Source: Persicimonas caeni (GTDB taxonomy: Bacteria > Myxococcota_A > Bradymonadia > Bradymonadales > Bradymonadaceae). From it: 64,000 nt of DNA. The position numbers and the translations under genes are program-made. Of the stretch, positions 1 to 64,000 are shown piece by piece (the stretch's first letter is position 1; each line of letters opens with the position of its first letter). The stretch spans positions 7,591,074 through 7,655,073 of the forward strand of contig NZ_CP041186.1 in the NCBI RefSeq assembly GCF_006517175.1, read 5' to 3'. The notes beneath the pieces are model-generated. The model had not been told where the DNA came from and searched no databases. It was given only the letters and a program-made list of their open reading frames with translations.

Positions 1-287
1 CGCGGCTCTCCTCGGGCGCTGGCGACGAAGGCCGTCGACATCGTGTGCTGGCGAGGGTCCCTCGCCGGATGGGAGTAGACGTACAGCAACTCCTCGAGTG
101 TCACTTCAAGGTTCGTCTCTTCGTCGGCTTCACGCACGGCAGCGCTCTCGACGGTCTCCCCCTCGTCGACGAAGCCGCCGGGAAGGGCCCATCCGTGCGG
201 CTCGTTCTTGCGGCGGATGAGCACGATGCGATCGTCGACCTCGATGATGATATCGACGGTGGGCGTCGGATTCTTGTAGTCAGCCAT
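1..287 (-). CDS. NUDIX hydrolase (partial, C-terminus beyond left edge)
   Basis: The reverse strand opens at an ATG (287-285) and reads without stop to the window edge, about 95 residues. It starts [19 protein letters not shown], the usual first beta strand of NUDIX proteins, followed by a NUDIX box at about residues 37-59: GGFVDEGE, then READEET. The G-x5-E-x7-RE-x-x-EE pattern is intact, with Asn replacing the late Gly. The family hydrolyses nucleoside diphosphates linked to another moiety; the substrate cannot be told from this fragment. It diverges from maf, another nucleotide-pool gene. The family call is firm; substrate and full length are unknown. Confidence 0.85.
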
Positions 288-299
288 TGAATCGAATTT

Positions 300-328
300 T
301 TGACAGTCTTGTGATCCAACCCTACGGT
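300..328 (+). promoter_or_regulatory. Probable sigma-70 promoter upstream of maf
   Basis: TTGACA (300-305), a 17-nt spacer and TACGGT (323-328) lie about 47 nt before the maf ATG. The -35 is perfect and the -10 is weak. It lies between the divergent NUDIX gene and maf. Confidence 0.45.
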
Positions 329-374
329 CTTCTTCAACGTAACCGATTTGCGGAGCCAAACACTCCGAGCGACG

Positions 375-1001
375 ATGGCACAGATAAACGATACCAACCG
401 AAGATTCATCCTCGCGAGCGGCTCGCCGCGGCGCCTGGAACTGATGAGCAACCTGGGCTTCGAGCCCGAGGTGCGCGTCAGCTCGATCCCCGAGCAACGT
501 CAACCAGAAGAGTCCCCGACTGATTATACGCGTCGGCTCGCTCTTGCGAAGGCCGAAGACGTACGCGACAGCCTCGAAGACGAAGACGCGCTGCCCGACT
601 GGATTTTGGCGGCGGACACGATCGTCATCTTCGACGGCGAGGTGCTCGAAAAGCCCGCCGACGCCGACGACGCCTTCCAGATGCTGCGAAACATGTCGGG
701 CCGCGATCACGTGGTCGAGACGTCGTTTTGCTGGCTGCAGCGCTCCACGGGGCGCTCGTCTGTGTGCACGGTGCAGGCCGACGTCGAGTTTCGCGAGCTG
801 ACCGACGAGATGATCCACCGCTACCTCGACTCGGGCGAGCCGTTCGACAAGGCCGGCTCGTATGGGATCCAGCTCTTGGGAAGCGCGTTCGTGCGCTCCG
901 TCGACGGGTCGTATTTCGCGGTGGTCGGTCTGCCGGTATGCGAGGTTGTCGAGGAACTCCAGAAGCTGGGCGGCCTCGAGGGCTTTCCCTTTCGCACTTG
1001 A
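375..1001 (+). CDS. maf: Maf family nucleoside triphosphate pyrophosphatase
   Basis: A 208-residue protein with the Maf signature near the N-terminus (ASGSPRR, about residues 14-20), the catalytic-base region AADTIV (about 79-84), and the later KP...[11 protein letters not shown] block typical of the family. Maf/YhdE enzymes hydrolyse (d)NTPs, often dTTP/UTP or modified bases, to NMP plus pyrophosphate. I chose the ATG at 375 because the family starts a few residues before the SPRR motif; a TTG at 348 would add nine residues with no visible homology. It is followed 30 nt later by yggS, so maf-yggS-proC-divIVA probably forms one transcription unit. The length is normal for the family. Confidence 0.9.
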
Positions 1002-1031
1002 AGTTGAAGCAAGCAGCAGTTGAAGCACGCT

Positions 1032-1763
1032 ATGGCTGACGAATCGACAACTCAGTACGACGCCCAAACGCTTTGCGACAACCTCGCGGCCGTCGAGCAA
1101 CGCATCGAGCAGGCCTGCGACAGAGCAGGGCGCTCGGCCGACGAGGTGACCCTGATCGCGGTGAGCAAGACGCACCCGGTCGAGGCCATCGAAGCGCTGT
1201 ACGAAGCAGGGCACCGCGACTTCGGCGAGTCGTACGTGCAGGAGTGGCAAGACAAGGCCGCCGCGCTGCCCAAAGACATCGTGTGGCACTTCATCGGCCA
1301 TCTGCAGTCGAATAAGGCGAAGTATATCGCCGACGAGGTCGCCATGGTGCACTCGGTCGACCGCAAGAGCGTCATGAAGCAGCTCAACCGACGCAGCGAC
1401 GAGCGGGTCGACGTGCTCTTGCAGGTCAATATCGCCGGCCAGGGCACCAAGAGCGGCGTAGCGCCCGACGGGCTGATTGGCCTGCTCGAGCTGACCCGCA
1501 ACTACCCGAGCATGCGTGTGCGTGGGCTGATGACGATTCCCCCCTACGTCGAGAACCCCGAGGAGAATCGCGGCCACTTCCAGAACATGCGCGAGCTCTT
1601 CGAGCGTGCGAAGGCGTGGCTCCATGAGAACGCCTCCGAGGACGCCGACGCCTTCGAGCACCTCTCGATGGGTATGACCGGCGACTTCGAGGTCGCCATC
1701 GAGGAGGGCGCCACCATCGTGCGCGTCGGAACAGGGATTTTTGGTCAGAGAGATTATAGCTGA
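1032..1763 (+). CDS. yggS: YggS family PLP-binding homeostasis protein
   Basis: A 243-residue, single-domain, alanine-racemase-fold PLP protein. The PLP lysine lies in AVSKTHP (about residue 40), followed by the family-typical [20 protein letters not shown] and SVDR blocks and the late [16 protein letters not shown] segment that binds the phosphate. YggS/PLPBP proteins keep free pyridoxal phosphate and amino-acid pools in balance and have no known catalytic reaction. The ATG at 1032 is preferred over a TTG at 1020. The stop overlaps the proC start by one base, so the two are translationally coupled. The yggS-proC pairing is conserved in many bacteria. Confidence 0.93.
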
Positions 1764-2593
1764 TGAGTGATGCGACACCGACAACGAGTTTGGACGAGAT
1801 GACCGTGGTGCTTGTCGGCTGCGGGCGCATGGGAAGTGCGCTGGCCGGCGGCATGGTCCGCTCGGGGCGCGTCGCCGGCGAACGGCTGGTGCTCCTCGAC
1901 GCCGACACACAGAAGGCCGAGGCGCTCGCCGACGAGTTGGGCGCGCTCACCGAGCTGTCGCAGGCCGCAGAGGGCCGCAAGTTGTGGCTCGTGGCGGTCA
2001 AACCAAAGGTCGTGGCGAGTGCGCTCGCCGGGCTTTCGGACGAGATTGCGGCCGACGACATGATCGTATCGGTCGCCGCGGGACTTTCGCTGGCCAAGCT
2101 TCGCAGTTTCGTGGGCGAGGGCCCGGCAATCGTGCGTTCGATGCCCAACACACCGGCGCTCGTCGGCAAGGGAGTCACCGGCATCATGGCCGACGGCGAC
2201 GCAGACACCGGCGCAGCCAAAGAGATGTTCGAGAGCGTCGGCCACGTCGTCGAGTTGAAGCGCGAGGAGAATTTCGACGCGCTCACCGCGGTCAGCGGAA
2301 GCGGGCCGGCCTATATCTTTACGGCCATCGAGGCGCTCGCCGACGGCGGGGTCAAGATGGGCTTGAGCCGTGAGGTGGCCCGCGAGCTTGCGACGCAGAC
2401 TGTCGCGGGCGCGGCCGCGCTCGTGGCGGACGACCCGAGCGTGCACACCGCCGAACTCAAAGACCGCGTGGCCAGCCCCGGCGGCACGACGATCACAGCG
2501 CTGGCTGCGCTCGAGGAACACGGATTTCGGCACGCGCTCATCAGCGCGGTCGAGGCGGCGGCGACCCGTAGCCGTCAGATGGGCGAAGACTAA
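1763..2593 (+). CDS. proC: Pyrroline-5-carboxylate reductase
   Basis: A 276-residue protein that makes L-proline from 1-pyrroline-5-carboxylate with NAD(P)H, the last step of proline synthesis. The N-terminal Rossmann motif is VGCGRMGSA (about residues 18-26). The C-terminal dimerisation domain carries [14 protein letters not shown] and the ProC signature around [14 protein letters not shown] (about 231-244). The ATG overlaps the yggS stop (TGATG). The length is close to the usual 265-280. Cytoplasmic; no sign of degeneration. Confidence 0.95.
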
Positions 2594-2635
2594 TTGTTAT
2601 TGCGTTCATAGCGCGACGCCATGGAGGGCAGTTGT

Positions 2636-3262
2636 ATGAGTGCTTTTAAGTTTAGCGCCGAAGATATCGCCAATCAGACCTTCGAGACCCGCTTTCGCGG
2701 CTACGACCGCCAGCAGGTCGAGGAGTTCCTGAACGTTTTGAGCCGTGAGTACGACCACATGGTCACCGAGCTCAAGCAGGCTCGCCAGGAGCTCAAAGAA
2801 CACAAACAAGAGCTGCGCGAGTATCGCCGGCGCGAAAAGAGCCTGCACGACGCCCTCAATATGGCCAAGCAGGTCGGCGAGGAGATCAAGCAGCAGGCCG
2901 AGCGCGACGCCGAACTCACCATCGCCGACGCCGAGCTTCGCGCCGAGAAGATGCTCTCGGGCGTGCAAAACCGCGTCACCGCGATGCGCGAGGAGCTGTT
3001 CGGCCTGCAGCAGCAGCGCGTGCGCTGCGAGACCGAGCTTCGCAACGTGCTCGAGTCGCACATCAAGATGCTCGACCTGCTCAGCATGCCCGAGGGCGAC
3101 AAGCGCTCCTCGATTTCGCGCGCGCCCAAGCCGCCCGAGCCGGCCGACATGCGCCAAAACGACCCCGAGGTCGACGAAGTGCTGTCGGTCAGCGAGTCGG
3201 ACATCGAGTCGTCCCAAGAGATCGACGACGCCGGCGCGACCGCACCGGGCATGATGCCGTGA
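2636..3262 (+). CDS. divIVA: DivIVA-domain cell-division/polarity protein
   Basis: A 208-residue protein whose first 60 residues match the DivIVA lipid-binding domain: DIANQTFETRFRGYDRQQVE followed by EFLNVL. A long Glu/Arg/Gln-rich coiled coil follows to about residue 160, then a disordered acidic tail. DivIVA-type proteins form curved-membrane-binding scaffolds at division sites and poles. The ATG at 2636 has GGAGGG eight bases upstream; an ATG at 2621 would put that Shine-Dalgarno inside the gene. It closes the maf-yggS-proC unit, matching the common yggS-proC-(yggT)-divIVA order, here without yggT. Confidence 0.85.
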   Translation: MSAFKFSAEDIANQTFETRFRGYDRQQVEEFLNVLSREYDHMVTELKQARQELKEHKQELREYRRREKSLHDALNMAKQVGEEIKQQAERDAELTIADAELRAEKMLSGVQNRVTAMREELFGLQQQRVRCETELRNVLESHIKMLDLLSMPEGDKRSSISRAPKPPEPADMRQNDPEVDEVLSVSESDIESSQEIDDAGATAPGMMP

Positions 3263-3290
3263 GCGTCGAGACTCGAGACGCAAAAATAAA

Positions 3291-3323
3291 GGCGCCGTGG
3301 CGTTGAGCCGCCACGGCGCCTTT
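3291..3323 (+). terminator. Rho-independent terminator after divIVA
   Basis: GGCGCCGTGGCG and its complement form a stem around a five-base TTGAG loop, followed by TTT. It lies 28 nt after the divIVA stop. The rest of the gap to 3580 shows nothing recognisable. Confidence 0.8.
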
Positions 3324-3580
3324 CTCATTCAGTCATCCATTCATTGATGTTGTGTGCGCTATTCTATCCAATCACCATTCACACATTGAACTTCATGCCC
3401 CGAACTTCCGAATGCATCGGCCCCAAGACTCGCCTACTTGTCAAAGCATAAGCCGTGCCAATCATCGGGCGGATTTGAAAGCGGGTGCCAGCCCGGCCTA
3501 GACGCTGGAAATTTGTGCCGAGGTCTCGCGCGTTGTCTTTTGTGAGCGATTATTTCGGACATCAATGTCACGGCGGATAA

Positions 3581-4573
3581 ATGTTTATCCATTTGCGAAA
3601 AGTGTTGAGCCTCGTCGTCGTTCTGGTGGCGCTGGCCATGAGCGCGCCGGCCGGCGCCCAGATTCCTCCCGAACAGATGACGACCACGAAGGCCGACGGG
3701 GGCCTGGTCTTCCACCATCTGAAGCGCTACGCGCCGGCGGTGGACATCCTCGAAGAGGAGGGGCCCGAGCTGCTGGACCGTGTGGAGACGGGGCTGGGGC
3801 TCGAGGGCATGCCCACGATCGACGTGTGGGTGCTTCCGACGGTGCACGACTACTTCGAGCTCAATGATCACCCGGCGACGGCGCCGAAGTGGGCGGTGGG
3901 ACTGTCGTTCTCCGGAAAACACGAGATCATCGTGGCGCACGGCGGCAAACGCCCGCCCCAGGAGGTCATGTACACCTTCGCCCACGAGCTCGCCCACGTG
4001 GCGGTCGACCACGCGCGCGACGGCCAGCCGGTGCCTCGCTGGTTCAATGAGGGCTTCTCGGTGATGATGGCCCAGGAGTGGAGCGCCGAGCGCAGCGAGA
4101 AGCTCGCCCGCGCAGCCGCCGGCAAGACGCTCACGCCGTTCGAGAAGCTGTGGAACTCCTTTCCCAGTCACCACCAGTCGGCCTCACTCGCCTACGACCA
4201 GAGCTTTCACTTCGTGCGCTGGCTCCAAAACGAGTATGGCGACGATCTGTGGCCGCAGGTGATGAGAGAGATCAGGCAAGGGAGGGGGTTCAAGGAGGCG
4301 CTGGAAGGGGAGACCGGTCGGTCCTTTGCCGCCCTGGAGGCCCTCTGGCGCGACTCACTGGCCGAATCGACCACCGTCTGGTCGATCTTGAGTGACGAAA
4401 CCGTCATATTTTTTGGCGCAGGCATACTTTTCCTTATAGCATACGGAATCGTGCGGCGGCGTCGAAAGCGAGCGTTCGAGTCCATGGAGGATGAGGACGC
4501 CGGAGAATGGAGCTACGACGCCTCCCGCTACCCGCTTCCCGGGCAACAGAGTGCCGACGAGCCGCCGTCATGA
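3581..4573 (+). CDS. Secreted/membrane-anchored HExxH metallopeptidase-like protein (peptidase MA-like)
   Basis: A 330-residue protein with an N-terminal signal peptide (hydrophobic LSLVVVLVALAM, likely cleavage after AGA at about residue 26). A gluzincin-type site follows: HELAHVAVDH (about residues 133-142) with the third ligand in PRWFNEGFS about 15 residues later, as in the peptidase MA-like group. Near the C-terminus a hydrophobic stretch (about 269-287, IFFGAGILFLIAYGIV) followed by RRRRKR predicts a membrane anchor with the peptidase domain outside the cytoplasm. The start is supported by GGCGGATAA directly before the ATG. The substrate is unknown. The next gene begins about 95 nt downstream on the same strand. 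Confidence 0.8.
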   Translation: MFIHLRKVLSLVVVLVALAMSAPAGAQIPPEQMTTTKADGGLVFHHLKRYAPAVDILEEEGPELLDRVETGLGLEGMPTIDVWVLPTVHDYFELNDHPATAPKWAVGLSFSGKHEIIVAHGGKRPPQEVMYTFAHELAHVAVDHARDGQPVPRWFNEGFSVMMAQEWSAERSEKLARAAAGKTLTPFEKLWNSFPSHHQSASLAYDQSFHFVRWLQNEYGDDLWPQVMREIRQGRGFKEALEGETGRSFAALEALWRDSLAESTTVWSILSDETVIFFGAGILFLIAYGIVRRRRKRAFESMEDEDAGEWSYDASRYPLPGQQSADEPPS

Positions 4574-4669
4574 CGATCGCGGTCGAACTTGGCTCCTGGG
4601 CCCCCGAGCGGGACCACGACGTTAATATGCTTCGTGCCAAGGACGGCACGGCACCCGAGGAGCTAAGGA

Positions 4670-7600
4670 ATGGCGCACACGACCCTCGATCTTACCCCGC
4701 GTACCACGCGACGCTCGGACGACGACCAGAATCGCGCGGCGACCTTTCGCCGCGCCAACGTCCCCGGTGAAGACCTCTCCGATGATGCGAAGACGACGGC
4801 CCGTCGCGCGGCATACCGCCCGCGCGAGGAAGTCGCCATTCGCCGCGATGTGGTCGAGCAATTCCGCAACCGGCTCGAGCGCGACGCCACCCATACTCCC
4901 GACAATCCCGACGCCGTAGCCGCCGCGCTCTTCGGCATCGCCCGCGCCGAAGAGTCGCTCGGGCGCTTCGAGGAGGCGCGCCAGGCGCTCAGTCGCCTGG
5001 AGAACGTCCGTGACTTCTCGCCTGTCGTCTGGGCGCTGTCGCGCCGCCTCTACCGCCAAGAGGGCCGCGAGGACCGGGCCATCGAGACGTTGCAGATGGC
5101 CCGCAAGAGCGCGGCCGAAGAGGGGCAGGACGCCTTGGCCGTGCTCATCGACCTCGAGCTCGCGCGCCACGCGTGGCTCGAAGGGGAGTCGGCCGACGAG
5201 ATCATCGGACGCGTCGACACGCTGTCCGACGAGGGCGGCGACTACACCGCGCTCTGGAAGACGCGCCTCCACCTCGACGCGCTGCTCGAGCGCGGGGCGT
5301 CCGACTGGGCGCTCGGCGTGGTGGGCCGCGACCTCGAGCACATCGACGACCCGAAACTTCGTGACATGCTGCGCATGCGCGCGGCCATCTGGAGCGCCGT
5401 ATGGGGCGATCTGGACGACGCGACGAGCCTGCTCGAAGAAGTGCGCCGAAACGGCAACCTCGACGGTGACCTGGGCGAGTTTTTGGGCTCGCTGTACTTC
5501 GACCTGGGCCGACGCGACAAGGCGACCGAGCTGTTCGAGACGTCTGAAAACCTCGAACAGACCGACGTCGTCAGCGCGGCGATGCTCCAGGAGACCGTCG
5601 CCGACAGCCCCAAGGGCGCCGACGCGATGCTCGGCTCGCTCATCCGCCGCGAGCCCGAAGACTGGACCGCGCTGCGCGTGCGTGAGACGCACCTGGAGCG
5701 CTACTTCGACCGCCACGAGTCGCAAGACGAGCGCGCGCTCGACAAGCCCGGCGAGTCGCTCATCGACGTCTACAACCTCCAGCTCGAAGGCCCGCTTTCG
5801 ACCCAAGAGCGCGTCACCAAGCTGACCCGACTCGGGCGCCTGTACGAATGCGAGGCCGGTCTCGAAGAGGCCGCCGCCGAGGTCTACCGCGAGGCGCTCG
5901 CCCTCGAGGCCGACCACGTCCCCGCGCTGCGTGCGCTGGGTCGTCTGTACGCGCGCCGCGACAACTGGGCGGGCTTGGCCGACCTGTACGAGCGCGAGAT
6001 CGCCAACATGGCCGGCGCGCCGAGCGTGTGGCGCCGCCACTTCCAGCTCGCCGAGATCTACCGCGTGCGCCTCGAAAACGCGGTGCGCGCGCTGGAGCAC
6101 TACCGCCAGGTCCTCGAGCACCGTCCGCACTACCTGCCCGCGCTCAAAGCCGCCGCAGGCCTGCTCGGTGAGCTCGGCCGCTGGAGCGAGCTCGCCGACC
6201 TCTTCTTGGCGTCGGTCGAAGTCGCACCCAACCGCCGCCAGAAGCTCTACCTGCTCGACAAGGTCGCCGAGGTCGCCGAAAACGAGCTCCGAAACTACGA
6301 GGTCGCTATTGGCGCGTGGCAGGAGATCTTGCTGCTCGACGACCAGCACCCGCGCGCTTTCGCCGCGCTTGGTCGCCTCTACGCCAAGACCGGCCAGTGG
6401 AACCGGCTCATCGAGCTGAACATGCGCGAGATCGAGCTCGTCGAGGACCTCGAAGAGGAGGCCGTGCTTCGCCAGAAGTGCGCCGAGATCGCCGAGCGTC
6501 ACCTCGACGACCTCGACCTGGCCGAGAAGCACTACCGCGCCGCGCTCGACGTGCTCCCCGACTTCCTGCCCGCGCTGGAGGGACTGGGGCGCATCTACAT
6601 GCGCAAGCAGCGCTGGGACGACATCATCGAGATGTCCGGACGTGAGCTCCAGCAGACCGACGATTTGCGCGAGGCGATTCGCCGCCTGGGCGCGCTCGCC
6701 GAGATCTTCGAGACCCGGCTCGACCGTCGCGAAGACGCCATCCGCATCTACGAGCGCATCCTCGAGCTCGACCCGAGCGACGCGCACGCCATCGAGTCGG
6801 CCATCCGCCTCAACTACACGCTCGAGCGCTGGCCCGAGGTCATCGCGTTGACCGAGCGCAAGCTTATGACGACGTCCGAGCCGCGCGCCTTTGCGTCGCT
6901 GCAGGGTGAGCTGGGCATGATCGCCGAGTGGCACCAAAACGATCTGGGCAAAGCCTACGCCCGCTACCTCGCCGCGCTCGACGCCGAGCCGGCCAACGCC
7001 CATTGGCTCGCCGGCGTGGCGCGCTGCTGGAGCGCGGCCGGCCAAGACGCCGACGCGGTCGCCGACCGCCTCGAAGACAACGTCATGAAGCCGATGTCGG
7101 CCGAGGTGCGCGACCGTTACTTCAAGGTGATCGCACGGCTGCGCGAGCGCGCCTATAAGAGCGCCGACGCCAGCCGCGCCTACCGCATGCACGGCTCCTC
7201 GGAGAGCCTCGAAAATCAGCTCGTCTTGCAGCTCGCCATGGCGCAGGGCGGGGAGCGCAAGGTGCTCCAGCAGTTCCGCCGCGCTAACCCGCACCACGCG
7301 CTCGAGCGTCTGCTCGACGTCAACCGCAGCGGCCTGACCGTGGGCGACGCCGACGCGATTCGCGACGCCATCGACGCACTCGACGCCGTCGAGCGCGAGG
7401 CGCTGCTCGCCGAGCTCCCCGTGAGCGTGGCCGCCGAGTTCTCGCGCCCCGAAGACACCGCCGAGCTCCGCCTGTCGGCCGAGCTGGTGCGCGTGCTCGA
7501 AGGCGAGGCCCTCAAGGGCCAATTCGACGACAGCACCACCGACCCGCTGTCGCTTCGCCTGCGCGGCATCGAAGCTCGCCAGTCGAACGACTTCGAGGCG

Positions 7601-9880
7601 TATGTCTTCTGGACGCGCCGCGAACTCGAGCTTCGCGACAGTCGCGACCTGAAAGTCTCGCGCCTGACCGAGGTCGCCGAATTCGCCGCCTCGCGCGGAC
7701 GCCGCGACGACACGGTCACCTTCTTGGAAGAGGCCGCGCGCCAGGCGTTCCCCGAGCGTCACGTCGAAACTGCCGAGGGCGACGTCGAGATCGCCGAGCT
7801 CGAAGGCGCCATCGAAGGTGCACAGGACGGCCCGACGCTCGACCGCCTCTACCAGGCCATCCGCGCCGCCGAGCTCTGGGAGCTCTTGCGCGACTGCCTC
7901 GAGGCGCACTCGCTTCGCGGCGGGCTCACCCGCAGCCGTCGCCTGTACCTGTTCCGCACCCTGGCCGAGGTCTACGAGCAGAAGCTCGAAGACTTCGACG
8001 GCGCCTCGACCGCGCTCAGCCACTGCTGGCAGCTCTCCGAAGACGTCACCTATCTTCGCGAGTTGGTCCGCGTGAGCATGAGCCGCGACGACCTCGACCG
8101 GGCGATTCGCTTCCAGCAGCGTCACTTCGAGCACGTCACCGAGGCGGACAGCAGCCCGGAAGAGTGCGTGCAGTCGGGTCTGTGGCTCGCCGAGCTGCTC
8201 CTGCAGGATGAAGAGCGTATCGAAGACGGCGTCGACTGCCTGGAGCACCTGCTCGCGACCTACCTGGTCGAGGAGAGCGCGGCGGAGGAGGGCGACGGGG
8301 GCCAAGAGCTCGCGCTGTTCGACGACGTGCGTCGCAACCTCGCCTACGCCTACGACCAGCTCGGCAACGCCTACCGCGCCGTCGAGTACTTCCAGCAGGT
8401 GCTGGGCAACGAGGTCGACGAAGGTGAACTCGCTGACTGGCGACAGCTCGTCGAGGTCTACAACACCCGACTCGACGACCGCGAGACGGCCTACGAGCTG
8501 CAGTGGAAGATCGTCGAGAGCGGACTGGGCGGGGCGGACGACCTCGAGATGGTCGTCGACTTGGCCTTTGGCGCCGACTGCCTCGACGACTGCGCCGAGC
8601 GTCTCGAAGACTTGGCCGAAAACGTCGACGGCGAGCGCCGCCGCGACCTTCTGGCGCGCGCCGCCGGGGTCATCGAAGAGGATTTGATGTGGCCCGAAGA
8701 GGCCGTGCGCCTCTACACCGCGGCCATTACGTGCTGCGAGAACCAATGCGGCGAGAATAAGCGCGGCGAAGCCGAAGGCAGCGACACCTGGGTCGAGCTG
8801 GTGCGCCGCCGCGCGTTCTGCTTGGCGCAGATCGCCGGCCGCGAGCACGAAGCGCTCGAAGAGTTCCGCAAGCTCGTCGTCAGCGACCCGTACGAGCCGA
8901 CGACCTACCGCGGCATGAGTGATTTGCTCGAGCGCTGCCAAGCATTCGACCGTGCGCGCGTCTCCAAGCAGATCCTTCGCGTGCTCGACTGCGCCGTCGA
9001 GATCGAGGAGCCGCGCACCAAGACGAACCCGACGCGCCCGATCACCCGCGAGCAGATCGAGAAGCACCTGCTTCCCGACGAGCTCACCGGCGGCATGGTC
9101 GACGTGCTGCAGGCGGCGATGCCCTTGGTCGAGAAGGTCTGGAGCGACGAACTCCCCCAGCGAAAAGCCCTCGAGGGCGTTCGCCTCAAGAAGCTCGACG
9201 CCACCGACGTCAAAGAGAGCCTTCAAGCAGCACTCGAAGTCTTTGGCATCACGCGCTTCAAGGCCGAGTCGGGCGACTCCGGCCCGACGACCCCGCAGGT
9301 CTTCGCCGGAAGCAGCCCGTACGTGTGGCTGCACGGGGAGCAGATCGAGAAGATGCAGTCGGCCGAGCTTCGCTTCATCGCCGGCTACAGCGCCGCGCTG
9401 GCCTGGTCGGGGCTCCCCGCCTTGCTGGCCGTCGACGGCCGCCGCGTGTGGCACCTCATCGAAGCCGTGCTGCTCAAGCAGACCGGCGAGGGCTTCGACG
9501 AGCGCGTCGACATGGCCACGCAGAACCTGGTCGACACGGTGTCGAGCCCGTTCCACACCGTCGCGCGCCGCCGCCTCATGGCAGCGCTCGATCCGGCGGT
9601 CGACACCTTCGGCGACGTCCATTGCGAAATCTGGCCGCGCGCGGTCGAGCAATTCGCCTGCCGCGTCGGTCTGGTGCTCTCGGGCGACGTGCGCGCCGCC
9701 GTGCGCGGGCTGCTCAGCTTCCACGGCTGGGACCTGCCCCTCGACGCCCCGGAGACCCAAAAGCAGATCCGGCGCAACGAGGAAGTCCAACGCCTGATGG
9801 CCTTCGCCATGAGCGACGATTACCTCGAAGCCCGCTACGCGTTCGGTCTGGCCGGCAAGCCTTCGAGAATCGTGAAGTAA
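4670..9880 (+). CDS. Giant tetratricopeptide-repeat protein (1736 aa)
   Basis: An uninterrupted 1736-residue, highly acidic, all-alpha protein with no signal peptide or membrane segment. TPR-like helical hairpins recur across most of its length, clearest at about residues 400-640 (LRALGRLYARRDNWAGL, FAALGRLYAKTGQWNRL, LEGLGRIYMRKQRWDDI), and continue more divergently to about residue 1500. The last 300 residues look like a separate alpha-helical domain that I do not recognise. The ATG is preceded by GGAGCTAAGG. Such proteins are usually scaffolds; no catalytic motif is visible and the partner is unknown. It is followed by a strong terminator. The opposite strand is also open over nearly the full length, which I attribute to codon bias. 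Confidence 0.85.
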   Translation: MAHTTLDLTPRTTRRSDDDQNRAATFRRANVPGEDLSDDAKTTARRAAYRPREEVAIRRDVVEQFRNRLERDATHTPDNPDAVAAALFGIARAEESLGRFEEARQALSRLENVRDFSPVVWALSRRLYRQEGREDRAIETLQMARKSAAEEGQDALAVLIDLELARHAWLEGESADEIIGRVDTLSDEGGDYTALWKTRLHLDALLERGASDWALGVVGRDLEHIDDPKLRDMLRMRAAIWSAVWGDLDDATSLLEEVRRNGNLDGDLGEFLGSLYFDLGRRDKATELFETSENLEQTDVVSAAMLQETVADSPKGADAMLGSLIRREPEDWTALRVRETHLERYFDRHESQDERALDKPGESLIDVYNLQLEGPLSTQERVTKLTRLGRLYECEAGLEEAAAEVYREALALEADHVPALRALGRLYARRDNWAGLADLYEREIANMAGAPSVWRRHFQLAEIYRVRLENAVRALEHYRQVLEHRPHYLPALKAAAGLLGELGRWSELADLFLASVEVAPNRRQKLYLLDKVAEVAENELRNYEVAIGAWQEILLLDDQHPRAFAALGRLYAKTGQWNRLIELNMREIELVEDLEEEAVLRQKCAEIAERHLDDLDLAEKHYRAALDVLPDFLPALEGLGRIYMRKQRWDDIIEMSGRELQQTDDLREAIRRLGALAEIFETRLDRREDAIRIYERILELDPSDAHAIESAIRLNYTLERWPEVIALTERKLMTTSEPRAFASLQGELGMIAEWHQNDLGKAYARYLAALDAEPANAHWLAGVARCWSAAGQDADAVADRLEDNVMKPMSAEVRDRYFKVIARLRERAYKSADASRAYRMHGSSESLENQLVLQLAMAQGGERKVLQQFRRANPHHALERLLDVNRSGLTVGDADAIRDAIDALDAVEREALLAELPVSVAAEFSRPEDTAELRLSAELVRVLEGEALKGQFDDSTTDPLSLRLRGIEARQSNDFEAYVFWTRRELELRDSRDLKVSRLTEVAEFAASRGRRDDTVTFLEEAARQAFPERHVETAEGDVEIAELEGAIEGAQDGPTLDRLYQAIRAAELWELLRDCLEAHSLRGGLTRSRRLYLFRTLAEVYEQKLEDFDGASTALSHCWQLSEDVTYLRELVRVSMSRDDLDRAIRFQQRHFEHVTEADSSPEECVQSGLWLAELLLQDEERIEDGVDCLEHLLATYLVEESAAEEGDGGQELALFDDVRRNLAYAYDQLGNAYRAVEYFQQVLGNEVDEGELADWRQLVEVYNTRLDDRETAYELQWKIVESGLGGADDLEMVVDLAFGADCLDDCAERLEDLAENVDGERRRDLLARAAGVIEEDLMWPEEAVRLYTAAITCCENQCGENKRGEAEGSDTWVELVRRRAFCLAQIAGREHEALEEFRKLVVSDPYEPTTYRGMSDLLERCQAFDRARVSKQILRVLDCAVEIEEPRTKTNPTRPITREQIEKHLLPDELTGGMVDVLQAAMPLVEKVWSDELPQRKALEGVRLKKLDATDVKESLQAALEVFGITRFKAESGDSGPTTPQVFAGSSPYVWLHGEQIEKMQSAELRFIAGYSAALAWSGLPALLAVDGRRVWHLIEAVLLKQTGEGFDERVDMATQNLVDTVSSPFHTVARRRLMAALDPAVDTFGDVHCEIWPRAVEQFACRVGLVLSGDVRAAVRGLLSFHGWDLPLDAPETQKQIRRNEEVQRLMAFAMSDDYLEARYAFGLAGKPSRIVK

Positions 9881-9905
9881 TCGAGGCCAGGTGGATGAAT
9901 CACTG

Positions 9906-9939
9906 AAAGGCGCGGCTCCGCAAGGGGCCGCGCCTTTTT
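9906..9939 (+). terminator. Rho-independent terminator after the giant TPR gene
   Basis: AAAGGCGCGGC pairs with GCCGCGCCTTT around a ten-base loop, ending in a run of five T. It starts 26 nt after the stop codon. Confidence 0.85.
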
Positions 9940-9959
9940 GCGTTGGTGTTCAATGTGAA

Positions 9960-10203
9960 GGCGGAGCGGCTGCTTGCTGCCCGCGGAGCTCGCCCCGCCG
10001 TTTGGGGCGCCCGTGCAGCCCCGCGGCTTGCCACGGGGTCGGCGGTCAACAATCACACACGTGCGTTTGTGTAACGGTGCGTGTTTGCCGAATTGCGGCG
10101 GTTCATATTTGGCCCGAGTTCAGGAATTGCACGGTTCGTCCCAGGGCGAGCCCTGGGGCTGCACCGGCGAGGGCTTCGCTGGGGGCAAGCCCCCGCTCCG
10201 CCG
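9960..10203. repeat. REPIN-like imperfect inverted repeat pair
   Basis: Two related GC-rich units lie in opposite orientation: 9960-10038 on the plus strand and 10139-10203 as reverse complement. Aligned, they share GGCGGAGCGG, GCTTGC, CTCGC, GTGCAGCCCC and GGCTnGCC blocks; the left unit has about 17 extra bases forming its own hairpin (GCCCCGCCGTTTGGGGCGC). The 100 bp between them are unlike either unit and carry no gene. The arrangement resembles REP doublets/REPINs. It lies in the gap before the metal-transport operon. Confidence 0.6.
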
Positions 10204-10221
10204 AGATGCGTGTCTTGAGGG

Positions 10222-10250
10222 TTGACACTGTCACACAAACCCCTAAGTTT
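10222..10250 (+). promoter_or_regulatory. Probable sigma-70 promoter of the metal ABC transporter operon
   Basis: A perfect -35 TTGACA (10222-10227) is followed after 16 nt by TAAGTT (10244-10249). The -10 overlaps the left arm of the operator palindrome, the usual geometry for repression. It lies about 65 nt before the lipoprotein start codon. Confidence 0.55.
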
Positions 10251-10266
10251 AGCTTCGTCTAAACTT
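10245..10266. promoter_or_regulatory. Probable DtxR/MntR-family operator
   Basis: A perfect inverted repeat, AAGTTTAG-CTTCGT-CTAAACTT, with 8-bp arms and a 6-nt centre. TTTAG...CTAAA half-sites are typical of DtxR/TroR/MntR-family operators. It overlaps the predicted -10 of the operon, whose last gene encodes a DtxR-family repressor, so metal-dependent autoregulation is the natural reading. No second copy was found before the regulator gene itself. Confidence 0.65.
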
Positions 10267-10314
10267 TTTATCCTGTCTGGCTTAATTGTGGTCTATTCGA
10301 GCTCAGAGTCGCCC

Positions 10315-11256
10315 ATGAAATCCCTGACGAAAGCTTTGGTCATCTGCCTCGCTCTGGTTGCCTTTGCTGCCTGCGACAAGTCGGAGGCGAAGACAGGCGA
10401 CGACAAGCCGGTCGTCGTCGCCACCACCACGATGCTCGCCGACCTCACCCACCAGATTGGTGGGGATGCGGTGCGCGTGGAGGGGATCATGAAGCCAGGC
10501 GGGGACCCGCACCTGTATCAGCCGACGCCGGCGGATGCGCGCCTGGTCGCCCAGAGCGACCTGGTGGTCAAGAGCGGGCTGAAGCTCGAGGGCTGGATTG
10601 ACGACTTGCTCGAGAACGCCGGCGGGGAGCGCCCGACGGTGGTGGCCTCCGACGGCGTCGAGCCGATCCGAATGGAGGGATTCAAGGGCGGGGTGGACCC
10701 GCACTTTTGGTTCGAGCTGAACAACTGGAAAGTCGCGGCGAAGAATGTCGGCGGCGAACTGGTGAAGCTCGTCGGCCCGGAGACGACGGAGGGGAAAGCC
10801 GTCCAAGCGCGCCTCGAGGCGCACTTGGCCGAGATCGACCGACTCGACAAATGGGTGCACGCGCGGCTCGACACCATCCCGAAGGAGCAGCGCGTGCTGA
10901 TCACCAGCCACGACGCGTTCAATTACTTCGGGCGCGCCTACGACATCGACGTCGTCGGCCTGCAGGGCATCAGCACCGACCAGGAGGCGAGCCAGCGCGA
11001 CCTGGCCAATATCATCGAGCTCGTCAAAGAGCGCAAAGCCCCGGCGGTCTTTGTAGAGACGTCGGTCAACCCGGCGCTCATCGAGCAGGTCGCCCGCGAG
11101 ACCGGCGTCGAGGTGGCCGGGCCGCTCTATTCGGACAGCATCGGCGCCAAGGAGAGCCCCGCGGGGACCTTCGTGGGCACGATGTCCGAGAACGTTCGCA
11201 TGATCACAGAGGCGCTCGGCGGGAAGTACGAGCCGTTTGCGAAAGGCGAGAGTTAA
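10315..11256 (+). CDS. troA: Metal ABC transporter substrate-binding lipoprotein (TroA/MntA/ZnuA family)
   Basis: A 313-residue cluster A-I binding protein for Mn2+/Zn2+. A lipoprotein signal peptide ends in the lipobox FAAC (Cys20), so it is tethered to a membrane. Predicted ligands are His66 (GGDPHLY), His130 (VDPHFWF), His199 (TSHDAFNYFGRAY) and Asp274 (YSDSIG). This His-His-His-Asp set is that of Treponema TroA, rather than the His-His-Glu-Asp set of PsaA/MntC, so Mn versus Zn preference is open. The ATG at 10315 gives a proper signal peptide; earlier in-frame starts would run back over the operator. First gene of an A-B-C-D-R operon. Confidence 0.9.
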   Translation: MKSLTKALVICLALVAFAACDKSEAKTGDDKPVVVATTTMLADLTHQIGGDAVRVEGIMKPGGDPHLYQPTPADARLVAQSDLVVKSGLKLEGWIDDLLENAGGERPTVVASDGVEPIRMEGFKGGVDPHFWFELNNWKVAAKNVGGELVKLVGPETTEGKAVQARLEAHLAEIDRLDKWVHARLDTIPKEQRVLITSHDAFNYFGRAYDIDVVGLQGISTDQEASQRDLANIIELVKERKAPAVFVETSVNPALIEQVARETGVEVAGPLYSDSIGAKESPAGTFVGTMSENVRMITEALGGKYEPFAKGES

Positions 11257-11272
11257 CGAAGAGGTGGAGCTG

Positions 11273-12025
11273 ATGGGACACGCGCTCGAAGTCAACAACC
11301 TGACCGTCTCGTACGACCGCGGCCCGGTGGTGCGCGACGTGAGTTTCGAGGTCGACAAAGGCGACCTGGTCGGCATCGTCGGGCCCAACGGCGCCGGCAA
11401 GTCGACGATGATCAAGGCGATGGTCGGCGCCCACGACCCCGACGCCGGGCGCATCTCGGTGCTGGGCGACACGGGCAAAAAGGCGACGCGGCGCATCACG
11501 TACGTGCCCCAGCGCGGCGCGGTCGACTGGGATTTCCCGGTGACCGTGCGCGACGTCGTCGTCCAGGGCCGCTACGGCCACGTCGGGCTGCTCGGACGCT
11601 TCTCCAAAAAGGATCGCCACCTCATCGACGAGTCGCTCGAGATGGTCGGCATCACCGACCTGCAAGACCGCCAAATCGGCGAGCTCTCCGGCGGCCAGCA
11701 GCAACGCGTCTTTTTGGCCCGCGCGCTGGCCCAGAAGGGCGATGTCTACCTGATGGACGAGCCGTTCGTGGGCGTCGACGCGGCCACCGAAAAGGCGATC
11801 GTCGACGTGCTCCGCAAGCTTCGCGACGAGGGCAGGGCGGTCATGGTCGTCCACCACGACCTGTCGACGGTGCGCGAGTACTTCGACAAGGTGCTGTTGA
11901 TGAACGGCGACCTCATCGCGTTCGGCCCCACCGAGCGCGTCTTCAGCCAGAAGCTGTTGCAGAAGACCTACGGCGGCAAATTGACCGTCCTCTCGCAGGG
12001 AGAAGTCGCCGTCATGGCGGGTTGA
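11273..12025 (+). CDS. troB: Metal ABC transporter ATPase (TroB/MntB/ZnuC-like)
   Basis: A 250-residue ABC ATPase that powers metal import. Walker A is GPNGAGKST (about residues 39-47), the Q-loop follows in VPQRGAVDWDFP, the signature is LSGGQQQR (about 139-146), Walker B is VYLMDEP (about 158-164), and the H-loop His is in VVHHDL. The VPQRGAVDWDFPVTV block is characteristic of the manganese/zinc ATPase family. The ATG at 11273 has GAGGTGGAG just upstream; it lies 16 nt after the binding-protein stop and 7 nt before the first permease. Confidence 0.93.
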   Translation: MGHALEVNNLTVSYDRGPVVRDVSFEVDKGDLVGIVGPNGAGKSTMIKAMVGAHDPDAGRISVLGDTGKKATRRITYVPQRGAVDWDFPVTVRDVVVQGRYGHVGLLGRFSKKDRHLIDESLEMVGITDLQDRQIGELSGGQQQRVFLARALAQKGDVYLMDEPFVGVDAATEKAIVDVLRKLRDEGRAVMVVHHDLSTVREYFDKVLLMNGDLIAFGPTERVFSQKLLQKTYGGKLTVLSQGEVAVMAG

Positions 12026-12032
12026 GGTGGTC

Positions 12033-12989
12033 ATGCAGTCATTATTCTCGCAGCAGGTGGCCGACCGGGCCGCCGAATTCTTCACGTTTCAATACGACTT
12101 CGCGATCAACGCGCTCATGTCGTCGATGTTCGTCGGCGCGGTGTGCGCCGTGGTGGGCGCGTTTTTGGTGCTGCGCGGCATGTCGCTCTTGGGCGACGCG
12201 ACCGGCCACGCCACCTTGCCCGGCGTCTGCGCCGCGTTCGTTTTTGTGGGCGCCAAGGAGACCGGCGCCTTGCTCACCGGCGCGCTCGTGTCGGCCTTTG
12301 TGGCCGCGCTGCTCGTCGGCCTCATCTCGCGGTCGAATCGCTCGCGGCCCGACGCGGCCATCGGCGTGATCCTGTCGGTCTTCTTCGGCATCGGCATCGT
12401 GATGCTCTCGTATATCCAGAATTCGCCCACCGCGGCCCAATCGGGCCTGCAGTCGTTTCTATTCGGCAACGCCGCCGGCGTCTCACGCGAGCAACTCTAC
12501 GTGCTCGGGGGCATCTCGGCGGCGCTCATCGCCGGGGTGGCCGTCTTCTTTCGGCCCCTGGCGGTGGCGACCTTCGACCCCGTCTTCGCCCGCTCCATCG
12601 GCGTGCCCACCCGCGCGGTGCACTATGGACTGCTCGGCGCGCTCTCTTTGGCCGTCGTCGTCTCCATCCAGGCCGTCGGCGTGGTGCTCGTCTCCGCGAT
12701 GCTCATCATCCCGCCATCCGCCGCGCTCTTTCTGACCAAGCGCCTGCCGCGCGCGCTCGTCTTCGCCGGATTCATCGGCGTGGCATCGGGCGCGCTGGGC
12801 GCGTTCGTGAGCTACTTGTGGGAGGGCGTGGCCACCGGCCCGGCGATGGTCATCGTGGCCGGCCTGTTCTTCGCGCTGGCGTTCGTCTTCGGGTCGCGCG
12901 GCGTGCTCGGAAGGCTCTTCACCAAGAACGACGCACTCAGCACGCCCGGCGAGTCACAGGCCACACCCGCCACCGCGAGCGCGGAGTAG
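12033..12989 (+). CDS. troC: Metal ABC transporter permease 1 (ABC-3 family)
   Basis: A 318-residue integral membrane protein of the ABC-3 family with about eight hydrophobic segments. Typical blocks are LRGMSLLGDATGHATLPGV near residue 50, SRSNRSRPDAAIGVILSVFFGIG near 100, and GVVLVSAMLIIPPSAA near 220. With the second permease it should form the membrane channel energised by the upstream ATPase. The ATG at 12033 is preceded by GAGGTGG; a GTG at 12027 is possible. The tail (about 295-318) is polar and probably cytoplasmic. Gene order matches troABCD. Confidence 0.9.
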   Translation: MQSLFSQQVADRAAEFFTFQYDFAINALMSSMFVGAVCAVVGAFLVLRGMSLLGDATGHATLPGVCAAFVFVGAKETGALLTGALVSAFVAALLVGLISRSNRSRPDAAIGVILSVFFGIGIVMLSYIQNSPTAAQSGLQSFLFGNAAGVSREQLYVLGGISAALIAGVAVFFRPLAVATFDPVFARSIGVPTRAVHYGLLGALSLAVVVSIQAVGVVLVSAMLIIPPSAALFLTKRLPRALVFAGFIGVASGALGAFVSYLWEGVATGPAMVIVAGLFFALAFVFGSRGVLGRLFTKNDALSTPGESQATPATASAE

Positions 12990-12998
12990 GAGGAGACG

Positions 12999-13886
12999 AT
13001 GCTCGACTTATTGATCGAACCTTGGTCCTGGGGAGACTGGATGTGGCGAGGCATGCTCGCCTCGACCCTGGCCGCCATCCCGTTGGCCGTGCTGGGCGTC
13101 TTCTTGTACCTGCGGCGCATGAGCCTCCTGGCCGACGCGCTCGCCCACGTCGCGCTGCCCGGCATCGTGGTCGCCTTCTTACTCACCGGCTCCCTCGACG
13201 GGCCGGTGATGCTCGCCGGCGCCGCCGCCGTCGGCCTCCTGTCGGCGTTCGCCATCGAGGGCCTGGCCAAACGACCCAACGTGCGCTCCGACGCCGCCAT
13301 CGGCATCGTCTTCACCGTGTTTTTCGCAGCGGGCGTCATCCTCTTGTCGACCACCGTGCACGACGCCCACATCGACACCTCCTGCGTGCTCTTCGGCAAC
13401 GTGCTCGCCATCTCCGACCGCGCGCTGTGGATGCTCGGCGCGGTGGCACCGGCGGTCGTGCTGCTGGTAGCCGTCTTCTACCGATGGCTGTCGGTCAGCA
13501 GCTTCGACCCGACCTTGGCTACCAGCATCGGCGTGCCCGTCACGCTCGTGCACTACGGGCTGATGACCGCCGTGTCGGTGACCACCGTCGCCAGCTTCGA
13601 GGCCGTCGGCGCCATCCTCGCCATCGCGATGATGGTCGTCCCCGCCGCGACCGCCCACCTGCTCGCCGACCGCCTGCCGACGATGCTCCTGGCGGCCGTG
13701 GGCCATGCGTTGGTGTCGTCGGTGGTGGGAATGTACGTCTCCATCTGGGTCAACGCCTCGACCGCCGGGGCGATCGTGGTAGTGGGCGGTGTGTTGTACG
13801 CGCTGGCCTTCTTGTTCGCGCCCAGGCATGGGTTGGTGGCGAAGCTCATCCGCCGTCACACCCGCGACGTCGTCCTACAGGGCTAA
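12999..13886 (+). CDS. troD: Metal ABC transporter permease 2 (ABC-3 family)
   Basis: A 295-residue ABC-3 permease, homologous to its upstream neighbour: LRRMSLLADALAHVALPGI near residue 40, KRPNVRSDAAIGIVFTVFFAAG near 90, and AVGAILAIAMMVVPAATA near 205. About eight membrane segments are predicted. AGGAGACG stands directly before the ATG at 12999, nine bases after the stop of permease 1. The troC/mntC and troD/mntD assignment is by position only. The regulator follows after 151 bp. Confidence 0.9.
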   Translation: MLDLLIEPWSWGDWMWRGMLASTLAAIPLAVLGVFLYLRRMSLLADALAHVALPGIVVAFLLTGSLDGPVMLAGAAAVGLLSAFAIEGLAKRPNVRSDAAIGIVFTVFFAAGVILLSTTVHDAHIDTSCVLFGNVLAISDRALWMLGAVAPAVVLLVAVFYRWLSVSSFDPTLATSIGVPVTLVHYGLMTAVSVTTVASFEAVGAILAIAMMVVPAATAHLLADRLPTMLLAAVGHALVSSVVGMYVSIWVNASTAGAIVVVGGVLYALAFLFAPRHGLVAKLIRRHTRDVVLQG

Positions 13887-13914
13887 TGTCGGCTTTCGGA
13901 TGACGCGGGTGTAT

Positions 13915-13940
13915 CCGCGCCGTCCGCGCCGTCCGCGCCT
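13915..13940. repeat. Short CCGCGCCGT tandem repeat
   Basis: The 9-mer CCGCGCCGT occurs twice head to tail and continues with a partial third copy (CCGCGCC) in the gap between the second permease and the regulator. Too short to assign a role. Confidence 0.4.
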
Positions 13941-14037
13941 CCGCTGAAGCAAAGGCCTGGCGAGATGCGTTTCGTCAATTGTCACGGTCGTACTATGTTG
14001 GTAAGCAGGAGGACGTCTCCCATCATTCTTGTGAGCT

Positions 14038-14700
14038 ATGCCGACACCCTCCGTCGAAAATTATCTCAAGGCGGTCTATCACCTGCAGTCACGCCGTGAT
14101 TCACGCGTGAAGACCAAAGAGATCGCCGACCAACTCGACATCTCGTTGCCCTCGGTGACCAGCATGCTCAAGTCGCTGGGCGAAGAGGGGATGGTCGACT
14201 ACCAGCCCTACAAGGGCGCGCGGTTGACCGACTCGGGGGCGAAGGCGGCGCTGCGCGTCATCCGCAACCACCGGCTCATCGAAGTCTTTTTGGTCCAGAC
14301 GCTCGGCTACACCTGGGACGAGGTGCACGACGAGGCCGAGCGCCTCGAGCATGCGGTCAGCGAGAAGTTGGTGGGGCGCATCGACGAGTTTTTGGGGAAC
14401 CCCAAATTCGACCCCCACGGCGACCCCATCCCGACGGCCGAAGGCGAGATTCACCGCCCCGAGGCGATGCCCCTGAGCGACGCCACGCCCGGCTCGCGCT
14501 ACCGCGTCGAGCGCGTGCTTGACCAGGAGCCCGAGGTGCTGCGCTACCTCGAAAAGATCGGCCTGACCCCCAGCGAGACCTTCGAGGTTCTCGAAGTTTT
14601 GTCGTTCGACGGGCAGATGTTCTTGTCGGTCGACGGCGAAGACGCCACGGTGAGCCGCTCGCTCGCCTCACGCCTGCTCGTGACCGAGTTGTCGGCCTAG
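14038..14700 (+). CDS. troR: DtxR/MntR-family metal-dependent transcriptional regulator
   Basis: A 220-residue repressor. The N-terminal winged helix (about residues 1-70) contains VENYLKAVYHLQS, TKEIADQLDISLPSVTSML and LTDSGAKAALRV. The metal-binding/dimerisation domain follows (about 70-140) with HRLIEVFLV, HDEAERLEHAVSE and the FDPHGDPIP block. A C-terminal SH3/FeoA-like domain (about 150-220) is present, so this is the long DtxR/IdeR/TroR form rather than short MntR. It should bind the palindrome at 10245-10266 when loaded with metal. As last gene of an A-B-C-D-R set it matches treponemal troR by order. Mn versus Fe versus Zn sensing cannot be decided here. Confidence 0.88.
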   Translation: MPTPSVENYLKAVYHLQSRRDSRVKTKEIADQLDISLPSVTSMLKSLGEEGMVDYQPYKGARLTDSGAKAALRVIRNHRLIEVFLVQTLGYTWDEVHDEAERLEHAVSEKLVGRIDEFLGNPKFDPHGDPIPTAEGEIHRPEAMPLSDATPGSRYRVERVLDQEPEVLRYLEKIGLTPSETFEVLEVLSFDGQMFLSVDGEDATVSRSLASRLLVTELSA

Positions 14701-15081
14701 CTTTCCCGCGCGTCTCCCGCCACAAATGAGCCTCGAGGCTCATCCGACACCCTATCGGGGGCACTCAGATCGTGAATTGCCCCGTCAAACCACGACCCGA
14801 TGGCACTTTTTCGAAGCGGTGGCACAAGAAAATGCCGTCGAGGGGGTGTTTTTTGGAGGTGATGGTCCAAGAAAGTGCCGTCGATAGGGGGTCAGACGGC
14901 GCGCAGCGGCGTCTGAGTGGGGGTCGGTGGGGGTCTGATGGGCTGGAGGCGCGTTTTTCTGGGGTGGACTCCGAGTCGGACGGGCCAAAAGGCGACGCGA
15001 GGCGGACTTGGTCGGAGTCGCGTGTCGTGATGAGCTTTCAGAGTCGGGAGAGCCGCCAGAAATTACACGGAGAGTCTGACT
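14701..15081. other. Intergenic region with degenerate 24-nt repeats
   Basis: A 381-bp gap without a credible gene. It holds two direct copies of a 24-mer ending AAGAAArTGCCGTCGA (14818-14841 and 14861-14884, four mismatches) and an inverted relative at 14798-14816 (reads CTTCGAAAAAGTGCCATCG on the minus strand). The remainder up to 15060 is featureless; GGAGAG before 15082 serves the next gene. Confidence 0.5.
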
Positions 15082-15492
15082 ATGACCCCCGACATCAATC
15101 AATCCGAAGGCTTCGACCCGTCGAACCTCGACCGGCCGGCGCTCGTGTGGGACGGCGACTGCGGGTTCTGCAAGCGCTCGGTGATCCGCATCGCGCGCAA
15201 GGTCGGCGAAGGCATCCGCTACGTGACCTACCAGGACGTCCACGAGCGCTTCGACGCGCTCGACGAGGCGGATTTTGCCGAGAGTGTCTGGTTCGTCGAG
15301 CCCGACGGGCGCGCCTACCGCGGCGCCGAGGCGATCTTTCGAGCCTACAGCTGGCGACCCGAAGGGAGCCTGCTGTTGCGCATGTACCACGACGTGCCCG
15401 GGTTTGCGGCGGCCTCGGAGTGGGGCTATCGGCGCGTGGCCAACCACCGCAAGCTGGCCAGCCGCGTGGCGGATCTGTTGCCCGGGTGGTAA
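15082..15492 (+). CDS. DCC-family thiol-disulfide oxidoreductase-like protein (DUF393)
   Basis: A 136-residue soluble protein with the family hallmark near the N-terminus, VWDGDCGFCKRSV (about residues 22-34), giving the D-x-x-C-x-x-C arrangement that names the DCC group. Later blocks DGRAYRGAEAIF and the hydrophobic, basic C-terminus fit DUF393. A redox role is proposed for the family from its CxxC motif, but no substrate is established. GGAGAG lies 11 nt before the ATG. It is isolated between the metal operon and folD, with its own spacing on both sides. Confidence 0.8.
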   Translation: MTPDINQSEGFDPSNLDRPALVWDGDCGFCKRSVIRIARKVGEGIRYVTYQDVHERFDALDEADFAESVWFVEPDGRAYRGAEAIFRAYSWRPEGSLLLRMYHDVPGFAAASEWGYRRVANHRKLASRVADLLPGW

Positions 15493-15581
15493 GTCGCGGG
15501 AAAATCGAGCGAATGTTCTGCCGAGATGGTGCGTTGTGTGGCCGAGCCGGGGCGAATCTGAGGTGGCTTGGATCGCCGCTC

Positions 15582-15610
15582 TAGACACACCCGTTTTCGA
15601 TGCCTATAGT
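15582..15610 (+). promoter_or_regulatory. Probable sigma-70 promoter of the folD-gcv cluster
   Basis: TAGACA (15582-15587), a 17-nt spacer and TATAGT (15605-15610) stand 50 nt before the folD ATG. Five of six bases match consensus in each box. Confidence 0.5.
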
Positions 15611-15660
15611 GCGCCGCGACCGGCGACACCGAAACTCAAGAACGCTCTCTCGAGGCCTCC

Positions 15661-16638
15661 ATGACTGCAGTCGACACCCATTTCCAAGTCGATCTCGAGC
15701 GTTTGCGCCGTGCTGCGGAGCAAGCCGAACCGAAGCTGCTCGACGGCAAGCGCATCTCCCAGGCGTTGCTCGAGCAGGTCTGCGAGGCCACCGAGCTGCT
15801 CGGCGAGCGTGGCATCGTCCCCCAGCTCAACGTGGTGCGGGTGGGCAACGACCCGGCCAGCGCGATTTACGTGCGCCACAAGATTCGCGCCTGCGAGAAC
15901 GTCGGCATTGGGAGCTCGCATATCCACCTGCCGCCCCAGATCACCCAGCGCGACCTGCTCGCCAAGCTCGAGCGCCTCAACGGCGACGACGCGGTCAACG
16001 GAATTCTGCTACAGCTTCCCCTCTCCGAGCATCACAACCCTAACGAGGCGATCGCGGCGATCGACCCGCAAAAGGACGTCGACGGGTTCCACCCGGGCAA
16101 CCTCGGGTTTTTGATGGCCGGACACGCCGAACTCGAGCCGTGCACGCCGCGGGGCATCATGACGATGTTCCGCGCGGCCGGCGTCGACTTCAAAGGCAAG
16201 CGCGCCGTGGTCATCGGCCGCAGCATGATCGTCGGGCGCCCCATGGCGCAGATGCTCGTGCGCGCCCACGCCACGGTCACCATCTGCCATCGCTACACCG
16301 AAGAGCTCGCCGAGCACGTGCGCAACGCCGATATCATCGTCGTGGCCACGGGCGTGCCGGGGCTCATCAAAGGCGAGTGGATCAAGCCGGGCGCGGTCAT
16401 CGCCGACGTGGGCATGAACCGCAGCGAAGACGGAAAGCTTTGCGGCGACGTCGAGTTCGACGCCGCCCGCGAGCGCGCGGCCTTGATCACGCCCGTCCCC
16501 AAAGGGGTGGGGCCGATGACGGTGGCCACGCTCATGGAGAACACGATTCGCGCCACCTGCGCGCACCACAACCTGGCGATTCGCGGCGGCGAGGTCTACG
16601 AAGACGTCGACGCCCTGTGCGGGCCACTGGACCAATAA
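15661..16638 (+). CDS. folD: Bifunctional methylene-THF dehydrogenase / methenyl-THF cyclohydrolase
   Basis: A 325-residue FolD that interconverts 5,10-methylene-THF, 5,10-methenyl-THF and 10-formyl-THF. The catalytic region has SAIYVRHKIRACENVGI (Tyr and Lys, about residues 61-77), then ILLQLPLSEH, PQKDVDGFHPGNLG and CTPRGIM. The NADP-binding part has VIGRSMIVGRPMA (about 182-194) and ends in TPVPKGVGPMTVATLMENT. It is some 35 residues longer than E. coli FolD, mainly at the N-terminus. It lies 37 nt before gcvT, so the methylene-THF made by glycine cleavage can pass directly to it. Confidence 0.95.
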   Translation: MTAVDTHFQVDLERLRRAAEQAEPKLLDGKRISQALLEQVCEATELLGERGIVPQLNVVRVGNDPASAIYVRHKIRACENVGIGSSHIHLPPQITQRDLLAKLERLNGDDAVNGILLQLPLSEHHNPNEAIAAIDPQKDVDGFHPGNLGFLMAGHAELEPCTPRGIMTMFRAAGVDFKGKRAVVIGRSMIVGRPMAQMLVRAHATVTICHRYTEELAEHVRNADIIVVATGVPGLIKGEWIKPGAVIADVGMNRSEDGKLCGDVEFDAARERAALITPVPKGVGPMTVATLMENTIRATCAHHNLAIRGGEVYEDVDALCGPLDQ

Positions 16639-16675
16639 CGTTGATAACTCGAACAACCCATTGAGGACTGCTCAG

Positions 16676-17782
16676 ATGACTGATGATGATTTGAAGCATA
16701 TCCCGCTCGAGCACCGTCACGAGGAACTCGGCGGGCGCATGACGCCGTTCGCCGGTTTCGTGATGCCGGTCAAATACACGGGCATCAAAGAGGAGCACCT
16801 GGCGGTCCGCAACAACGTCGGGCTCTTCGACGTGAGTCACATGGGCGAGGTCGAGGTCAAAGGCCCCGAGGCGATCAAGGTGGTTGACGGATTGGTGACC
16901 AACGACGTCACCAAGCTCGTCGACGGCCAGGCGATGTACGCCGCGCTGTGCAACGAAGAGGGCGGCATCGTCGACGACCTGGTGCTCTACCGGCTCGCCG
17001 AAGACCACGTGCTCATTTGCGTCAACGCGGGCAACCGCGACAAAGACTTCGCCCACATGCAAGAGCACGCCAAGGGCGACGCCGAGCTCGTCGACAAGAG
17101 CGACGACTACGTCCAGCTGGCCCTGCAGGGGCCGAACGCCGAGAAGGTCCTGCAGACGCTCTTCGACGGCGAGGCCGACGAGCTGAGCAACCTGAAGTAC
17201 TACCGGGCGATGTACGGCGGAGTCGCCGGTGTCGAGACGCTCATCTCGCGCACGGGTTACACCGGCGAGGACGGCTTCGAGCTGTATATCCCCGCCGAAC
17301 ACGGCGAGGCGGTCTTCGACGCGCTTTTGGAGGCCGGCGAGCCGTTCGACATGGCCCTGTGCGGCCTGGGCGCGCGCGACACGCTTCGCCTGGAGTCGAA
17401 GTACAACCTGTACGGCCAGGACATGGACGAGTCGACCAACCCCATCGAGGCGGGCCTGAGCTGGATCGTCAAGCTCGACAAGGAGACGCCGTTCGTGGGC
17501 CAGGAGGCGATTCGCAAGGTCAAGGAGCAGGGCCCCAGCCGCCGTCTTCGCGGCCTTGTGCTCGAGGGCAAGGGCATCATCCGCCACGGCTACAAGATCA
17601 TCGTCGACGACCAAGAGGTCGGCCACGTCACAAGCGGCTCGTGGGCGCCCACGCTTGAAGAAAGCATTGGGCTGGGGTACATCGACATCGACCACGCCAA
17701 CGAGCCCACGGTCGAGATTCAGATTCGCAAGCGTCGCGTCCCCGCGAAGGTGACCAAAAAGCCTTTCTACAAGCGCGACTAG
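16676..17782 (+). CDS. gcvT: Glycine cleavage system T protein (aminomethyltransferase)
   Basis: A 368-residue T protein that transfers the aminomethyl carbon from lipoylated GcvH to tetrahydrofolate, giving methylene-THF and ammonia. Family blocks seen: the N-terminal GRMTPFAGFVMPVKY, VGLFDVSHMGEVEVKG (about residue 55), the folate-site Asp in GGIVDDLVLYRL, and RTGYTGEDGFELY with GLGARDTLRLE (about 190-240). ATG at 16676 is chosen over TTG 16661. It lies in the order folD-gcvT-gcvH-gcvPA, with 71 nt to gcvH. Length is normal. Confidence 0.95.
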   Translation: MTDDDLKHIPLEHRHEELGGRMTPFAGFVMPVKYTGIKEEHLAVRNNVGLFDVSHMGEVEVKGPEAIKVVDGLVTNDVTKLVDGQAMYAALCNEEGGIVDDLVLYRLAEDHVLICVNAGNRDKDFAHMQEHAKGDAELVDKSDDYVQLALQGPNAEKVLQTLFDGEADELSNLKYYRAMYGGVAGVETLISRTGYTGEDGFELYIPAEHGEAVFDALLEAGEPFDMALCGLGARDTLRLESKYNLYGQDMDESTNPIEAGLSWIVKLDKETPFVGQEAIRKVKEQGPSRRLRGLVLEGKGIIRHGYKIIVDDQEVGHVTSGSWAPTLEESIGLGYIDIDHANEPTVEIQIRKRRVPAKVTKKPFYKRD

Positions 17783-17853
17783 TGGTTTGAGCAGACCACC
17801 GATTCAGCATTGATGGGCACTATCAGTAACTCATGAACAGTAGAGAAGAGGAT

Positions 17854-18240
17854 ATGCAAATTCCCGAGGGATATCTGTTTACCGACGAGCACGAGTGGGC
17901 CCGCCAAGAGGACGACGGGACCATCACCATCGGCATCTCGTGGCACGCTCAGGACCTGTTGGGCGACATCGTCTACGTCGAGCTTCCCGAAGAGGGTGAG
18001 GCTGTCGACGCCGGCGAGGAATTCGGCGTGGTCGAGAGCGTCAAGGCGGCCTCGGACCTGTACTCGCCGGTCTCCGGCAAGGTCGTCGAGGTCAACCACG
18101 GGCTCGACGATGCCCCCGAGTCGGTCAACGAAGGCCCGTACAAGCAGGGCTGGATGATCCGCGTCGAGCCGTCGGACGTCACCGAGCTCGAAGAGCTGAT
18201 GGACCCCGAAGAGTACGCGAGCTTCGTGAGTCAAGAATAG
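17854..18240 (+). CDS. gcvH: Glycine cleavage system H protein (lipoyl carrier)
   Basis: A 128-residue carrier protein. The lipoylated lysine lies in [17 protein letters not shown] (about residue 63), within the family's E-S-V-K-A-x-S context; [12 protein letters not shown] near the N-terminus and EYASFVSQE at the end are also typical. It shuttles the methylamine group between the P and T proteins. The ATG at 17854 has AAGAGGA just upstream and gives the normal family N-terminus; an ATG at 17833 would add seven residues and include that Shine-Dalgarno. Confidence 0.95.
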
Positions 18241-18325
18241 GGTTCGCCCGCCCAGAGGGCGCGACCCGCGCAAGTTACCTTTGCAACGCAGCCAACCGGC
18301 TTGCCGGTGGTGACAGGATGCCGTC

Positions 18326-19681
18326 ATGCGCTATTTGCCGCATACCCTGGAAGACGTCGACGCGATGCTCGAAGCCATCGGGGTCGACTCCATCGACGAC
18401 CTCTTCGAGCAGATCCCCGAGGAGTTCCGCCTCGACCGCCGCTTGGAGTTGCCCGAGCCCAAAAGCGAGCTGACCCTCGAGAGGCATCTCGGGGAGTTGG
18501 CCTCCAAGAACGCGGTCGCCGGCGGCGACGTGGTGTCGTTCCTGGGCGCCGGTCTGTACGACCACCACTCGCCGCACGCCCTGCAGCAGTTGCTGCTACG
18601 CGCCGAGTACTACACCTCCTACACCCCGTATCAGCCCGAAATCAGCCAGGGCACGACCAAGTCGATCTTCGAGTTCCAGTCGATGGTCGCCGAGCTTCTC
18701 GGCGTGCCTATCGCCAACGCGTCGATGTACGACGGGGCGCACGCCACCGCCGAAGCCGCCCTGATGGCTCAGCGGGTCGGGCGCAAGCGCGACAAGGTCT
18801 ACGTGGCCGAGTCGGTCCACCCCGAGTACCGCCAGGTCATCCAGACCTACCTGAGCCCTCAAGACGACACCTACCGCGAGATTCCCGTCGATTGGGAGAC
18901 CGGCCAGTTGTCGCTCGAGAAGGTCCAGGAGGCCATCGAGGACCCCAAAGACGCAGCGTGCATCATCTTCCAGACGCCCAACTTCTTTGGCGTCATTGAA
19001 GACCCCACCGCGGTCGTCGAGTGGGCCCACGAGCACAAGATCAAGGTTGTGGCGAGCTTCAACGAGCCGCTGGCGTTCGCGCTGACGACGCCTCCGGGCC
19101 ACTACGGCGCCGACATCGTCGCCGGGGAGGGCACCAGCCTCGGTATCCCGATGGGTTACGGCGGCCCGGCGCTCGGCATCTTCGGCTGCCGCGAGAAGCT
19201 CGTGCGCAAGATGCCTGGCCGTCTGGCGGGCTACACCGTCGACACCGAGGGTCGTGAGGGCTACGTGCTCACGCTGTCGACGCGCGAGCAGCATATCCGC
19301 CGCGAGAAGGCGACGAGCAATATCTGCACGAACCAGGGTCTGATGGCGTTGGCGGCGGGTATCTACATGAGCTTGATGGGCAAAGAGGGCATCCGCGAGA
19401 TGGCCCAGCTCAACCTGTCGCGGGCGCACTACGCGATGGACGTGCTCGAGTCGACCGGTCAGGCCAAACGCGTCTTTAGCGGGCCTTTCTTCAACGAGTT
19501 CGTGGTCGAGACGCGCGCGCCGGCCAAGGCCGTGGTCGCCGAGGCCGCCGAAGACGGCATCTTGCCGGGCTTCGACCTGGGCCGCGCCAACCCGAAGTGG
19601 CAAAACTACCTGCTGGTGGCGGTCACCGAGAAGACCAGCCGCCGCGACATCGACCGACTGGCGAATTATCTGAGTCCTTAG
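18326..19681 (+). CDS. gcvPA: Glycine dehydrogenase (decarboxylating) subunit 1
   Basis: A 451-residue N-terminal-half subunit of the two-subunit P protein. It contains FLGAGLYDHHSPHALQQ, YTPYQPEISQGTTKSIFEFQ and NASMYDGAHATAEAALMA (about residues 70-145), all typical of GcvPA. The PLP-binding lysine of the P protein lies in subunit 2 (GcvPB), which is not downstream: the next gene is convergent, its stop only 4 nt away. GcvPB must therefore be elsewhere for glycine cleavage to work. GACAGGATG precedes the ATG. No terminator fits in the 4-nt gap. Confidence 0.93.
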   Translation: MRYLPHTLEDVDAMLEAIGVDSIDDLFEQIPEEFRLDRRLELPEPKSELTLERHLGELASKNAVAGGDVVSFLGAGLYDHHSPHALQQLLLRAEYYTSYTPYQPEISQGTTKSIFEFQSMVAELLGVPIANASMYDGAHATAEAALMAQRVGRKRDKVYVAESVHPEYRQVIQTYLSPQDDTYREIPVDWETGQLSLEKVQEAIEDPKDAACIIFQTPNFFGVIEDPTAVVEWAHEHKIKVVASFNEPLAFALTTPPGHYGADIVAGEGTSLGIPMGYGGPALGIFGCREKLVRKMPGRLAGYTVDTEGREGYVLTLSTREQHIRREKATSNICTNQGLMALAAGIYMSLMGKEGIREMAQLNLSRAHYAMDVLESTGQAKRVFSGPFFNEFVVETRAPAKAVVAEAAEDGILPGFDLGRANPKWQNYLLVAVTEKTSRRDIDRLANYLSP

Positions 19682-19685
19682 GGCC

Positions 19686-20849
19686 TTAACGAAAAATGCG
19701 CAGGCCGCGCATCTCGCCGGTGTTGATGTCGAGCAAAAAGCCGAAGCGAATGTGGATGATGCCGTCTCGGTCCTTCAACCCCTCGGGTGGGTTGGGGAAC
19801 GGGGCGGCTTCTCTGATCGCGCGGACGGCTTCTTCGTCCCAAAAGTCGAGCCCGGACGGGCGTTCGACGTGGATCTTTCGGAGCGAGCCGTCTCCGTTGA
19901 GCGCGATGCCGAGCACGGAGTAGCGGTCTTTGACCCCGTAGACCTTGCCGTACGGGTCGCGCTGTCGGTAGACCTCGCCGCCTTTCCACTGCTCGAGCAC
20001 CGCCATCTTGAAGCGGTGCATGAACGACCAGTAACGCGATTTCTTACGGTTGAGCAGGGTCTTCTCGCCGTCTTTGACATCGCGGAGGTAGTCGATGCTT
20101 CCGCCGCCGAGTTGGCCCACCGGCACGTTCTCCATGCTCGGGAAGAGGCTCTTGGGGTTGGGCTTGGAGCGCTTCGAGTCTTCTTGTTGGACCACGCCTT
20201 CGGCGACCGACTCGACCTCGTCGAGTTCGACGGCCTGATCGGCCGCCTCTTGCTCGGCCGCCTCCTCGCTGGGTTCTTCGCTCGCCTCCTCGGCGACCTC
20301 CTGTTCCGGCGCCTCTTCGGGCTCGGGCTGGGGCGGCGTGATCTCTTGCATGCGCTCCGGCCGGTGCGTGGGCTCGGGCCGCGACGGCAACCCGGAGGTC
20401 TCCGAGCCGGTGTTGCTGATGATCTTCTCGTCGCGGCCGGGCTTGCGCGCGGTCTCCTCTTCGACCTTCGAGTCGTACTGGTCGAGGAATTTCGCCTCGT
20501 CGGGTCGCTCTTGCTTTTCGGGCGGTTTCTGGCTGACGAATTGCCCGTCGAGCTCGTCTTCGACGCGCTCGGGCTTCTCCTCGGGCTCGTCGACCACGGT
20601 CAATTCGAACTCGCGAGTGGCGTCGAACTCGGTCGGCTCGAGTGCGTCGTCGGTGTCGAGCAGGTTGGGAAAGCTCAGCAGAATCGGGATATGCACCGCG
20701 ATCGACAGCGCAATCGCCCACAGGACCGACTTGCGCGCCGAGCGTTGGCGCGGCAGTCGGAACGGCTGGGCATCGGTATGGCGCTCGTCTGCGGGCATCG
20801 AGGACTTGGTTGCGCTGAGAACCGTGTGCGTGCACTCGGGATTGGCCAC
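19686..20849 (-). CDS. TonB-like energy transducer / TonB C-terminal domain protein
   Basis: A 387-residue protein with TonB architecture. A short cytoplasmic N-terminus ends in RSARKS, one transmembrane helix follows (about residues 42-60, LWAIALSIAVHIPILLSF), then a long acidic, Glu/Pro-rich periplasmic linker (about 70-240), and a C-terminal domain (about 270-387) with VLEQWKGGEVY, VLGIALNGDGSLRKIHV and EEAVRAIREAAPFPNPP, matching TonB/TolA C-terminal folds. It would carry proton-motive energy to an outer-membrane partner. No exbB/exbD is adjacent, unlike the second TonB at 33323. An internal Met18 (20798) is an alternative start. Confidence 0.78.
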   Translation of the reverse strand: MANPECTHTVLSATKSSMPADERHTDAQPFRLPRQRSARKSVLWAIALSIAVHIPILLSFPNLLDTDDALEPTEFDATREFELTVVDEPEEKPERVEDELDGQFVSQKPPEKQERPDEAKFLDQYDSKVEEETARKPGRDEKIISNTGSETSGLPSRPEPTHRPERMQEITPPQPEPEEAPEQEVAEEASEEPSEEAAEQEAADQAVELDEVESVAEGVVQQEDSKRSKPNPKSLFPSMENVPVGQLGGGSIDYLRDVKDGEKTLLNRKKSRYWSFMHRFKMAVLEQWKGGEVYRQRDPYGKVYGVKDRYSVLGIALNGDGSLRKIHVERPSGLDFWDEEAVRAIREAAPFPNPPEGLKDRDGIIHIRFGFLLDINTGEMRGLRIFR

Positions 20850-20931
20850 TAAATGCTAACACTTTCAAGTGTAGGAACAACGTCGCCCAATTAAATCATC
20901 CGTCGAGCGCTGCGCTAAACGGCGCGGGCGC

Positions 20932-20958
20932 TTGATGCGCTGGCATTGGGACTATAAT
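20932..20958 (+). promoter_or_regulatory. Probable pgi promoter
   Basis: A perfect -10 TATAAT lies at 20953-20958. The best -35 is TTGATG at 20932-20937, with a short 15-nt spacer. The pgi ATG is 45 nt downstream of the -10. Confidence 0.5.
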
Positions 20959-21003
20959 TTAGCGCCACAATAATCAGAACGCGAACACCACGGAGGAACG
21001 AAG

Positions 21004-22377
21004 ATGACGCTACGCTACGATGCTTCAGGGCTGAGTCCGACAATCATCGGCGACAAGATGAGCGTGTCCGGCGAGCAACGCGACGCGCTGCGCGCGCGGC
21101 TCGAGGAGGCGCTGGGCAACGTCAAAGCCGCGCACGAGCGAGGCGAGCTCGGCTTTATCGATTGCCCCGACTTCGACGCCCAGGAGGTTCAGGCGTGGGC
21201 CGCGGACAAACGCGCCCAGGGCTTCACCGACCAGGTCGTCATCGGCATCGGCGGTTCGAGCCTGGGCGCTCGCGCCGTCTACGAGTCGATGGCCGAGCTT
21301 CCGGACGGCGGGCTGCGCACTCACTTCGCCGAGAACGTCGACCCGGTGGGCGTGGCCAACCTCTTCGATGGGCTCGACTTCTCGAAGACGCTCTTCGTCG
21401 TCATCACCAAGTCGGGCTCGACCGTCGAGACGATGACCAAGTTCTGGTACGCGTGGGACCGCGCGGTGGACGAACTCGGTGAGGACGAGGCGAGCAGCCA
21501 CTTCGTGGCGATCACTGGGCCGGACAACGCCGGCCTGCGCGCACTCGCCGACGACAAGGGCTTCGACACCTTCCCGGTGCCTCCGAACGTCGGCGGACGC
21601 TTTAGCGTGCTGACCGCGGTCGGCCTCGTCCCGCTGGCGCTCGCCGGCTACGACATCGCCGCGTTGGTCGACGGGGCAGGGCGCGCCCGCGACGTCTCGA
21701 TGACCGACAGCGTCGACGACAACGCCATCTTGAAGGCCGCCGCCGACATGTTCGAGCTGTACGAGCGCGGCGCCGACCAGGTCGTCATGATGGCCTACAG
21801 CGACCAACTGCTGGCCATGGCCGACTGGTTCCGCCAGCTATGGGCCGAGAGCCTCGGCAAGGCGAAGAATCGGCAGGGTGAAGAGGTCAACGTGGGCATG
21901 ACGCCTATCAAGGCGCTCGGCGCGATCGACCAGCACAGCCAGGCCCAACTCTACATGGAGGGGCCCAACGACAAGCACGTCGTCTTTCTGGAGGTCGAGT
22001 CGTTCGACCGCGAAGTGACCGTGCCCGAGCGCGAGGGCTTGCCCGAGAGTCTTTCGCACCTGGCCGGCAAGAGCCTGGGTGAGATCCTCAACGCCGAGCT
22101 CCAGGGCACCCGACGGGCGCTCCAAGAGGCGGGCCGCCCGACGACGACGTGGCGTTTCGACGCCGTCGCGCCCGGTGAGATCGGCGCCTTTATCTTCGCC
22201 TGGGAGTTCATCACGGCCATCACCGGCGAGTTGCTCGACATCAACGCCTTCGATCAGCCCGGCGTCGAGCTCGGAAAGAAGCTCGCCCACGGTCTGTTGG
22301 GGCGACAGGGCTTCGAGGAGTGGGCCGAGATGGCGCGAAGCGACGAGGCTGAGGCGTCCGGCGAGGAGATCGGCTAA
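21004..22377 (+). CDS. pgi: Glucose-6-phosphate isomerase
   Basis: A 457-residue Pgi interconverting glucose-6-phosphate and fructose-6-phosphate. The N-terminal SIS half has VIGIGGSSLGARAVYES (about residues 80-96), FVVITKSGSTVETM binds sugar phosphate, and GGRFSVLTAVGLVPLA follows. The C-terminal half carries the catalytic region DQHSQAQLYMEGP (about 307-319) and the family end motif INAFDQPGVELGKKLA. The size matches the shorter bacterial Pgi type. GGAGGAACGAAG stands just before the ATG. A polar acidic tail of about 15 residues follows the family core. pyk lies nearby, but convergently. Confidence 0.95.
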   Translation: MTLRYDASGLSPTIIGDKMSVSGEQRDALRARLEEALGNVKAAHERGELGFIDCPDFDAQEVQAWAADKRAQGFTDQVVIGIGGSSLGARAVYESMAELPDGGLRTHFAENVDPVGVANLFDGLDFSKTLFVVITKSGSTVETMTKFWYAWDRAVDELGEDEASSHFVAITGPDNAGLRALADDKGFDTFPVPPNVGGRFSVLTAVGLVPLALAGYDIAALVDGAGRARDVSMTDSVDDNAILKAAADMFELYERGADQVVMMAYSDQLLAMADWFRQLWAESLGKAKNRQGEEVNVGMTPIKALGAIDQHSQAQLYMEGPNDKHVVFLEVESFDREVTVPEREGLPESLSHLAGKSLGEILNAELQGTRRALQEAGRPTTTWRFDAVAPGEIGAFIFAWEFITAITGELLDINAFDQPGVELGKKLAHGLLGRQGFEEWAEMARSDEAEASGEEIG

Positions 22378-22625
22378 GTCCAGGGCAAACTCGACCTCGC
22401 AGGTGGGTCGAGCCGCTAAGATCGTGTCTTTACGCGGTAAACCCACTGCGAGGCCGAGAAAGCTTTGCATTTATGACGATTCTCTGATTTAATCGAAGAC
22501 GACAAGCACCCTTGCCAAAAAACTTTTGCGCGACCGTCAACCGGTTGAGGCTCCCTTTGTGAGCCCAAATGGCGGGGCGTCCGCGGCATCTGGAGCGCAG
22601 TAGCACTGTCATCCGAGAGCGGAAG

Positions 22626-23546
22626 ATGGGCAACGACAGTACCGTAGTCACAGTCATCAATAAGCCCCCGAAGAAGGATCCTTCGGGGCAAGAGGCTTGC
22701 CTCGTCGTCATCAACGGCGTCGATTTGGGCAAGAAGTATAGCCTCGCGCAGTCCTCGACAGTGATCGGGCGCTCCAGCAAGGTCGATATCCAGATCGACG
22801 AAGACGCCATCTCGCGCAGCCACGCCATCATCGACAACCTGGGCGACAGCTTCGTGGTGCGCGATCTCGACTCCACCAACGGCACCTACGTCAACGATCG
22901 CCCGGTGAGCCGCAAGACGCTCATCGACGGCGACCAGGTCAAGATCGGCCGCACCATCTTCAAGTTTCTGACCGGCAGCAATATCGAGGCGTCGTACCAC
23001 GACGAGATTTACCGTCTGACCACCACCGACGGGCTGACCCAGGTCTACAACAAGCGGTATTTCCTCAAGGAGATGGAGCGCGAGATGAGCCGCTCCATGC
23101 GCTACGACCGCGACCTGTCGCTGATCATGTGCGACATCGATCACTTCAAGCCGATCAACGACACCTACGGCCACCTCGCCGGCGACTACGTGCTCAAGCA
23201 AGTCGCCCAGCGTGTCGTCGGTCACATCCGCCGCGACGACGTCTTCGCGCGCTATGGTGGCGAAGAGTTCGTGATCTTGCTGCCCGAGATCGACAAACCC
23301 CAGGCGGTCCGCATCGCCGAGAAGATCCGCAAGCTCATCGAGGCCGAGCCGTTCCACTTCGACAACGTCTCCATCCCGGTGACTCTGTCGCTAGGCGTGG
23401 CCGACCTGCGCGAGTACCGCCAGAGCATCGAAGCCCCGCCGACCAGCCAGACGGTCGACATCAACTGCTTCGCCTTCATCAAGCTCGCCGACGACCGGCT
23501 CTACAAGGCCAAAGAGGGTGGTCGCAACCAGGTTGTCGGGGATTAG
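22626..23546 (+). CDS. FHA-domain diguanylate cyclase (GGDEF)
   Basis: A 306-residue cytoplasmic signalling protein. The FHA domain (about residues 22-115) has [21 protein letters not shown] and [10 protein letters not shown], the set that reads phosphothreonine. The GGDEF domain (about 130-306) has [26 protein letters not shown] and the active-site RYGGEEF. An inhibitory I-site RRDD lies exactly five residues before GGEEF, as in PleD, so product inhibition by c-di-GMP is expected. It probably makes c-di-GMP in response to a Ser/Thr-kinase partner. I chose ATG 22626; ATG 22569 would add 19 residues. No membrane segment. Confidence 0.9.
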
Positions 23547-23602
23547 AAACTCAGAAGAGTAGGCCTTCAGGAACCGGGGCGCCTGCTAAATAAGCAATTA
23601 AG

Positions 23603-23653
23603 GACATAGGGGTTGCGTGTTGGGAGGTGATTCCAACACGCAACCCCTATGTC
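23603..23653. repeat. Perfect 21-bp inverted repeat between convergent genes
   Basis: GACATAGGGGTTGCGTGTTGG (23603-23623) is repeated exactly as its reverse complement at 23633-23653 around a 9-nt loop. It sits in the gap between the convergent FHA-GGDEF gene and pyk. There is no T-run on either strand, so it is not a standard intrinsic terminator, although it may still stop transcription from both sides. Confidence 0.75.
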
Positions 23654-23704
23654 GTTAGATGCCTATGTAGAAGGACTTCGCCTATCGAGGCGCCTCGTTG
23701 CTGC

Positions 23705-25120
23705 CTACGGGATGCGGTGGAACTTGATGAGGTTGGTCTCGGAGCCCGCGCCGGCCGGGGTGCCCATGACCACGATAATCTCGTCACCCGACTGAGCGCC
23801 GCGCTCCTCGATCATCAGCTTTTCGACGCGCTTGAGGATGTCGTCGGTGTTCTTGAGCATTTCGATCTCGTAGGCCTCCACTCCCCAGAACATACCGAGC
23901 TGCTGGTAGACCCGCGGGTTCGGCGTGCACGCGATGATCGACTTGGTGGGGCGGTAGGTCATCATCAGCCGCGCGGTCGAGCCCGATGACGTGAACACCA
24001 CGATGGCGTCGACGTTGAGCTCGTCGGCGGCGATGGTCGCCGCCTTGGCGACCGCGTTCGGAAACGTCTTGAGATGACGGATGAACTCGGGGCCGCGGTG
24101 GGTGTGCGGCTGGCGGCCACGCTCGACCTCCTCGACGATGCTCGCCATCATGCGCACCGCGCCGACCGGGTATTTGCCCGCGGCGGTCTCGCCGGAGAGC
24201 ATGACCGCGTCGGTGCCGTCGAGGATGGCGTTGGCCACGTCGGAGGCCTCCGCGCGGGTAGGGCGCGGGTGCTCGGTCATCGACTCGAGCATCTGAGTGG
24301 CGGTGATCGACAGGCGGCCCATCTCATTAGCCTGCTGGATGGCGCGCTTTTGGATGAGCGGCACCTTCTGGGGAGGAAGCTCCACGCCCAGGTCGCCGCG
24401 GGCGATCATGATGCCGTCGGAGACCGAGATGATGTCTTCGAGCTCGGCGATGGCCTGAGGCTTCTCGATCTTTGAGATGATCTTGATGGGCGGCGACTGC
24501 TGCGGAATCAGCGCGCGCAACTGGTGGATATCGAGCGCCGAGCGCACGAAGCTCAGCGCCAGGTAATCGACGCCCAGCTCCACGCCAAACTCGAGGTCCT
24601 CTTTGTCCTTCTCGGTCATGCTCGGCGCCGAGACGGCCGCCGTGGGCAGGTTGATGCCCTTGTTGTCCTTGAGGAGCCCACCGATCTGGACGACCGTGCG
24701 GACGTCGTACTCGGTGACCTCGATGGCTTCCAGGCGGATCAGCCCGTCGTCGAGCAGTAACACGTCGCCCACGTCGACGTCGCGGGTCAACTCCTTGTAG
24801 GTCGTCGACACGCGCTCTTGGTCGCCGTCGATATCGTCGACGGTGATGACGAATTCGTCACCTTCGGTCAACTCGACGGGGCCTTCGGCGAATTTGCCCA
24901 CCCGAATCTTGGGGCCCTGCAGGTCTTGCAGGATGGCCACGGGGCTGTTCAGGTCGCGAGAGACCTCGCGCACCGTATTATACAGTTCCCGATGGTACTC
25001 GTGAGTACCGTGCGAGAAGTTGAGGCGGGCGACGTTCATGCCCGCGCGAATCATTTGTTCGATGGTCTCTGCAGAGGACGATGCGGGTCCGAGGGTGCAG
25101 ACGATCTTGGCGCGTCTCAT
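23705..25120 (-). CDS. pyk: Pyruvate kinase
   Basis: A 471-residue pyruvate kinase, converting phosphoenolpyruvate and ADP to pyruvate and ATP. Key blocks: [15 protein letters not shown] at the N-terminus, [16 protein letters not shown] (about 33-48), the catalytic Lys in [11 protein letters not shown] (about 220), the metal site [12 protein letters not shown] (about 245-256), and [23 protein letters not shown] (about 285). The start at 25120 gives the family N-terminus; the reading frame stays open 32 codons further upstream without homology. The C-terminal regulatory domain is complete. No gene is co-directional downstream. Confidence 0.96.
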
Positions 25121-25251
25121 ATGGTGGTCCGAGGAGAGCACGAGAAAACATACAATGGGAAACGACGGCGCCGCCGGTGGCGCAGCAATAGAAATCTTTG
25201 GCGTAACGGCCGTCAATCAACCACTGGCATAGCATAAAACCGGGCGCGCGG

Positions 25252-26319
25252 TCAGGTGGAGACACAGACGCGACGTGCCAGCCCGTCGTAGGTGTTCCGC
25301 GGGGCGCATTGGACGTCCCAGCGGTCGCCGCCTGCTTCGAGGGGGCATCCTCCGCTGCCACTGAGCGAGCCGTCGCCGCAAAGCGGGCTGCAGTGGAAGG
25401 TGCCGCTTTGCAGCTCCACGCAGGCCGTGCCGTCTGGGCAGCCGCCGGCGCACTCGAACGTGCACAGACCGGTGTTGAAGTAGCCTTCCAAGCACGTTCC
25501 GCCGGTGCAGTTGGTCGCCGACGAGCATTCTTCGCCCACATCGACCGCGGAGTCAAAATAGCACCCCTGCTCGTAGGTCAACTCGCCGGAATCACGCGTG
25601 GGCAGGCTCACACAGCTCAGCCCGGCGAGCGCGCAGGTCTCGTTGCACTTGGGCACGCAATGGTCGTAGCTGGCGGCGTTGAAGCTGTCGGAGGACACGC
25701 AGATCTCGTCGGGTCCGCAACTGCCCGGCGTGCACGTCGAGGTGCAGTAGGTGCGCGACGGCGCGGGGCTGCAGCTCTCGTCGGAGCCGCAGCGGCATTT
25801 TCCGCCGGCGCAATCGGCGTCGGCGGTGCACTCCGAACCGTTGGGATCACCCGAGAGGCACTCGCCGTCGACACATGAGTTGCCGGTGCCGCAATCTTCG
25901 GTGCGCCAGGCGGTGCCTCCGGCGCGACAGACCAGGCGAGTCGAGCCGTCGTGGCATTTGGTGTCGCCTGGCTGACAGATCGGCTCGTCGACGCAGGCGC
26001 CTTGCTCGCAGATCTTGCCATCCCCACAGGTTTGGTCGGTGAAGCCCGAGCCGTCGTCGGCGCAGGTCGACAAGGTGTTGCCGTCCGAGCAAACCTGCTC
26101 GCCGGGACAGCAGACCCCGCACGGATCATCGACAGTGTCGGCGGAATCGACGCCGACGTCGCCCGGATTGGACGCATCGGAGGCGTCATCAGGTTCCGCG
26201 GTGTCCTGGCCGGCATCCTGCGGGTTTTGCTCGGCGTCGAGATCGGAAGGAGAGCCGCCCGCACATGCGGTCAGAATCGCGAAAAAAACTACCAGGGCCG
26301 TCAAACGAATGAACTGCAC
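25252..26319 (-). CDS. Cysteine-rich surface lipoprotein
   Basis: A 355-residue lipoprotein. The signal peptide ends in ILTAC (Cys19). An Asp/Ala/Pro-rich spacer (about residues 22-65) links to about 290 residues of small disulfide-rich modules, with cysteines roughly every 6-10 residues (CGVCCPGEQVCSDG, CTADADCAGGKCRC, CTSTCTPGSCGPDEIC, CSSATNCTGGTC). Such Cys-rich, Asp-linked lipoproteins are common in Myxococcota and relatives; no enzymatic motif is visible. Adhesion or structural display is only a guess. It lies upstream of pyk on the same strand, 131 bp away. Confidence 0.75.
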   Translation of the reverse strand: MQFIRLTALVVFFAILTACAGGSPSDLDAEQNPQDAGQDTAEPDDASDASNPGDVGVDSADTVDDPCGVCCPGEQVCSDGNTLSTCADDGSGFTDQTCGDGKICEQGACVDEPICQPGDTKCHDGSTRLVCRAGGTAWRTEDCGTGNSCVDGECLSGDPNGSECTADADCAGGKCRCGSDESCSPAPSRTYCTSTCTPGSCGPDEICVSSDSFNAASYDHCVPKCNETCALAGLSCVSLPTRDSGELTYEQGCYFDSAVDVGEECSSATNCTGGTCLEGYFNTGLCTFECAGGCPDGTACVELQSGTFHCSPLCGDGSLSGSGGCPLEAGGDRWDVQCAPRNTYDGLARRVCVST

Positions 26320-26420
26320 GCGTCGATCCCCATCGAAGAAAGAGGGAGTGCTGATCTATGAAATCGTGGTCCCCTCAGCCTACGCGGACCCGCCCGCATT
26401 TTCAACGTGTGGTACAGCAA

Positions 26421-26882
26421 TTAATTGGGCGTCTGGGCCGATTCGGCCGCTGCCGACCCTTCGCCAGCCGCGCCTGATTGGCGTTGAGCGGCTTGTTCGG
26501 CTTGCTGCGCCTCGGCAATCAGCGCACGCTCGATGAGGTCGACGCGCTGCCAGATCTCTTCGAGGTAGCGGTGGTGGCCGGAGGTCTGCGACTGACCGTA
26601 AAACCAACCGGCGACCGCGCCCACCAGCGCCGCCGGGAGTCGGCCGCGCAGAAAGGAGCCGTTGCCCGAGAAGAAGCCGAGTTGGCTACCGATGACGGTA
26701 AACTCGAGGGGAAACTCGAGCTCGTGCATAAACTCGGCGATCTCGTCTTTGAAGCCGATCAAGCGTGCCGTCGCGGCTCGCTTTTCGCCCCGGCGAAGGT
26801 GAGCTTCGATTTGCAAGAGGCGGGTGGCATACGCGCCGATGCGTTGCTCGGCGCGGGCGTTCAATTTCATGAAATTCGCCAT
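26421..26882 (-). CDS. Hypothetical protein with one short hydrophobic segment
   Basis: A 153-residue protein I do not recognise. An amphipathic helical N-terminal half (RAEQRIGAYATRLLQIEAHL, then KDEIAEFMHELEF) is followed by a glycine-rich, weakly hydrophobic stretch (RLPAALVGAVAGWFYG, about residues 81-96), a further helix with EEIWQRVDLIERALI, and a low-complexity Ala/Gln tail. The start at 26882 is preceded by GGAGAAGAG on the coding strand; an ATG four codons upstream would place this Shine-Dalgarno within the gene. It may bind or sit at the membrane. Confidence 0.6.
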   Translation of the reverse strand: MANFMKLNARAEQRIGAYATRLLQIEAHLRRGEKRAATARLIGFKDEIAEFMHELEFPLEFTVIGSQLGFFSGNGSFLRGRLPAALVGAVAGWFYGQSQTSGHHRYLEEIWQRVDLIERALIAEAQQAEQAAQRQSGAAGEGSAAAESAQTPN

Positions 26883-27315
26883 GCTCTTCTCCAACTAGGT
26901 AGTTGAGCCGACCGATACGACCTGGTCGTACATCTTCAGTAGGATTTAGTTCACGCAGAATCTAGCACATGAAGGTGGGGCCTCAAGGCCAAGAGGCAAA
27001 CAAGTCAGGTGACGGTCCCTGTCCCGGTCTAGACCGAGCTCGTCTCGGTGGACGGAAAGCTTGAAAGCTAGATGCGCGCCTCCGTCTCGCTGTAGCGCGC
27101 GCACGACGCCGACTCGACGTCCGGCACCGCTGCAGCTCCTCACTTCATCCCCCCCTCACTCAATCGATGACAAGGCGATCACTGTTCGAGCCTGCGACCG
27201 AACCTGCAGGGGACAGCAGGGCGGATTGAGTTGATGGAAGGGCGGTGCTAGCTTGAAGCCGCTACTCTTGGCATGCTCACGAAAACTCATCCTCGAAAAG
27301 TTTGGGCGGTTTTAA
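26883..27315. other. Gene-free intergenic region
   Basis: A 433-bp gap between a minus-strand hypothetical gene and the plus-strand kelch lipoprotein gene. Short open frames here have no coding signature. I see no convincing promoter pair, hairpin or repeat. Confidence 0.4.
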
Positions 27316-29121
27316 ATGTCTCCTTTCTCGTCTGGCGTCCGGAGTTTCCAGACTCTTTCAATTTGTATGGCGGTTCTGCTGACGTGCTTCGCCTGTAGTG
27401 ATTCTTCTTCGGGGTCGAGCGATGGCGGTTCATCGGACCACCGCAACAGGGACGATGGCTTTCCCAGCGATCAGAAATGCGTCGCCACCCAAGGAGTGAC
27501 CGACACGGGGGATGCCGGACTGGACGCGTCAGCGGAAGTGCCCGTAAGGATTCAACCCTTCATGTGGGACGGCTCGGACTGGGCCACCAACCATGAGTTT
27601 AGTTCTGCCAAGCTTTACTTGAACTGTGGCACGACCGGGGAGCAAATTGAAGAGCACGAACTCGACAGCAGTTCTGGCTCGACGTGGACGGTTAGCAGCC
27701 CGGTGGGCAGCCATTTCCGCGTGGTCGTCGAGCTGTATTCCTCCGACTCGACGCTTCTAGCACGCGGTGCCACTGGTTTTTTTGACGTGGCTGAAACGGA
27801 CGAACAAGTAGACTTAGGCGTCCAACTTGGTCAGCCGGGTGCCTTCGCTCCAGTTGGCTCCGTGGTGCGGCGGAACGGGCAGGCTGAACTCACGCAGAGC
27901 CGCATGGATTACCGGGCAATACGCGAGATCGACAGTGACAGATGGCTGGGACGGGTCGGGCATCGCGCAGTGCCTGTGAACTGGGGTGACAAGTTGTTGA
28001 TCGTCGGTGGCGCTGACTTGGCCGCTGACCTCAGCCCGGCGACTCTGCCCCGGCTCACAGTTGCGCACGACGATCTGATGGAGTTTGACCCTAATACCGG
28101 CTACTTTACCGATCTTTCCTTCGACGAGGCTGCTGGTCGCATCAGAGCCGACGGCGCAGACCGTCTGCGCACGGGACGTGCATTTCACACGGCAACACCC
28201 CTCGGGCCCGATCGCTTCTTGATCGTCGGTGGACTCACTGTCGAGTCGGCCGAGCCATACGCGGTGGACTCGATCGAGTTGATCGATCTTGGAGAGCCAC
28301 CTGGTAGTCGCGTCCGTCTGCTCAAAGATAGTTCAGGTGCCAAGGCTTCCCTTCTTACTGCTCGTGCCTTCCACACGGCCACGTATCGTTCGGCAGACAA
28401 CTCAGTGGTCATCGCCGGCGGGATTTCCACTGACGGTGACGTGCTCAATTCCGTCGAGATCGTCAACCTCGACGACGGCACGGTGAGTGAGGGAACGCCG
28501 ATGAACTCGGCGCGCACAGATCATCAGGCCGTGCTCATGGCGGACGGTAAGACGGTCTGGGTCCTGGGCGGACGCGACGACTCGAATGTACTTGCCTCTA
28601 CTGAATTCCTCGAACTCTCGGACGGAGCGACGGCCCCCTCTGCTGGCCCTGTTATGCAAACACCGCGCTTCGAGTTCGCCGCGCTGCGTGTCTCACCAGG
28701 CGAATCCGATTCAGTTCTGGTTGTTGGCGGCTACACGGACGTCGAGGGCGACGTTACTGATACATTCGAGTTTAGCAATGACAGGGGCGCTGAGTTCGTG
28801 TCGCGTGACAGTTGGCGGTTGGAAGCCCCTCGCGGTGGGTTGGTGGCGGTAGAAGTCCCCCAAAGCCACGATGTGGTCGTCTTAGGCGGGCGCGACGCAG
28901 CAGGCGATCGCGTCGGCGACGGTGAAATTCTCAACTTCGGAAGCCTGAACGACCCCAACCCCTACGTTGCCACGACCACAAGCAACTCCACAGTGAATCA
29001 GCGAAGTGATTTTACGGCCAGCCTTCTCTTGAACGGGAAGGTGGTGTTGGTGGGCGGGATTGGCACCTGGAGCGGCACCACGACCGCGCTGGATAACGCT
29101 GAGTACTTTACGCCCAAATGA
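27316..29121 (+). CDS. Kelch-repeat lipoprotein
   Basis: A 601-residue predicted lipoprotein. The signal sequence ends in CFAC (Cys27), followed by a Ser/Gly/Asp spacer. A beta-rich region (about residues 65-170) precedes kelch-type blades: GRAFHTATPLGPDRFLIVGG (about 288), ARAFHTATYRSADNSVVIAG, ARTDHQAVLMADGKTVWVLG, then RFEFAALRVSPG and a final VVLVGG. Each has the H/A-x-x-L...VVGG pattern of propeller blades. It is probably displayed on the cell surface. Codon choice is less biased than in neighbours and there is no clear Shine-Dalgarno before the ATG; ATG 27367 is an alternative start that still keeps the lipobox. Confidence 0.75.
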   Translation: MSPFSSGVRSFQTLSICMAVLLTCFACSDSSSGSSDGGSSDHRNRDDGFPSDQKCVATQGVTDTGDAGLDASAEVPVRIQPFMWDGSDWATNHEFSSAKLYLNCGTTGEQIEEHELDSSSGSTWTVSSPVGSHFRVVVELYSSDSTLLARGATGFFDVAETDEQVDLGVQLGQPGAFAPVGSVVRRNGQAELTQSRMDYRAIREIDSDRWLGRVGHRAVPVNWGDKLLIVGGADLAADLSPATLPRLTVAHDDLMEFDPNTGYFTDLSFDEAAGRIRADGADRLRTGRAFHTATPLGPDRFLIVGGLTVESAEPYAVDSIELIDLGEPPGSRVRLLKDSSGAKASLLTARAFHTATYRSADNSVVIAGGISTDGDVLNSVEIVNLDDGTVSEGTPMNSARTDHQAVLMADGKTVWVLGGRDDSNVLASTEFLELSDGATAPSAGPVMQTPRFEFAALRVSPGESDSVLVVGGYTDVEGDVTDTFEFSNDRGAEFVSRDSWRLEAPRGGLVAVEVPQSHDVVVLGGRDAAGDRVGDGEILNFGSLNDPNPYVATTTSNSTVNQRSDFTASLLLNGKVVLVGGIGTWSGTTTALDNAEYFTPK

Positions 29122-29249
29122 TGGACGGACTACGTCTGATGGCCGCCAGTGTGAGGGGCGAGAGTCTGGGATCAGGCGGAAGTTCGCGGGCGGGGCAGGA
29201 GCGGGAATGTGAATTGGCACTTCATAACCTAAGAGGCAAACAACAACGC

Positions 29250-29286
29250 AAAAGGCCGACTCAGCGTGTGGCTGAATCGGCCTTTT
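29250..29286 (-). terminator. Terminator of the tRNA-Ala pair
   Basis: AAAAGGCCGA-(n17)-TCGGCCTTTT with additional pairing of CTCAGC/GGCTGA inside. On the minus strand it follows the second tRNA-Ala by 15 nt and ends in TTTT. Confidence 0.75.
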
Positions 29287-29301
29287 GTCTGTGCTTCGAA
29301 G

Positions 29302-29374
29302 TGGAGCCAGAGGGACTTGAACCCTCGACCTCTACACTGCCAGTGTAGCGCTCTCCCAGCTGAGCTATGGCCCC
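29302..29374 (-). tRNA. tRNA-Ala (anticodon GGC), copy 2 in transcription order
   Basis: 73 nt, folding as a cloverleaf: acceptor GGGGCCA/TGGCTCC with the G3-U70 pair that identifies alanine tRNA, discriminator A73, D-arm AGCTCAGCTGGGAGAGCG, anticodon stem CTACA/TGTAG with loop CTGGCAG, and T-arm GAGGG-TTCAAGT-CCCTC. The CCA end is not encoded. It differs from its neighbour only in one T-stem base pair. Decodes GCC/GCU. Confidence 0.95.
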
Positions 29375-29427
29375 ATGGGTCAAATTGTGTGCTGCTCGCC
29401 GAACCAGCGGTTCGGGGTGCTCTAAAG

Positions 29428-29500
29428 TGGAGCCAGGGGGACTTGAACCCCCGACCTCTACACTGCCAGTGTAGCGCTCTCCCAGCTGAGCTATGGCCCC
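29428..29500 (-). tRNA. tRNA-Ala (anticodon GGC), copy 1 in transcription order
   Basis: 73 nt, identical to the tRNA at 29302-29374 except that the second T-stem pair is G-C instead of A-U (GGGGG-TTCAAGT-CCCCC). It has G3-U70, A73 and no encoded CCA. It is the first of the pair after the promoter at 29545-29573; 53 nt separate the two. Confidence 0.95.
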
Positions 29501-29544
29501 ATTTGGGTTTCCGTCGGCGGGGCTATTTCCGCCGCGGGACGCAG

Positions 29545-29573
29545 TTTATAGGGGAGGTTTTCAGGCGTGTCAA
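29545..29573 (-). promoter_or_regulatory. sigma-70 promoter of the tRNA-Ala pair
   Basis: On the minus strand, TTGACA (29573-29568), a 17-nt spacer and TATAAA (29550-29545): near-consensus boxes with ideal spacing. The -35 overlaps the stop codon of the upstream TPR gene. Confidence 0.8.
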
Positions 29574-30589
29574 TGACTTTTTTCGACGGTGGCCGATTCG
29601 TCCTTCGAGCCAGACTCGGAGGCATCGCCAGCGCCGCCCGCCGGGTCACCCTTGGCGCCGCCGACCTTTTGGCGCAAGTACTCGGCGTACCGCTGATAAT
29701 CGGAACGCGGCTGGGCTTTGGCAAGTCGGTCGAAGTACTCGAGCGCCTTTTCGTAGTCGCCGGCCTTGTAGGCGAGCATCCCGTAGGCAAAGCCGGCGTT
29801 GTAGTTGGGGAACTGACGGGCGAGCTTGGCAAGAAACTTCTGGCGCTCCTCGAGGGTGTAGCCGATGGCATCTTCGACGCGCCACCGGGCAAAGGCCAGG
29901 GCGCCTTCCTTGGTCAACTGGGCCCACGGGTCTTTCTGGTCGTGAATGATATGCGCCCATCGGTACCGGTTGAGCAGGTCGACGATGTGCGGGGAGACCT
30001 TCGACGACCACTTGCCTTCCTCGGTCACCAGACCGCGCTCGACCAAAACGGGCAAGAGCTTTCCGCAGTTGTCACGGTAGGCCGCGAATTCTTCGGCGGG
30101 CGGATTTGCCTTGGCCTCGTCCATCGTGACTTGGCCGGACTGGATCGCCCCGAGCAATGTGTCCAACCCGGTGGCGCATTCGCGAAAGACGGGCTCGCCG
30201 GTGACCACGAAGGCGTCGAAGCCCGAGCCGAGCACGGTTTCGTTGGCCCAGACCTTAACGGTGGCTGCGCGTTTGAGCTGCTCCTCTTGGGAGACGCCGC
30301 CAAATTGAGCGCGGTGCACCTGGCGGGCGGCCGCGATCAGCTCTTGCCACTCACCTTGGACTTGCTGCAGGTTAACGTCGGCATACTTCTCTTGACGCTG
30401 CTGCTCCAACTTCTGCTGATTGACGGTCAACTCGGGGAACTGGAAATCCTCGTCGGTGACCTCGCGCGCCGGACCCATGCGCCAATAGGCAAACCCGGCG
30501 GCGAGCAGGGCGCAGATGAGCAGGCCGGCGATGATCGTCGCGTCGAGCTTGGACGGCTGCGGTACGTTCGAAGAGAGCTTGTTGCCCAT
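29570..30589 (-). CDS. Membrane-anchored TPR-containing protein of unknown function
   Basis: A 339-residue protein. The N-terminus is short and polar, then one transmembrane helix (about residues 17-35, IIAGLLICALLAAGFAYW), then a Gln/Glu-rich helical stalk and an alpha-helical domain with two cysteines (FRECATG, YRDNCGKLL) that may pair. A TPR-like hairpin (GMLAYKAGDYEKALEYFDRL, about 276-295) lies near the C-terminus before a low-complexity Gly/Ser/Glu tail. The start at 30589 has GGAG six bases before ATG; ATG four codons upstream is also possible. The function is unknown. Divergent from the channel gene. Confidence 0.7.
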   Translation of the reverse strand: MGNKLSSNVPQPSKLDATIIAGLLICALLAAGFAYWRMGPAREVTDEDFQFPELTVNQQKLEQQRQEKYADVNLQQVQGEWQELIAAARQVHRAQFGGVSQEEQLKRAATVKVWANETVLGSGFDAFVVTGEPVFRECATGLDTLLGAIQSGQVTMDEAKANPPAEEFAAYRDNCGKLLPVLVERGLVTEEGKWSSKVSPHIVDLLNRYRWAHIIHDQKDPWAQLTKEGALAFARWRVEDAIGYTLEERQKFLAKLARQFPNYNAGFAYGMLAYKAGDYEKALEYFDRLAKAQPRSDYQRYAEYLRQKVGGAKGDPAGGAGDASESGSKDESATVEKSH

Positions 30590-30703
30590 CAATGACTCCA
30601 TACTCCTGAGGAGGGCAGGCCGGTGGGCCCGCCCGGGTTCAGGCTGAAAGGGCGGTTCGATACGGACCGGCCTTGTCAGCGCTGATGAGTGCATGCAGAG
30701 TAA

Positions 30704-32140
30704 ATGGCTTTGCGCTCAGGAATCAATGCGGATGTACCCATGGCGTTGCGTCGCAAAGTAAGAAAAGTACTCAATCACCGAGTCACCGAGGCCCTCGTTG
30801 CGCTGCTCATCATCGTCTCGGTGGTGCTGGTGCTGGCCGAGGCTTGGCTGCAACGCACCGATCCGTTGTATTGGCAGATCCGGCGGGCGAACGACGTCAT
30901 CACGCTGGTGTTCGTCATCGAGTTGTTCATTCGCTACTACGCCGAGCGCCGAAAGGAGCGCTTCTTTCGAAAGTGCTGGTATGACATCCTCGCGGTGCTT
31001 CCGGTCTTTCGGGCGGTGCGCTTTCTGCGCGTGCTTCGCTTGCTTCGACTCTACCGGCTGGGCATCATCGCCACGCGCCGGCTGCGCCGCTTCTCCAGCG
31101 CCTTTCGGGTGGTACGTGTCGAGTACGTCATCGTCGGGCTGACGATCCTGACGGTCGTGCTCATGGGGGCGATGTCGATGCGGGTGGTCGAGGGGCGGTT
31201 TAACGCCGATTTCGCCACACTCGACCAGTCGTTGTGGTTTGCAGTGATGACCTTGATTGCGGCCGAGCCGGTCGGCGGAGCCCCCGTCACTCCGATGGGG
31301 CGGGTCGTAACCCTGGCGATGATGCTCAGCGGATTGACCGTTTTCGCGGTCTTTACCGGTACGGTGTCCGCGGTGATGATCGAAACGCTTCGAAAAGTAA
31401 GGTTGCATGGCATGGAACTCGACGATTTGTACGAACACGTGATCATCTGCGGCTGGAATCAAGCCGGCCCGCTGGTGGTGCGCGAGTTGATGAACGACGC
31501 ACGCTACGACCACTTTGTGATCATCACCGAGAACGAGGCGATCGAGAACGATCCGGTCGTCCAAGAGTTCCCCGACCAAATCTTGACCCTCGTGGGCGAT
31601 TATACCCGCATCGATTGCCTCAAGGAGGCCGGCGTCGAGCGCGCCGGCGTGGCATTGCTGTTGGCGGATTCGACGATGGAGGAGCGCTCGACCCAAGATC
31701 GCGACGCGCGCACGGTGCTGGCGGCCATGCTCATCGAAAAACTCAACGCCGACATTTACACCACCGTGCAGCTGCTCAACCGTGACAATGAGGCGAGCCT
31801 GCGTCGGGTTGGCGTCGAGGAGATCATCGTCAGCGAGGAGTATGTCGGCAACATTATGGCCACGGTCACACGCAATCGTGGAATTGTTTCGATGCTCGAC
31901 GAACTTCTTACTACAGCGTACGGACATCAGTTTTATCGATGCGCGATTCCCTCCGAAATGATTGGTATGCACATCGGAGACGCGATCTCGCATCTCAAGA
32001 AAGAATACGACGCAACTTTGCTGGCGGTGGACCTGCAAAACGGGCCGAGGATCAACTCGGTCAAGGTCAACCCACCGACCGATTTGGTGCTCGAAGAGAC
32101 GCACTTTGTTTATATCGCCGCCCCCAAACCGATCGATTGA
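30704..32140 (+). CDS. Voltage-gated-type ion channel with RCK (TrkA-N/TrkA-C) regulatory region and atypical pore
   Basis: A 478-residue channel. The membrane part (about residues 27-235) holds S1-S4-like helices with arginine-rich S4 (RFLRVLRLLRLYRLGI), a pore loop and a final helix. The cytoplasmic part has an RCK/TrkA-N nucleotide-binding domain starting at HVIICGWNQAG (about 246) with acidic residue in VIITENEA, and a TrkA-C-like end. The pore-loop sequence is LWFAVMTLIAAEPVGG (Leu177-Gly192), where potassium channels have T-V-G-Y-G; the following PVTPMGR is typical. Ion selectivity is thus doubtful. A second ATG (30740, MALRRKVRK) is an equally good start. exbB follows 42 nt downstream. 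Confidence 0.85.
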   Translation: MALRSGINADVPMALRRKVRKVLNHRVTEALVALLIIVSVVLVLAEAWLQRTDPLYWQIRRANDVITLVFVIELFIRYYAERRKERFFRKCWYDILAVLPVFRAVRFLRVLRLLRLYRLGIIATRRLRRFSSAFRVVRVEYVIVGLTILTVVLMGAMSMRVVEGRFNADFATLDQSLWFAVMTLIAAEPVGGAPVTPMGRVVTLAMMLSGLTVFAVFTGTVSAVMIETLRKVRLHGMELDDLYEHVIICGWNQAGPLVVRELMNDARYDHFVIITENEAIENDPVVQEFPDQILTLVGDYTRIDCLKEAGVERAGVALLLADSTMEERSTQDRDARTVLAAMLIEKLNADIYTTVQLLNRDNEASLRRVGVEEIIVSEEYVGNIMATVTRNRGIVSMLDELLTTAYGHQFYRCAIPSEMIGMHIGDAISHLKKEYDATLLAVDLQNGPRINSVKVNPPTDLVLEETHFVYIAAPKPID

Positions 32141-32182
32141 TCGGGAGAGGGCGGATTCTCAGACATACACTCTCGAGGAACG

Positions 32183-32839
32183 ATGCTTACCGAAATTCTG
32201 CTGGACGCGGCGCTCATTGGCGCCGAATGGGTGCTGTGGCTACTGGTCATCCTCAGCTTGCTGAGCGTGCTCGCCATGATCGAGCGGGCGATGTTCTACG
32301 GAAAGCGTGCGATCGACATCCAAGCGCTGCGAGGCAAGCTCGAGCAGCACTTCAGCAAGGCCGAGTTCGAGAAGGCCGCCAAGATGCTCGAGGAGTACGC
32401 CGAGACGATGGAGGCGCGCGTGGTTCTCTTTGGCATTCGCGACTGGGAACGCGGCGCTGCGGCCGTCGAAGATCGCATGACCGGTGCCCTGTCGACCGAG
32501 AAGAACCGCTACGAGAAGTACCTGGCGTTTCTCGGTACGGTCGGCAACAACGCGCCGTTCATCGGGCTCTTCGGGACGGTGCTGGGGATTATCGGTGCCT
32601 TCGAGAACCTGGCGGAGGGAAGCCAAGAAGCAGCCCAGATGGTCATGGCGGCTATCGGTGAGGCGCTCGTGGCCACCGGCGTCGGCCTTCTGGTCGCCAT
32701 CCCGGCGGTCATCGCGTTCAACGCCTTCAAAACGCGCATCAAGAAGTCGGTCGCCCAGACCGATTTGTTGGGGCGCACGCTGCTGGCCTACCTCAGAAAT
32801 GAGAAGCCGCCGCGCGGCGCTGACGGCACGGCCAGCTAG
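32183..32839 (+). CDS. exbB: MotA/TolQ/ExbB proton-channel family protein
   Basis: A 218-residue protein with three membrane helices: about residues 14-35 (EWVLWLLVILSLLSVLAMIE), 115-140 and 155-180. The family core is GNNAPFIGLFGTVLGIIGAF and EALVATGVGLLVAIPAV, where conserved Thr residues line the proton path. With the downstream ExbD it should form the pmf-driven motor energising TonB. A cytoplasmic loop (about 50-110) contains the usual helical domain. It lies 42 nt after the channel gene and 64 nt before exbD on the same strand. Confidence 0.93.
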   Translation: MLTEILLDAALIGAEWVLWLLVILSLLSVLAMIERAMFYGKRAIDIQALRGKLEQHFSKAEFEKAAKMLEEYAETMEARVVLFGIRDWERGAAAVEDRMTGALSTEKNRYEKYLAFLGTVGNNAPFIGLFGTVLGIIGAFENLAEGSQEAAQMVMAAIGEALVATGVGLLVAIPAVIAFNAFKTRIKKSVAQTDLLGRTLLAYLRNEKPPRGADGTAS

Positions 32840-32903
32840 ACCTCGGCCGAACTAGAGCAGGGCGCAGCCCGGAAACCACTGAACCAATCGGACTGGATAA
32901 ATC

Positions 32904-33326
32904 ATGGCTGGGTTCAACTCGGGAGACGACGAAGACGTCATTGCGGGGATCAACGTCACACCGCTTGTCGACATCGTCTTGGTGTTGCTGATCATCTTCA
33001 TGGTCACCACCTCCTATATCGTAAAGCAGCAAATCAAAGTCGATCTGCCCAAGGCCGCCAGCGGCGAGTCCGAGGTGCAGTCGACGCTGACCTTCAAGAT
33101 TTCGGAGGACGGCGTCTACTTCTTGGATGGCAACGAGACCACCCTCGAGCAGATTGGGGCGACGGTGAAGTCACGTCTGAAGAAGGAGCCCGAGAGCAGG
33201 GCGATCATCGCCGCCGACAAGAAGGTCGACTACGGAAAGGTCGTCGACCTGATCGACACGATCAAGCAGAACGGGCTGGATAAATTCGCCCTGAACATCG
33301 AGAAGAAACAGAAGGCGACCCCGTGA
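32904..33326 (+). CDS. exbD: ExbD/TolR family biopolymer transport protein
   Basis: A 140-residue protein with one transmembrane helix (about residues 20-40) in the block [20 protein letters not shown]. Asp23 matches the essential protonatable Asp25 of E. coli ExbD. The periplasmic domain (about 45-138) ends in [20 protein letters not shown], typical of ExbD. The stop overlaps the tonB start by 4 nt (GTGA), so ExbD and TonB are translationally coupled. Confidence 0.94.
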
Positions 33327-34279
33327 GTGACAAGGCTCCAACATCCGAAAAGGACCGGAGCAGCGAGGGCGCGCCCATCCGTGATCCGCTGTACGAAGAG
33401 AAGCGGACGCTCGCCCAGCGCCTCCTGTCGAGCACCGGAGGGCTGGTCGGTGCCGTGGTCGTACACGCCGTGGCGGCGTTCTTGCTGATGACGCTCGCCC
33501 CCATGTGCAACGTTGCGCATACAGACGACGAGCCGGACGAGGACTCGATTGTCGAGGTGGCTGTGGTCGACGAGCCGGAGCCGCCGCCTCCCCCACCCGA
33601 GCCGGAACCCGAGCCTGAGCCTGAACCCGAGCCTGAGCCCGAGCCTGAACCCGAACCCGAACCCGAACCTGAGCCCGAACCCGAACCGGAGCCCGAACCC
33701 GAGCCCGAGCCGGAACCTGAACCCGCGCGTGAGCCGGAGCCGAGCGAGCAGCCGGATCCGAACGCCAAGCAGGCTGAATCGATGAACCCGGTGCATCTGG
33801 AGGGGCTGACGGCCGACTCGGCCTCGGATTCGGGCGACGCGCCTGCGTTCAAAATTGGAACCGGAATCAAGACGGGAAAGGTCACCAAAAAGTACGTCGA
33901 CCCGAAGCGTTTCGGGAAGATCAAGACGGGCAAGGGCGACGGTGACGGCTATGGAAGCGGCGACAAGCCGGCGCCCAAAGGCAAGCCTGGCGGCGCCACT
34001 CGCAAGCCCAAAGCGATCGCGCGACCGAAGGCCGATCCGTCCGAATATCCCCTGCAAGCCAAACGTCGAGGGATCGGCGGTACGGTCGTGGCAATTTTGA
34101 CCATCGACACCAAGGGCAAGGTGGTGGCGGTCAACATCATCAAGAGTGCCGGCAATGGCTTTGACGAGCTCGCCGAGAAGACCTTCCGCAAGTGGAAATT
34201 CGAGCCTGCTCTCGACAACGGAGTGCCTGTACAGGACACCATTCGTGCCACGCATGTCTTCGAAGTCGACGACTACTGA
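33323..34279 (+). CDS. tonB: TonB energy transducer with long Glu-Pro linker
   Basis: A 318-residue TonB. One transmembrane helix (about residues 39-59) contains [11 protein letters not shown] with the family His (His48). A proline linker follows with 21 consecutive Glu-Pro pairs (residues 93-134). The C-terminal domain (about 225-318) has [38 protein letters not shown] and ATHVFEV, typical of TonB. The GTG start overlaps exbD by 4 nt. The Glu-Pro linker is all negative; E. coli TonB has both Glu-Pro and Lys-Pro. It links the ExbB-ExbD motor to outer-membrane receptors, none of which is encoded here. Confidence 0.93.
33599..33724 (+). repeat. Hexanucleotide Glu-Pro coding repeat in tonB
   Basis: Twenty-one GA(A/G)CC(n) hexamers in frame encode 21 Glu-Pro pairs. 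The hexamers vary at both third positions, so this is conserved as protein rather than as a perfect DNA repeat. Confidence 0.85.
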
Positions 34280-34348
34280 ACGCGTCAGCCGGCGCGCAAC
34301 CACCTCGTATTCCGATCAAAACCCAGGGCGGGATTTTCTAAAGTTTTG

Positions 34349-34382
34349 AAAAGGGGGCGTTTTTTCGGTTGCCCCCTTTTTT
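34349..34382 (+). terminator. Rho-independent terminator after tonB
   Basis: AAAAGGGGGC and GCCCCCTTTT pair around GTTTTTTCGGTT, ending in a run of six T. It lies 69 nt after the tonB stop and closes the exbB-exbD-tonB unit. Confidence 0.85.
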
Positions 34383-34438
34383 CGCGGACTTACGCTCACT
34401 ACACTAGGTAGTACGATCATCATGCATGGGCTGCAGTA

Positions 34439-34545
34439 CTGAACAAAGCAGCACTGAACAAACGATCATGTTTTTCTTGCGCACTATCCGTATGTGCAGT
34501 ACAAACATGTTCAGGTGACAGAATGTTCAGTAGAACAATGTTCAG
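34439..34545. promoter_or_regulatory. Cluster of five TGTTCAG heptamers (probable operator array)
   Basis: Two copies face left as CTGAACA (34439-34445, 34454-34460) and three face right as TGTTCAG (34508-34514, 34524-34530, 34539-34545). Neighbouring copies are spaced 15-16 nt, and the central part contains GAACAATGTTC, a near-perfect palindrome. The array lies between the tonB terminator and the ATG at 34575. The GTTCAG half-site resembles the published Myxococcus xanthus LexA motif, so SOS control is a testable idea, not a result. Confidence 0.55.
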
Positions 34546-34574
34546 TGCCCATCGGCTATTTCACGGACGAACCC

Positions 34575-35174
34575 ATGCTGCATGAACAGATTTCAAAAGC
34601 CACGAATGGCATCTCCTCAGTTCCGGCGAACCAAATCACGGCCACACGTTCGGTCGACCAGATCTTGGCCCGCCGCCAAGCGCGACTGCGCGAGCGTAAG
34701 CAGGTCTTTCCACCTGATTTTTTGCATGGTGAGGCTCAACTCGACGAGATCTACGAGGTCTTCAGCGAGTGTTGGGTCGAGCAAGCGATCTTCGTCGAGG
34801 AGTTCCGCGACGACGATGGTGACCTAGTAGCTTGGACCGCAGCCTGGTTCGACGATCGATTCCTAAACGTCGAGCAGGCGGTGCGCGACGAGGTCGACGA
34901 CCTGGAAGGACGGCTGGATGACTTGATTGGCGCGCGTCGAAGCGTGGTGCGGCTCTGTCTGGACGCGCCCAAATCGGCGCGCGATGAGAAAGGGCTGGCG
35001 GTGCGTTGCTCGCTGGGGCGCCTGCTCGAGCTCGAGCAGACTCGCCTGGCGGTGGTACGCGACAAAGAGTTTTCCGACCCGCGTGCAGTCTACTCGCAGC
35101 GTGACGACGTGCTCCAAGACTCGCGCACCAGCATCCTGTCGACCATTTGCCTCTGCGCGCGTCTGGCTCGCTGA
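34575..35174 (+). CDS. Hypothetical protein behind a heptamer operator array
   Basis: A 199-residue soluble protein I do not recognise. It is mostly alpha-helical and highly charged: RSVDQILARRQARLRERKQV (about residues 25-44), an acidic mid-region with EIYEVFSECWVEQAIFVEEF, EQAVRDEVDDLEGRLDDLI resembling a coiled coil, and RLLELEQTRLAVVRD near the end. No signal peptide or catalytic motif is seen. The ATG at 34575 is preferred because an in-frame start at 34494 would place three of the repeated heptamers inside the coding region. It is convergent with purM (24-nt gap). Single-gene unit. Confidence 0.55.
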   Translation: MLHEQISKATNGISSVPANQITATRSVDQILARRQARLRERKQVFPPDFLHGEAQLDEIYEVFSECWVEQAIFVEEFRDDDGDLVAWTAAWFDDRFLNVEQAVRDEVDDLEGRLDDLIGARRSVVRLCLDAPKSARDEKGLAVRCSLGRLLELEQTRLAVVRDKEFSDPRAVYSQRDDVLQDSRTSILSTICLCARLAR

Positions 35175-35198
35175 AAGAGACGCACGAAGAGTCGGGTT

Positions 35199-36257
35199 TC
35201 AAAGATTGAGGTCGATGCCTTCGCCGGCGTTGACCGAACCGATCTCCCAGGCCTCGAAGCCGCACTCGTTTGCCGCTTCGATGATTCCGTCTGCGTCGTC
35301 GACGATGACGGCGAGGCCGATCCCCATATTGAAGACGCGGTACATCTCGTCGGTCGCGACGCTTCCGTGTTTCTTCAGGAAATCGAAAATTGCCGGATTT
35401 TCCCAGCTCGATGCGTCGATCGTGGCGCCGAGTCCTTCCGGGAGCGCGCGCGGCAGATTTTCGTAGAACCCACCCCCCGTGATGTGCACCAGTCCGTGGA
35501 CATCGTGCGCATCGAGTAGATCCCGCACAAAACCTGCATAGATTCGCGTCGGCTCGAGCAAGACCTCGCCGAGAGTACGCTCGGAGGCGAGCTCCTCGTA
35601 GACCGCGTTCAGGTCGAGCTCATTGTCGCTGACGATCTTGCGCACCAAGCTAAACCCGTTGCTGTGCACCCCGCTCGAAGCGATGCCGATGATCGTATCG
35701 CCATCTTCGACCTGTTCGGGAGTAATCATCGCCCCACGCTCGACCGCGCCGACGCAAAAACCGGCGATGTCGTACTCGCCCTCATCATAAAACCCGGGCA
35801 TCTCGGCGGTCTCGCCGCCAATCAACGCACAGCCGCTCTGTTTGCAGCCTTCGGCGACACCGCGCACCACGTCCTCGGCCTGATCGGGGCGCAGTTTGCC
35901 GGTGGCGAAGTAGTCGAGGAAGAAGAGGGGGCGAGCGCCGGTGGTGATGACGTCGTTGACGCACATCGCCACGCAGTCGATGCCGATGGTGTCGTGGCGG
36001 TCGAGTTGGAAGGCGAGCTTGAGCTTGGTCCCCACTCCGTCGGTCCCGGAGACCAATACAGGGTCGGCCCCCTCGTCGCCGACCACGCCGGCTTCGCGCA
36101 GGCCGAACAGGCCACCGAAACCGCCAATGCCGGAGAGCACACCGGGGATACGGGTTTGTTCGACGACGGCGCCGAGGCGCGAGACGGTCTCTTCGGCGGC
36201 CTCGAGATTGACGCCGGCGTCTTTGTACGAGCTGGGCTTGTCGCTGGAATCACTCAT
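35199..36257 (-). CDS. purM: Phosphoribosylformylglycinamidine cyclo-ligase
   Basis: A 352-residue PurM, which closes the imidazole ring of AIR from FGAM with ATP in purine synthesis. Family blocks: SSYKDAGVNLEAAEE at the N-terminus, LVSGTDGVGTKLKLAF (about residues 68-83), GIDCVAMCVNDVITTGARPLFFLDYFA (about 91-117), GGETAEMPGFY (about 148) and GIASSGVHSNGFSLVR (about 190). The length is normal. No other pur gene is nearby. It diverges from the glycosyltransferase gene. Confidence 0.95.
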   Translation of the reverse strand: MSDSSDKPSSYKDAGVNLEAAEETVSRLGAVVEQTRIPGVLSGIGGFGGLFGLREAGVVGDEGADPVLVSGTDGVGTKLKLAFQLDRHDTIGIDCVAMCVNDVITTGARPLFFLDYFATGKLRPDQAEDVVRGVAEGCKQSGCALIGGETAEMPGFYDEGEYDIAGFCVGAVERGAMITPEQVEDGDTIIGIASSGVHSNGFSLVRKIVSDNELDLNAVYEELASERTLGEVLLEPTRIYAGFVRDLLDAHDVHGLVHITGGGFYENLPRALPEGLGATIDASSWENPAIFDFLKKHGSVATDEMYRVFNMGIGLAVIVDDADGIIEAANECGFEAWEIGSVNAGEGIDLNL

Positions 36258-36393
36258 GATTTGCTCGTGGGCGGATTAGGGGAGTAGAGCAGCCTTTGGA
36301 GTCGTTTGCGCTGCACGCACACGGCGCGTACTATGCCGCTCCGCAGCGAGTTTGCAAGCGCGATTCGTTCTCTCATTTTCGGGTTTGTACTGC

Positions 36394-37188
36394 ATGGCTT
36401 TCCATAGCAGCAAAGCGCACAAGTCGACGGCCGGTCGCGGTTGGGGCCGACGAGGGGGGGTGTGGTGGCCAAAAGACCATAATCCCCAGGTGCCCGAGAG
36501 CACCACAATCGACGTGCTCATTCCCGCGCTCAATGAAGAGAAAAGCATCGGCCACGTGCTCGACGCCATTCCCGACGGGTGGGTGCGACGGGTGGTCGTG
36601 GTCGATAACGGGAGCACTGATCAAACCGCGGTGGTAGCGCGCGAGCATGGCGCCGAGGTCGTCTTCGAGCAGCAGCGCGGCTACGGCGCGGCATGTCTGG
36701 CAGGGCTTCGCCACCTCGCGCACGACCCTCCCGATATCGTCACCTTCATGGACGCCGACTTCAGCGATCACCCTAACGAGCTCCCCCGCGTGGTCGAGCC
36801 GATCTTGAATGACGGTGTCGACCTGGTGATTGGAAGCCGCACCATCGGTCAAAACGAGCCGGGCGCGCTGTTGCCGCAGGCTGTCTTCGGCAACAAGCTC
36901 GCTTGCTTTCTCGTCGAGGTGCTCTACGGCTATCGGTTCACAGACCTCGGGCCATTTCGCGCCGTTCGCTGGTCGAGCCTCCAGCTGATCGGTATGGAGG
37001 ACGAAGACTTCGGCTGGACGGTCGAAATGCAGGTCAAAGCCGCCAAAATGCACCTGTCAGCCGTTGAGGTGCCGGTCAGCTATCGCAAACGCGTCGGCGT
37101 CTCCAAGATCACCGGCACCCTGAAGGGAACGGTGCTAGCCGGTCACAAAATCCTGTACACGATCTTCAAGGAGTATTTGGACCCGTGA
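36394..37188 (+). CDS. Family 2 glycosyltransferase (dolichol-phosphate mannosyltransferase-like)
   Basis: A 264-residue GT-A enzyme. The core starts at TIDVLIPALNEEKSIGHVL (about residue 37), with VVVVDNGSTDQT, the DXD-type FMDADFSDHP (about 119) and DLVIGSRTIGQNEPGALLP. The block FTDLGPFRAVRW and late KITGTLKGTVLAGHKIL fit the DPM1-like/UgpA-type GT2 subgroup. No membrane anchor is present. The start is uncertain: ATG 36394 gives a 35-residue basic leader unlike the family, while GTG 36460 or GTG 36490 would give a normal N-terminus. It overlaps the next gene by 4 nt. Confidence 0.82.
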   Translation: MAFHSSKAHKSTAGRGWGRRGGVWWPKDHNPQVPESTTIDVLIPALNEEKSIGHVLDAIPDGWVRRVVVVDNGSTDQTAVVAREHGAEVVFEQQRGYGAACLAGLRHLAHDPPDIVTFMDADFSDHPNELPRVVEPILNDGVDLVIGSRTIGQNEPGALLPQAVFGNKLACFLVEVLYGYRFTDLGPFRAVRWSSLQLIGMEDEDFGWTVEMQVKAAKMHLSAVEVPVSYRKRVGVSKITGTLKGTVLAGHKILYTIFKEYLDP

Positions 37189-37925
37189 GTGGCCAACTAC
37201 ATGCGGTCACGGTGGCTGTCTTTGCCAAAGCGCCGCGGCAGGGGCGGGTCAAGACGCGCTTGGCAGCCGACCTTGGCGACGAGCGCGCCGTAGCCGCTTA
37301 CGAGTGCTTCCTGGCGGATATCGCGTCGATGCTCTCGACCCTGGAGTCCGAATTGGGCTGCGCTGTGTCGACGGTTCTGGCGTATGCGGGAGAGCCCGAG
37401 CACGATGGGTTCGACGTCTTTCGAGACGCCGGCTTTGCGTTCATGGCGCAAGGTGAGGGCGATTTGGGGGCGCGGTTGACCCGGGTGACCAACGGTTGCT
37501 TCGAGCGCGGCGCCGAGCGCCTGCTCATCATCGGCACGGACAGCCCCACGCTGGGCCCGCAGCACTTCCGCCAAGCGTTGGACTGCTTGGAGCGCAGCGA
37601 TGTGGCGCTGGGTCCATCATTCGACGGCGGCTACTACCTGATTGGTCTGCGTGAAGCCCACACTGCGGTCTTCGAGCAAATTGACTGGAGCACCGGGCGC
37701 GTTTTCGGCCAGACGGTGCGTCGATGCCGGGAGTCTTCGCTCTTGTGTGAGGCGCTCGAATTCTGGTACGATGTCGACACGTTCGATGACCTGAAATTGC
37801 TCCAGACACACCTGTTCGACTACCTTCGTTATCGAAAACCGACAATCGCGAACAGAACAGCCGAGTTCATCGAGAAGCTCGTCAAAGAGGGCATTTTTCG
37901 CCGCCGTCCCGACAACCACGACTAG
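37185..37925 (+). CDS. TIGR04282/DUF2064 family glycosyltransferase
   Basis: A 246-residue GT-A-fold protein. VAVFAKAPRQGRVKTRLAAD (about residues 10-29) is the nucleotide-binding start, then ERLLIIGTDSPTLGPQHF (about 109-126) and GPSFDGGYYLIGLR (about 143-156), all characteristic of the family once named rSAM/selenodomain-associated transferase 1. The GTG start overlaps the GT2 stop. GT2 plus TIGR04282 pairs are frequent, suggesting one pathway that builds a small glycoconjugate; the product is unknown. Confidence 0.85.
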   Translation: MSGQLHAVTVAVFAKAPRQGRVKTRLAADLGDERAVAAYECFLADIASMLSTLESELGCAVSTVLAYAGEPEHDGFDVFRDAGFAFMAQGEGDLGARLTRVTNGCFERGAERLLIIGTDSPTLGPQHFRQALDCLERSDVALGPSFDGGYYLIGLREAHTAVFEQIDWSTGRVFGQTVRRCRESSLLCEALEFWYDVDTFDDLKLLQTHLFDYLRYRKPTIANRTAEFIEKLVKEGIFRRRPDNHD

Positions 37926-37989
37926 AGGCGGGGCCTGACGGCGCCGGGTCACGCGCCAGATTTCGCACCACACGATGTGAGGAGTTCTT

Positions 37990-38658
37990 TTGGCCAAGCA
38001 AGCGAAAGCAAAACAATCGAGCGACAAGGGCGTCAAGCAGTGCCCGGCGGGCACCGTCCTGTTTCGCGAAGGCGAGCAGGGCAACAAGATGTACGTCATC
38101 AAGTCGGGACGCGTGCGCCTGTCCAAAAAGGTGCAAGACACCTCGATCGTCCTCGAAGACCTCGGGGCCGGCTCGTTTTGTGGTGAGCTGTCGATGGTCA
38201 ACGACCAGCCGCGTCCGGTGACCGCGACGGTCATCAAGAATGCCGCGGTCATCCAAATCGACGCCAGTCAGTTCGAGAATATGCTGCGGAGCAATTCGGA
38301 CATCGCCGTCCGGATGATGAAACGCATGACCGAGCGACTGACGCGCGCACAGTACCGCCTGTCGAATTTCTCGTTGCGCACCACCAAGGCGCGACTGATG
38401 CACCAGCTTCGCTACGAGGTGCTTACGCAGTCCGAGAACGGCTCGTTGCATGCGTCGGTGGCGATTCCCGACAATATCGCCGATGTACTCGGCCTGGAGG
38501 TCGGTGAGCTCAAGCGTCTGCTGACCAGCCTGGTCAAAGACGATCTGATCACCATCAATCAGCAGGGTCAGTTCCAGATCATCGACCCGCAGGCTTACGA
38601 TCGCTACCTGCGCTTCCTCGAACTCCATGATCGCTTCGAGTTCGCCGACCCGTCGTGA
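37990..38658 (+). CDS. CRP/FNR-type regulator with cyclic-nucleotide-binding domain
   Basis: A 222-residue protein. The cNMP-binding beta roll (about residues 16-125) has AGTVLFREGEQGNKMYVIKSG and GAGSFCGELSMVNDQPRPVTA, close to the phosphate-binding cassette FGE-(L/I)-x-L...RxAT/S. A dimerisation helix follows and then a C-terminal winged helix: HASVAIPDNIADVLGLEVGELKRLLTSLV and LITINQQGQFQIIDP. The start is TTG at 37990, with GAGGAG 5 nt upstream. It lies 64 nt after the glycosyltransferase and overlaps folC by 4 nt. The ligand (cAMP, cGMP or none) is not evident. Confidence 0.88.
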   Translation: MAKQAKAKQSSDKGVKQCPAGTVLFREGEQGNKMYVIKSGRVRLSKKVQDTSIVLEDLGAGSFCGELSMVNDQPRPVTATVIKNAAVIQIDASQFENMLRSNSDIAVRMMKRMTERLTRAQYRLSNFSLRTTKARLMHQLRYEVLTQSENGSLHASVAIPDNIADVLGLEVGELKRLLTSLVKDDLITINQQGQFQIIDPQAYDRYLRFLELHDRFEFADPS

Positions 38659-39968
38659 GTAAGCCCGACAATTCGGCCGCTTCCTCCCAGTGGCAGGCGT
38701 TCATCGAACGCCTGTACCGGCAGAGCGAGTTCGCCATCAAGCTCGGACTCGAGTCGATCGACTCGGCCCTCGAGAGGGAAGGCCGACCAGAAGGCGCTTA
38801 TCGCGTGATTCTGGTCGGCGGCACCAACGGCAAAGGGGAGACGTCCTCGTTTCTGTCGTCCATCTTGACCGCCCACGGATTCTCCGTCGGGCTATTTACC
38901 AGTCCGCACATTCTCGACTTTCGCGAGCGTTTTCGAGTCGATGGCCAGTTGATGAGCCGCGCCTCTGTGCTCGAGTTGGGCCAACGCGTCATTGCCGAGT
39001 ACGGCGAGCCGGACGGCCCGGGGCCCCAGTTGACGTTTTTCGAACTGGCGACTCTTATGGCGGCCGTCGGTTTTGCCGATGTCGGTGTCGACGTTGCCGT
39101 CTTCGAAGTGGGTCTCGGCGGCCGACTCGACGCGACCAATGCGCTACCTGCCGAGCTCAGCGTGATCACCTCGGTTGCGCTGGACCATAAACAATACTTA
39201 GGCGACACGCTCGAGCTGGTGGCCACCGAGAAAGCCGGCATCTTTCGGCCCGAGCGTCCGGCGGTCGTCGGCCGCCAGGCACATCGCGAAGCTGAGAGGA
39301 CACTCCGCGCGCTCGCGCCCGAGGGGACGTGCTTCTTCGGCGATGACTTCGGCGTCGATGACGAGGGCGCTGTCGTACTCGAACCCCAGGGGTTGCGCTT
39401 CGATTGGACGCAGGGCCTGCCGCCCACGCGACAGTGGAATGCCGCGTGCGCCGTCCAAGCTGCGAGCTGCTTTCTAGGCGACGAACTCGATCCCGAGGCG
39501 CTCTCGCGCGGCCTCAATAGTGCTCGTTGGCCAGGCCGCCTCGACTTTCGCTCGCTCGGCGCCCACGACTATCTCTTCGACGCCGCCCACAATCCCGACG
39601 GGGCGCAGGCTCTCTTCGACTACATCGACTCGGCAGGTGTCGAGGTCGGCGCGGTCGTCTGCTCGGCCATGTCCGATAAAGATCTCGCCGGCATTTTCAC
39701 CCACCTTCCCGACGATCTACCCGTCTTTGCGGCTGTGCTCGATTCGCCACGCGGTGCAACCTCCGAGCAGTTGCGTGCATCTCTACAGAGTAAGCAGCTT
39801 GCTGCAGTCGGGTCGACCGACAGGATGCTCGCCCAGGCTCGGAACATAGTAGATAGGTCCGAGGGTAGGGCACATATCCTGGTGTTCGGCTCGATTTATC
39901 TGCTCGGCGAGTGCTTCGAGACGCTTGGCATCGAGGCGAATTCGCTGGTCACGTACCTCGGCTCATAG
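38655..39968 (+). CDS. folC: Folylpolyglutamate/dihydrofolate synthase
   Basis: A 437-residue Mur-ligase-fold enzyme adding glutamate to folates and, in bifunctional types, to dihydropteroate. The ATP-loop is VGGTNGKGETSSF (about residues 54-66), followed by LFTSPHILDFRERFRVDG (about 79-96), VFEVGLGGRLDATN (about 150-163) and the C-terminal YLFDAAHNPDGAQAL (about 307-321), all FolC signatures. The GTG start overlaps the CRP-like gene. The length is usual. Whether it is bifunctional is not decidable without folP context, which is absent here. Confidence 0.93.
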   Translation: MSKPDNSAASSQWQAFIERLYRQSEFAIKLGLESIDSALEREGRPEGAYRVILVGGTNGKGETSSFLSSILTAHGFSVGLFTSPHILDFRERFRVDGQLMSRASVLELGQRVIAEYGEPDGPGPQLTFFELATLMAAVGFADVGVDVAVFEVGLGGRLDATNALPAELSVITSVALDHKQYLGDTLELVATEKAGIFRPERPAVVGRQAHREAERTLRALAPEGTCFFGDDFGVDDEGAVVLEPQGLRFDWTQGLPPTRQWNAACAVQAASCFLGDELDPEALSRGLNSARWPGRLDFRSLGAHDYLFDAAHNPDGAQALFDYIDSAGVEVGAVVCSAMSDKDLAGIFTHLPDDLPVFAAVLDSPRGATSEQLRASLQSKQLAAVGSTDRMLAQARNIVDRSEGRAHILVFGSIYLLGECFETLGIEANSLVTYLGS

Positions 39969-40088
39969 GAAGCAGACCTAATTGGTCTGTTCCCTCGCAG
40001 GACGGGCTGGCCCCAATCGTTGCACCAGTCGATCTGGTGCTTACGTTGCCAAACGATATAGCCAAATTTCCGAACCGAGGAGTACGCA

Positions 40089-40310
40089 ATGGCGGAAGAA
40101 GAAGAGGAAGAATTCGGCAGCCCGGAGGCGACGGATTTCCACGGGCGCAAGCGCGAACTGCTCAAGCATGGTCTCGAAAAGGGCGAGCTTAGCTGGACAG
40201 AAATCCAGAAGGCGCTGCCTCGGGAGCACCTGACGGACACGGAACTCGAAGTGCTCCTGTTCACGTGCAAGAATATGGGGATCGACGTCACCGGCGATCG
40301 CCCTCGATAA
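40089..40310 (+). CDS. Stand-alone sigma-70 region 1.1-like protein (73 aa)
   Basis: A 73-residue acidic protein. A run of Glu near the N-terminus is followed by a single domain, KRELLKHGLEKGELSWTEIQ (about residues 20-39), then KALPREHLTDTELEVLL and NMGIDV. This matches sigma-70 region 1.1 (LI..G...GYLTY.EI...LP.....PE.IE.L...L..MGI.V). In primary sigma factors that domain blocks premature DNA binding; here no other sigma region follows. AGGAGT lies 8 nt before the ATG. It stands alone 120 nt after folC and before a bidirectional terminator. A role as sigma or RNA polymerase modulator is inference. Confidence 0.7.
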   Translation: MAEEEEEEFGSPEATDFHGRKRELLKHGLEKGELSWTEIQKALPREHLTDTELEVLLFTCKNMGIDVTGDRPR

Positions 40311-40330
40311 GCAGGGACGCGGCGAAAACG

Positions 40331-40378
40331 TAAAAGAGTAAAAGAGTAAAAGAGTAAAAGAGTAAAAGAGTAAAAGAG
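40331..40378. repeat. Six tandem TAAAAGAG octamers
   Basis: Six perfect copies of TAAAAGAG stand between the stop of the 73-residue protein and the terminator at 40412. A similar purine-rich tandem repeat (15-mer, three copies) lies at 51221-51265 in the same type of position. Confidence 0.9.
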
Positions 40379-40411
40379 CGAAAAAGCGAAGGGACGAAGC
40401 GCAAGAAAACG

Positions 40412-40449
40412 AAAGAGCCCCACTCTCGCGATGAGAGTGGGGCTCTTTT
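40412..40449. terminator. Bidirectional terminator between convergent genes
   Basis: AAAGAGCCCCACTCTC pairs perfectly with GAGAGTGGGGCTCTTT around GCGAT. T-rich on both exits (CTTTT rightward, TTTCG leftward). It separates the 73-residue protein gene from the convergent lipoprotein gene. Confidence 0.85.
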
Positions 40450-40464
40450 GTGCGTCAGGACAGC

Positions 40465-42435
40465 TTAGAAGCTGGAGCGCTCGCCCCAGAAGTTGCCGTC
40501 GACTTCAGCGGTGTAGCTGTCGCTGAACTTGATACGGACTGCCCACTTGCACTGCATTTCGGCAGGCTCTTCCTGGCCGAAGTGCTGGATGTAGGGAAGC
40601 GGCTTGCCTTCCCATTCGGCCGGGTAGACCTCGGGCTGGCTGATCGTGCAGTGCTCGCCGTCGGGCGTGCCCAGCAAGAAGACCTCGCTGCCGTCGGCCA
40701 CCAGGTTGTTGGCGGCGTAGTCGCGAAGCTGGTCGCTGGCCTGAGCCAGAAGGCTGTCACACAGGTTCTCGACGATCTGGTAGGTGCTTTCGCCCGGGTC
40801 GGCGACCTGGTCGGCGACCGAAGCGCAGCTGATCATCTCCTGAAGTGCCAGCTCGAGGCTATCACACGGCTGGTTGTCGGCGCTTCCGCACTGCGAGCCG
40901 AAGATCTCGGGCAGCACGACCTTCTCGATGATGGCGATGAGCAGTGCGCCGTAGTTGAGCGAGAGGCTGTGCTGGTTGATCTGCAGCTTGTCAGCGCCGA
41001 ACACGGCACCGTCGAAGGTGCCCTCGACCGGGGCGTCGTTGTCGGTCATGTCGAGTTGACGTGCGCCGAAGCGACGCTGGGCGCAAGCGTCCTGGTCGGT
41101 GGCGTTCTCGCAGCCACGACTCCAGTAGAAGATGAAATCGTTCCAGGTCTGCTCGCCGGCGCCGGCCGGCAGGATGCCGACGACTTCACCGGTGTTGGGA
41201 TCGATGGAGACCTGCGGAGCATCGTTGATGCGAATGACACCTTCGACCTTAAACTCACGAAGCGTGCGGTAGATGTCGCCAGTGATGTTCACTGCGTTGC
41301 GCACCCAGTCCGGCGCGTCGTTCTGGATCCAGTTGTCGGCGATGGAGTTGATGGCATCGCGAACCAGGCCGTTGCCGATGCTCGAGCCCAAGAAGCTCTC
41401 GATGGAATCTTTGAGATCGCCGTCGGGCAGGAAGTCGACCAGGAGTTGGACGATACCGGGGCTGCCGGCCGGGCAGTCGGCGGTGCCGCTGTCGGGGCAG
41501 CCGACCACGAAGCTACCGGGATCGGTGGCCAGGCGGCCGATAAGCTCGACGACGGTGCGCACGTTGTCGGGCAGGGCGCCGGTCAGGTCGAACTGATGGG
41601 TGACGGCGTACTCGCCGGTGATGGTCGGGATGTGGTCGACCAAGGTGACCAACACGTCGACGGGCTGGCCGTTGGTGATCTCGGGGTTGTTGTCGGCGCA
41701 ACCGTAGGCAACCTCGACCTCGTTGTTGTCGAGCGATTTCGCCCAAGCTGCGACCGTATACGAGTCACCGTTGGGGCGGTCGGGGAAGACGACCGTCGGC
41801 ATGTTGCCGGCGGCATCGACCAGGCCCTGCTTCTCGACGACTGCGGTTTGGTTCGGGTTGGCGGCAAGCTCATCGCAGGTCACGTCGGGCTGGAACAGGC
41901 GCACCGTGATCGGCTTGATCTGGGCGCTGCCATTGTGCTCGAAGGAGACGCGGTAGCTCGCCGAGCCCTTGGTGGAGACGCCGACGACCCATTTGATGGG
42001 CTCGATGGCGTCTTGGCTGGTGGTCGCCACCAATTCACCGGTGCCAACCACGTTGCCTGCGCTAAGCGTGGTCTTGGCGATACCGTTCGAGTCGGTATAG
42101 GCGCTCGAAGCACCGATGCTGATCTCGGTGCCGTCGAAGGTTCCCTCGAAGCTAATGAGGGCGTTTTCGACAGGTTGGCCATCTTCGTCGACCAGCTTCG
42201 CCTGAATCTCGCGCTCGTTGAGCGTTGTCAGGTCGACGACGCAGTTGGTCTGGCCCTCATTGCAGTCGGGGCCGACGTGCAACAGCTCGCCGGTGTCGGG
42301 CGGCTCGATGGGATCATCGATCCGGTTGTTGTCATTTACGTTGTTAGCCTGCGCCGGGTCGTCGGTGCAGCTTACTGCGCCAAGCGCCAGCAAGCTCACC
42401 ATGAGCGCGGCCAATATTCGTCGTGCCATAAACAT
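40465..42435 (-). CDS. Large lipoprotein with an Ig-like domain, unknown function
   Basis: A 656-residue lipoprotein; the signal peptide ends in AVSC (Cys23). An Asn/Asp-rich spacer leads into a Big-1/invasin-type Ig-like domain (about residues 65-145: VDEDGQPVENALISFEG, TDSNGIAKTTLSAGNVVGT). A second beta-rich part (about 150-260) and a helical domain (about 275-420) follow, then a C-terminal region with paired cysteines (SQCGSADNQPCD, ISCASVAD, EHCTISQ). AAGGAG lies 6 nt before the ATG. No enzymatic signature is visible; outer-surface location is expected. I do not recognise the C-terminal two thirds. Confidence 0.72.
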   Translation of the reverse strand: MFMARRILAALMVSLLALGAVSCTDDPAQANNVNDNNRIDDPIEPPDTGELLHVGPDCNEGQTNCVVDLTTLNEREIQAKLVDEDGQPVENALISFEGTFDGTEISIGASSAYTDSNGIAKTTLSAGNVVGTGELVATTSQDAIEPIKWVVGVSTKGSASYRVSFEHNGSAQIKPITVRLFQPDVTCDELAANPNQTAVVEKQGLVDAAGNMPTVVFPDRPNGDSYTVAAWAKSLDNNEVEVAYGCADNNPEITNGQPVDVLVTLVDHIPTITGEYAVTHQFDLTGALPDNVRTVVELIGRLATDPGSFVVGCPDSGTADCPAGSPGIVQLLVDFLPDGDLKDSIESFLGSSIGNGLVRDAINSIADNWIQNDAPDWVRNAVNITGDIYRTLREFKVEGVIRINDAPQVSIDPNTGEVVGILPAGAGEQTWNDFIFYWSRGCENATDQDACAQRRFGARQLDMTDNDAPVEGTFDGAVFGADKLQINQHSLSLNYGALLIAIIEKVVLPEIFGSQCGSADNQPCDSLELALQEMISCASVADQVADPGESTYQIVENLCDSLLAQASDQLRDYAANNLVADGSEVFLLGTPDGEHCTISQPEVYPAEWEGKPLPYIQHFGQEEPAEMQCKWAVRIKFSDSYTAEVDGNFWGERSSF

Positions 42436-42608
42436 TCAGGACTCCTTGAGCCTTCTTTTCTTGTCTGAGCAAAAAACTCGCCGAACGAGAATTTCAGAAA
42501 ATTTTTCGCGTATACGGGTGAAGACGCCTTATACTATGCGAAACACCGGGGTGATTTCAAAACCTTTGTCAGGAATCTGGTGGGAAATATGCCAGAGATT
42601 GCAGTTTC

Positions 42609-42636
42609 TTGACACCCCCGACTGCCATGCTAGCAT
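42609..42636 (+). promoter_or_regulatory. Probable sigma-70 promoter of the CpoB-like/LysM pair
   Basis: TTGACA (42609-42614), a 16-nt spacer and TAGCAT (42631-42636). The gene start is about 139 nt downstream, giving a long leader. Confidence 0.5.
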
Positions 42637-42774
42637 CGCTGGAGTGAAGTAGATCACTATTGATGCGACAAACCAGGTAAGTTTGGAGGTCGGTTGGGCC
42701 CGTGCCCGAACGCCTCGACATGCCGCGCTGATGTGCGGTGCATACTGGAGACGTCGCAACCCGAGGAGGGCTGG

Positions 42775-43938
42775 TTGAAGTTGAAGTATCCGCAGATGCT
42801 CCTGGCAAAGCCGCTGAAGGCTTTGCTGGTGCCTACCATCTTCGGCCTGTCCATCGGGTCCGGATGCGCGCACCAGCAGGCAGCCGACAAGCCGCAAGTG
42901 CAAGTCCAGCAGCAAGAGACGATCGCGCAGCTCCAATCGCGCCTCGAAGAGGTCGAACGGACCAACGGCCGACTCAACGTGCGCATTGAAGAGCTCGAAG
43001 ATCAGCTCTTCTTGCTACAGGACATGACCGAGTCGAACCGCATCGCGTTGCAGCGGCGCGGCTACATGCAGCGTGGCACCTATATCAACCGAAACGCGCG
43101 TGCGCAGGCCCCGCAGCCGGCCCCGGAGTCGTATTACGGCGCCGGCAACCCCTATGGCGCCCAGCAGGCTCAGCCCCAGGCGAACCAACGCCCGGCGCCC
43201 GCGCCCAAGCGGCGCAAGGTGACGCGCATCCCGCTTTCTCGCCAACAGAGTGGGGCGTACGGCGCCCAACAGGCCCAGCCTCGACAGGCCCAACCTCAGC
43301 AGGCTCCCGCCGAAAGCGCGCCGGTCGCGCAGGCTGACTCCGGAGCGGAGGAAGAGGAAGTCGTCATCACCGAGGACGAGTATCGCAAGTTCTTCGGCGA
43401 GCCGCCCGCGCGAAAATCCAAAAAGTCGAGCTCGTCGAGCAGCCGTTCGTCGGGCAAAAGGGCGCAGCCGCCGGTGACCGACGAGAAGCTGGCGACCAGT
43501 GACGAAAAGGCCGACGAGGCCAAGCCGCGTGAAAAGGCGCAGCCGACGCGAAAGAGTGGCGTCAAGCCGCTCGACCTGTATAAAACGGCGTTGGCTGACT
43601 ATCGGGGCGGCAACTACGCCGACGCGCTCGAAGGGTTCCGCGCCTTTTTGCAGGCCGGTCCCAACTCCAACTACCTGGACAACGCGTTGTACTGGGTCGG
43701 CGAGTGCCACTACGGCTTGGGCGAGTACGAGAAGGCGACCAGTTATTTCCAGCGGGTGCTCCGTGAGCAGCCGGACGGAAACAAGGTGCCCGACGCCATG
43801 CTCAAGATGTCGCTCGCGTACGAGCGACTGGGCAAACCTGATCAGACGCGCGCGCTGCTCGAAAAATTGACCAACCGGTACCCGACCACCAACGCCGGCC
43901 GGCTGGGAGCTCAAAAGCTCTCGGAGCTTGGAAACTGA
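42775..43938 (+). CDS. CpoB/YbgF-like TPR lipoprotein
   Basis: A 387-residue predicted lipoprotein. The TTG start at 42775 has GAGGAGG 5 nt upstream and leads to a signal peptide ending in IGSGC (Cys30). A coiled coil (about residues 43-85, ETIAQLQSRLEEVERTNGRL) is followed by a Gln/Pro/Ala-rich disordered region (about 110-245) and C-terminal TPR repeats (about 265-385: LYKTALADYRGGNYADALEG, LYWVGECHYGLGEYEKATSY). Coiled coil plus TPR is the YbgF/CpoB design, which coordinates outer-membrane constriction with peptidoglycan synthesis. No tol-pal genes are adjacent. 16 nt precede the LysM gene. Confidence 0.75.
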   Translation: MKLKYPQMLLAKPLKALLVPTIFGLSIGSGCAHQQAADKPQVQVQQQETIAQLQSRLEEVERTNGRLNVRIEELEDQLFLLQDMTESNRIALQRRGYMQRGTYINRNARAQAPQPAPESYYGAGNPYGAQQAQPQANQRPAPAPKRRKVTRIPLSRQQSGAYGAQQAQPRQAQPQQAPAESAPVAQADSGAEEEEVVITEDEYRKFFGEPPARKSKKSSSSSSRSSGKRAQPPVTDEKLATSDEKADEAKPREKAQPTRKSGVKPLDLYKTALADYRGGNYADALEGFRAFLQAGPNSNYLDNALYWVGECHYGLGEYEKATSYFQRVLREQPDGNKVPDAMLKMSLAYERLGKPDQTRALLEKLTNRYPTTNAGRLGAQKLSELGN

Positions 43939-43954
43939 CGAAGGAATCAGTCTT

Positions 43955-45091
43955 ATGTGGAAGTTTGTGCAAGGACTCGCAACTAATCGACTCACCCAAG
44001 CATTGGCGGGCACCGCTGCGGCAGCCACGCTGATGGTCGCCGGTGTGTCGACCGCCGACGCTCAGGTCACCCACCAGCAGTCGGGCGATTCGGATTACCA
44101 CGTCGTCGCCCAGGGCGACACGATGTGGGATCTTTCGGGCCGCTACTACGGCGACAGCTACGAGTGGCCGCGCATGTGGAGCTACAACGCCCACATCACC
44201 AACCCGCACTGGATCTATCCGGGCGATATTGTCTACCTGCGCGACGATGCCGGCGGCAGCGGCGCGGCCCAGCCGGGCCAGCAGCAGGCCAACAACAACC
44301 AAGCCGGTGCCGGCGAGCCGATGCCGCAGGGCATGTACCTGCCGCTTGGCGGTTATATCACCAAAGACGAGGTCCAGTACGTCGGCCGCATCGTCGCCTC
44401 GCGCAAAGAGGCGAACATGCTCGCCGAGCACGACACCGCCTGGGTCGGCTGGGGCGAAGGGGCATATAGCGACGCCGAGAAAGAAGAGATTGAAAAGGAA
44501 GAGCGCGAGACCATCGCCAATCCGGGCGAGGTCCAAAAAGGCGACCGCTTCGCCGTGGTGCGCGAGGTCGGCACTCTGACCAACGATGATGGTGAGGTCA
44601 TCGCGCACAAGTACGTCGTCTTGGGCGGCGTCGTCGTCACGAAGGTCTCCGGGACCGACGAAGAGGGCAACAAGAAGTACTACGACGAGGTCAAGGTGAC
44701 TCAGTCGTGGCAGGAGATCTACCGCGGCGATCTGTTGATTCCGTACGAGCGTCAACTCAAGGTCGTCAAGCAGTCGAAGGCCGAGACTGACGAGGTCGCC
44801 AAAGTCATCGACACGCTGCAGCCGGGGAACATGTTCGGCGAGCACTCGTACGTCTTCCTCGACAAGGGCGCCGCCGACGGCGTGCGCATGGGCAATCGCT
44901 TCTTCGCGTACCAGCGTTACGAGGGCATCCACCTGGGCGTCGATCGTCCGCTCGACAAAAAAGTGCCGTGGACTCGAGTAGGTCAGCTGCTCGTCCTCGA
45001 CGTGCGCGAGCATTACTCGACCGCGCTCGTCATCGACTCGAAGCGCGAACTCATCATCGGCGACCGCCTCGAGATGTATAACGGCTACTGA
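43955..45091 (+). CDS. Secreted LysM-domain protein
   Basis: A 378-residue protein with a Sec signal peptide (ALAGTAAAATLMVAGVSTADA, cleavage near residue 39). A LysM domain (about residues 50-102) contains YHVVAQGDTMWDLSGRYYGD and NPHWIYPGDIVYL and should bind peptidoglycan. A Gly/Gln-rich linker and about 260 residues of beta-rich sequence with GVVVTKVSGTDEEGNKKY and YVFLDKGAADGVRMGNRFF follow; I do not recognise that part. AAGGA lies 8 nt before the ATG. It probably shares a transcript with the CpoB-like gene, suggesting a shared cell-wall role. Confidence 0.8.
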   Translation: MWKFVQGLATNRLTQALAGTAAAATLMVAGVSTADAQVTHQQSGDSDYHVVAQGDTMWDLSGRYYGDSYEWPRMWSYNAHITNPHWIYPGDIVYLRDDAGGSGAAQPGQQQANNNQAGAGEPMPQGMYLPLGGYITKDEVQYVGRIVASRKEANMLAEHDTAWVGWGEGAYSDAEKEEIEKEERETIANPGEVQKGDRFAVVREVGTLTNDDGEVIAHKYVVLGGVVVTKVSGTDEEGNKKYYDEVKVTQSWQEIYRGDLLIPYERQLKVVKQSKAETDEVAKVIDTLQPGNMFGEHSYVFLDKGAADGVRMGNRFFAYQRYEGIHLGVDRPLDKKVPWTRVGQLLVLDVREHYSTALVIDSKRELIIGDRLEMYNGY

Positions 45092-45113
45092 GTCGTACTC
45101 GAGGAGAGGAACG

Positions 45114-45147
45114 AAAAACCCCGGCCAAAGCGGCCGGGGTTTTTTTT
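45114..45147 (+). terminator. Rho-independent terminator after the LysM gene
   Basis: AAAAACCCCGGCC and GGCCGGGGTTTTT pair around a short AAAGC loop, ending in eight T. It begins 23 nt after the stop. Confidence 0.9.
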
Positions 45148-45323
45148 GTGGCGTGCCGACAAGGGCACTACCGCAATTCGAACGACACGAACGTTAGTTT
45201 ACATAATATCCATTATCGGACCCAAAGGGTCTAAAAATGCCCCAGGCGCCGTTCTAGGCACATCTGGGGATTTACGGGTAAGTTTACGGCGACCGCGGTG
45301 AGTTTACGGGTCGCGCCGTTTAC

Positions 45324-46091
45324 TCACGAGCGGAACTTGTCGAGCAGTTGGGCGAAGAAACCCTTCTTCGACTCTTTTTCCTGGCGCATCTTGATGAGTC
45401 GAATCTGTCGTTTGGCGACGACATTTTGGCGGTTGTGACGAAGCGCCTCGTTGAACAAGACCTTCGCTTTGTTGAGATTGCCGAGCCCCATCGCCACCAC
45501 GCCCAAAAAAGTCAGGATGGAATCGTTCTCGGGTTTCTGCTCGCTGATCTCGTCGAGCTCTCCGAAGATCTCGTTGGCGCGGGTTCGCTTGAGCGGCGTG
45601 CCCTCGTCATTTTTCGGGATCTGAAGGTACTCGGTATAAAGCAGGTGCGCCTTATATTCGTCTTCTTCCGGGTTGAGCTCGAAGGCGCGCTTGAATTGCT
45701 CGTGTGCGCCCTTGTAGCTGCCCGTTTGCAGCATGTTGTTGCCACGGCGGAACGCGCCCTCGGCATTGATGACATTCTCGATATTCTGGTCGCCGGCCTC
45801 GAGCTGGAAATCGTAGTCGGCCTTCTTATCGATATCGGACAGCGTCTGCTGGGCGGTGTTGAGCGCGGCAAAAATCTCTTGGAGCTTTTGCTTATACTCC
45901 GCGCTCAGCTCATAGCCGCTGTAGCGGTCGGCGTGCCAATCCTTGGCTTTGAGGCGAAATTGCTTCATCACCTCTTTTTTGCCGGGCTTGGCCTCGGGCT
46001 CGAGCTCGAGCAGCTCGTAGTAAGTGTCTTCGTCGAGGCGCGCGTGCATCTCGTCGATCTTACGACGGACTTCCTCAATATTGTCGGACAT
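45324..46091 (-). CDS. J-domain-like protein with TPR region
   Basis: A 255-residue cytoplasmic protein. The N-terminal part (about residues 22-93) reads like a J domain: TYYELLELEPEAKPGKKEV, FRLKAKDWHADRYSG and LQEIFAALNTAQQTLSDIDKKADYD. The HPD triad that activates DnaK is HAD here. A TPR region follows (about 108-145, GAFRRGNNMLQTGSYKGAHEQFKRAF, and 193-232). The tail is basic (KMRQEKESKKGFF). With the triad altered, co-chaperone activity is uncertain; scaffold or regulatory roles are possible. A similar-architecture gene is at 56854. The start at 46091 follows GAGTGACC. Confidence 0.75.
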   Translation of the reverse strand: MSDNIEEVRRKIDEMHARLDEDTYYELLELEPEAKPGKKEVMKQFRLKAKDWHADRYSGYELSAEYKQKLQEIFAALNTAQQTLSDIDKKADYDFQLEAGDQNIENVINAEGAFRRGNNMLQTGSYKGAHEQFKRAFELNPEEDEYKAHLLYTEYLQIPKNDEGTPLKRTRANEIFGELDEISEQKPENDSILTFLGVVAMGLGNLNKAKVLFNEALRHNRQNVVAKRQIRLIKMRQEKESKKGFFAQLLDKFRS

Positions 46092-46190
46092 GGTCACTCG
46101 CTGAACGTGTGAGTCGGCGGTGTATTTGGATATGTAGGATGAACTCCTCCACCAGATTAATACGGGCCCTCCGCAGAAAGCAAGAACGCG

Positions 46191-46221
46191 AAAACCCCAG
46201 TCACCATACGGCGACTGGGGT
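46191..46221 (-). terminator. Terminator of tRNA-Met
   Basis: On the minus strand ACCCCAGTC pairs with GACTGGGGT around a ten-base loop and runs into TTTTCG. It lies 15 nt after the tRNA. Confidence 0.75.
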
Positions 46222-46236
46222 CTGGCGTGTTCTTAG

Positions 46237-46310
46237 TAGCTACGGAGGGATTCGAACCCCCGACCTAGCGGATATGAGCCGCTCGCTCTAACCGACTGAG
46301 CTACGTAGCC
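46237..46310 (-). tRNA. tRNA-Met (anticodon CAT), elongator type
   Basis: 74 nt cloverleaf: GGCTACG acceptor, D-arm TAGCTCAGTCGGTTAGAGCG, anticodon stem AGCGG/CCGCT with loop CTCATAT, T-arm GGGGG-TTCGAAT-CCCTC, and 3' CGTAGCT with A73; no encoded CCA. The G1-C72-like end is G-U. Resemblance to E. coli elongator tRNA-Met (GGCTACG start) argues against an initiator. A tRNA-Ile2 with lysidine-modified CAT cannot be wholly excluded. Confidence 0.88.
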
Positions 46311-46353
46311 ACATCGATGGGCGAAAAATGCTACCTCGCCCTCGGGACGGCGA

Positions 46354-46382
46354 TTTCTAGTCTAACCTCCGGCGGTCGTCAA
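46354..46382 (-). promoter_or_regulatory. Probable promoter of tRNA-Met
   Basis: On the minus strand TTGACG (46382-46377), 17-nt spacer, TAGAAA (46359-46354), 44 nt upstream of the mature tRNA 5' end. Confidence 0.5.
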
Positions 46383-46398
46383 GCAAAAAACGTAATTC

Positions 46399-46417
46399 TT
46401 GGGAGAATATTTCCCAA
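46399..46417. repeat. Small inverted repeat TTGGGA-GAATATT-TCCCAA
   Basis: A 19-bp palindromic site between the divergent tRNA-Met and penicillin-binding-protein promoters, 5 nt before the -35 of the latter. Possible operator; the regulator is unknown. Confidence 0.4.
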
Positions 46418-46422
46418 AAAGT

Positions 46423-46450
46423 TTGACACCCACGGTGGATGTCGTACAAC
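46423..46450 (+). promoter_or_regulatory. Probable sigma-70 promoter of the penicillin-binding protein gene
   Basis: TTGACA (46423-46428), 16-nt spacer, TACAAC (46445-46450); about 100 nt before the ATG at 46551. Confidence 0.5.
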
Positions 46451-46550
46451 CACAGTGCGGCAACGCTAAAGCACACACAGCGCGGGTCCTGGCGCGATCG
46501 CGCCAAAAATCCCTTGACCGATCTCGTTCTTTTGGCCAGATTTAGGATAA

Positions 46551-47963
46551 ATGTTTGATCACGAAGAACAATCTAGACCCGACTTTTTTCGCTTCGCCGT
46601 CTGCGCGGCTGGCCTCTCCGCGATGGCGGTGGCGTTTACGTCACTGACCGCCGGTGCAGACGAGCGTCCGCAAGATCACGTGCAACGCGCCTACGAGAGC
46701 GCCGAACGAGCTGCGGCGACCGAGAGCGCCCTTCGGCGCCTCGATCCGGAAGGCAGCGCCCAGGCCACCGCTGAGGCCAAAGCCAAGGCCAAGCGCATCG
46801 CCCAGGCCGCCAAGGCGTTCGAGCCGGTGCCCGTTCGCGTGGTGCCCGAGGACTGGGTCGAAGCCGGCCTCGACATCAGCAAGGCCAAGCGCGAAGGCGA
46901 CAAGCTCGTGCAGACCCTTCCCAATGGCGGCAAGGTCTATTTGACCATCGAGCCGTCGGTTCAAGACCACATGGAGAAGGTGCTCGAGCAGAAAAATGTG
47001 CCCCACGGCGGCGTGGCTCTCGTCGAGCCGGCCACCGGGCGCGTTCTGGCGCTGGTGAGCCACTCCAAAGAAGGGTCTTCGTACGATGAGATCGCCCGGC
47101 GCCCGAAGGCGCCGTCGGCGTCGGTCTTCAAGATCGTGACCGCCGCGGCGCTCGTCGAAAGTGCCGGCGTCAGCCCGACCGAGCAGATCTGCTACCACGG
47201 TGGTCGCAGCCGCCTTTCGGAGCGCAACATCAAAGGCGACCCGCGTCGCGACCACAAGTGCGCCGATCTGGGAGACGCCCTGGCCTGGTCGATCAACTCG
47301 ATCATGGCCAAGCTCGCCTACAAAAAGCTCAGTCGTGACGATCTGAGGGTCTGGGCAGAACGATTCGGCTACAACACCGAGATTCCGTTCGAACTGCCCG
47401 TCCAAACGAGCAAGGCCGACATCGTCGAAGATCCCATCGAACGAGCGCGCCTCGCCGCCGGGTTCTGGCATACCTACCTGAGCCCGCTTCACGGAGCCCT
47501 GATCGCTGCCTCGGTGGCCAACGACGGCGTGATGATGCGCCCCACCCTCATCGACAAGTACGTCGATCCGAGCGGCGAGACGCTCTATGAGTTCGAGCCG
47601 CGCGTGTTGCGCCGCGTGATGTCGAAGAAGACGGCGAAAGTGCTGGCCAAGATGCTCGAGGGCACCGCCGAGAAAGGCACGGCGCGCCGCTACTTCGCTC
47701 ACCGCCGCGCGTTCCCCAACGACGTGACCGTCGCCGGAAAGACCGGCACCCTGTCGAACAAGGACCCCTACCTCGGATTCACGTGGTTCGTGGGCTTCGG
47801 CAAGGACAAGAGCGGTCAGCAAGCCGCGGTCGCCGGCCTGGCGTGCAACAAGCCGAAGTGGTGGATCAAAGGGCACTTTGCCGCGAGCGAGACCCTTCGC
47901 AAGTACTACGAGATTCTGGACGAGAAGGCGAAGAAGGCCGCCAGCGAGTTGGCGGCGAATTAA
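46551..47963 (+). CDS. Penicillin-binding protein, D,D-transpeptidase domain
   Basis: A 470-residue protein with one N-terminal hydrophobic segment (about residues 12-34) and an Ala/Glu-rich helical stalk (about 45-90). The penicillin-binding transpeptidase domain (about 125-455) has all three motifs: SVFK (Ser-x-x-Lys, about 188-191), SIN (about 247-249) and KTG (about 403-405), plus FVGF near the end. It resembles class B PBPs/MrdA-FtsI transpeptidases but lacks their large N-terminal domain. It should cross-link peptidoglycan in the periplasm. It probably works near the other envelope genes here. No partner gene such as rodA is adjacent. Confidence 0.85.
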   Translation: MFDHEEQSRPDFFRFAVCAAGLSAMAVAFTSLTAGADERPQDHVQRAYESAERAAATESALRRLDPEGSAQATAEAKAKAKRIAQAAKAFEPVPVRVVPEDWVEAGLDISKAKREGDKLVQTLPNGGKVYLTIEPSVQDHMEKVLEQKNVPHGGVALVEPATGRVLALVSHSKEGSSYDEIARRPKAPSASVFKIVTAAALVESAGVSPTEQICYHGGRSRLSERNIKGDPRRDHKCADLGDALAWSINSIMAKLAYKKLSRDDLRVWAERFGYNTEIPFELPVQTSKADIVEDPIERARLAAGFWHTYLSPLHGALIAASVANDGVMMRPTLIDKYVDPSGETLYEFEPRVLRRVMSKKTAKVLAKMLEGTAEKGTARRYFAHRRAFPNDVTVAGKTGTLSNKDPYLGFTWFVGFGKDKSGQQAAVAGLACNKPKWWIKGHFAASETLRKYYEILDEKAKKAASELAAN

Positions 47964-47987
47964 CTCCACCGCCCTCTCCGGCTTCGT

Positions 47988-49973
<1,986 letters not shown>

Positions 49974-50084
49974 TGGTGTACCGCTGGTACTTTCGTTCTA
50001 ACAAATTCCGTACATATCCGGGCGCCGCAGGCATTGAAATGCCGCCATAGCGCCGGGACGAGTGCTCCCATCGATGGTGTCACG

Positions 50085-51197
50085 ATGATCCACCGCTTTT
50101 TCGCTGTTGCAGTTTTGATCCTCCTGACCCTGCTCGCACTACCCGCCTTTGCCCAGGATGGCAAGCAAGGGGACAGTTCAGGTGCCAGCGTGGTCATCCT
50201 GAAGTTCGAGACCTTCAACGCCGACCAGGCGGTGATGGACGACTTCTATATGGCGCTGCACGAGGCCATTGATGGGCACCCCGAGATGCACGTCAAGCCC
50301 GGCGGCGACGTGAGCATCAACGACCTCATTTTGACGCTCGGTTGCGAATCCGCCAATGCCGAATGTCTGGCCGGGCTGAGCGACTTCGTCGAGGGTGACC
50401 GCATCGTGTACGGCTCGGTCGAGCGCTCCGAGAACGTCTACCTCTTTAGCCTCAAGATGTTCGACTTCGCCCGGGGCGAATTCGTGCGCGAGGTCAGCGA
50501 CAAGACGATCGAGGGCAACACCGAGCAGATCAAGCAAGGCGTGCGCGCGGTCATCGAAGGCTTCCTGTACGGCGACGTCGGCAAGCTCGAGGTCGCCGTC
50601 AACGGCGCTTCCGACGCCGAGGTCTTCTTCGACGGCGAAAAAGTCGGCCAAGGGCCGACGACGCTGTCGAAACTTCCGCTTGGTGAACATGCCGTCACTG
50701 TACGAACGGCTGACGGCCAGAAAAAGTCCAAGAAAGTGATGCTCCACCGCGGCAAGGTCTCGAAAGTGATCTTCGACTTCGAAGGCGCCAAAGCAGTCGA
50801 AGCGCCCGGCGCAGTGGCCTCGAACAACTATGCCGTGCCTGGCTGGACCGCAGTCGGCCTCGGCACGGTGGGTCTTGTCGCCGGCGTCCTCGGCACGACC
50901 CAAGTCAGCAGCTACGATTCTGAGGCCGAGTCGATGATCTGTGGCGACGCCTTGTGCCCCGCCGCTTCGACCGAGCGCGCCAACAAGCTCCAAGACGACA
51001 TGGATTCGGCCTACACGATGAGCATCATCGGCTACTCGGTTGCCGCGGTCGGCTTCGCGGCCGGCGGCTACTTGCTCTATGAGACCTACGCCGGCGGCGC
51101 CGAGTCCGAGCAACCGTCGACCGACGAGACCGACATCGAGCCGACGGTCAACGTGGGCGCCGACAGCGCTTCGGTCGGCGTGCGCATCGGGTTCTGA
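50085..51197 (+). CDS. Secreted PEGA-domain protein
   Basis: A 370-residue protein with a Sec signal peptide (FFAVAVLILLTLLALPAFA, cleavage near residue 24). The first half (about 30-170) is a beta/alpha domain with DRIVYGSVERSENVYLFSLK, recalling the TolB-like N-terminal domain in FlgO/PEGA proteins. A PEGA-type beta domain follows (about 165-235: DAEVFFDGEKVGQGPTTLSK, LPLGEHAVTV). Two hydrophobic glycine-rich segments (about 250-270 and 310-335) suggest membrane insertion. The tail is acidic. The ATG at 50085 is the only start giving a signal peptide. Function unknown. Confidence 0.75.
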   Translation: MIHRFFAVAVLILLTLLALPAFAQDGKQGDSSGASVVILKFETFNADQAVMDDFYMALHEAIDGHPEMHVKPGGDVSINDLILTLGCESANAECLAGLSDFVEGDRIVYGSVERSENVYLFSLKMFDFARGEFVREVSDKTIEGNTEQIKQGVRAVIEGFLYGDVGKLEVAVNGASDAEVFFDGEKVGQGPTTLSKLPLGEHAVTVRTADGQKKSKKVMLHRGKVSKVIFDFEGAKAVEAPGAVASNNYAVPGWTAVGLGTVGLVAGVLGTTQVSSYDSEAESMICGDALCPAASTERANKLQDDMDSAYTMSIIGYSVAAVGFAAGGYLLYETYAGGAESEQPSTDETDIEPTVNVGADSASVGVRIGF

Positions 51198-51220
51198 ACT
51201 GCAGCGAAAAAGATAGAAAG

Positions 51221-51265
51221 AAAAAGAGTAAAAAGAAAAAGAGTAAAAAGAAAAAGAGTAAAAAG
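51221..51265. repeat. Three tandem 15-mers AAAAAGAGTAAAAAG
   Basis: Three perfect head-to-tail copies directly after the PEGA gene and running into the terminator stem at 51266. Shares an AGAGTAAAA core with the octamer array at 40331-40378. Confidence 0.9.
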
Positions 51266-51294
51266 AAAAGGCGGCCCGCGACGGGCCGCCTTTT
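51266..51294. terminator. Bidirectional terminator between PEGA and HEAT genes
   Basis: AAAAGGCGGCCC and GGGCCGCCTTTT pair around GCGAC. It ends in TTTT on both strands, between convergent genes. Confidence 0.85.
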
Positions 51295-51319
51295 CTCGTT
51301 TACGCGATTGCGTGAACCA

Positions 51320-53191
51320 TCAGTCGTTCACCGCGGCGAGGCCGTAGGCTGCGATGGACTTGATGGCCGGGTCCTTGTGGCCCAACAGGCCGCGGAAGGT
51401 CGCCTCGAGGTCCTCGGTGGCATACTCGGTGAGCGTCCAAGCGGCGATGTGCTGGATGGCCTTGTTGTCGGACTTGCGCACGAGCTTCTCGAAGAGCGAC
51501 TTGTCCTTCGGATCGCGCTTTTCGCTGAGTGCCACGACGGCCATACGGCGCACATTGTCCGGGGCGTCCGAGTCGACGACGACCTTGCGGTAGATGTCGA
51601 ACATCGGCTCGCCGATGCGCCGGGCGGTGCTCATGGCGGCGGCGCGTGTGTTGGTGTCGCCGTTGATGAGCAGATACTCGACGACTTTGTCTCGGGTGTC
51701 GGCGTCGAGCTTCTCGATATCGCTCATGAAGCCAGTGGGCGGCTTGCGCAGCGCCTTCTTCATCTGCGACAGGCCCTGCTTGGGCTCGAGCTCCAGCGCG
51801 GTCAGGAACGCCTGCCATTTGACGTCGAGATTGCGGTCCTGTTGGACCACCTTGAGGGCTTTGACCCCACCGTCTTGGCCGAGGCGACGAATTCCTTGGA
51901 CCACGGCGAGCTTGACCTGGGGGTCACGCGCAGTGGTCTGGAAGCGAAGCAGGTTGAGCGAATTCTTGTCGTCGATGCGCGACACGGCCTCGATGACCGC
52001 GATCTTGACTTCCCGGTCGCGCTCGCCGCCGATCGCCTTCTTGAGGAAGTTCAGCGCCTCGGCGTCGCCGGTGCGGCCCAGGCCCTTCGCCCCGTAGAGG
52101 CGAATGCGCTTGTCGCCATCGAACAGCGCTCGGCCGAGGGTGCTGATGGCCGACTTGTTGCCCGTGCGTGCCAACGCTTTGATGCCGATGAGGCGCTCGT
52201 CGTACTTCGTGCTGGAGAACAGCTCCTTGGCCTTTTCGACCATCTCGTCTCCGGCGCCGGTCGCGGCGAGTTGCCAGCCGAGCGCCTTGAGGTCCTTATT
52301 CTCCGACTCCATCAAAGGCTTGGCGGCCTTCTCGGAGACGCTAGCGTCATGCTGGAGCAGAAACTCGGCGAGTTCCTTTTTCTGGTCGTCTTCCTTCGCC
52401 TTGCCGAGCTTTTCGACGATGTGCGCAACGCCCTTTTTGTTGCCCAGCGTCACCAGGTGGCGCGCTGCCTTGTCGGCGATGGCATCCTCGCGGTCGCCGA
52501 GTGCGTCTTCGAGAGCGGCGACCGCCTTTTTGGAGCCCCCGGGACGGTTGGTCAGACCGATGGCCAGCTTGACGCCGTCGGCACGAATCGCCTTGCGGCG
52601 GCTGTCGACCATCTTCTGGGCGTAATCGGCGGCTTCGTCACGGGTGGTGAACAAAGCGGCCTCAACCGCGGCCGCTCGCTCTTTGTCGTCGCGGTCGGTC
52701 AGGTAATCGCCCAGAAGCTCTTCGTACAGCTCGCCGTGCTGCTGCGCCGCATAGCGCATGACGTCGCGCTTGCGGTTGTCGTCCGCCTTCTTGATGACAC
52801 GCGCGAGTAGCTTGGCTTCCTGCTTGTCGGGAAGTACGGTCACGATCTCGCTGAGGGTCAGATAGAGCTGAGAGTCGTCCTTGAGTTGGTCGACCAGCTC
52901 GTTGTCAGCCCGGCGGTCGCCGGCCATCATCAGCCCCATCGAGGCGGCGATCTTGACTCGCTTGTCCTTCGCCTCTTTGTGCTCTTCGATGGCTTTGCGC
53001 GACGCCCGGCCGCCGATGCGGCCCTGGGTCAACAGAGCCGCCTGCTTGGCCTCGGCGTCGTCGACTTTGACGTTGGTGTCGACGTAGCCTTGAAGCTCTT
53101 TCTTGAGGTCTTTCGACAGGCGAGCGTCCGCCAGCGCCGGAGCACTGGTCAACGCGACGATTAGTACGGCGAGTAGTTTTTTACGGCCCAT
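51320..53191 (-). CDS. Secreted HEAT-repeat protein
   Basis: A 623-residue protein with a Sec signal peptide (LLAVLIVALTSAPALA, cleavage near residue 21). The rest is a solenoid of about 15 HEAT-like helical repeats, for example AIEEHKEAKDKRVKIAASMG, ALFDGDKRIRLYGAKGLGRT, VKIAVIEAVSRIDDKNSLNL and PDNVRRMAVVALSEKRDPK, each with the central Asp/Arg and hydrophobic spacing of the family. Probably a periplasmic scaffold. No catalytic motif. It lies 48 nt downstream of the PHA-system gene on the same strand, so co-transcription is likely. Confidence 0.82.
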   Translation of the reverse strand: MGRKKLLAVLIVALTSAPALADARLSKDLKKELQGYVDTNVKVDDAEAKQAALLTQGRIGGRASRKAIEEHKEAKDKRVKIAASMGLMMAGDRRADNELVDQLKDDSQLYLTLSEIVTVLPDKQEAKLLARVIKKADDNRKRDVMRYAAQQHGELYEELLGDYLTDRDDKERAAAVEAALFTTRDEAADYAQKMVDSRRKAIRADGVKLAIGLTNRPGGSKKAVAALEDALGDREDAIADKAARHLVTLGNKKGVAHIVEKLGKAKEDDQKKELAEFLLQHDASVSEKAAKPLMESENKDLKALGWQLAATGAGDEMVEKAKELFSSTKYDERLIGIKALARTGNKSAISTLGRALFDGDKRIRLYGAKGLGRTGDAEALNFLKKAIGGERDREVKIAVIEAVSRIDDKNSLNLLRFQTTARDPQVKLAVVQGIRRLGQDGGVKALKVVQQDRNLDVKWQAFLTALELEPKQGLSQMKKALRKPPTGFMSDIEKLDADTRDKVVEYLLINGDTNTRAAAMSTARRIGEPMFDIYRKVVVDSDAPDNVRRMAVVALSEKRDPKDKSLFEKLVRKSDNKAIQHIAAWTLTEYATEDLEATFRGLLGHKDPAIKSIAAYGLAAVND

Positions 53192-53239
53192 GACGCTCGT
53201 TCTCTCTCCAAGATTTGGTCAGTATGCCTTCGGCAGCGA

Positions 53240-53515
53240 TCACGCGAAGTAGCTGTCCATGCGCTTGTTGATCTGATCTTCGATTTTGCCCTTCAACGGC
53301 TTGGCGAACAGCTTGAGGTTGATGTTGACCACAAGCTCGGTGTCGGTGACTGCGACGTCGCCCTTGAATCCCTTGCCTTTGATGTCGGCCTTGGTGCCGT
53401 CGCCGTTCCACTTGGCGGTGTCGACGTAGTCGAGGTCATCGACGATCTGGTGGACCTTGTCTTTGGCTTCAGCGTGGTCCATGCCGTGGGCTCTGCGGAT
53501 GGTGATGTCTGCCAT
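53240..53515 (-). CDS. Polyhydroxyalkanoic-acid-system family protein
   Basis: A 91-residue protein matching the PHA granule-region family: DITIRRAHGMDHAEAKDKV at the N-terminus, a W-N-G/G-x-G-x-K-G core (AKWNGDGTKADIKGKGFKG), TELVVNINLKLFAKPLKGKI and a C-terminal IEDQINKRMDSYF. This family is named for genes near PHA synthase, but many members are found without it; no PHA genes are seen here, so a PHA role is not shown. Normal length. Precedes the HEAT gene. Confidence 0.75.
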   Translation of the reverse strand: MADITIRRAHGMDHAEAKDKVHQIVDDLDYVDTAKWNGDGTKADIKGKGFKGDVAVTDTELVVNINLKLFAKPLKGKIEDQINKRMDSYFA

Positions 53516-53774
53516 GGTTCGTCCTCGGTGGTTGATGCGGTTGTAGGTCGAAAGAGTCCAGATAATTCACGGACATCGCAGCGGGGAAGCTGCCATGCCG
53601 CATCGAACTTACTCGAATCGGCGGGACGGTACCAGTCGCGCTCGCGCGCTGTCAAAGGCGCGCCCATTCAAATACTTGCCCTTGTGCGCAGGCGGGTGGT
53701 ACGGTGGTGGGCGTCAAAGACAAAGTAATCCGCGAAGATTTTGATATTGCGGGTCTCCCAACGAGGTATACACG

Positions 53775-54602
53775 ATGAGACTCATCCGTCATTTGGCCAG
53801 CACGGCCCTCCTGACGATTTTGGTCGTGGCGTTCGTCTCCCCGGCGTCCGCCCAGCAGATCCGGCGCTATGGTGACAATAACGCCGGCGGTGATACCGCC
53901 GCTAGCTCGTCGAGTTCCAGTTCGGGCGGCGCCAAGGCCTGGTATCCGGGCATGCCCGTGCCCCAGCAGTCGAACGGCGGCGGCCAACAGCAGGCTGCCG
54001 ATCAACAGCAAGCCGGACAAGAAGGTGGCGCTGAGGGTGAAGAGCAGCTGTCCACCTCGCACCGCATCACCATCTTTTCGGGCAAGAACCAGGGGCCCAA
54101 CTCGCCGCGCACCACGCTCGATATGGCGGTCGATCAACTCTACCGCGGGGTCATCCCCGGCACCCGTGACGAGGTGGCTCACCTATCGCGGGCCAAGAAG
54201 GACGGCGCGAGTGAGGCCAAGAAGAATCAGCTGACCTGGCTCGGCTTCCGCCCCACTGACGAGCACACGCGCGTTTTCTTCCAGACGGCGCGCAAGGCCG
54301 ACTACCACATCCGCCGGAAACAGAATCCGGCGGTCATCGAGATCACGGTCAAGAACACCAAGATTTCGGCGCGCAACTTCAGCCGGTTCATCGATACGAG
54401 CTTCTTCAACCGAAACGTCAAGCGCGTCGAGGCCAAGAAGGTCGACTCGAGCACCGTCGAAATCATCATCGAACTCGAGAAGTTCGAGCAACCCACCGTC
54501 CGCCAAGACGGCAGCTACGTCTACCTCGACTTCCCGCACACCGCGCCGGCTAAGAAAGAGGAAACGGAGAAGGTTGCCGGCCAGAATCAAGGCCAGCCCT
54601 GA
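53775..54602 (+). CDS. Secreted AMIN-like domain protein
   Basis: A 275-residue protein with a signal peptide (LLTILVVAFVSPASA, cleavage near residue 26), a Ser/Gln/Gly-rich disordered region (about 32-95), and a C-terminal domain (about 160-262) with HTRVFFQTARKADYHIRR, NPAVIEITVKNTKI, FSRFIDTSFFNRNVKRVEAK and TVEIIIELEKFEQPTV. The beta-strand/nP-x-hydrophobic pattern resembles AMIN domains, which localise periplasmic proteins to envelope sites. Followed by a hairpin and then the outer-membrane-like gene on the same strand. Confidence 0.65.
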   Translation: MRLIRHLASTALLTILVVAFVSPASAQQIRRYGDNNAGGDTAASSSSSSSGGAKAWYPGMPVPQQSNGGGQQQAADQQQAGQEGGAEGEEQLSTSHRITIFSGKNQGPNSPRTTLDMAVDQLYRGVIPGTRDEVAHLSRAKKDGASEAKKNQLTWLGFRPTDEHTRVFFQTARKADYHIRRKQNPAVIEITVKNTKISARNFSRFIDTSFFNRNVKRVEAKKVDSSTVEIIIELEKFEQPTVRQDGSYVYLDFPHTAPAKKEETEKVAGQNQGQP

Positions 54603-54614
54603 ACCTCGAATCAC

Positions 54615-54643
54615 ACCTCCGGGTCGGCCCTCGACCCGGAGGT
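54615..54643. other. Perfect 12-bp hairpin between two envelope genes
   Basis: ACCTCCGGGTCG pairs exactly with CGACCCGGAGGT around GCCCT, 12 nt after the AMIN-like stop and 22 nt before the next ATG. No T-run follows, so a leaky terminator or RNA-processing site is more likely than a full terminator. Confidence 0.55.
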
Positions 54644-54665
54644 CTGCTGACGTCGACGTGGCTGT

Positions 54666-56849
54666 ATGAAACCGCCGTTTCGCCCACCTCGCCTCGTCCT
54701 CGCCGCCGTCAGCTTGGCTTTGACCGTCGTGTCGAGCTTATCTGCCTCTCCTGCTCTCTCTCAGACCAGTAATGAACCGTCGGCGTGGCTGCCGACTGAG
54801 CGTCGCCTACACGATATCGCGCAGAGCACCGTGGCGTTCGGGCCCCAGAGTTTTGCCGACGCGAGCGCTCTGGGGGCCGCAACGTCCCAGGCTTGTACGC
54901 TCTCCGCCGGGGAATTCGCGTGCCGCTGTGTCGAGTTCGAGACCGACGCGGGCACGATACGAGCCGAGCGTTTGCTCCGCACGAGCGAGGCGGTGGTCGC
55001 GACGAATCTATCCGTATCTGCCGACGGGGAGCACCTCTTCGCCGATCGCTGGATTGCTTCGACCGACAACGAGCCGCGTCACCACGTCGCCTCGGTGGTC
55101 ATCGCACGTCGCTCACAGCCTTTAGCGACGTTGGCGGCGCGCTCTCTTTCGCTGAGCGCAGACCAGCGAATGAGAATCGAAGAGCCCGCCTGGCATCAAA
55201 AGGAACCTCAGATACGGGCGACGAGCTGCGGTTTTGCAACGGCTCGCCCCCACGACAAAGAGCGCCTCTCGGCAAAGTCGGCGACCTGGCTGGAGGGCCA
55301 TTGGAGGGTCGAAGGGATGCGTCTTGTCGACGAAGTTCCCTACCTCGCAGACTACACGGCCGCCGAGCCCGGACCCGTCTCGGGTTGGCTGCCTCCGACC
55401 ATTGTCTACAGCGATGCCATCGCCAGCGCGGAGGCGTCGTACCTCGTCGCTGATTGGCGCGCCGCTCCGCAGATCGTCCTCGCCCCGGCGCACTGGTACG
55501 GGATCGGCATGGGCGTGATGAGCCAGGTCGAGCCGAGTACTGCGGGCGTGCCCGCGCTCGGGTCCTTCCACGATCTACTCGACGTGCAGCTTCGCTGGTC
55601 GCAGCAGACCGACGATGTGCGCCCCTTCGCGCTCGGTGACGGCGCCTGGGGCGCTCCGTACACCCACCTGTCAGCATCGGTCGAGGAGGTCGGCGAGGCG
55701 ACATTTTGGCAAACGGCCCGCATCGAACGCGACGCCCTATTTCGCACATGGAGGCTGAGCCGCGCGGGCATCGCGCTGTCGGGACCGCAGCATGTGCTTC
55801 GCCTGCGGGTGTTCCATCCCGAACCTTCCGCCCGGGTCCGAACGCGTCCCGAAGCTCTCGGCGCGGAGTTGCAACTCGCCACCACCCATCAATTGGGCGA
55901 GGCCGGACGGCTCGACTTCGAGGCACAACACGTCAGCTTCCTGATCGATGATGACGGGTCGCACGCCACGCTGCTGCGCGCTGGGGCAGACCGAATCCTC
56001 GGTTCCCGCGGGGCGTGGTATCTGCGCCCTGCCCTGCGCGGCTGGCTACAAACCGGTCTCGGCGCCGAAAATGTCGGCATCGGCACTGCGACGAGCGGCC
56101 AGGTGGTCGCCACAGCCGACACAGGTGTGGCACTCCGGGGGCGCTTCGAGAGTGTCGAGCATCGTATCGAGCCGGGCTTGACTGTCGCTCGCGAGCTTGT
56201 CGGCTTCGAACGTCTCGACAGCGATACCACACCATTGGGCCCCCCCTTCCCTGCCAGGGAGGCCGATTGGACGCTCGCAGGCGTACGGCTCGATCAAGGG
56301 CTGGACTTCTCCACGGACGTCCAAGTCGACTTCCCCGCGGCACTCGTGTTCGAAGGTGGAGGTGTCGACGAGGCTCTCGAGGAGAGCCCGTGGCTGCTAG
56401 GCGGTCTCGCGTTGCGGGCTCGAGGAGTCGAGATGGGCGCGAACGCGGCGTGTCTGGAGTGGTGCGACGAGCTCCTCTGGTCAGCGAGCGCGGCGGCCGA
56501 ACTCGGGGACTTCGACACCCTCTACATGGTCGGCGACTCGACAACGACGCTCCTGCGTCCGCTGCAGTGGCGAGGCTCTCTCGATGACGGGTGGTCGTTT
56601 ATCCATGGGTTCCAGCGCCGTGGAGAGACCGCGCAGGCGCACCTCACTCATTTGTTGAGCTTGGGCTGGGAGCGTGGTCGATTCGGGACTCGGGTACAGG
56701 GTTTTCTGGAGCCCGAAGACGCCGACGCAGGGGTCGCCGTGGGGAATAGCTACTCTTTCCCAGAGCTTGGTTGGTCGGTGGGGCTTCGCGCTCTCGTCGA
56801 CGGCGACGAGTGGGGAGTGCTCGTCGGCCTGATCACCTCGGGGAATTGA
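54666..56849 (+). CDS. Predicted outer-membrane beta-barrel protein, possibly LptD-like
   Basis: A 727-residue protein with a signal peptide (about residues 1-33, VLAAVSLALTVVSSLSASPA). The N-terminal domain (about 70-185) contains repeated short beta strands (FETDAGTIRAERLLRTSEAVVATNLSVSADG then RMRIEEP), like the OstA/LptA-type jellyroll that precedes the LptD barrel. From about residue 220 to the end the sequence alternates like transmembrane beta strands (LDVQLRWSQQTDD, VQVDFPAALVFEGGG, YMVGDSTTTLLRPL). Paired cysteines (ACLEWCDE) are far from LptD's usual positions. LptD is the best guess but unproven. The last residues, VLVGLITSGN, end without a clear barrel-terminal aromatic. Confidence 0.5.
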   Translation: MKPPFRPPRLVLAAVSLALTVVSSLSASPALSQTSNEPSAWLPTERRLHDIAQSTVAFGPQSFADASALGAATSQACTLSAGEFACRCVEFETDAGTIRAERLLRTSEAVVATNLSVSADGEHLFADRWIASTDNEPRHHVASVVIARRSQPLATLAARSLSLSADQRMRIEEPAWHQKEPQIRATSCGFATARPHDKERLSAKSATWLEGHWRVEGMRLVDEVPYLADYTAAEPGPVSGWLPPTIVYSDAIASAEASYLVADWRAAPQIVLAPAHWYGIGMGVMSQVEPSTAGVPALGSFHDLLDVQLRWSQQTDDVRPFALGDGAWGAPYTHLSASVEEVGEATFWQTARIERDALFRTWRLSRAGIALSGPQHVLRLRVFHPEPSARVRTRPEALGAELQLATTHQLGEAGRLDFEAQHVSFLIDDDGSHATLLRAGADRILGSRGAWYLRPALRGWLQTGLGAENVGIGTATSGQVVATADTGVALRGRFESVEHRIEPGLTVARELVGFERLDSDTTPLGPPFPAREADWTLAGVRLDQGLDFSTDVQVDFPAALVFEGGGVDEALEESPWLLGGLALRARGVEMGANAACLEWCDELLWSASAAAELGDFDTLYMVGDSTTTLLRPLQWRGSLDDGWSFIHGFQRRGETAQAHLTHLLSLGWERGRFGTRVQGFLEPEDADAGVAVGNSYSFPELGWSVGLRALVDGDEWGVLVGLITSGN

Positions 56850-56853
56850 CCCG

Positions 56854-57588
56854 TTAGCCGACTTTATCGAGTCGCTTCTTGAGTTTGCGAAGCTTGGGGT
56901 GCTTGGGGCGGATGCGCTCGACGTTGTCCAGCGCATGGGTTGCAAAATGCTTGTCGGCCACGTTGATCCCGAAACGCGCCATCAAGACGAACACTTCAGC
57001 GTTATCCGGCTCCATACTCGCCGCGCGCTCGAGTTGCTGACGCGATTCGTCGACCACGCCGGGATCGTTGTTGCGAAGCTTGAACTGGGTATAACCCAGG
57101 TAGGCGAGGATGATGCCGCGGCTCGGGTCGTAATTCGTCGCCCTTTTCAGGCACTCCTCGGCCGAGTTCAGGTCGCGAAGCTTCAGATAGGTCAGCCCGT
57201 CTCGAAAGTAGATATCGCCGAGCGCCGCGCAGTCGTCGTCGACCTGCGGGAGCACCGGCTTTTCTTTCTTGGGGGCGCTTGGAGCCTCTTCGGGTTCGGC
57301 GTCGGCCGAGCTCTGGATAGAGACCATGGCCCGTCCGATGGCGCGGCGGATATCGAGCGCCTTTCGCGTCAGATCCATGTCCGCAAAGCGCTGGAAGTTC
57401 TCGGCGCGGTAGAACTTCTCGTAGCGCTCGTAGCGCGAGCGCACTTCGTCGAGCGACGCGTCTCGGCTCAAGTTGAGGATGACGAACGGATCGTCGGCGC
57501 CAGAGATTCGCTCGTAGTCATCGGCGACCATCGTGCGAATCTTCTGGGTTCGCTTGGGCGAACCGGATGGGTCATTGGGGCTGGACAT
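56854..57588 (-). CDS. Degenerate J-domain-like protein with TPR region
   Basis: A 244-residue cytoplasmic protein. DDPFVILNLSRDASLDEVRS (about residues 32-51) and YERYEKFYRAENF resemble helices I-II and the following loop of a J domain, but the HPD triad is absent. A Pro/Glu/Lys linker (about 100-120) leads to three TPR-like units (about 123-240): YFRDGLTYLKLRDLNSAEEC, ILAYLGYTQFKLRNND and AEVFVLMARFGINVADK. The layout copies the gene at 45324. It ends 4 nt from the convergent barrel gene. Function unknown. Confidence 0.65.
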   Translation of the reverse strand: MSSPNDPSGSPKRTQKIRTMVADDYERISGADDPFVILNLSRDASLDEVRSRYERYEKFYRAENFQRFADMDLTRKALDIRRAIGRAMVSIQSSADAEPEEAPSAPKKEKPVLPQVDDDCAALGDIYFRDGLTYLKLRDLNSAEECLKRATNYDPSRGIILAYLGYTQFKLRNNDPGVVDESRQQLERAASMEPDNAEVFVLMARFGINVADKHFATHALDNVERIRPKHPKLRKLKKRLDKVG

Positions 57589-57725
57589 GGCGGCTTACAG
57601 ACACGAGAAGTACTGACGACGACAGTCTATCACGTTGCTCGATTGGAGCAACCTTCGGTTGGCCTCGCTCAACCTTCGTGATAGGCGTCTTGGCGAACCG
57701 TTGATTTCGAGATGTGCGACGATTC

Positions 57726-60025
<2,300 letters not shown>

Positions 60026-60195
60026 GCAGTTGACGTATGGATTCACCTCCTTTGCGGAGAGGTGAAATCCGAGCAGAAAGAAATACTTACCGGCCTCCAG
60101 TCGGTTGGTATGGGCGCGGGCTTGACCTCACTAGGCTTGGCTGCTATTCCCTACCGACCTTAGAGCGCCCTCATTTTTCGTGGAGACGACACAGT

Positions 60196-60540
60196 ATGTG
60201 GCAACACATCATTATCGCTCAGGCGCCACCCGAAGGTGGATGGATTGTTCAACTCCTCCCCTTCATCTTGATTTTCGGCATCTTCTGGTTGCTGGTGATT
60301 CGTCCGCAGCAAAAGCGGCACAAGCAGCACCAGGAGTATCTGAACGCCCTCAAGAAGGGTGACAAGGTGGTCACCGCCGGCGGCATTTTCGGCACGGTCG
60401 AAAAAGTCGACGAGCAGACGGTGACCGTGCGCATCGCCCGCGACACCAAAATCAAGGTGCTGCGCCAGCAAGTCGAAGGGTCGCAAACTTCCTACCTCAG
60501 CGATGGGGACGAGGAAGAGACCGAAGAAAAAGCAAGCTAA
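60196..60540 (+). CDS. yajC: Preprotein translocase subunit YajC
   Basis: A 114-residue membrane protein. A single transmembrane helix (about residues 18-36, VQLLPFILIFGIFWLLVIR) is followed by the family signature RPQQKRHKQHQEYLNALKKG and DKVVTAGGIFGTV (about residues 57-69). The tail is acidic. YajC assembles with SecD and SecF at the Sec channel. ATG 60196 gives the proper N-terminus. It is preceded by a 170-bp gap after tgt and followed by secD after 97 bp. Confidence 0.94.
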   Translation: MWQHIIIAQAPPEGGWIVQLLPFILIFGIFWLLVIRPQQKRHKQHQEYLNALKKGDKVVTAGGIFGTVEKVDEQTVTVRIARDTKIKVLRQQVEGSQTSYLSDGDEEETEEKAS

Positions 60541-60637
60541 GTAACGAAATCTATTACACGTGCATGCGAGGCATGCGGGGTGCTCCGGCTCCGGTGACCT
60601 CGCCGCCGAATCGCCCTCCGAACGGAGTTTCGGAACT

Positions 60638-62425
60638 ATGAGTGGGAAGACGTTTAAGTGGACCATCGTCCTGATCGCGGTGCTATTGGCCGTCTACGGG
60701 CTCGTTCCGACGATCCTCGACGCCGCCGATGGCGACCTCGATCGCGAGGTCAAAAACTTCGAGGGCCCGGCCGTCGAATGGATCATGGAGAACGGCAAGC
60801 CGTTGACCCTGGGGCTCGACCTGCAGGGTGGACTGCTGTTGCAGTACAAGGTCCTCGTCGACAAGGCCGTCCAGGACAAGCTCGACCGGATGGCGCGCGA
60901 TGTGCGCGCCCGCTTGGTCGACGACGAGCCCGGCCTCAACGTCGAAGTGACTCACCCCGAAGGTGAGTTCTTCATCGACGTGCAGTTCGCCGACGAGACC
61001 AAGACGGCGCTGATCGACGAAGACTTCATGTCGTACCTCACCAACCTCCAGGAGACGGAGATGGGTGGCGGTATGGTGCGTCTGACGATGAACGAAGAGT
61101 ACATCGAAGAGACCAAGAAGTTCGCCGTCCAGCAGGCCATCGAGACGATCCGCCAGCGCGTCAACGCGCTGGGTGTGGCCGAGCCGAGCATCACCCGTCG
61201 CGGCGAGAGCGACATCGTGGTGCAGCTGCCCGGCCTCAAAGAGAACGACGTCGAGCGCGCCAAGGAGCTGATCGGTCAGACCGCCCAGCTCGAGTTCAAG
61301 ATGCTCGACGACGACGGCACCGACGCGTACTTCCAGCAGTTCATGGGCAACCTGCCCCAGGGCTTCAACCTGCGTCGCATCGGCGGCGGTGACCTGTCGG
61401 TGACCCACCGCAGCAAAGAAGCGCTCAAGCAGTTCTTCGAGGGCAAGACGGACGCCAATCACGAGATTGGCTACCAGCATCACCCGATTTACAAGAACAA
61501 GGCCGAGGGCATCATCGACGAGGAGCGCTCGTACTGGAAGACCTACTACGTCTTCAGCGAGACCAAGCTCACCGGTGACTATATCCAAGACGCCCGCGTG
61601 GCCATCGACCAGCAGTTCAACCGCCCGTACGTCGCGCTGAACTTCGACACCAAGGGCGCCGAGCTGTTCGGCGAGCTCAGCTCGAACAACGTCGGCAAGC
61701 GCATGGCCATCATGCTCGACGACAACGTGCAGAGCGCACCGGTCTTCAACGAGCCCATCATGGGCGGTCGCGCCCAGATCACCATGGGTTCGATGCAGTC
61801 GTTCGGGGAAATCCAGCAGGAAGCTCAAGACCTGGTCATCGTGCTCCGCCACGGCGCCCTGCCCGCTCCCATCGAAATGCAGTACGAGACGGTCGTCGGC
61901 CCGACCCTGGGCGCCGACTCCATCGACAAGAGTACGCGTGCACTGCTCGTGGGTAGCATCCTGATCGTCATCTTCATGCTCATCTACTACCGAGGCGCAG
62001 GCGTCATCTCGGTCGCCGCCCTCACGTTCAACGTGATGTTCATCATGGCAGGCCTGGCTTCGCTGGGCGCTACGCTCACGCTGCCCGGTATCGCCGGCAT
62101 CATCTTGACCGTCGGTATGGCGGTCGACGCCAACGTCATTATCTACGAGCGTATCCGCGAGGAAGTGCGCGCCGGCCGCTCGGCCTTCGAGGCGGTCAAC
62201 TCGGGCTTCGACAAGGCGCTGTCGGCGGTCATGGACGCCAACATCACCACCGGCATCGCCGCGCTCGTGCTCATGCAGTACGGCACCGGCCCCGTGAAAG
62301 GCTTTGCCGTTACCCTGCTCATCGGAATCGTCAGCACCATCTTCACGGCAGTCTTCATTGCCCGACTGCTCTTCGACACCTGGGGCGCCGGAAGCTCCAA
62401 GAATGCTGACAGTGTCAGCATCTAA
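60638..62425 (+). CDS. secD: Protein translocase subunit SecD
   Basis: A 595-residue SecD. The first transmembrane helix is near residues 8-25, then the D1 block PLTLGLDLQGGLLLQYKVLVD (about 57-77). The large periplasmic domain includes VQQAIETIRQRVNALGVAEP and GRAQITMGS. The C-terminal membrane domain (about 425-580) has GADSIDKSTRALLVGSILIVIFMLIYYR, LPGIAGIILTVGMAVDANVIIYERIREE (Asp of the proton path) and AALVLMQYGTGPVKGFAVTL. It uses the proton gradient to pull proteins out of SecYEG. ATG 60638 fits the family start. Confidence 0.95.
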   Translation: MSGKTFKWTIVLIAVLLAVYGLVPTILDAADGDLDREVKNFEGPAVEWIMENGKPLTLGLDLQGGLLLQYKVLVDKAVQDKLDRMARDVRARLVDDEPGLNVEVTHPEGEFFIDVQFADETKTALIDEDFMSYLTNLQETEMGGGMVRLTMNEEYIEETKKFAVQQAIETIRQRVNALGVAEPSITRRGESDIVVQLPGLKENDVERAKELIGQTAQLEFKMLDDDGTDAYFQQFMGNLPQGFNLRRIGGGDLSVTHRSKEALKQFFEGKTDANHEIGYQHHPIYKNKAEGIIDEERSYWKTYYVFSETKLTGDYIQDARVAIDQQFNRPYVALNFDTKGAELFGELSSNNVGKRMAIMLDDNVQSAPVFNEPIMGGRAQITMGSMQSFGEIQQEAQDLVIVLRHGALPAPIEMQYETVVGPTLGADSIDKSTRALLVGSILIVIFMLIYYRGAGVISVAALTFNVMFIMAGLASLGATLTLPGIAGIILTVGMAVDANVIIYERIREEVRAGRSAFEAVNSGFDKALSAVMDANITTGIAALVLMQYGTGPVKGFAVTLLIGIVSTIFTAVFIARLLFDTWGAGSSKNADSVSI

Positions 62426-62482
62426 GCGTGCGGTTGTGCAATCAGACTGACTGAAGACGAAAGCTTTCGAGGAAACAATAAG

Positions 62483-63661
62483 ATGTTCGAACTGATTAAA
62501 TCAGACACTCGCTTCGAGCTGGTCGGCAAGCAGACCAAGTTCCTGGCGTTCTCCGGCCTGCTCCTGCTAGCGAGCATCCTGGCGGTGGTCTTCATCGGGC
62601 CGACCTACGGCATCGACTTCAAGGGCGGCAGTGACATCATCCTGCAGTTCGAGAAGGATGTCGAAGCCGACAACGTGCGCAAGGCCGCCGATCAGGTCCT
62701 CCCCGATGTCGTGGTCCAGCGCTACGGCTCCGAAGAGGAGAACCGCTTCCTCGTCCAGACCCGCGCCGTGTCGGTCATGGACGAGAAAAAGGCCGAGAAG
62801 GTCGAAAAGAACCTGCAGGGCCTGGGTGACGTCAAAAAATGGGAATGGTCCATCGAGCAGCCCAACCGCGCCGAGGTGACCTTCGCGAGCCAAGTTGACC
62901 CGTCCAAGATCAAGTCGACCGTCGAGAAGGCCGACCTGCAGCATGTCGAGGTCAAGCCCATCGGCATGGACGGCATCCACCGCTACGAGATTCGCTTTGA
63001 AGACCTGCAGCGCTACGTGGTCGAGTCGTTCGCCAAAAACTTCGGCGACGCCTTCAACCCGACGACCGGCCTCGAGCGTATGGAGACCGTCGGCGCTCGC
63101 GTCGGTGAGCAGTTCCGAAACGCCGGTATCCTGTCGATTCTGGTCGCCCTGCTCTTCATCCTGATCTACATCGCCTTCCGCTTCGACGTTCGCTACGCAC
63201 CGGGCGCGGTCGCCGCGCTGGGCCACGACGTCATCATCGCGGTCGGCTTCTTCACGGTCGCCGGCATCGAAGTCTCGCTGCCCATTATCGCCGCGCTGCT
63301 GACCATCGTCGGCTACAGCCTCAACGACACCATCGTCGTGTTCGACCGTATCCGCGAGAACTTCGAGTCGTCGACCAGCGAGGGGACCGAGGAGCTGGTC
63401 AACCGCAGCCTCAACGAGACGCTCAGCCGCACGATCATCACCAGTCTGACGACCCTTCTGGCGGTCGTGGCCATCGCCGTGCTGGGTGGCGGTCTCATCC
63501 GAGACTTCGCCATCGCCCTTATCGTCGGCGTGGTCATCGGTACCTACAGCTCGGTCTTCGTCGCTTCGCCCATCATGATTCGCATGGACAACTTCCTGCG
63601 AGCGCGTCGCGAAGCAGACGAGATTCTGGAGACCCAGAAGAGCAAGACGCCCGTGGCCTGA
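62483..63661 (+). CDS. secF: Protein translocase subunit SecF
   Basis: A 392-residue SecF. The N-terminal helix (about residues 20-42) is followed by YGIDFKGGSDIILQF (about 45-59). The periplasmic domain is longer than in E. coli SecF, with many Asp/Glu/Lys. The membrane domain has IAFRFDVRYAPGAVAALGHDVII (about 230-252), IVGYSLNDTIVVFDRIRENFE (about 272-292) and LIRDFAIALIVGVVIGTYSSVFVA. GAGGAAACAATAAG precedes the ATG; it follows secD by 57 nt. Confidence 0.95.
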   Translation: MFELIKSDTRFELVGKQTKFLAFSGLLLLASILAVVFIGPTYGIDFKGGSDIILQFEKDVEADNVRKAADQVLPDVVVQRYGSEEENRFLVQTRAVSVMDEKKAEKVEKNLQGLGDVKKWEWSIEQPNRAEVTFASQVDPSKIKSTVEKADLQHVEVKPIGMDGIHRYEIRFEDLQRYVVESFAKNFGDAFNPTTGLERMETVGARVGEQFRNAGILSILVALLFILIYIAFRFDVRYAPGAVAALGHDVIIAVGFFTVAGIEVSLPIIAALLTIVGYSLNDTIVVFDRIRENFESSTSEGTEELVNRSLNETLSRTIITSLTTLLAVVAIAVLGGGLIRDFAIALIVGVVIGTYSSVFVASPIMIRMDNFLRARREADEILETQKSKTPVA

Positions 63662-63698
63662 CGTAAGCCACCGCGCAGTCTCGAAGGCGCAAGCCCGC

Positions 63699-63732
63699 AA
63701 AGGCGGTCCTTTTCACAAGGACCGCCTTTTTT
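63699..63732 (+). terminator. Rho-independent terminator after secF
   Basis: AAAGGCGGTCCTT and AAGGACCGCCTTT pair around TTCAC, ending in a run of six T. It separates secF from the recJ start. Confidence 0.9.
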
Positions 63733-63856
63733 GCGTCCAAGACCCACGACCTCGCCGCCAGGCGCCACGCCTCCCGCCATTGCCTTTTACCGAACGGTAC
63801 ACTAGTGTTTTTCTTCGTAATCGACGAAATGTGAATGGCTACAAGCTGTTTGGTGG

Positions 63857-64000
63857 TTGATCTTGAATTCCGGGCTTCCCAGAAATCCACGGGAGTGGGT
63901 GCTCAAACGCTGCTCGTCCGAGCAGTGTGTGCGGCTGAGCCGGGAGTTCGAACTCCATCCGCTGACAGCGCGTCTGTTGGTCCAGCGCGGCATCTATGAG
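63857..64000 (+). CDS. recJ: Single-stranded-DNA exonuclease RecJ, N-terminal fragment (partial at right edge)
   Basis: From TTG 63857 (or TTG 63863) an open frame runs to the edge for 48 residues: a short leader, PREWVLKRCSSEQCVRLSRE, then FELHPLTARLLVQRGIYE. This matches the RecJ N-terminus (W-x-L...L..E..L.PL.A.LL..RGI), and recJ follows secDF in many genomes. There is no in-frame ATG after the TAA at 63818, so a TTG start is needed. RecJ degrades 5' single-stranded DNA ends in repair. The call rests on a short stretch plus gene order. Confidence 0.65.
   Translation, partial: MILNSGLPRNPREWVLKRCSSEQCVRLSREFELHPLTARLLVQRGIYE

Follow-up and report, generated by a model that had tools for sequence, protein, structure and literature searches.

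A voltage-sensor and RCK channel from Persicimonas caeni that carries a Glu-Pro motif in place of the potassium filter

TVGYG is the potassium-selecting motif of channel filters and, to our knowledge, native Ca2+ channels are rare in prokaryotes. CASTOR is a selective Ca2+ channel without TVGYG: its filter reads AD265SGNHA, D265N abolishes current, E493Q leaves no channel activity, and D442A gives no root nodules (PMC6697748). NirBac channels, one of them from Anaeromyxobacter, combine the body of a K+ channel with an unrelated filter and are permeable to Li+, Na+, K+ and Rb+, and non-selective channels with odd filters are in this sense already known from myxobacteria (PMC4607889). CavMr, described in 2020 as the first voltage-dependent Ca2+ channel native to a prokaryote, stays highly selective for Ca2+ in its mutant D7M, whose filter has just one Glu from each subunit (PMC7041947). 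Here we describe a channel gene found in the window, by which we mean the whole stretch of 64,000 nucleotides analysed, at 7.59-7.66 Mb in the 8.05 Mb single-contig genome of Persicimonas caeni; its product joins a voltage sensor, a pore with a Glu-Pro (EP) filter and an RCK domain in one chain.

The channel, its filter and its relatives

The preliminary description of this DNA had placed an Arg-rich S4, a pore loop and an RCK region within one 478-residue protein, and both the open reading frame and the Pfam matches, which are Ion_trans (25-222), TrkA_N (246-376) and Slo-like_RCK, agree with it. The parts of the gene are:

30704..32140, + strand: RCK channel of six transmembrane helices whose filter is of the GEP/AEP type (open reading frame, 478 aa; start possibly 30740)
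30911..30985, + strand: S2-S3 stretch with the charge-transfer residues F70, E73 and D94 (invariant in 37/37 rows with letters there)
31010..31057, + strand: S4 helix with Arg at 103, 106, 109, 112, 115 and 118 (column counts)
31220..31261, + strand: pore helix, residues 173-186 (AF2 secondary structure)
31259..31276, + strand: filter A186-A187-E188-P189-V190-G191, which replaces TVGYGD (ungapped alignment with KvAP and TVGYG paralogues)
31436..32137, + strand: RCK domain, from H245, with the CASTOR/DMI1 RCK1 as its nearest solved relative (Pfam and profile searches)

Translation may in fact begin at the ATG at 30740, since homology is seen only from residues 11-15 onward. With a six-helix Ion_trans body that includes S4 and is joined to an RCK domain, the protein is built like the RCK/voltage-gated K+ channels, and all three Pfam domains recur in 15/15 scanned members with the EP filter. 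The AF2 monomer (mean pLDDT 83.6, pTM 0.48) has a pore helix (173-186), a filter loop (187-196) and an inner helix (197-234), with the block of pore helix and filter loop at a pLDDT of about 91-94, and it folds like a channel, Slo1, MthK and GsuK being among the Foldseek and VIA matches listed; that CASTOR chains are not among the best 50 Foldseek and best 50 VIA rows listed is uninformative on kinship. The predicted fold and these matches confirm the channel layout and not the chemistry of the pore, for which the tetramer is needed.

The residues of the voltage sensor are strongly kept across the family. Beyond the invariant F70, E73 and D94, the S4 arginines are retained at R115 in 36/36 rows, at R109 and R118 in 35/37 each, at R106 in 30/37, at R103 in 28/37 and at R112 in 30 rows. 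Arg at every third position of S4, together with the acids of S2 and S3 and the phenylalanine beside them, is the charge-transfer layout of voltage-gated channels, and as judged from sequence the window protein has it; since this layout is conserved, selection seems to act on the voltage sensor.

The pore loop reads SLWFAVMTLIAAEPVGGAPVTPMGR, as had been stated, with LIAAEPVGG standing where potassium channels have TTVGYGD. It aligns gap-free as AAEPV to KvAP and to TVGYG paralogues, which puts E188 at the first Gly of GYG and P189 at the Tyr. To assess conservation we used 38 sequences, the window protein and 37 relatives with duplicates removed, drawn from a search of relatives, a phylum search with a 15-row profile and a named genome collection; in the last, a scan with the single protein gave 0 loci and an alignment query 27 loci, these with at least 37% identity to the window protein. 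The filter consensus over the 38 is [AG][GAS]EPxG, with E188 in 36/38, P189 in 37/38, G191 in 34/38 and G199 in 38/38; all but three have [AG][GAS]EP or a near form of it, the other three reading GEM, ADP and TQP, and neither TVGYG nor a close variant such as TVGFG occurs in any of the 38. A sequencing error as the source of the filter, a possibility that the preliminary description had raised against itself, is ruled out by this recurrence, and the search for homologues with an AEP-GG filter that it had called for found the same filter type in the 37 relatives. Its remark that the post-filter PVTPMGR is retained stands for P194 (35/38) and G199, which are family features, but not for P197, found in only 9/38. 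Within S6, G210 and F214 are invariant and M207 and L211 almost so.

EP filters occur in Myxococcota, Cyanobacteriota, Planctomycetota, Calditrichota, Acidobacteriota and Cloacimonadota, the named records including Nodosilinea, Leptolyngbya and Phormidium (Cyanobacteriota), Caldithrix, a planctomycete, a Holophagae bacterium and a Cloacimonetes bacterium, although many records are metagenome bins whose names are possibly wrong. A plasmid search returned only distant RCK channels, below 30% identity. The next matches after the EP set, at about 23-33% identity, share the layout of voltage sensor, pore and RCK and carry the filter TTVGYGD or TTVGFGD; one such TVGFG paralogue (locus L050) lies in the Persicimonas caeni genome itself. 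The EP-family profile matches the TVGYG paralogues at best at 1.4e-96 and the CASTOR-like proteins at 7e-33. In a tree built without the filter and its flanking columns, all 38 EP rows fall on one side of a branch (SH-aLRT 95), 17 bacterial CASTOR-like rows are separate (SH-aLRT 99) and the TVGYG rows require two changes; the tree is an unrooted quick search without bootstrap, and hence the direction of the filter change is not given by it.

Because the non-TVGYG filter is genuine, crosses phyla and belongs to one clade, a subfamily with this pore exists. The preliminary description had supposed that such a subfamily might be undescribed, and apparently it is: the clade lacks a dedicated model in Pfam and NCBIfam, the nearest NCBIfam models being K+ channels far under cut-off, and neither the family nor its motif is described in the open-access literature searched.

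The exbB-exbD-tonB neighborhood

As had been noted at the outset, the channel gene lies directly upstream of exbB-exbD-tonB, with all four genes on the same strand and the three expected domains, MotA_ExbB, ExbD and TonB_C, in one cassette, although the NCBIfam equivalog cut-offs are not reached. The neighboring genes are:

29570..30694, - strand: TPR-like protein with a hydrophobic N-terminal segment, divergent to the channel (weak TPR hits; adjoins the channel or exbB in relatives)
32183..32839, + strand: ExbB/TolQ-type proton channel subunit (MotA_ExbB 9.7e-32; TolQ 119.7 bits, below the cut-off of 221)
32904..33326, + strand: ExbD/TolR-type subunit (ExbD 9.1e-33)
33323..34279, + strand: TonB-family protein that contains a long Glu-Pro repeat and whose gene overlaps exbD (TonB_C 2.9e-17)

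Since the TolQ and TolR models outscore the ExbB and ExbD models, all of them below cut-off, 'ExbB/TolQ-type' is the safer name. The gene spacing, 42 bases from channel to exbB and 64 from exbB to exbD, followed by the exbD/tonB overlap, makes it likely that the channel is co-transcribed with the cassette; promoter and terminator scans gave signals at chance level. Eight ExbD-domain matches are present in the Persicimonas caeni genome.

The block of TPR gene, exbB, exbD and tonB, together with purM, two glycosyltransferase-like genes, a Crp-like gene and folC, is common, wholly or partly, to relatives. The channel sits between the TPR gene and exbB, always on the exbB strand, in seven genomes from six genera of one family (the window, G003, G004, G005, G007, G010 and G015); the contigs of G004 and G007 end inside the cassette, and in G015 no exbD was found after exbB. 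In four others (G008, G006, G013 and G016) the TPR gene faces exbB directly, and in the last three of these no channel of the EP family was detected. The channel lies about 180 kb from the cassette in G008, and the two are on separate contigs in G001 and G012; as G008 groups with the window in the tree and G001/G012 with G005, this fits one ancestral adjacency of channel and cassette that was later broken. Neither exbB nor exbD was found near any of 26 further distinct channel loci, of which five belong to the same order or class and 21 come from elsewhere, within the flanks available.

The pairing, whose conservation outside this strain had been posed as a test, is kept in seven genomes of one family and absent from the available flanks of the 26 other loci. 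We reject a linkage between channel and exbBD as a functional rule outside that family, given the separated and channel-less cassettes and the unlinked loci, and as some cassettes stand without the channel, it can be no more than an accessory to them. The suggestion that the channel may link ion state to TonB energization was not upheld, the adjacency being confined to those seven genomes.

Proposed function and competing readings

We propose, with a probability of roughly 0.55, that the protein would be a voltage- and RCK-gated tetrameric cation channel that is not K+-selective and is probably permeable to Ca2+. In such a channel, S1-S4 would form the voltage sensor and S5-P-S6 the pore module, and the C-terminal RCK domains would assemble into a gating ring. 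The K+ filter would be replaced by the conserved acidic motif [AG][GAS]-Glu-Pro-x-Gly, so that each of the four subunits would contribute its Glu188 to a ring at the pore-helix mouth and, with Pro189 in place, a stacked-carbonyl filter for K+ could not form; the pore would admit Ca2+, or Ca2+ and Na+, and would open by voltage and an RCK ligand. With such a ring and such a proline the pore is most likely not K+-selective, and as the motif recurs in relatives from several phyla the channel probably conducts a non-potassium ion. The earlier proposal of another conducted ion thus remains the best one given the filter, with CASTOR as its precedent (PMC6697748). For Ca2+ in particular speak the CASTOR RCK1 as best solved match and CavMr, in which one filter Glu per subunit can suffice; against it, the EP-family profile is nearer to the K+-channel paralogues than to the CASTOR-like proteins.

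Among other readings of the pore, a non-selective monovalent cation channel like NirBac or NaK, with a filter that is merely widened and a Glu188 that is structural, fares best, and we regard it as unlikely though deserving of weight. NirBac, which passes the four cations named above (PMC4607889), offers a precedent, but the Glu-Pro pair is kept across phyla beyond what would be expected of a filter without chemical demands. It is conceivable, if rather improbable, that the protein does not conduct at all: the EP turn would close the pore, Pro being unusual in a filter, and the state of the voltage sensor and RCK domain would be passed to partners, possibly the adjacent ExbB/TolQ complex whose exbB gene it directly precedes in seven genomes. 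The strong conservation of the pore helix, the filter motif and S6, with G199, G210 and F214 invariant, does not favor such a sensor, nor does a cassette in which no channel is detected. A dedicated module, in which the channel tunes the ion or voltage supply to TonB energization, is compatible with any ion reading and seems to us just as doubtful as the sensor; the shared strand, the short gap and the order conserved within the one family would suit it, but cassettes lack a detectable channel in G006, G013 and G016, the two are apart in G008, G001 and G012, linkage is absent from all 26 other loci, and the genome has several ExbD-domain matches. Very improbable is a K+ channel with an alternative K+ filter, despite a body homologous to KvAP and MthK and nearest NCBIfam models that are K+ channels (far below cut-off), as TVGYG or a close variant is found in 0/38 and a separate TVGFG channel of the same layout exists in the same genome.

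Comparison with known channel systems

The voltage- and RCK-gated channel proposed here resembles Slo/BK in the single chain that carries voltage sensor, pore and RCK1, in its top Foldseek matches among those listed and in the Slo-like_RCK domain of all scanned members, but it has one RCK where BK has two and is without a TVGYG-type filter. MthK, GsuK and E. coli Kch share the layout of pore and RCK and differ in the K+ filter, which the EP channel lacks; MthK E210/E212, which we take to be its Ca2+ ligands, align to Q356/L358 of the window protein. NirBac, likewise a K+-channel body with a replaced filter and likewise in Myxococcota, is built on a Kir scaffold without voltage sensor or RCK, and its reported filters are unrelated (PMC4607889). 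CavMr and the NaChBac family have a voltage sensor and an acidic filter (PMC7041947), but theirs is of the TLExW type, with the Glu straight after Thr-Leu, whereas that of the window protein runs TL-x-x-x-EP, and they have no RCK.

CASTOR/POLLUX/DMI1, the Ca2+ channels of plant nuclei, together with relatives from bacteria, resemble the EP channel in the RCK domain, theirs being the nearest solved one, in the loss of TVGYG and in a conserved acidic residue of the filter. A profile of the RCK domain alone, run against the PDB, is CASTOR-like in its RCK1 sequence, matching CASTOR best and over the whole RCK (6o7c, 2.8e-21), then DMI1 (3.2e-17), with BK (6.5e-12) and MthK (2.5e-11) further down. 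When CASTOR numbering is set on the alignment so that E493 falls in NCEF, the Ca2+-sensing residues D442, D444 and E493 align to N359, D361 and Q409, and the acids at 553/554 are absent, the end of the window protein being non-acidic; with these ligands mostly not conserved, Ca2+ gating by the CASTOR route is unlikely. Castor_Poll_mid (PF06241) leaves the window protein unmatched and reaches E<=0.01 in only 2/15 EP members (best 5.7e-4), and bacterial CASTOR-like proteins pass its cut-off. It is found in 27/141 sampled genomes of the phylum, including Persicimonas caeni at 1.67 Mb, and some genomes hold both CASTOR-like and EP channels. The EP channel also differs in its full S1-S4 voltage sensor and in a single RCK in place of two in tandem. 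Membership in CASTOR/POLLUX is ruled out by PF06241, the separate clade, the RCK number and the Ca2+ ligands.

The filters themselves differ in order and register, AGEPIG in the EP family and TDPGYLG or ADSGNHA in the CASTOR types. Bacterial CASTOR-like filters read LTDPGYLGDD or TLDSGTMGGD, and their Asp aligns two residues before E188; because the acidic residue is out of register, the resemblance is one of kind only, and we read the two filters as alike in kind and not demonstrably homologous.

The closest curated models being K+ channels, annotation of EP proteins is apt to mislead, and a 478-residue protein that joins a voltage sensor, an RCK domain and a conserved, unfamiliar filter would be a new test case for selectivity change on a K+ scaffold. 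It is tempting to speculate, though we hold this only tentatively and at somewhat less than even odds, that these channels make up a previously undescribed, cross-phylum prokaryotic family of voltage- and RCK-gated, Ca2+-permeable channels with a GEPxG filter on a BK-like body. They would then represent a second route from the K+ scaffold to Ca2+ permeation, parallel to that of CASTOR, and the EP channel would offer a simple comparison for the Ca2+ channels of plant symbiosis.

Sequences flanking the channel gene

The open frame at window positions 29266-29949 contains the repeated peptide RDLNPRPLHCQCSALPAELWPH, which is merely the antisense translation of two tandem tRNA genes:
29301-29374, (-), tRNA-Ala (GGC)
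29427-29500, (-), tRNA-Ala (GGC)

On the other side of the channel gene, the TonB-family protein of the exbB-exbD-tonB cassette (33323-34279) contains a Glu-Pro repeat that is unusually long, at about 50 residues. At the channel-exbB locus of one relative (L035 in G015), exbD and tonB were looked for 3' of exbB and not found, though the contig runs on, so that either the cassette has been rearranged there or the contig is misassembled.

Filter variants and a CASTOR/POLLUX-like channel

Two members of the EP clade have altered filters, GEMGQG in a Cloacimonetes bin (L070) and TQPTPD in G063 (L102), and these natural variants could be used for motif testing. The genome that holds the window also encodes a channel with the filter LTDPGYLGDD:
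L127:1748-3835 (G000:C1 near 1669593), CASTOR/POLLUX-like channel, 696-residue open frame

PF06241 proteins of this type occur in 27 of the 141 sampled genomes of the phylum.

Arrangements of the TVGYG paralogues

Neighbouring voltage sensor-TVGYG-RCK channel genes form a tandem pair in G010 (L046:5388-8769). At L047, L048 and L049 (G002, G009 and G020), the gene for a similar channel has a separate open frame with RCK alone after it, an arrangement that resembles a two-RCK channel in split form.
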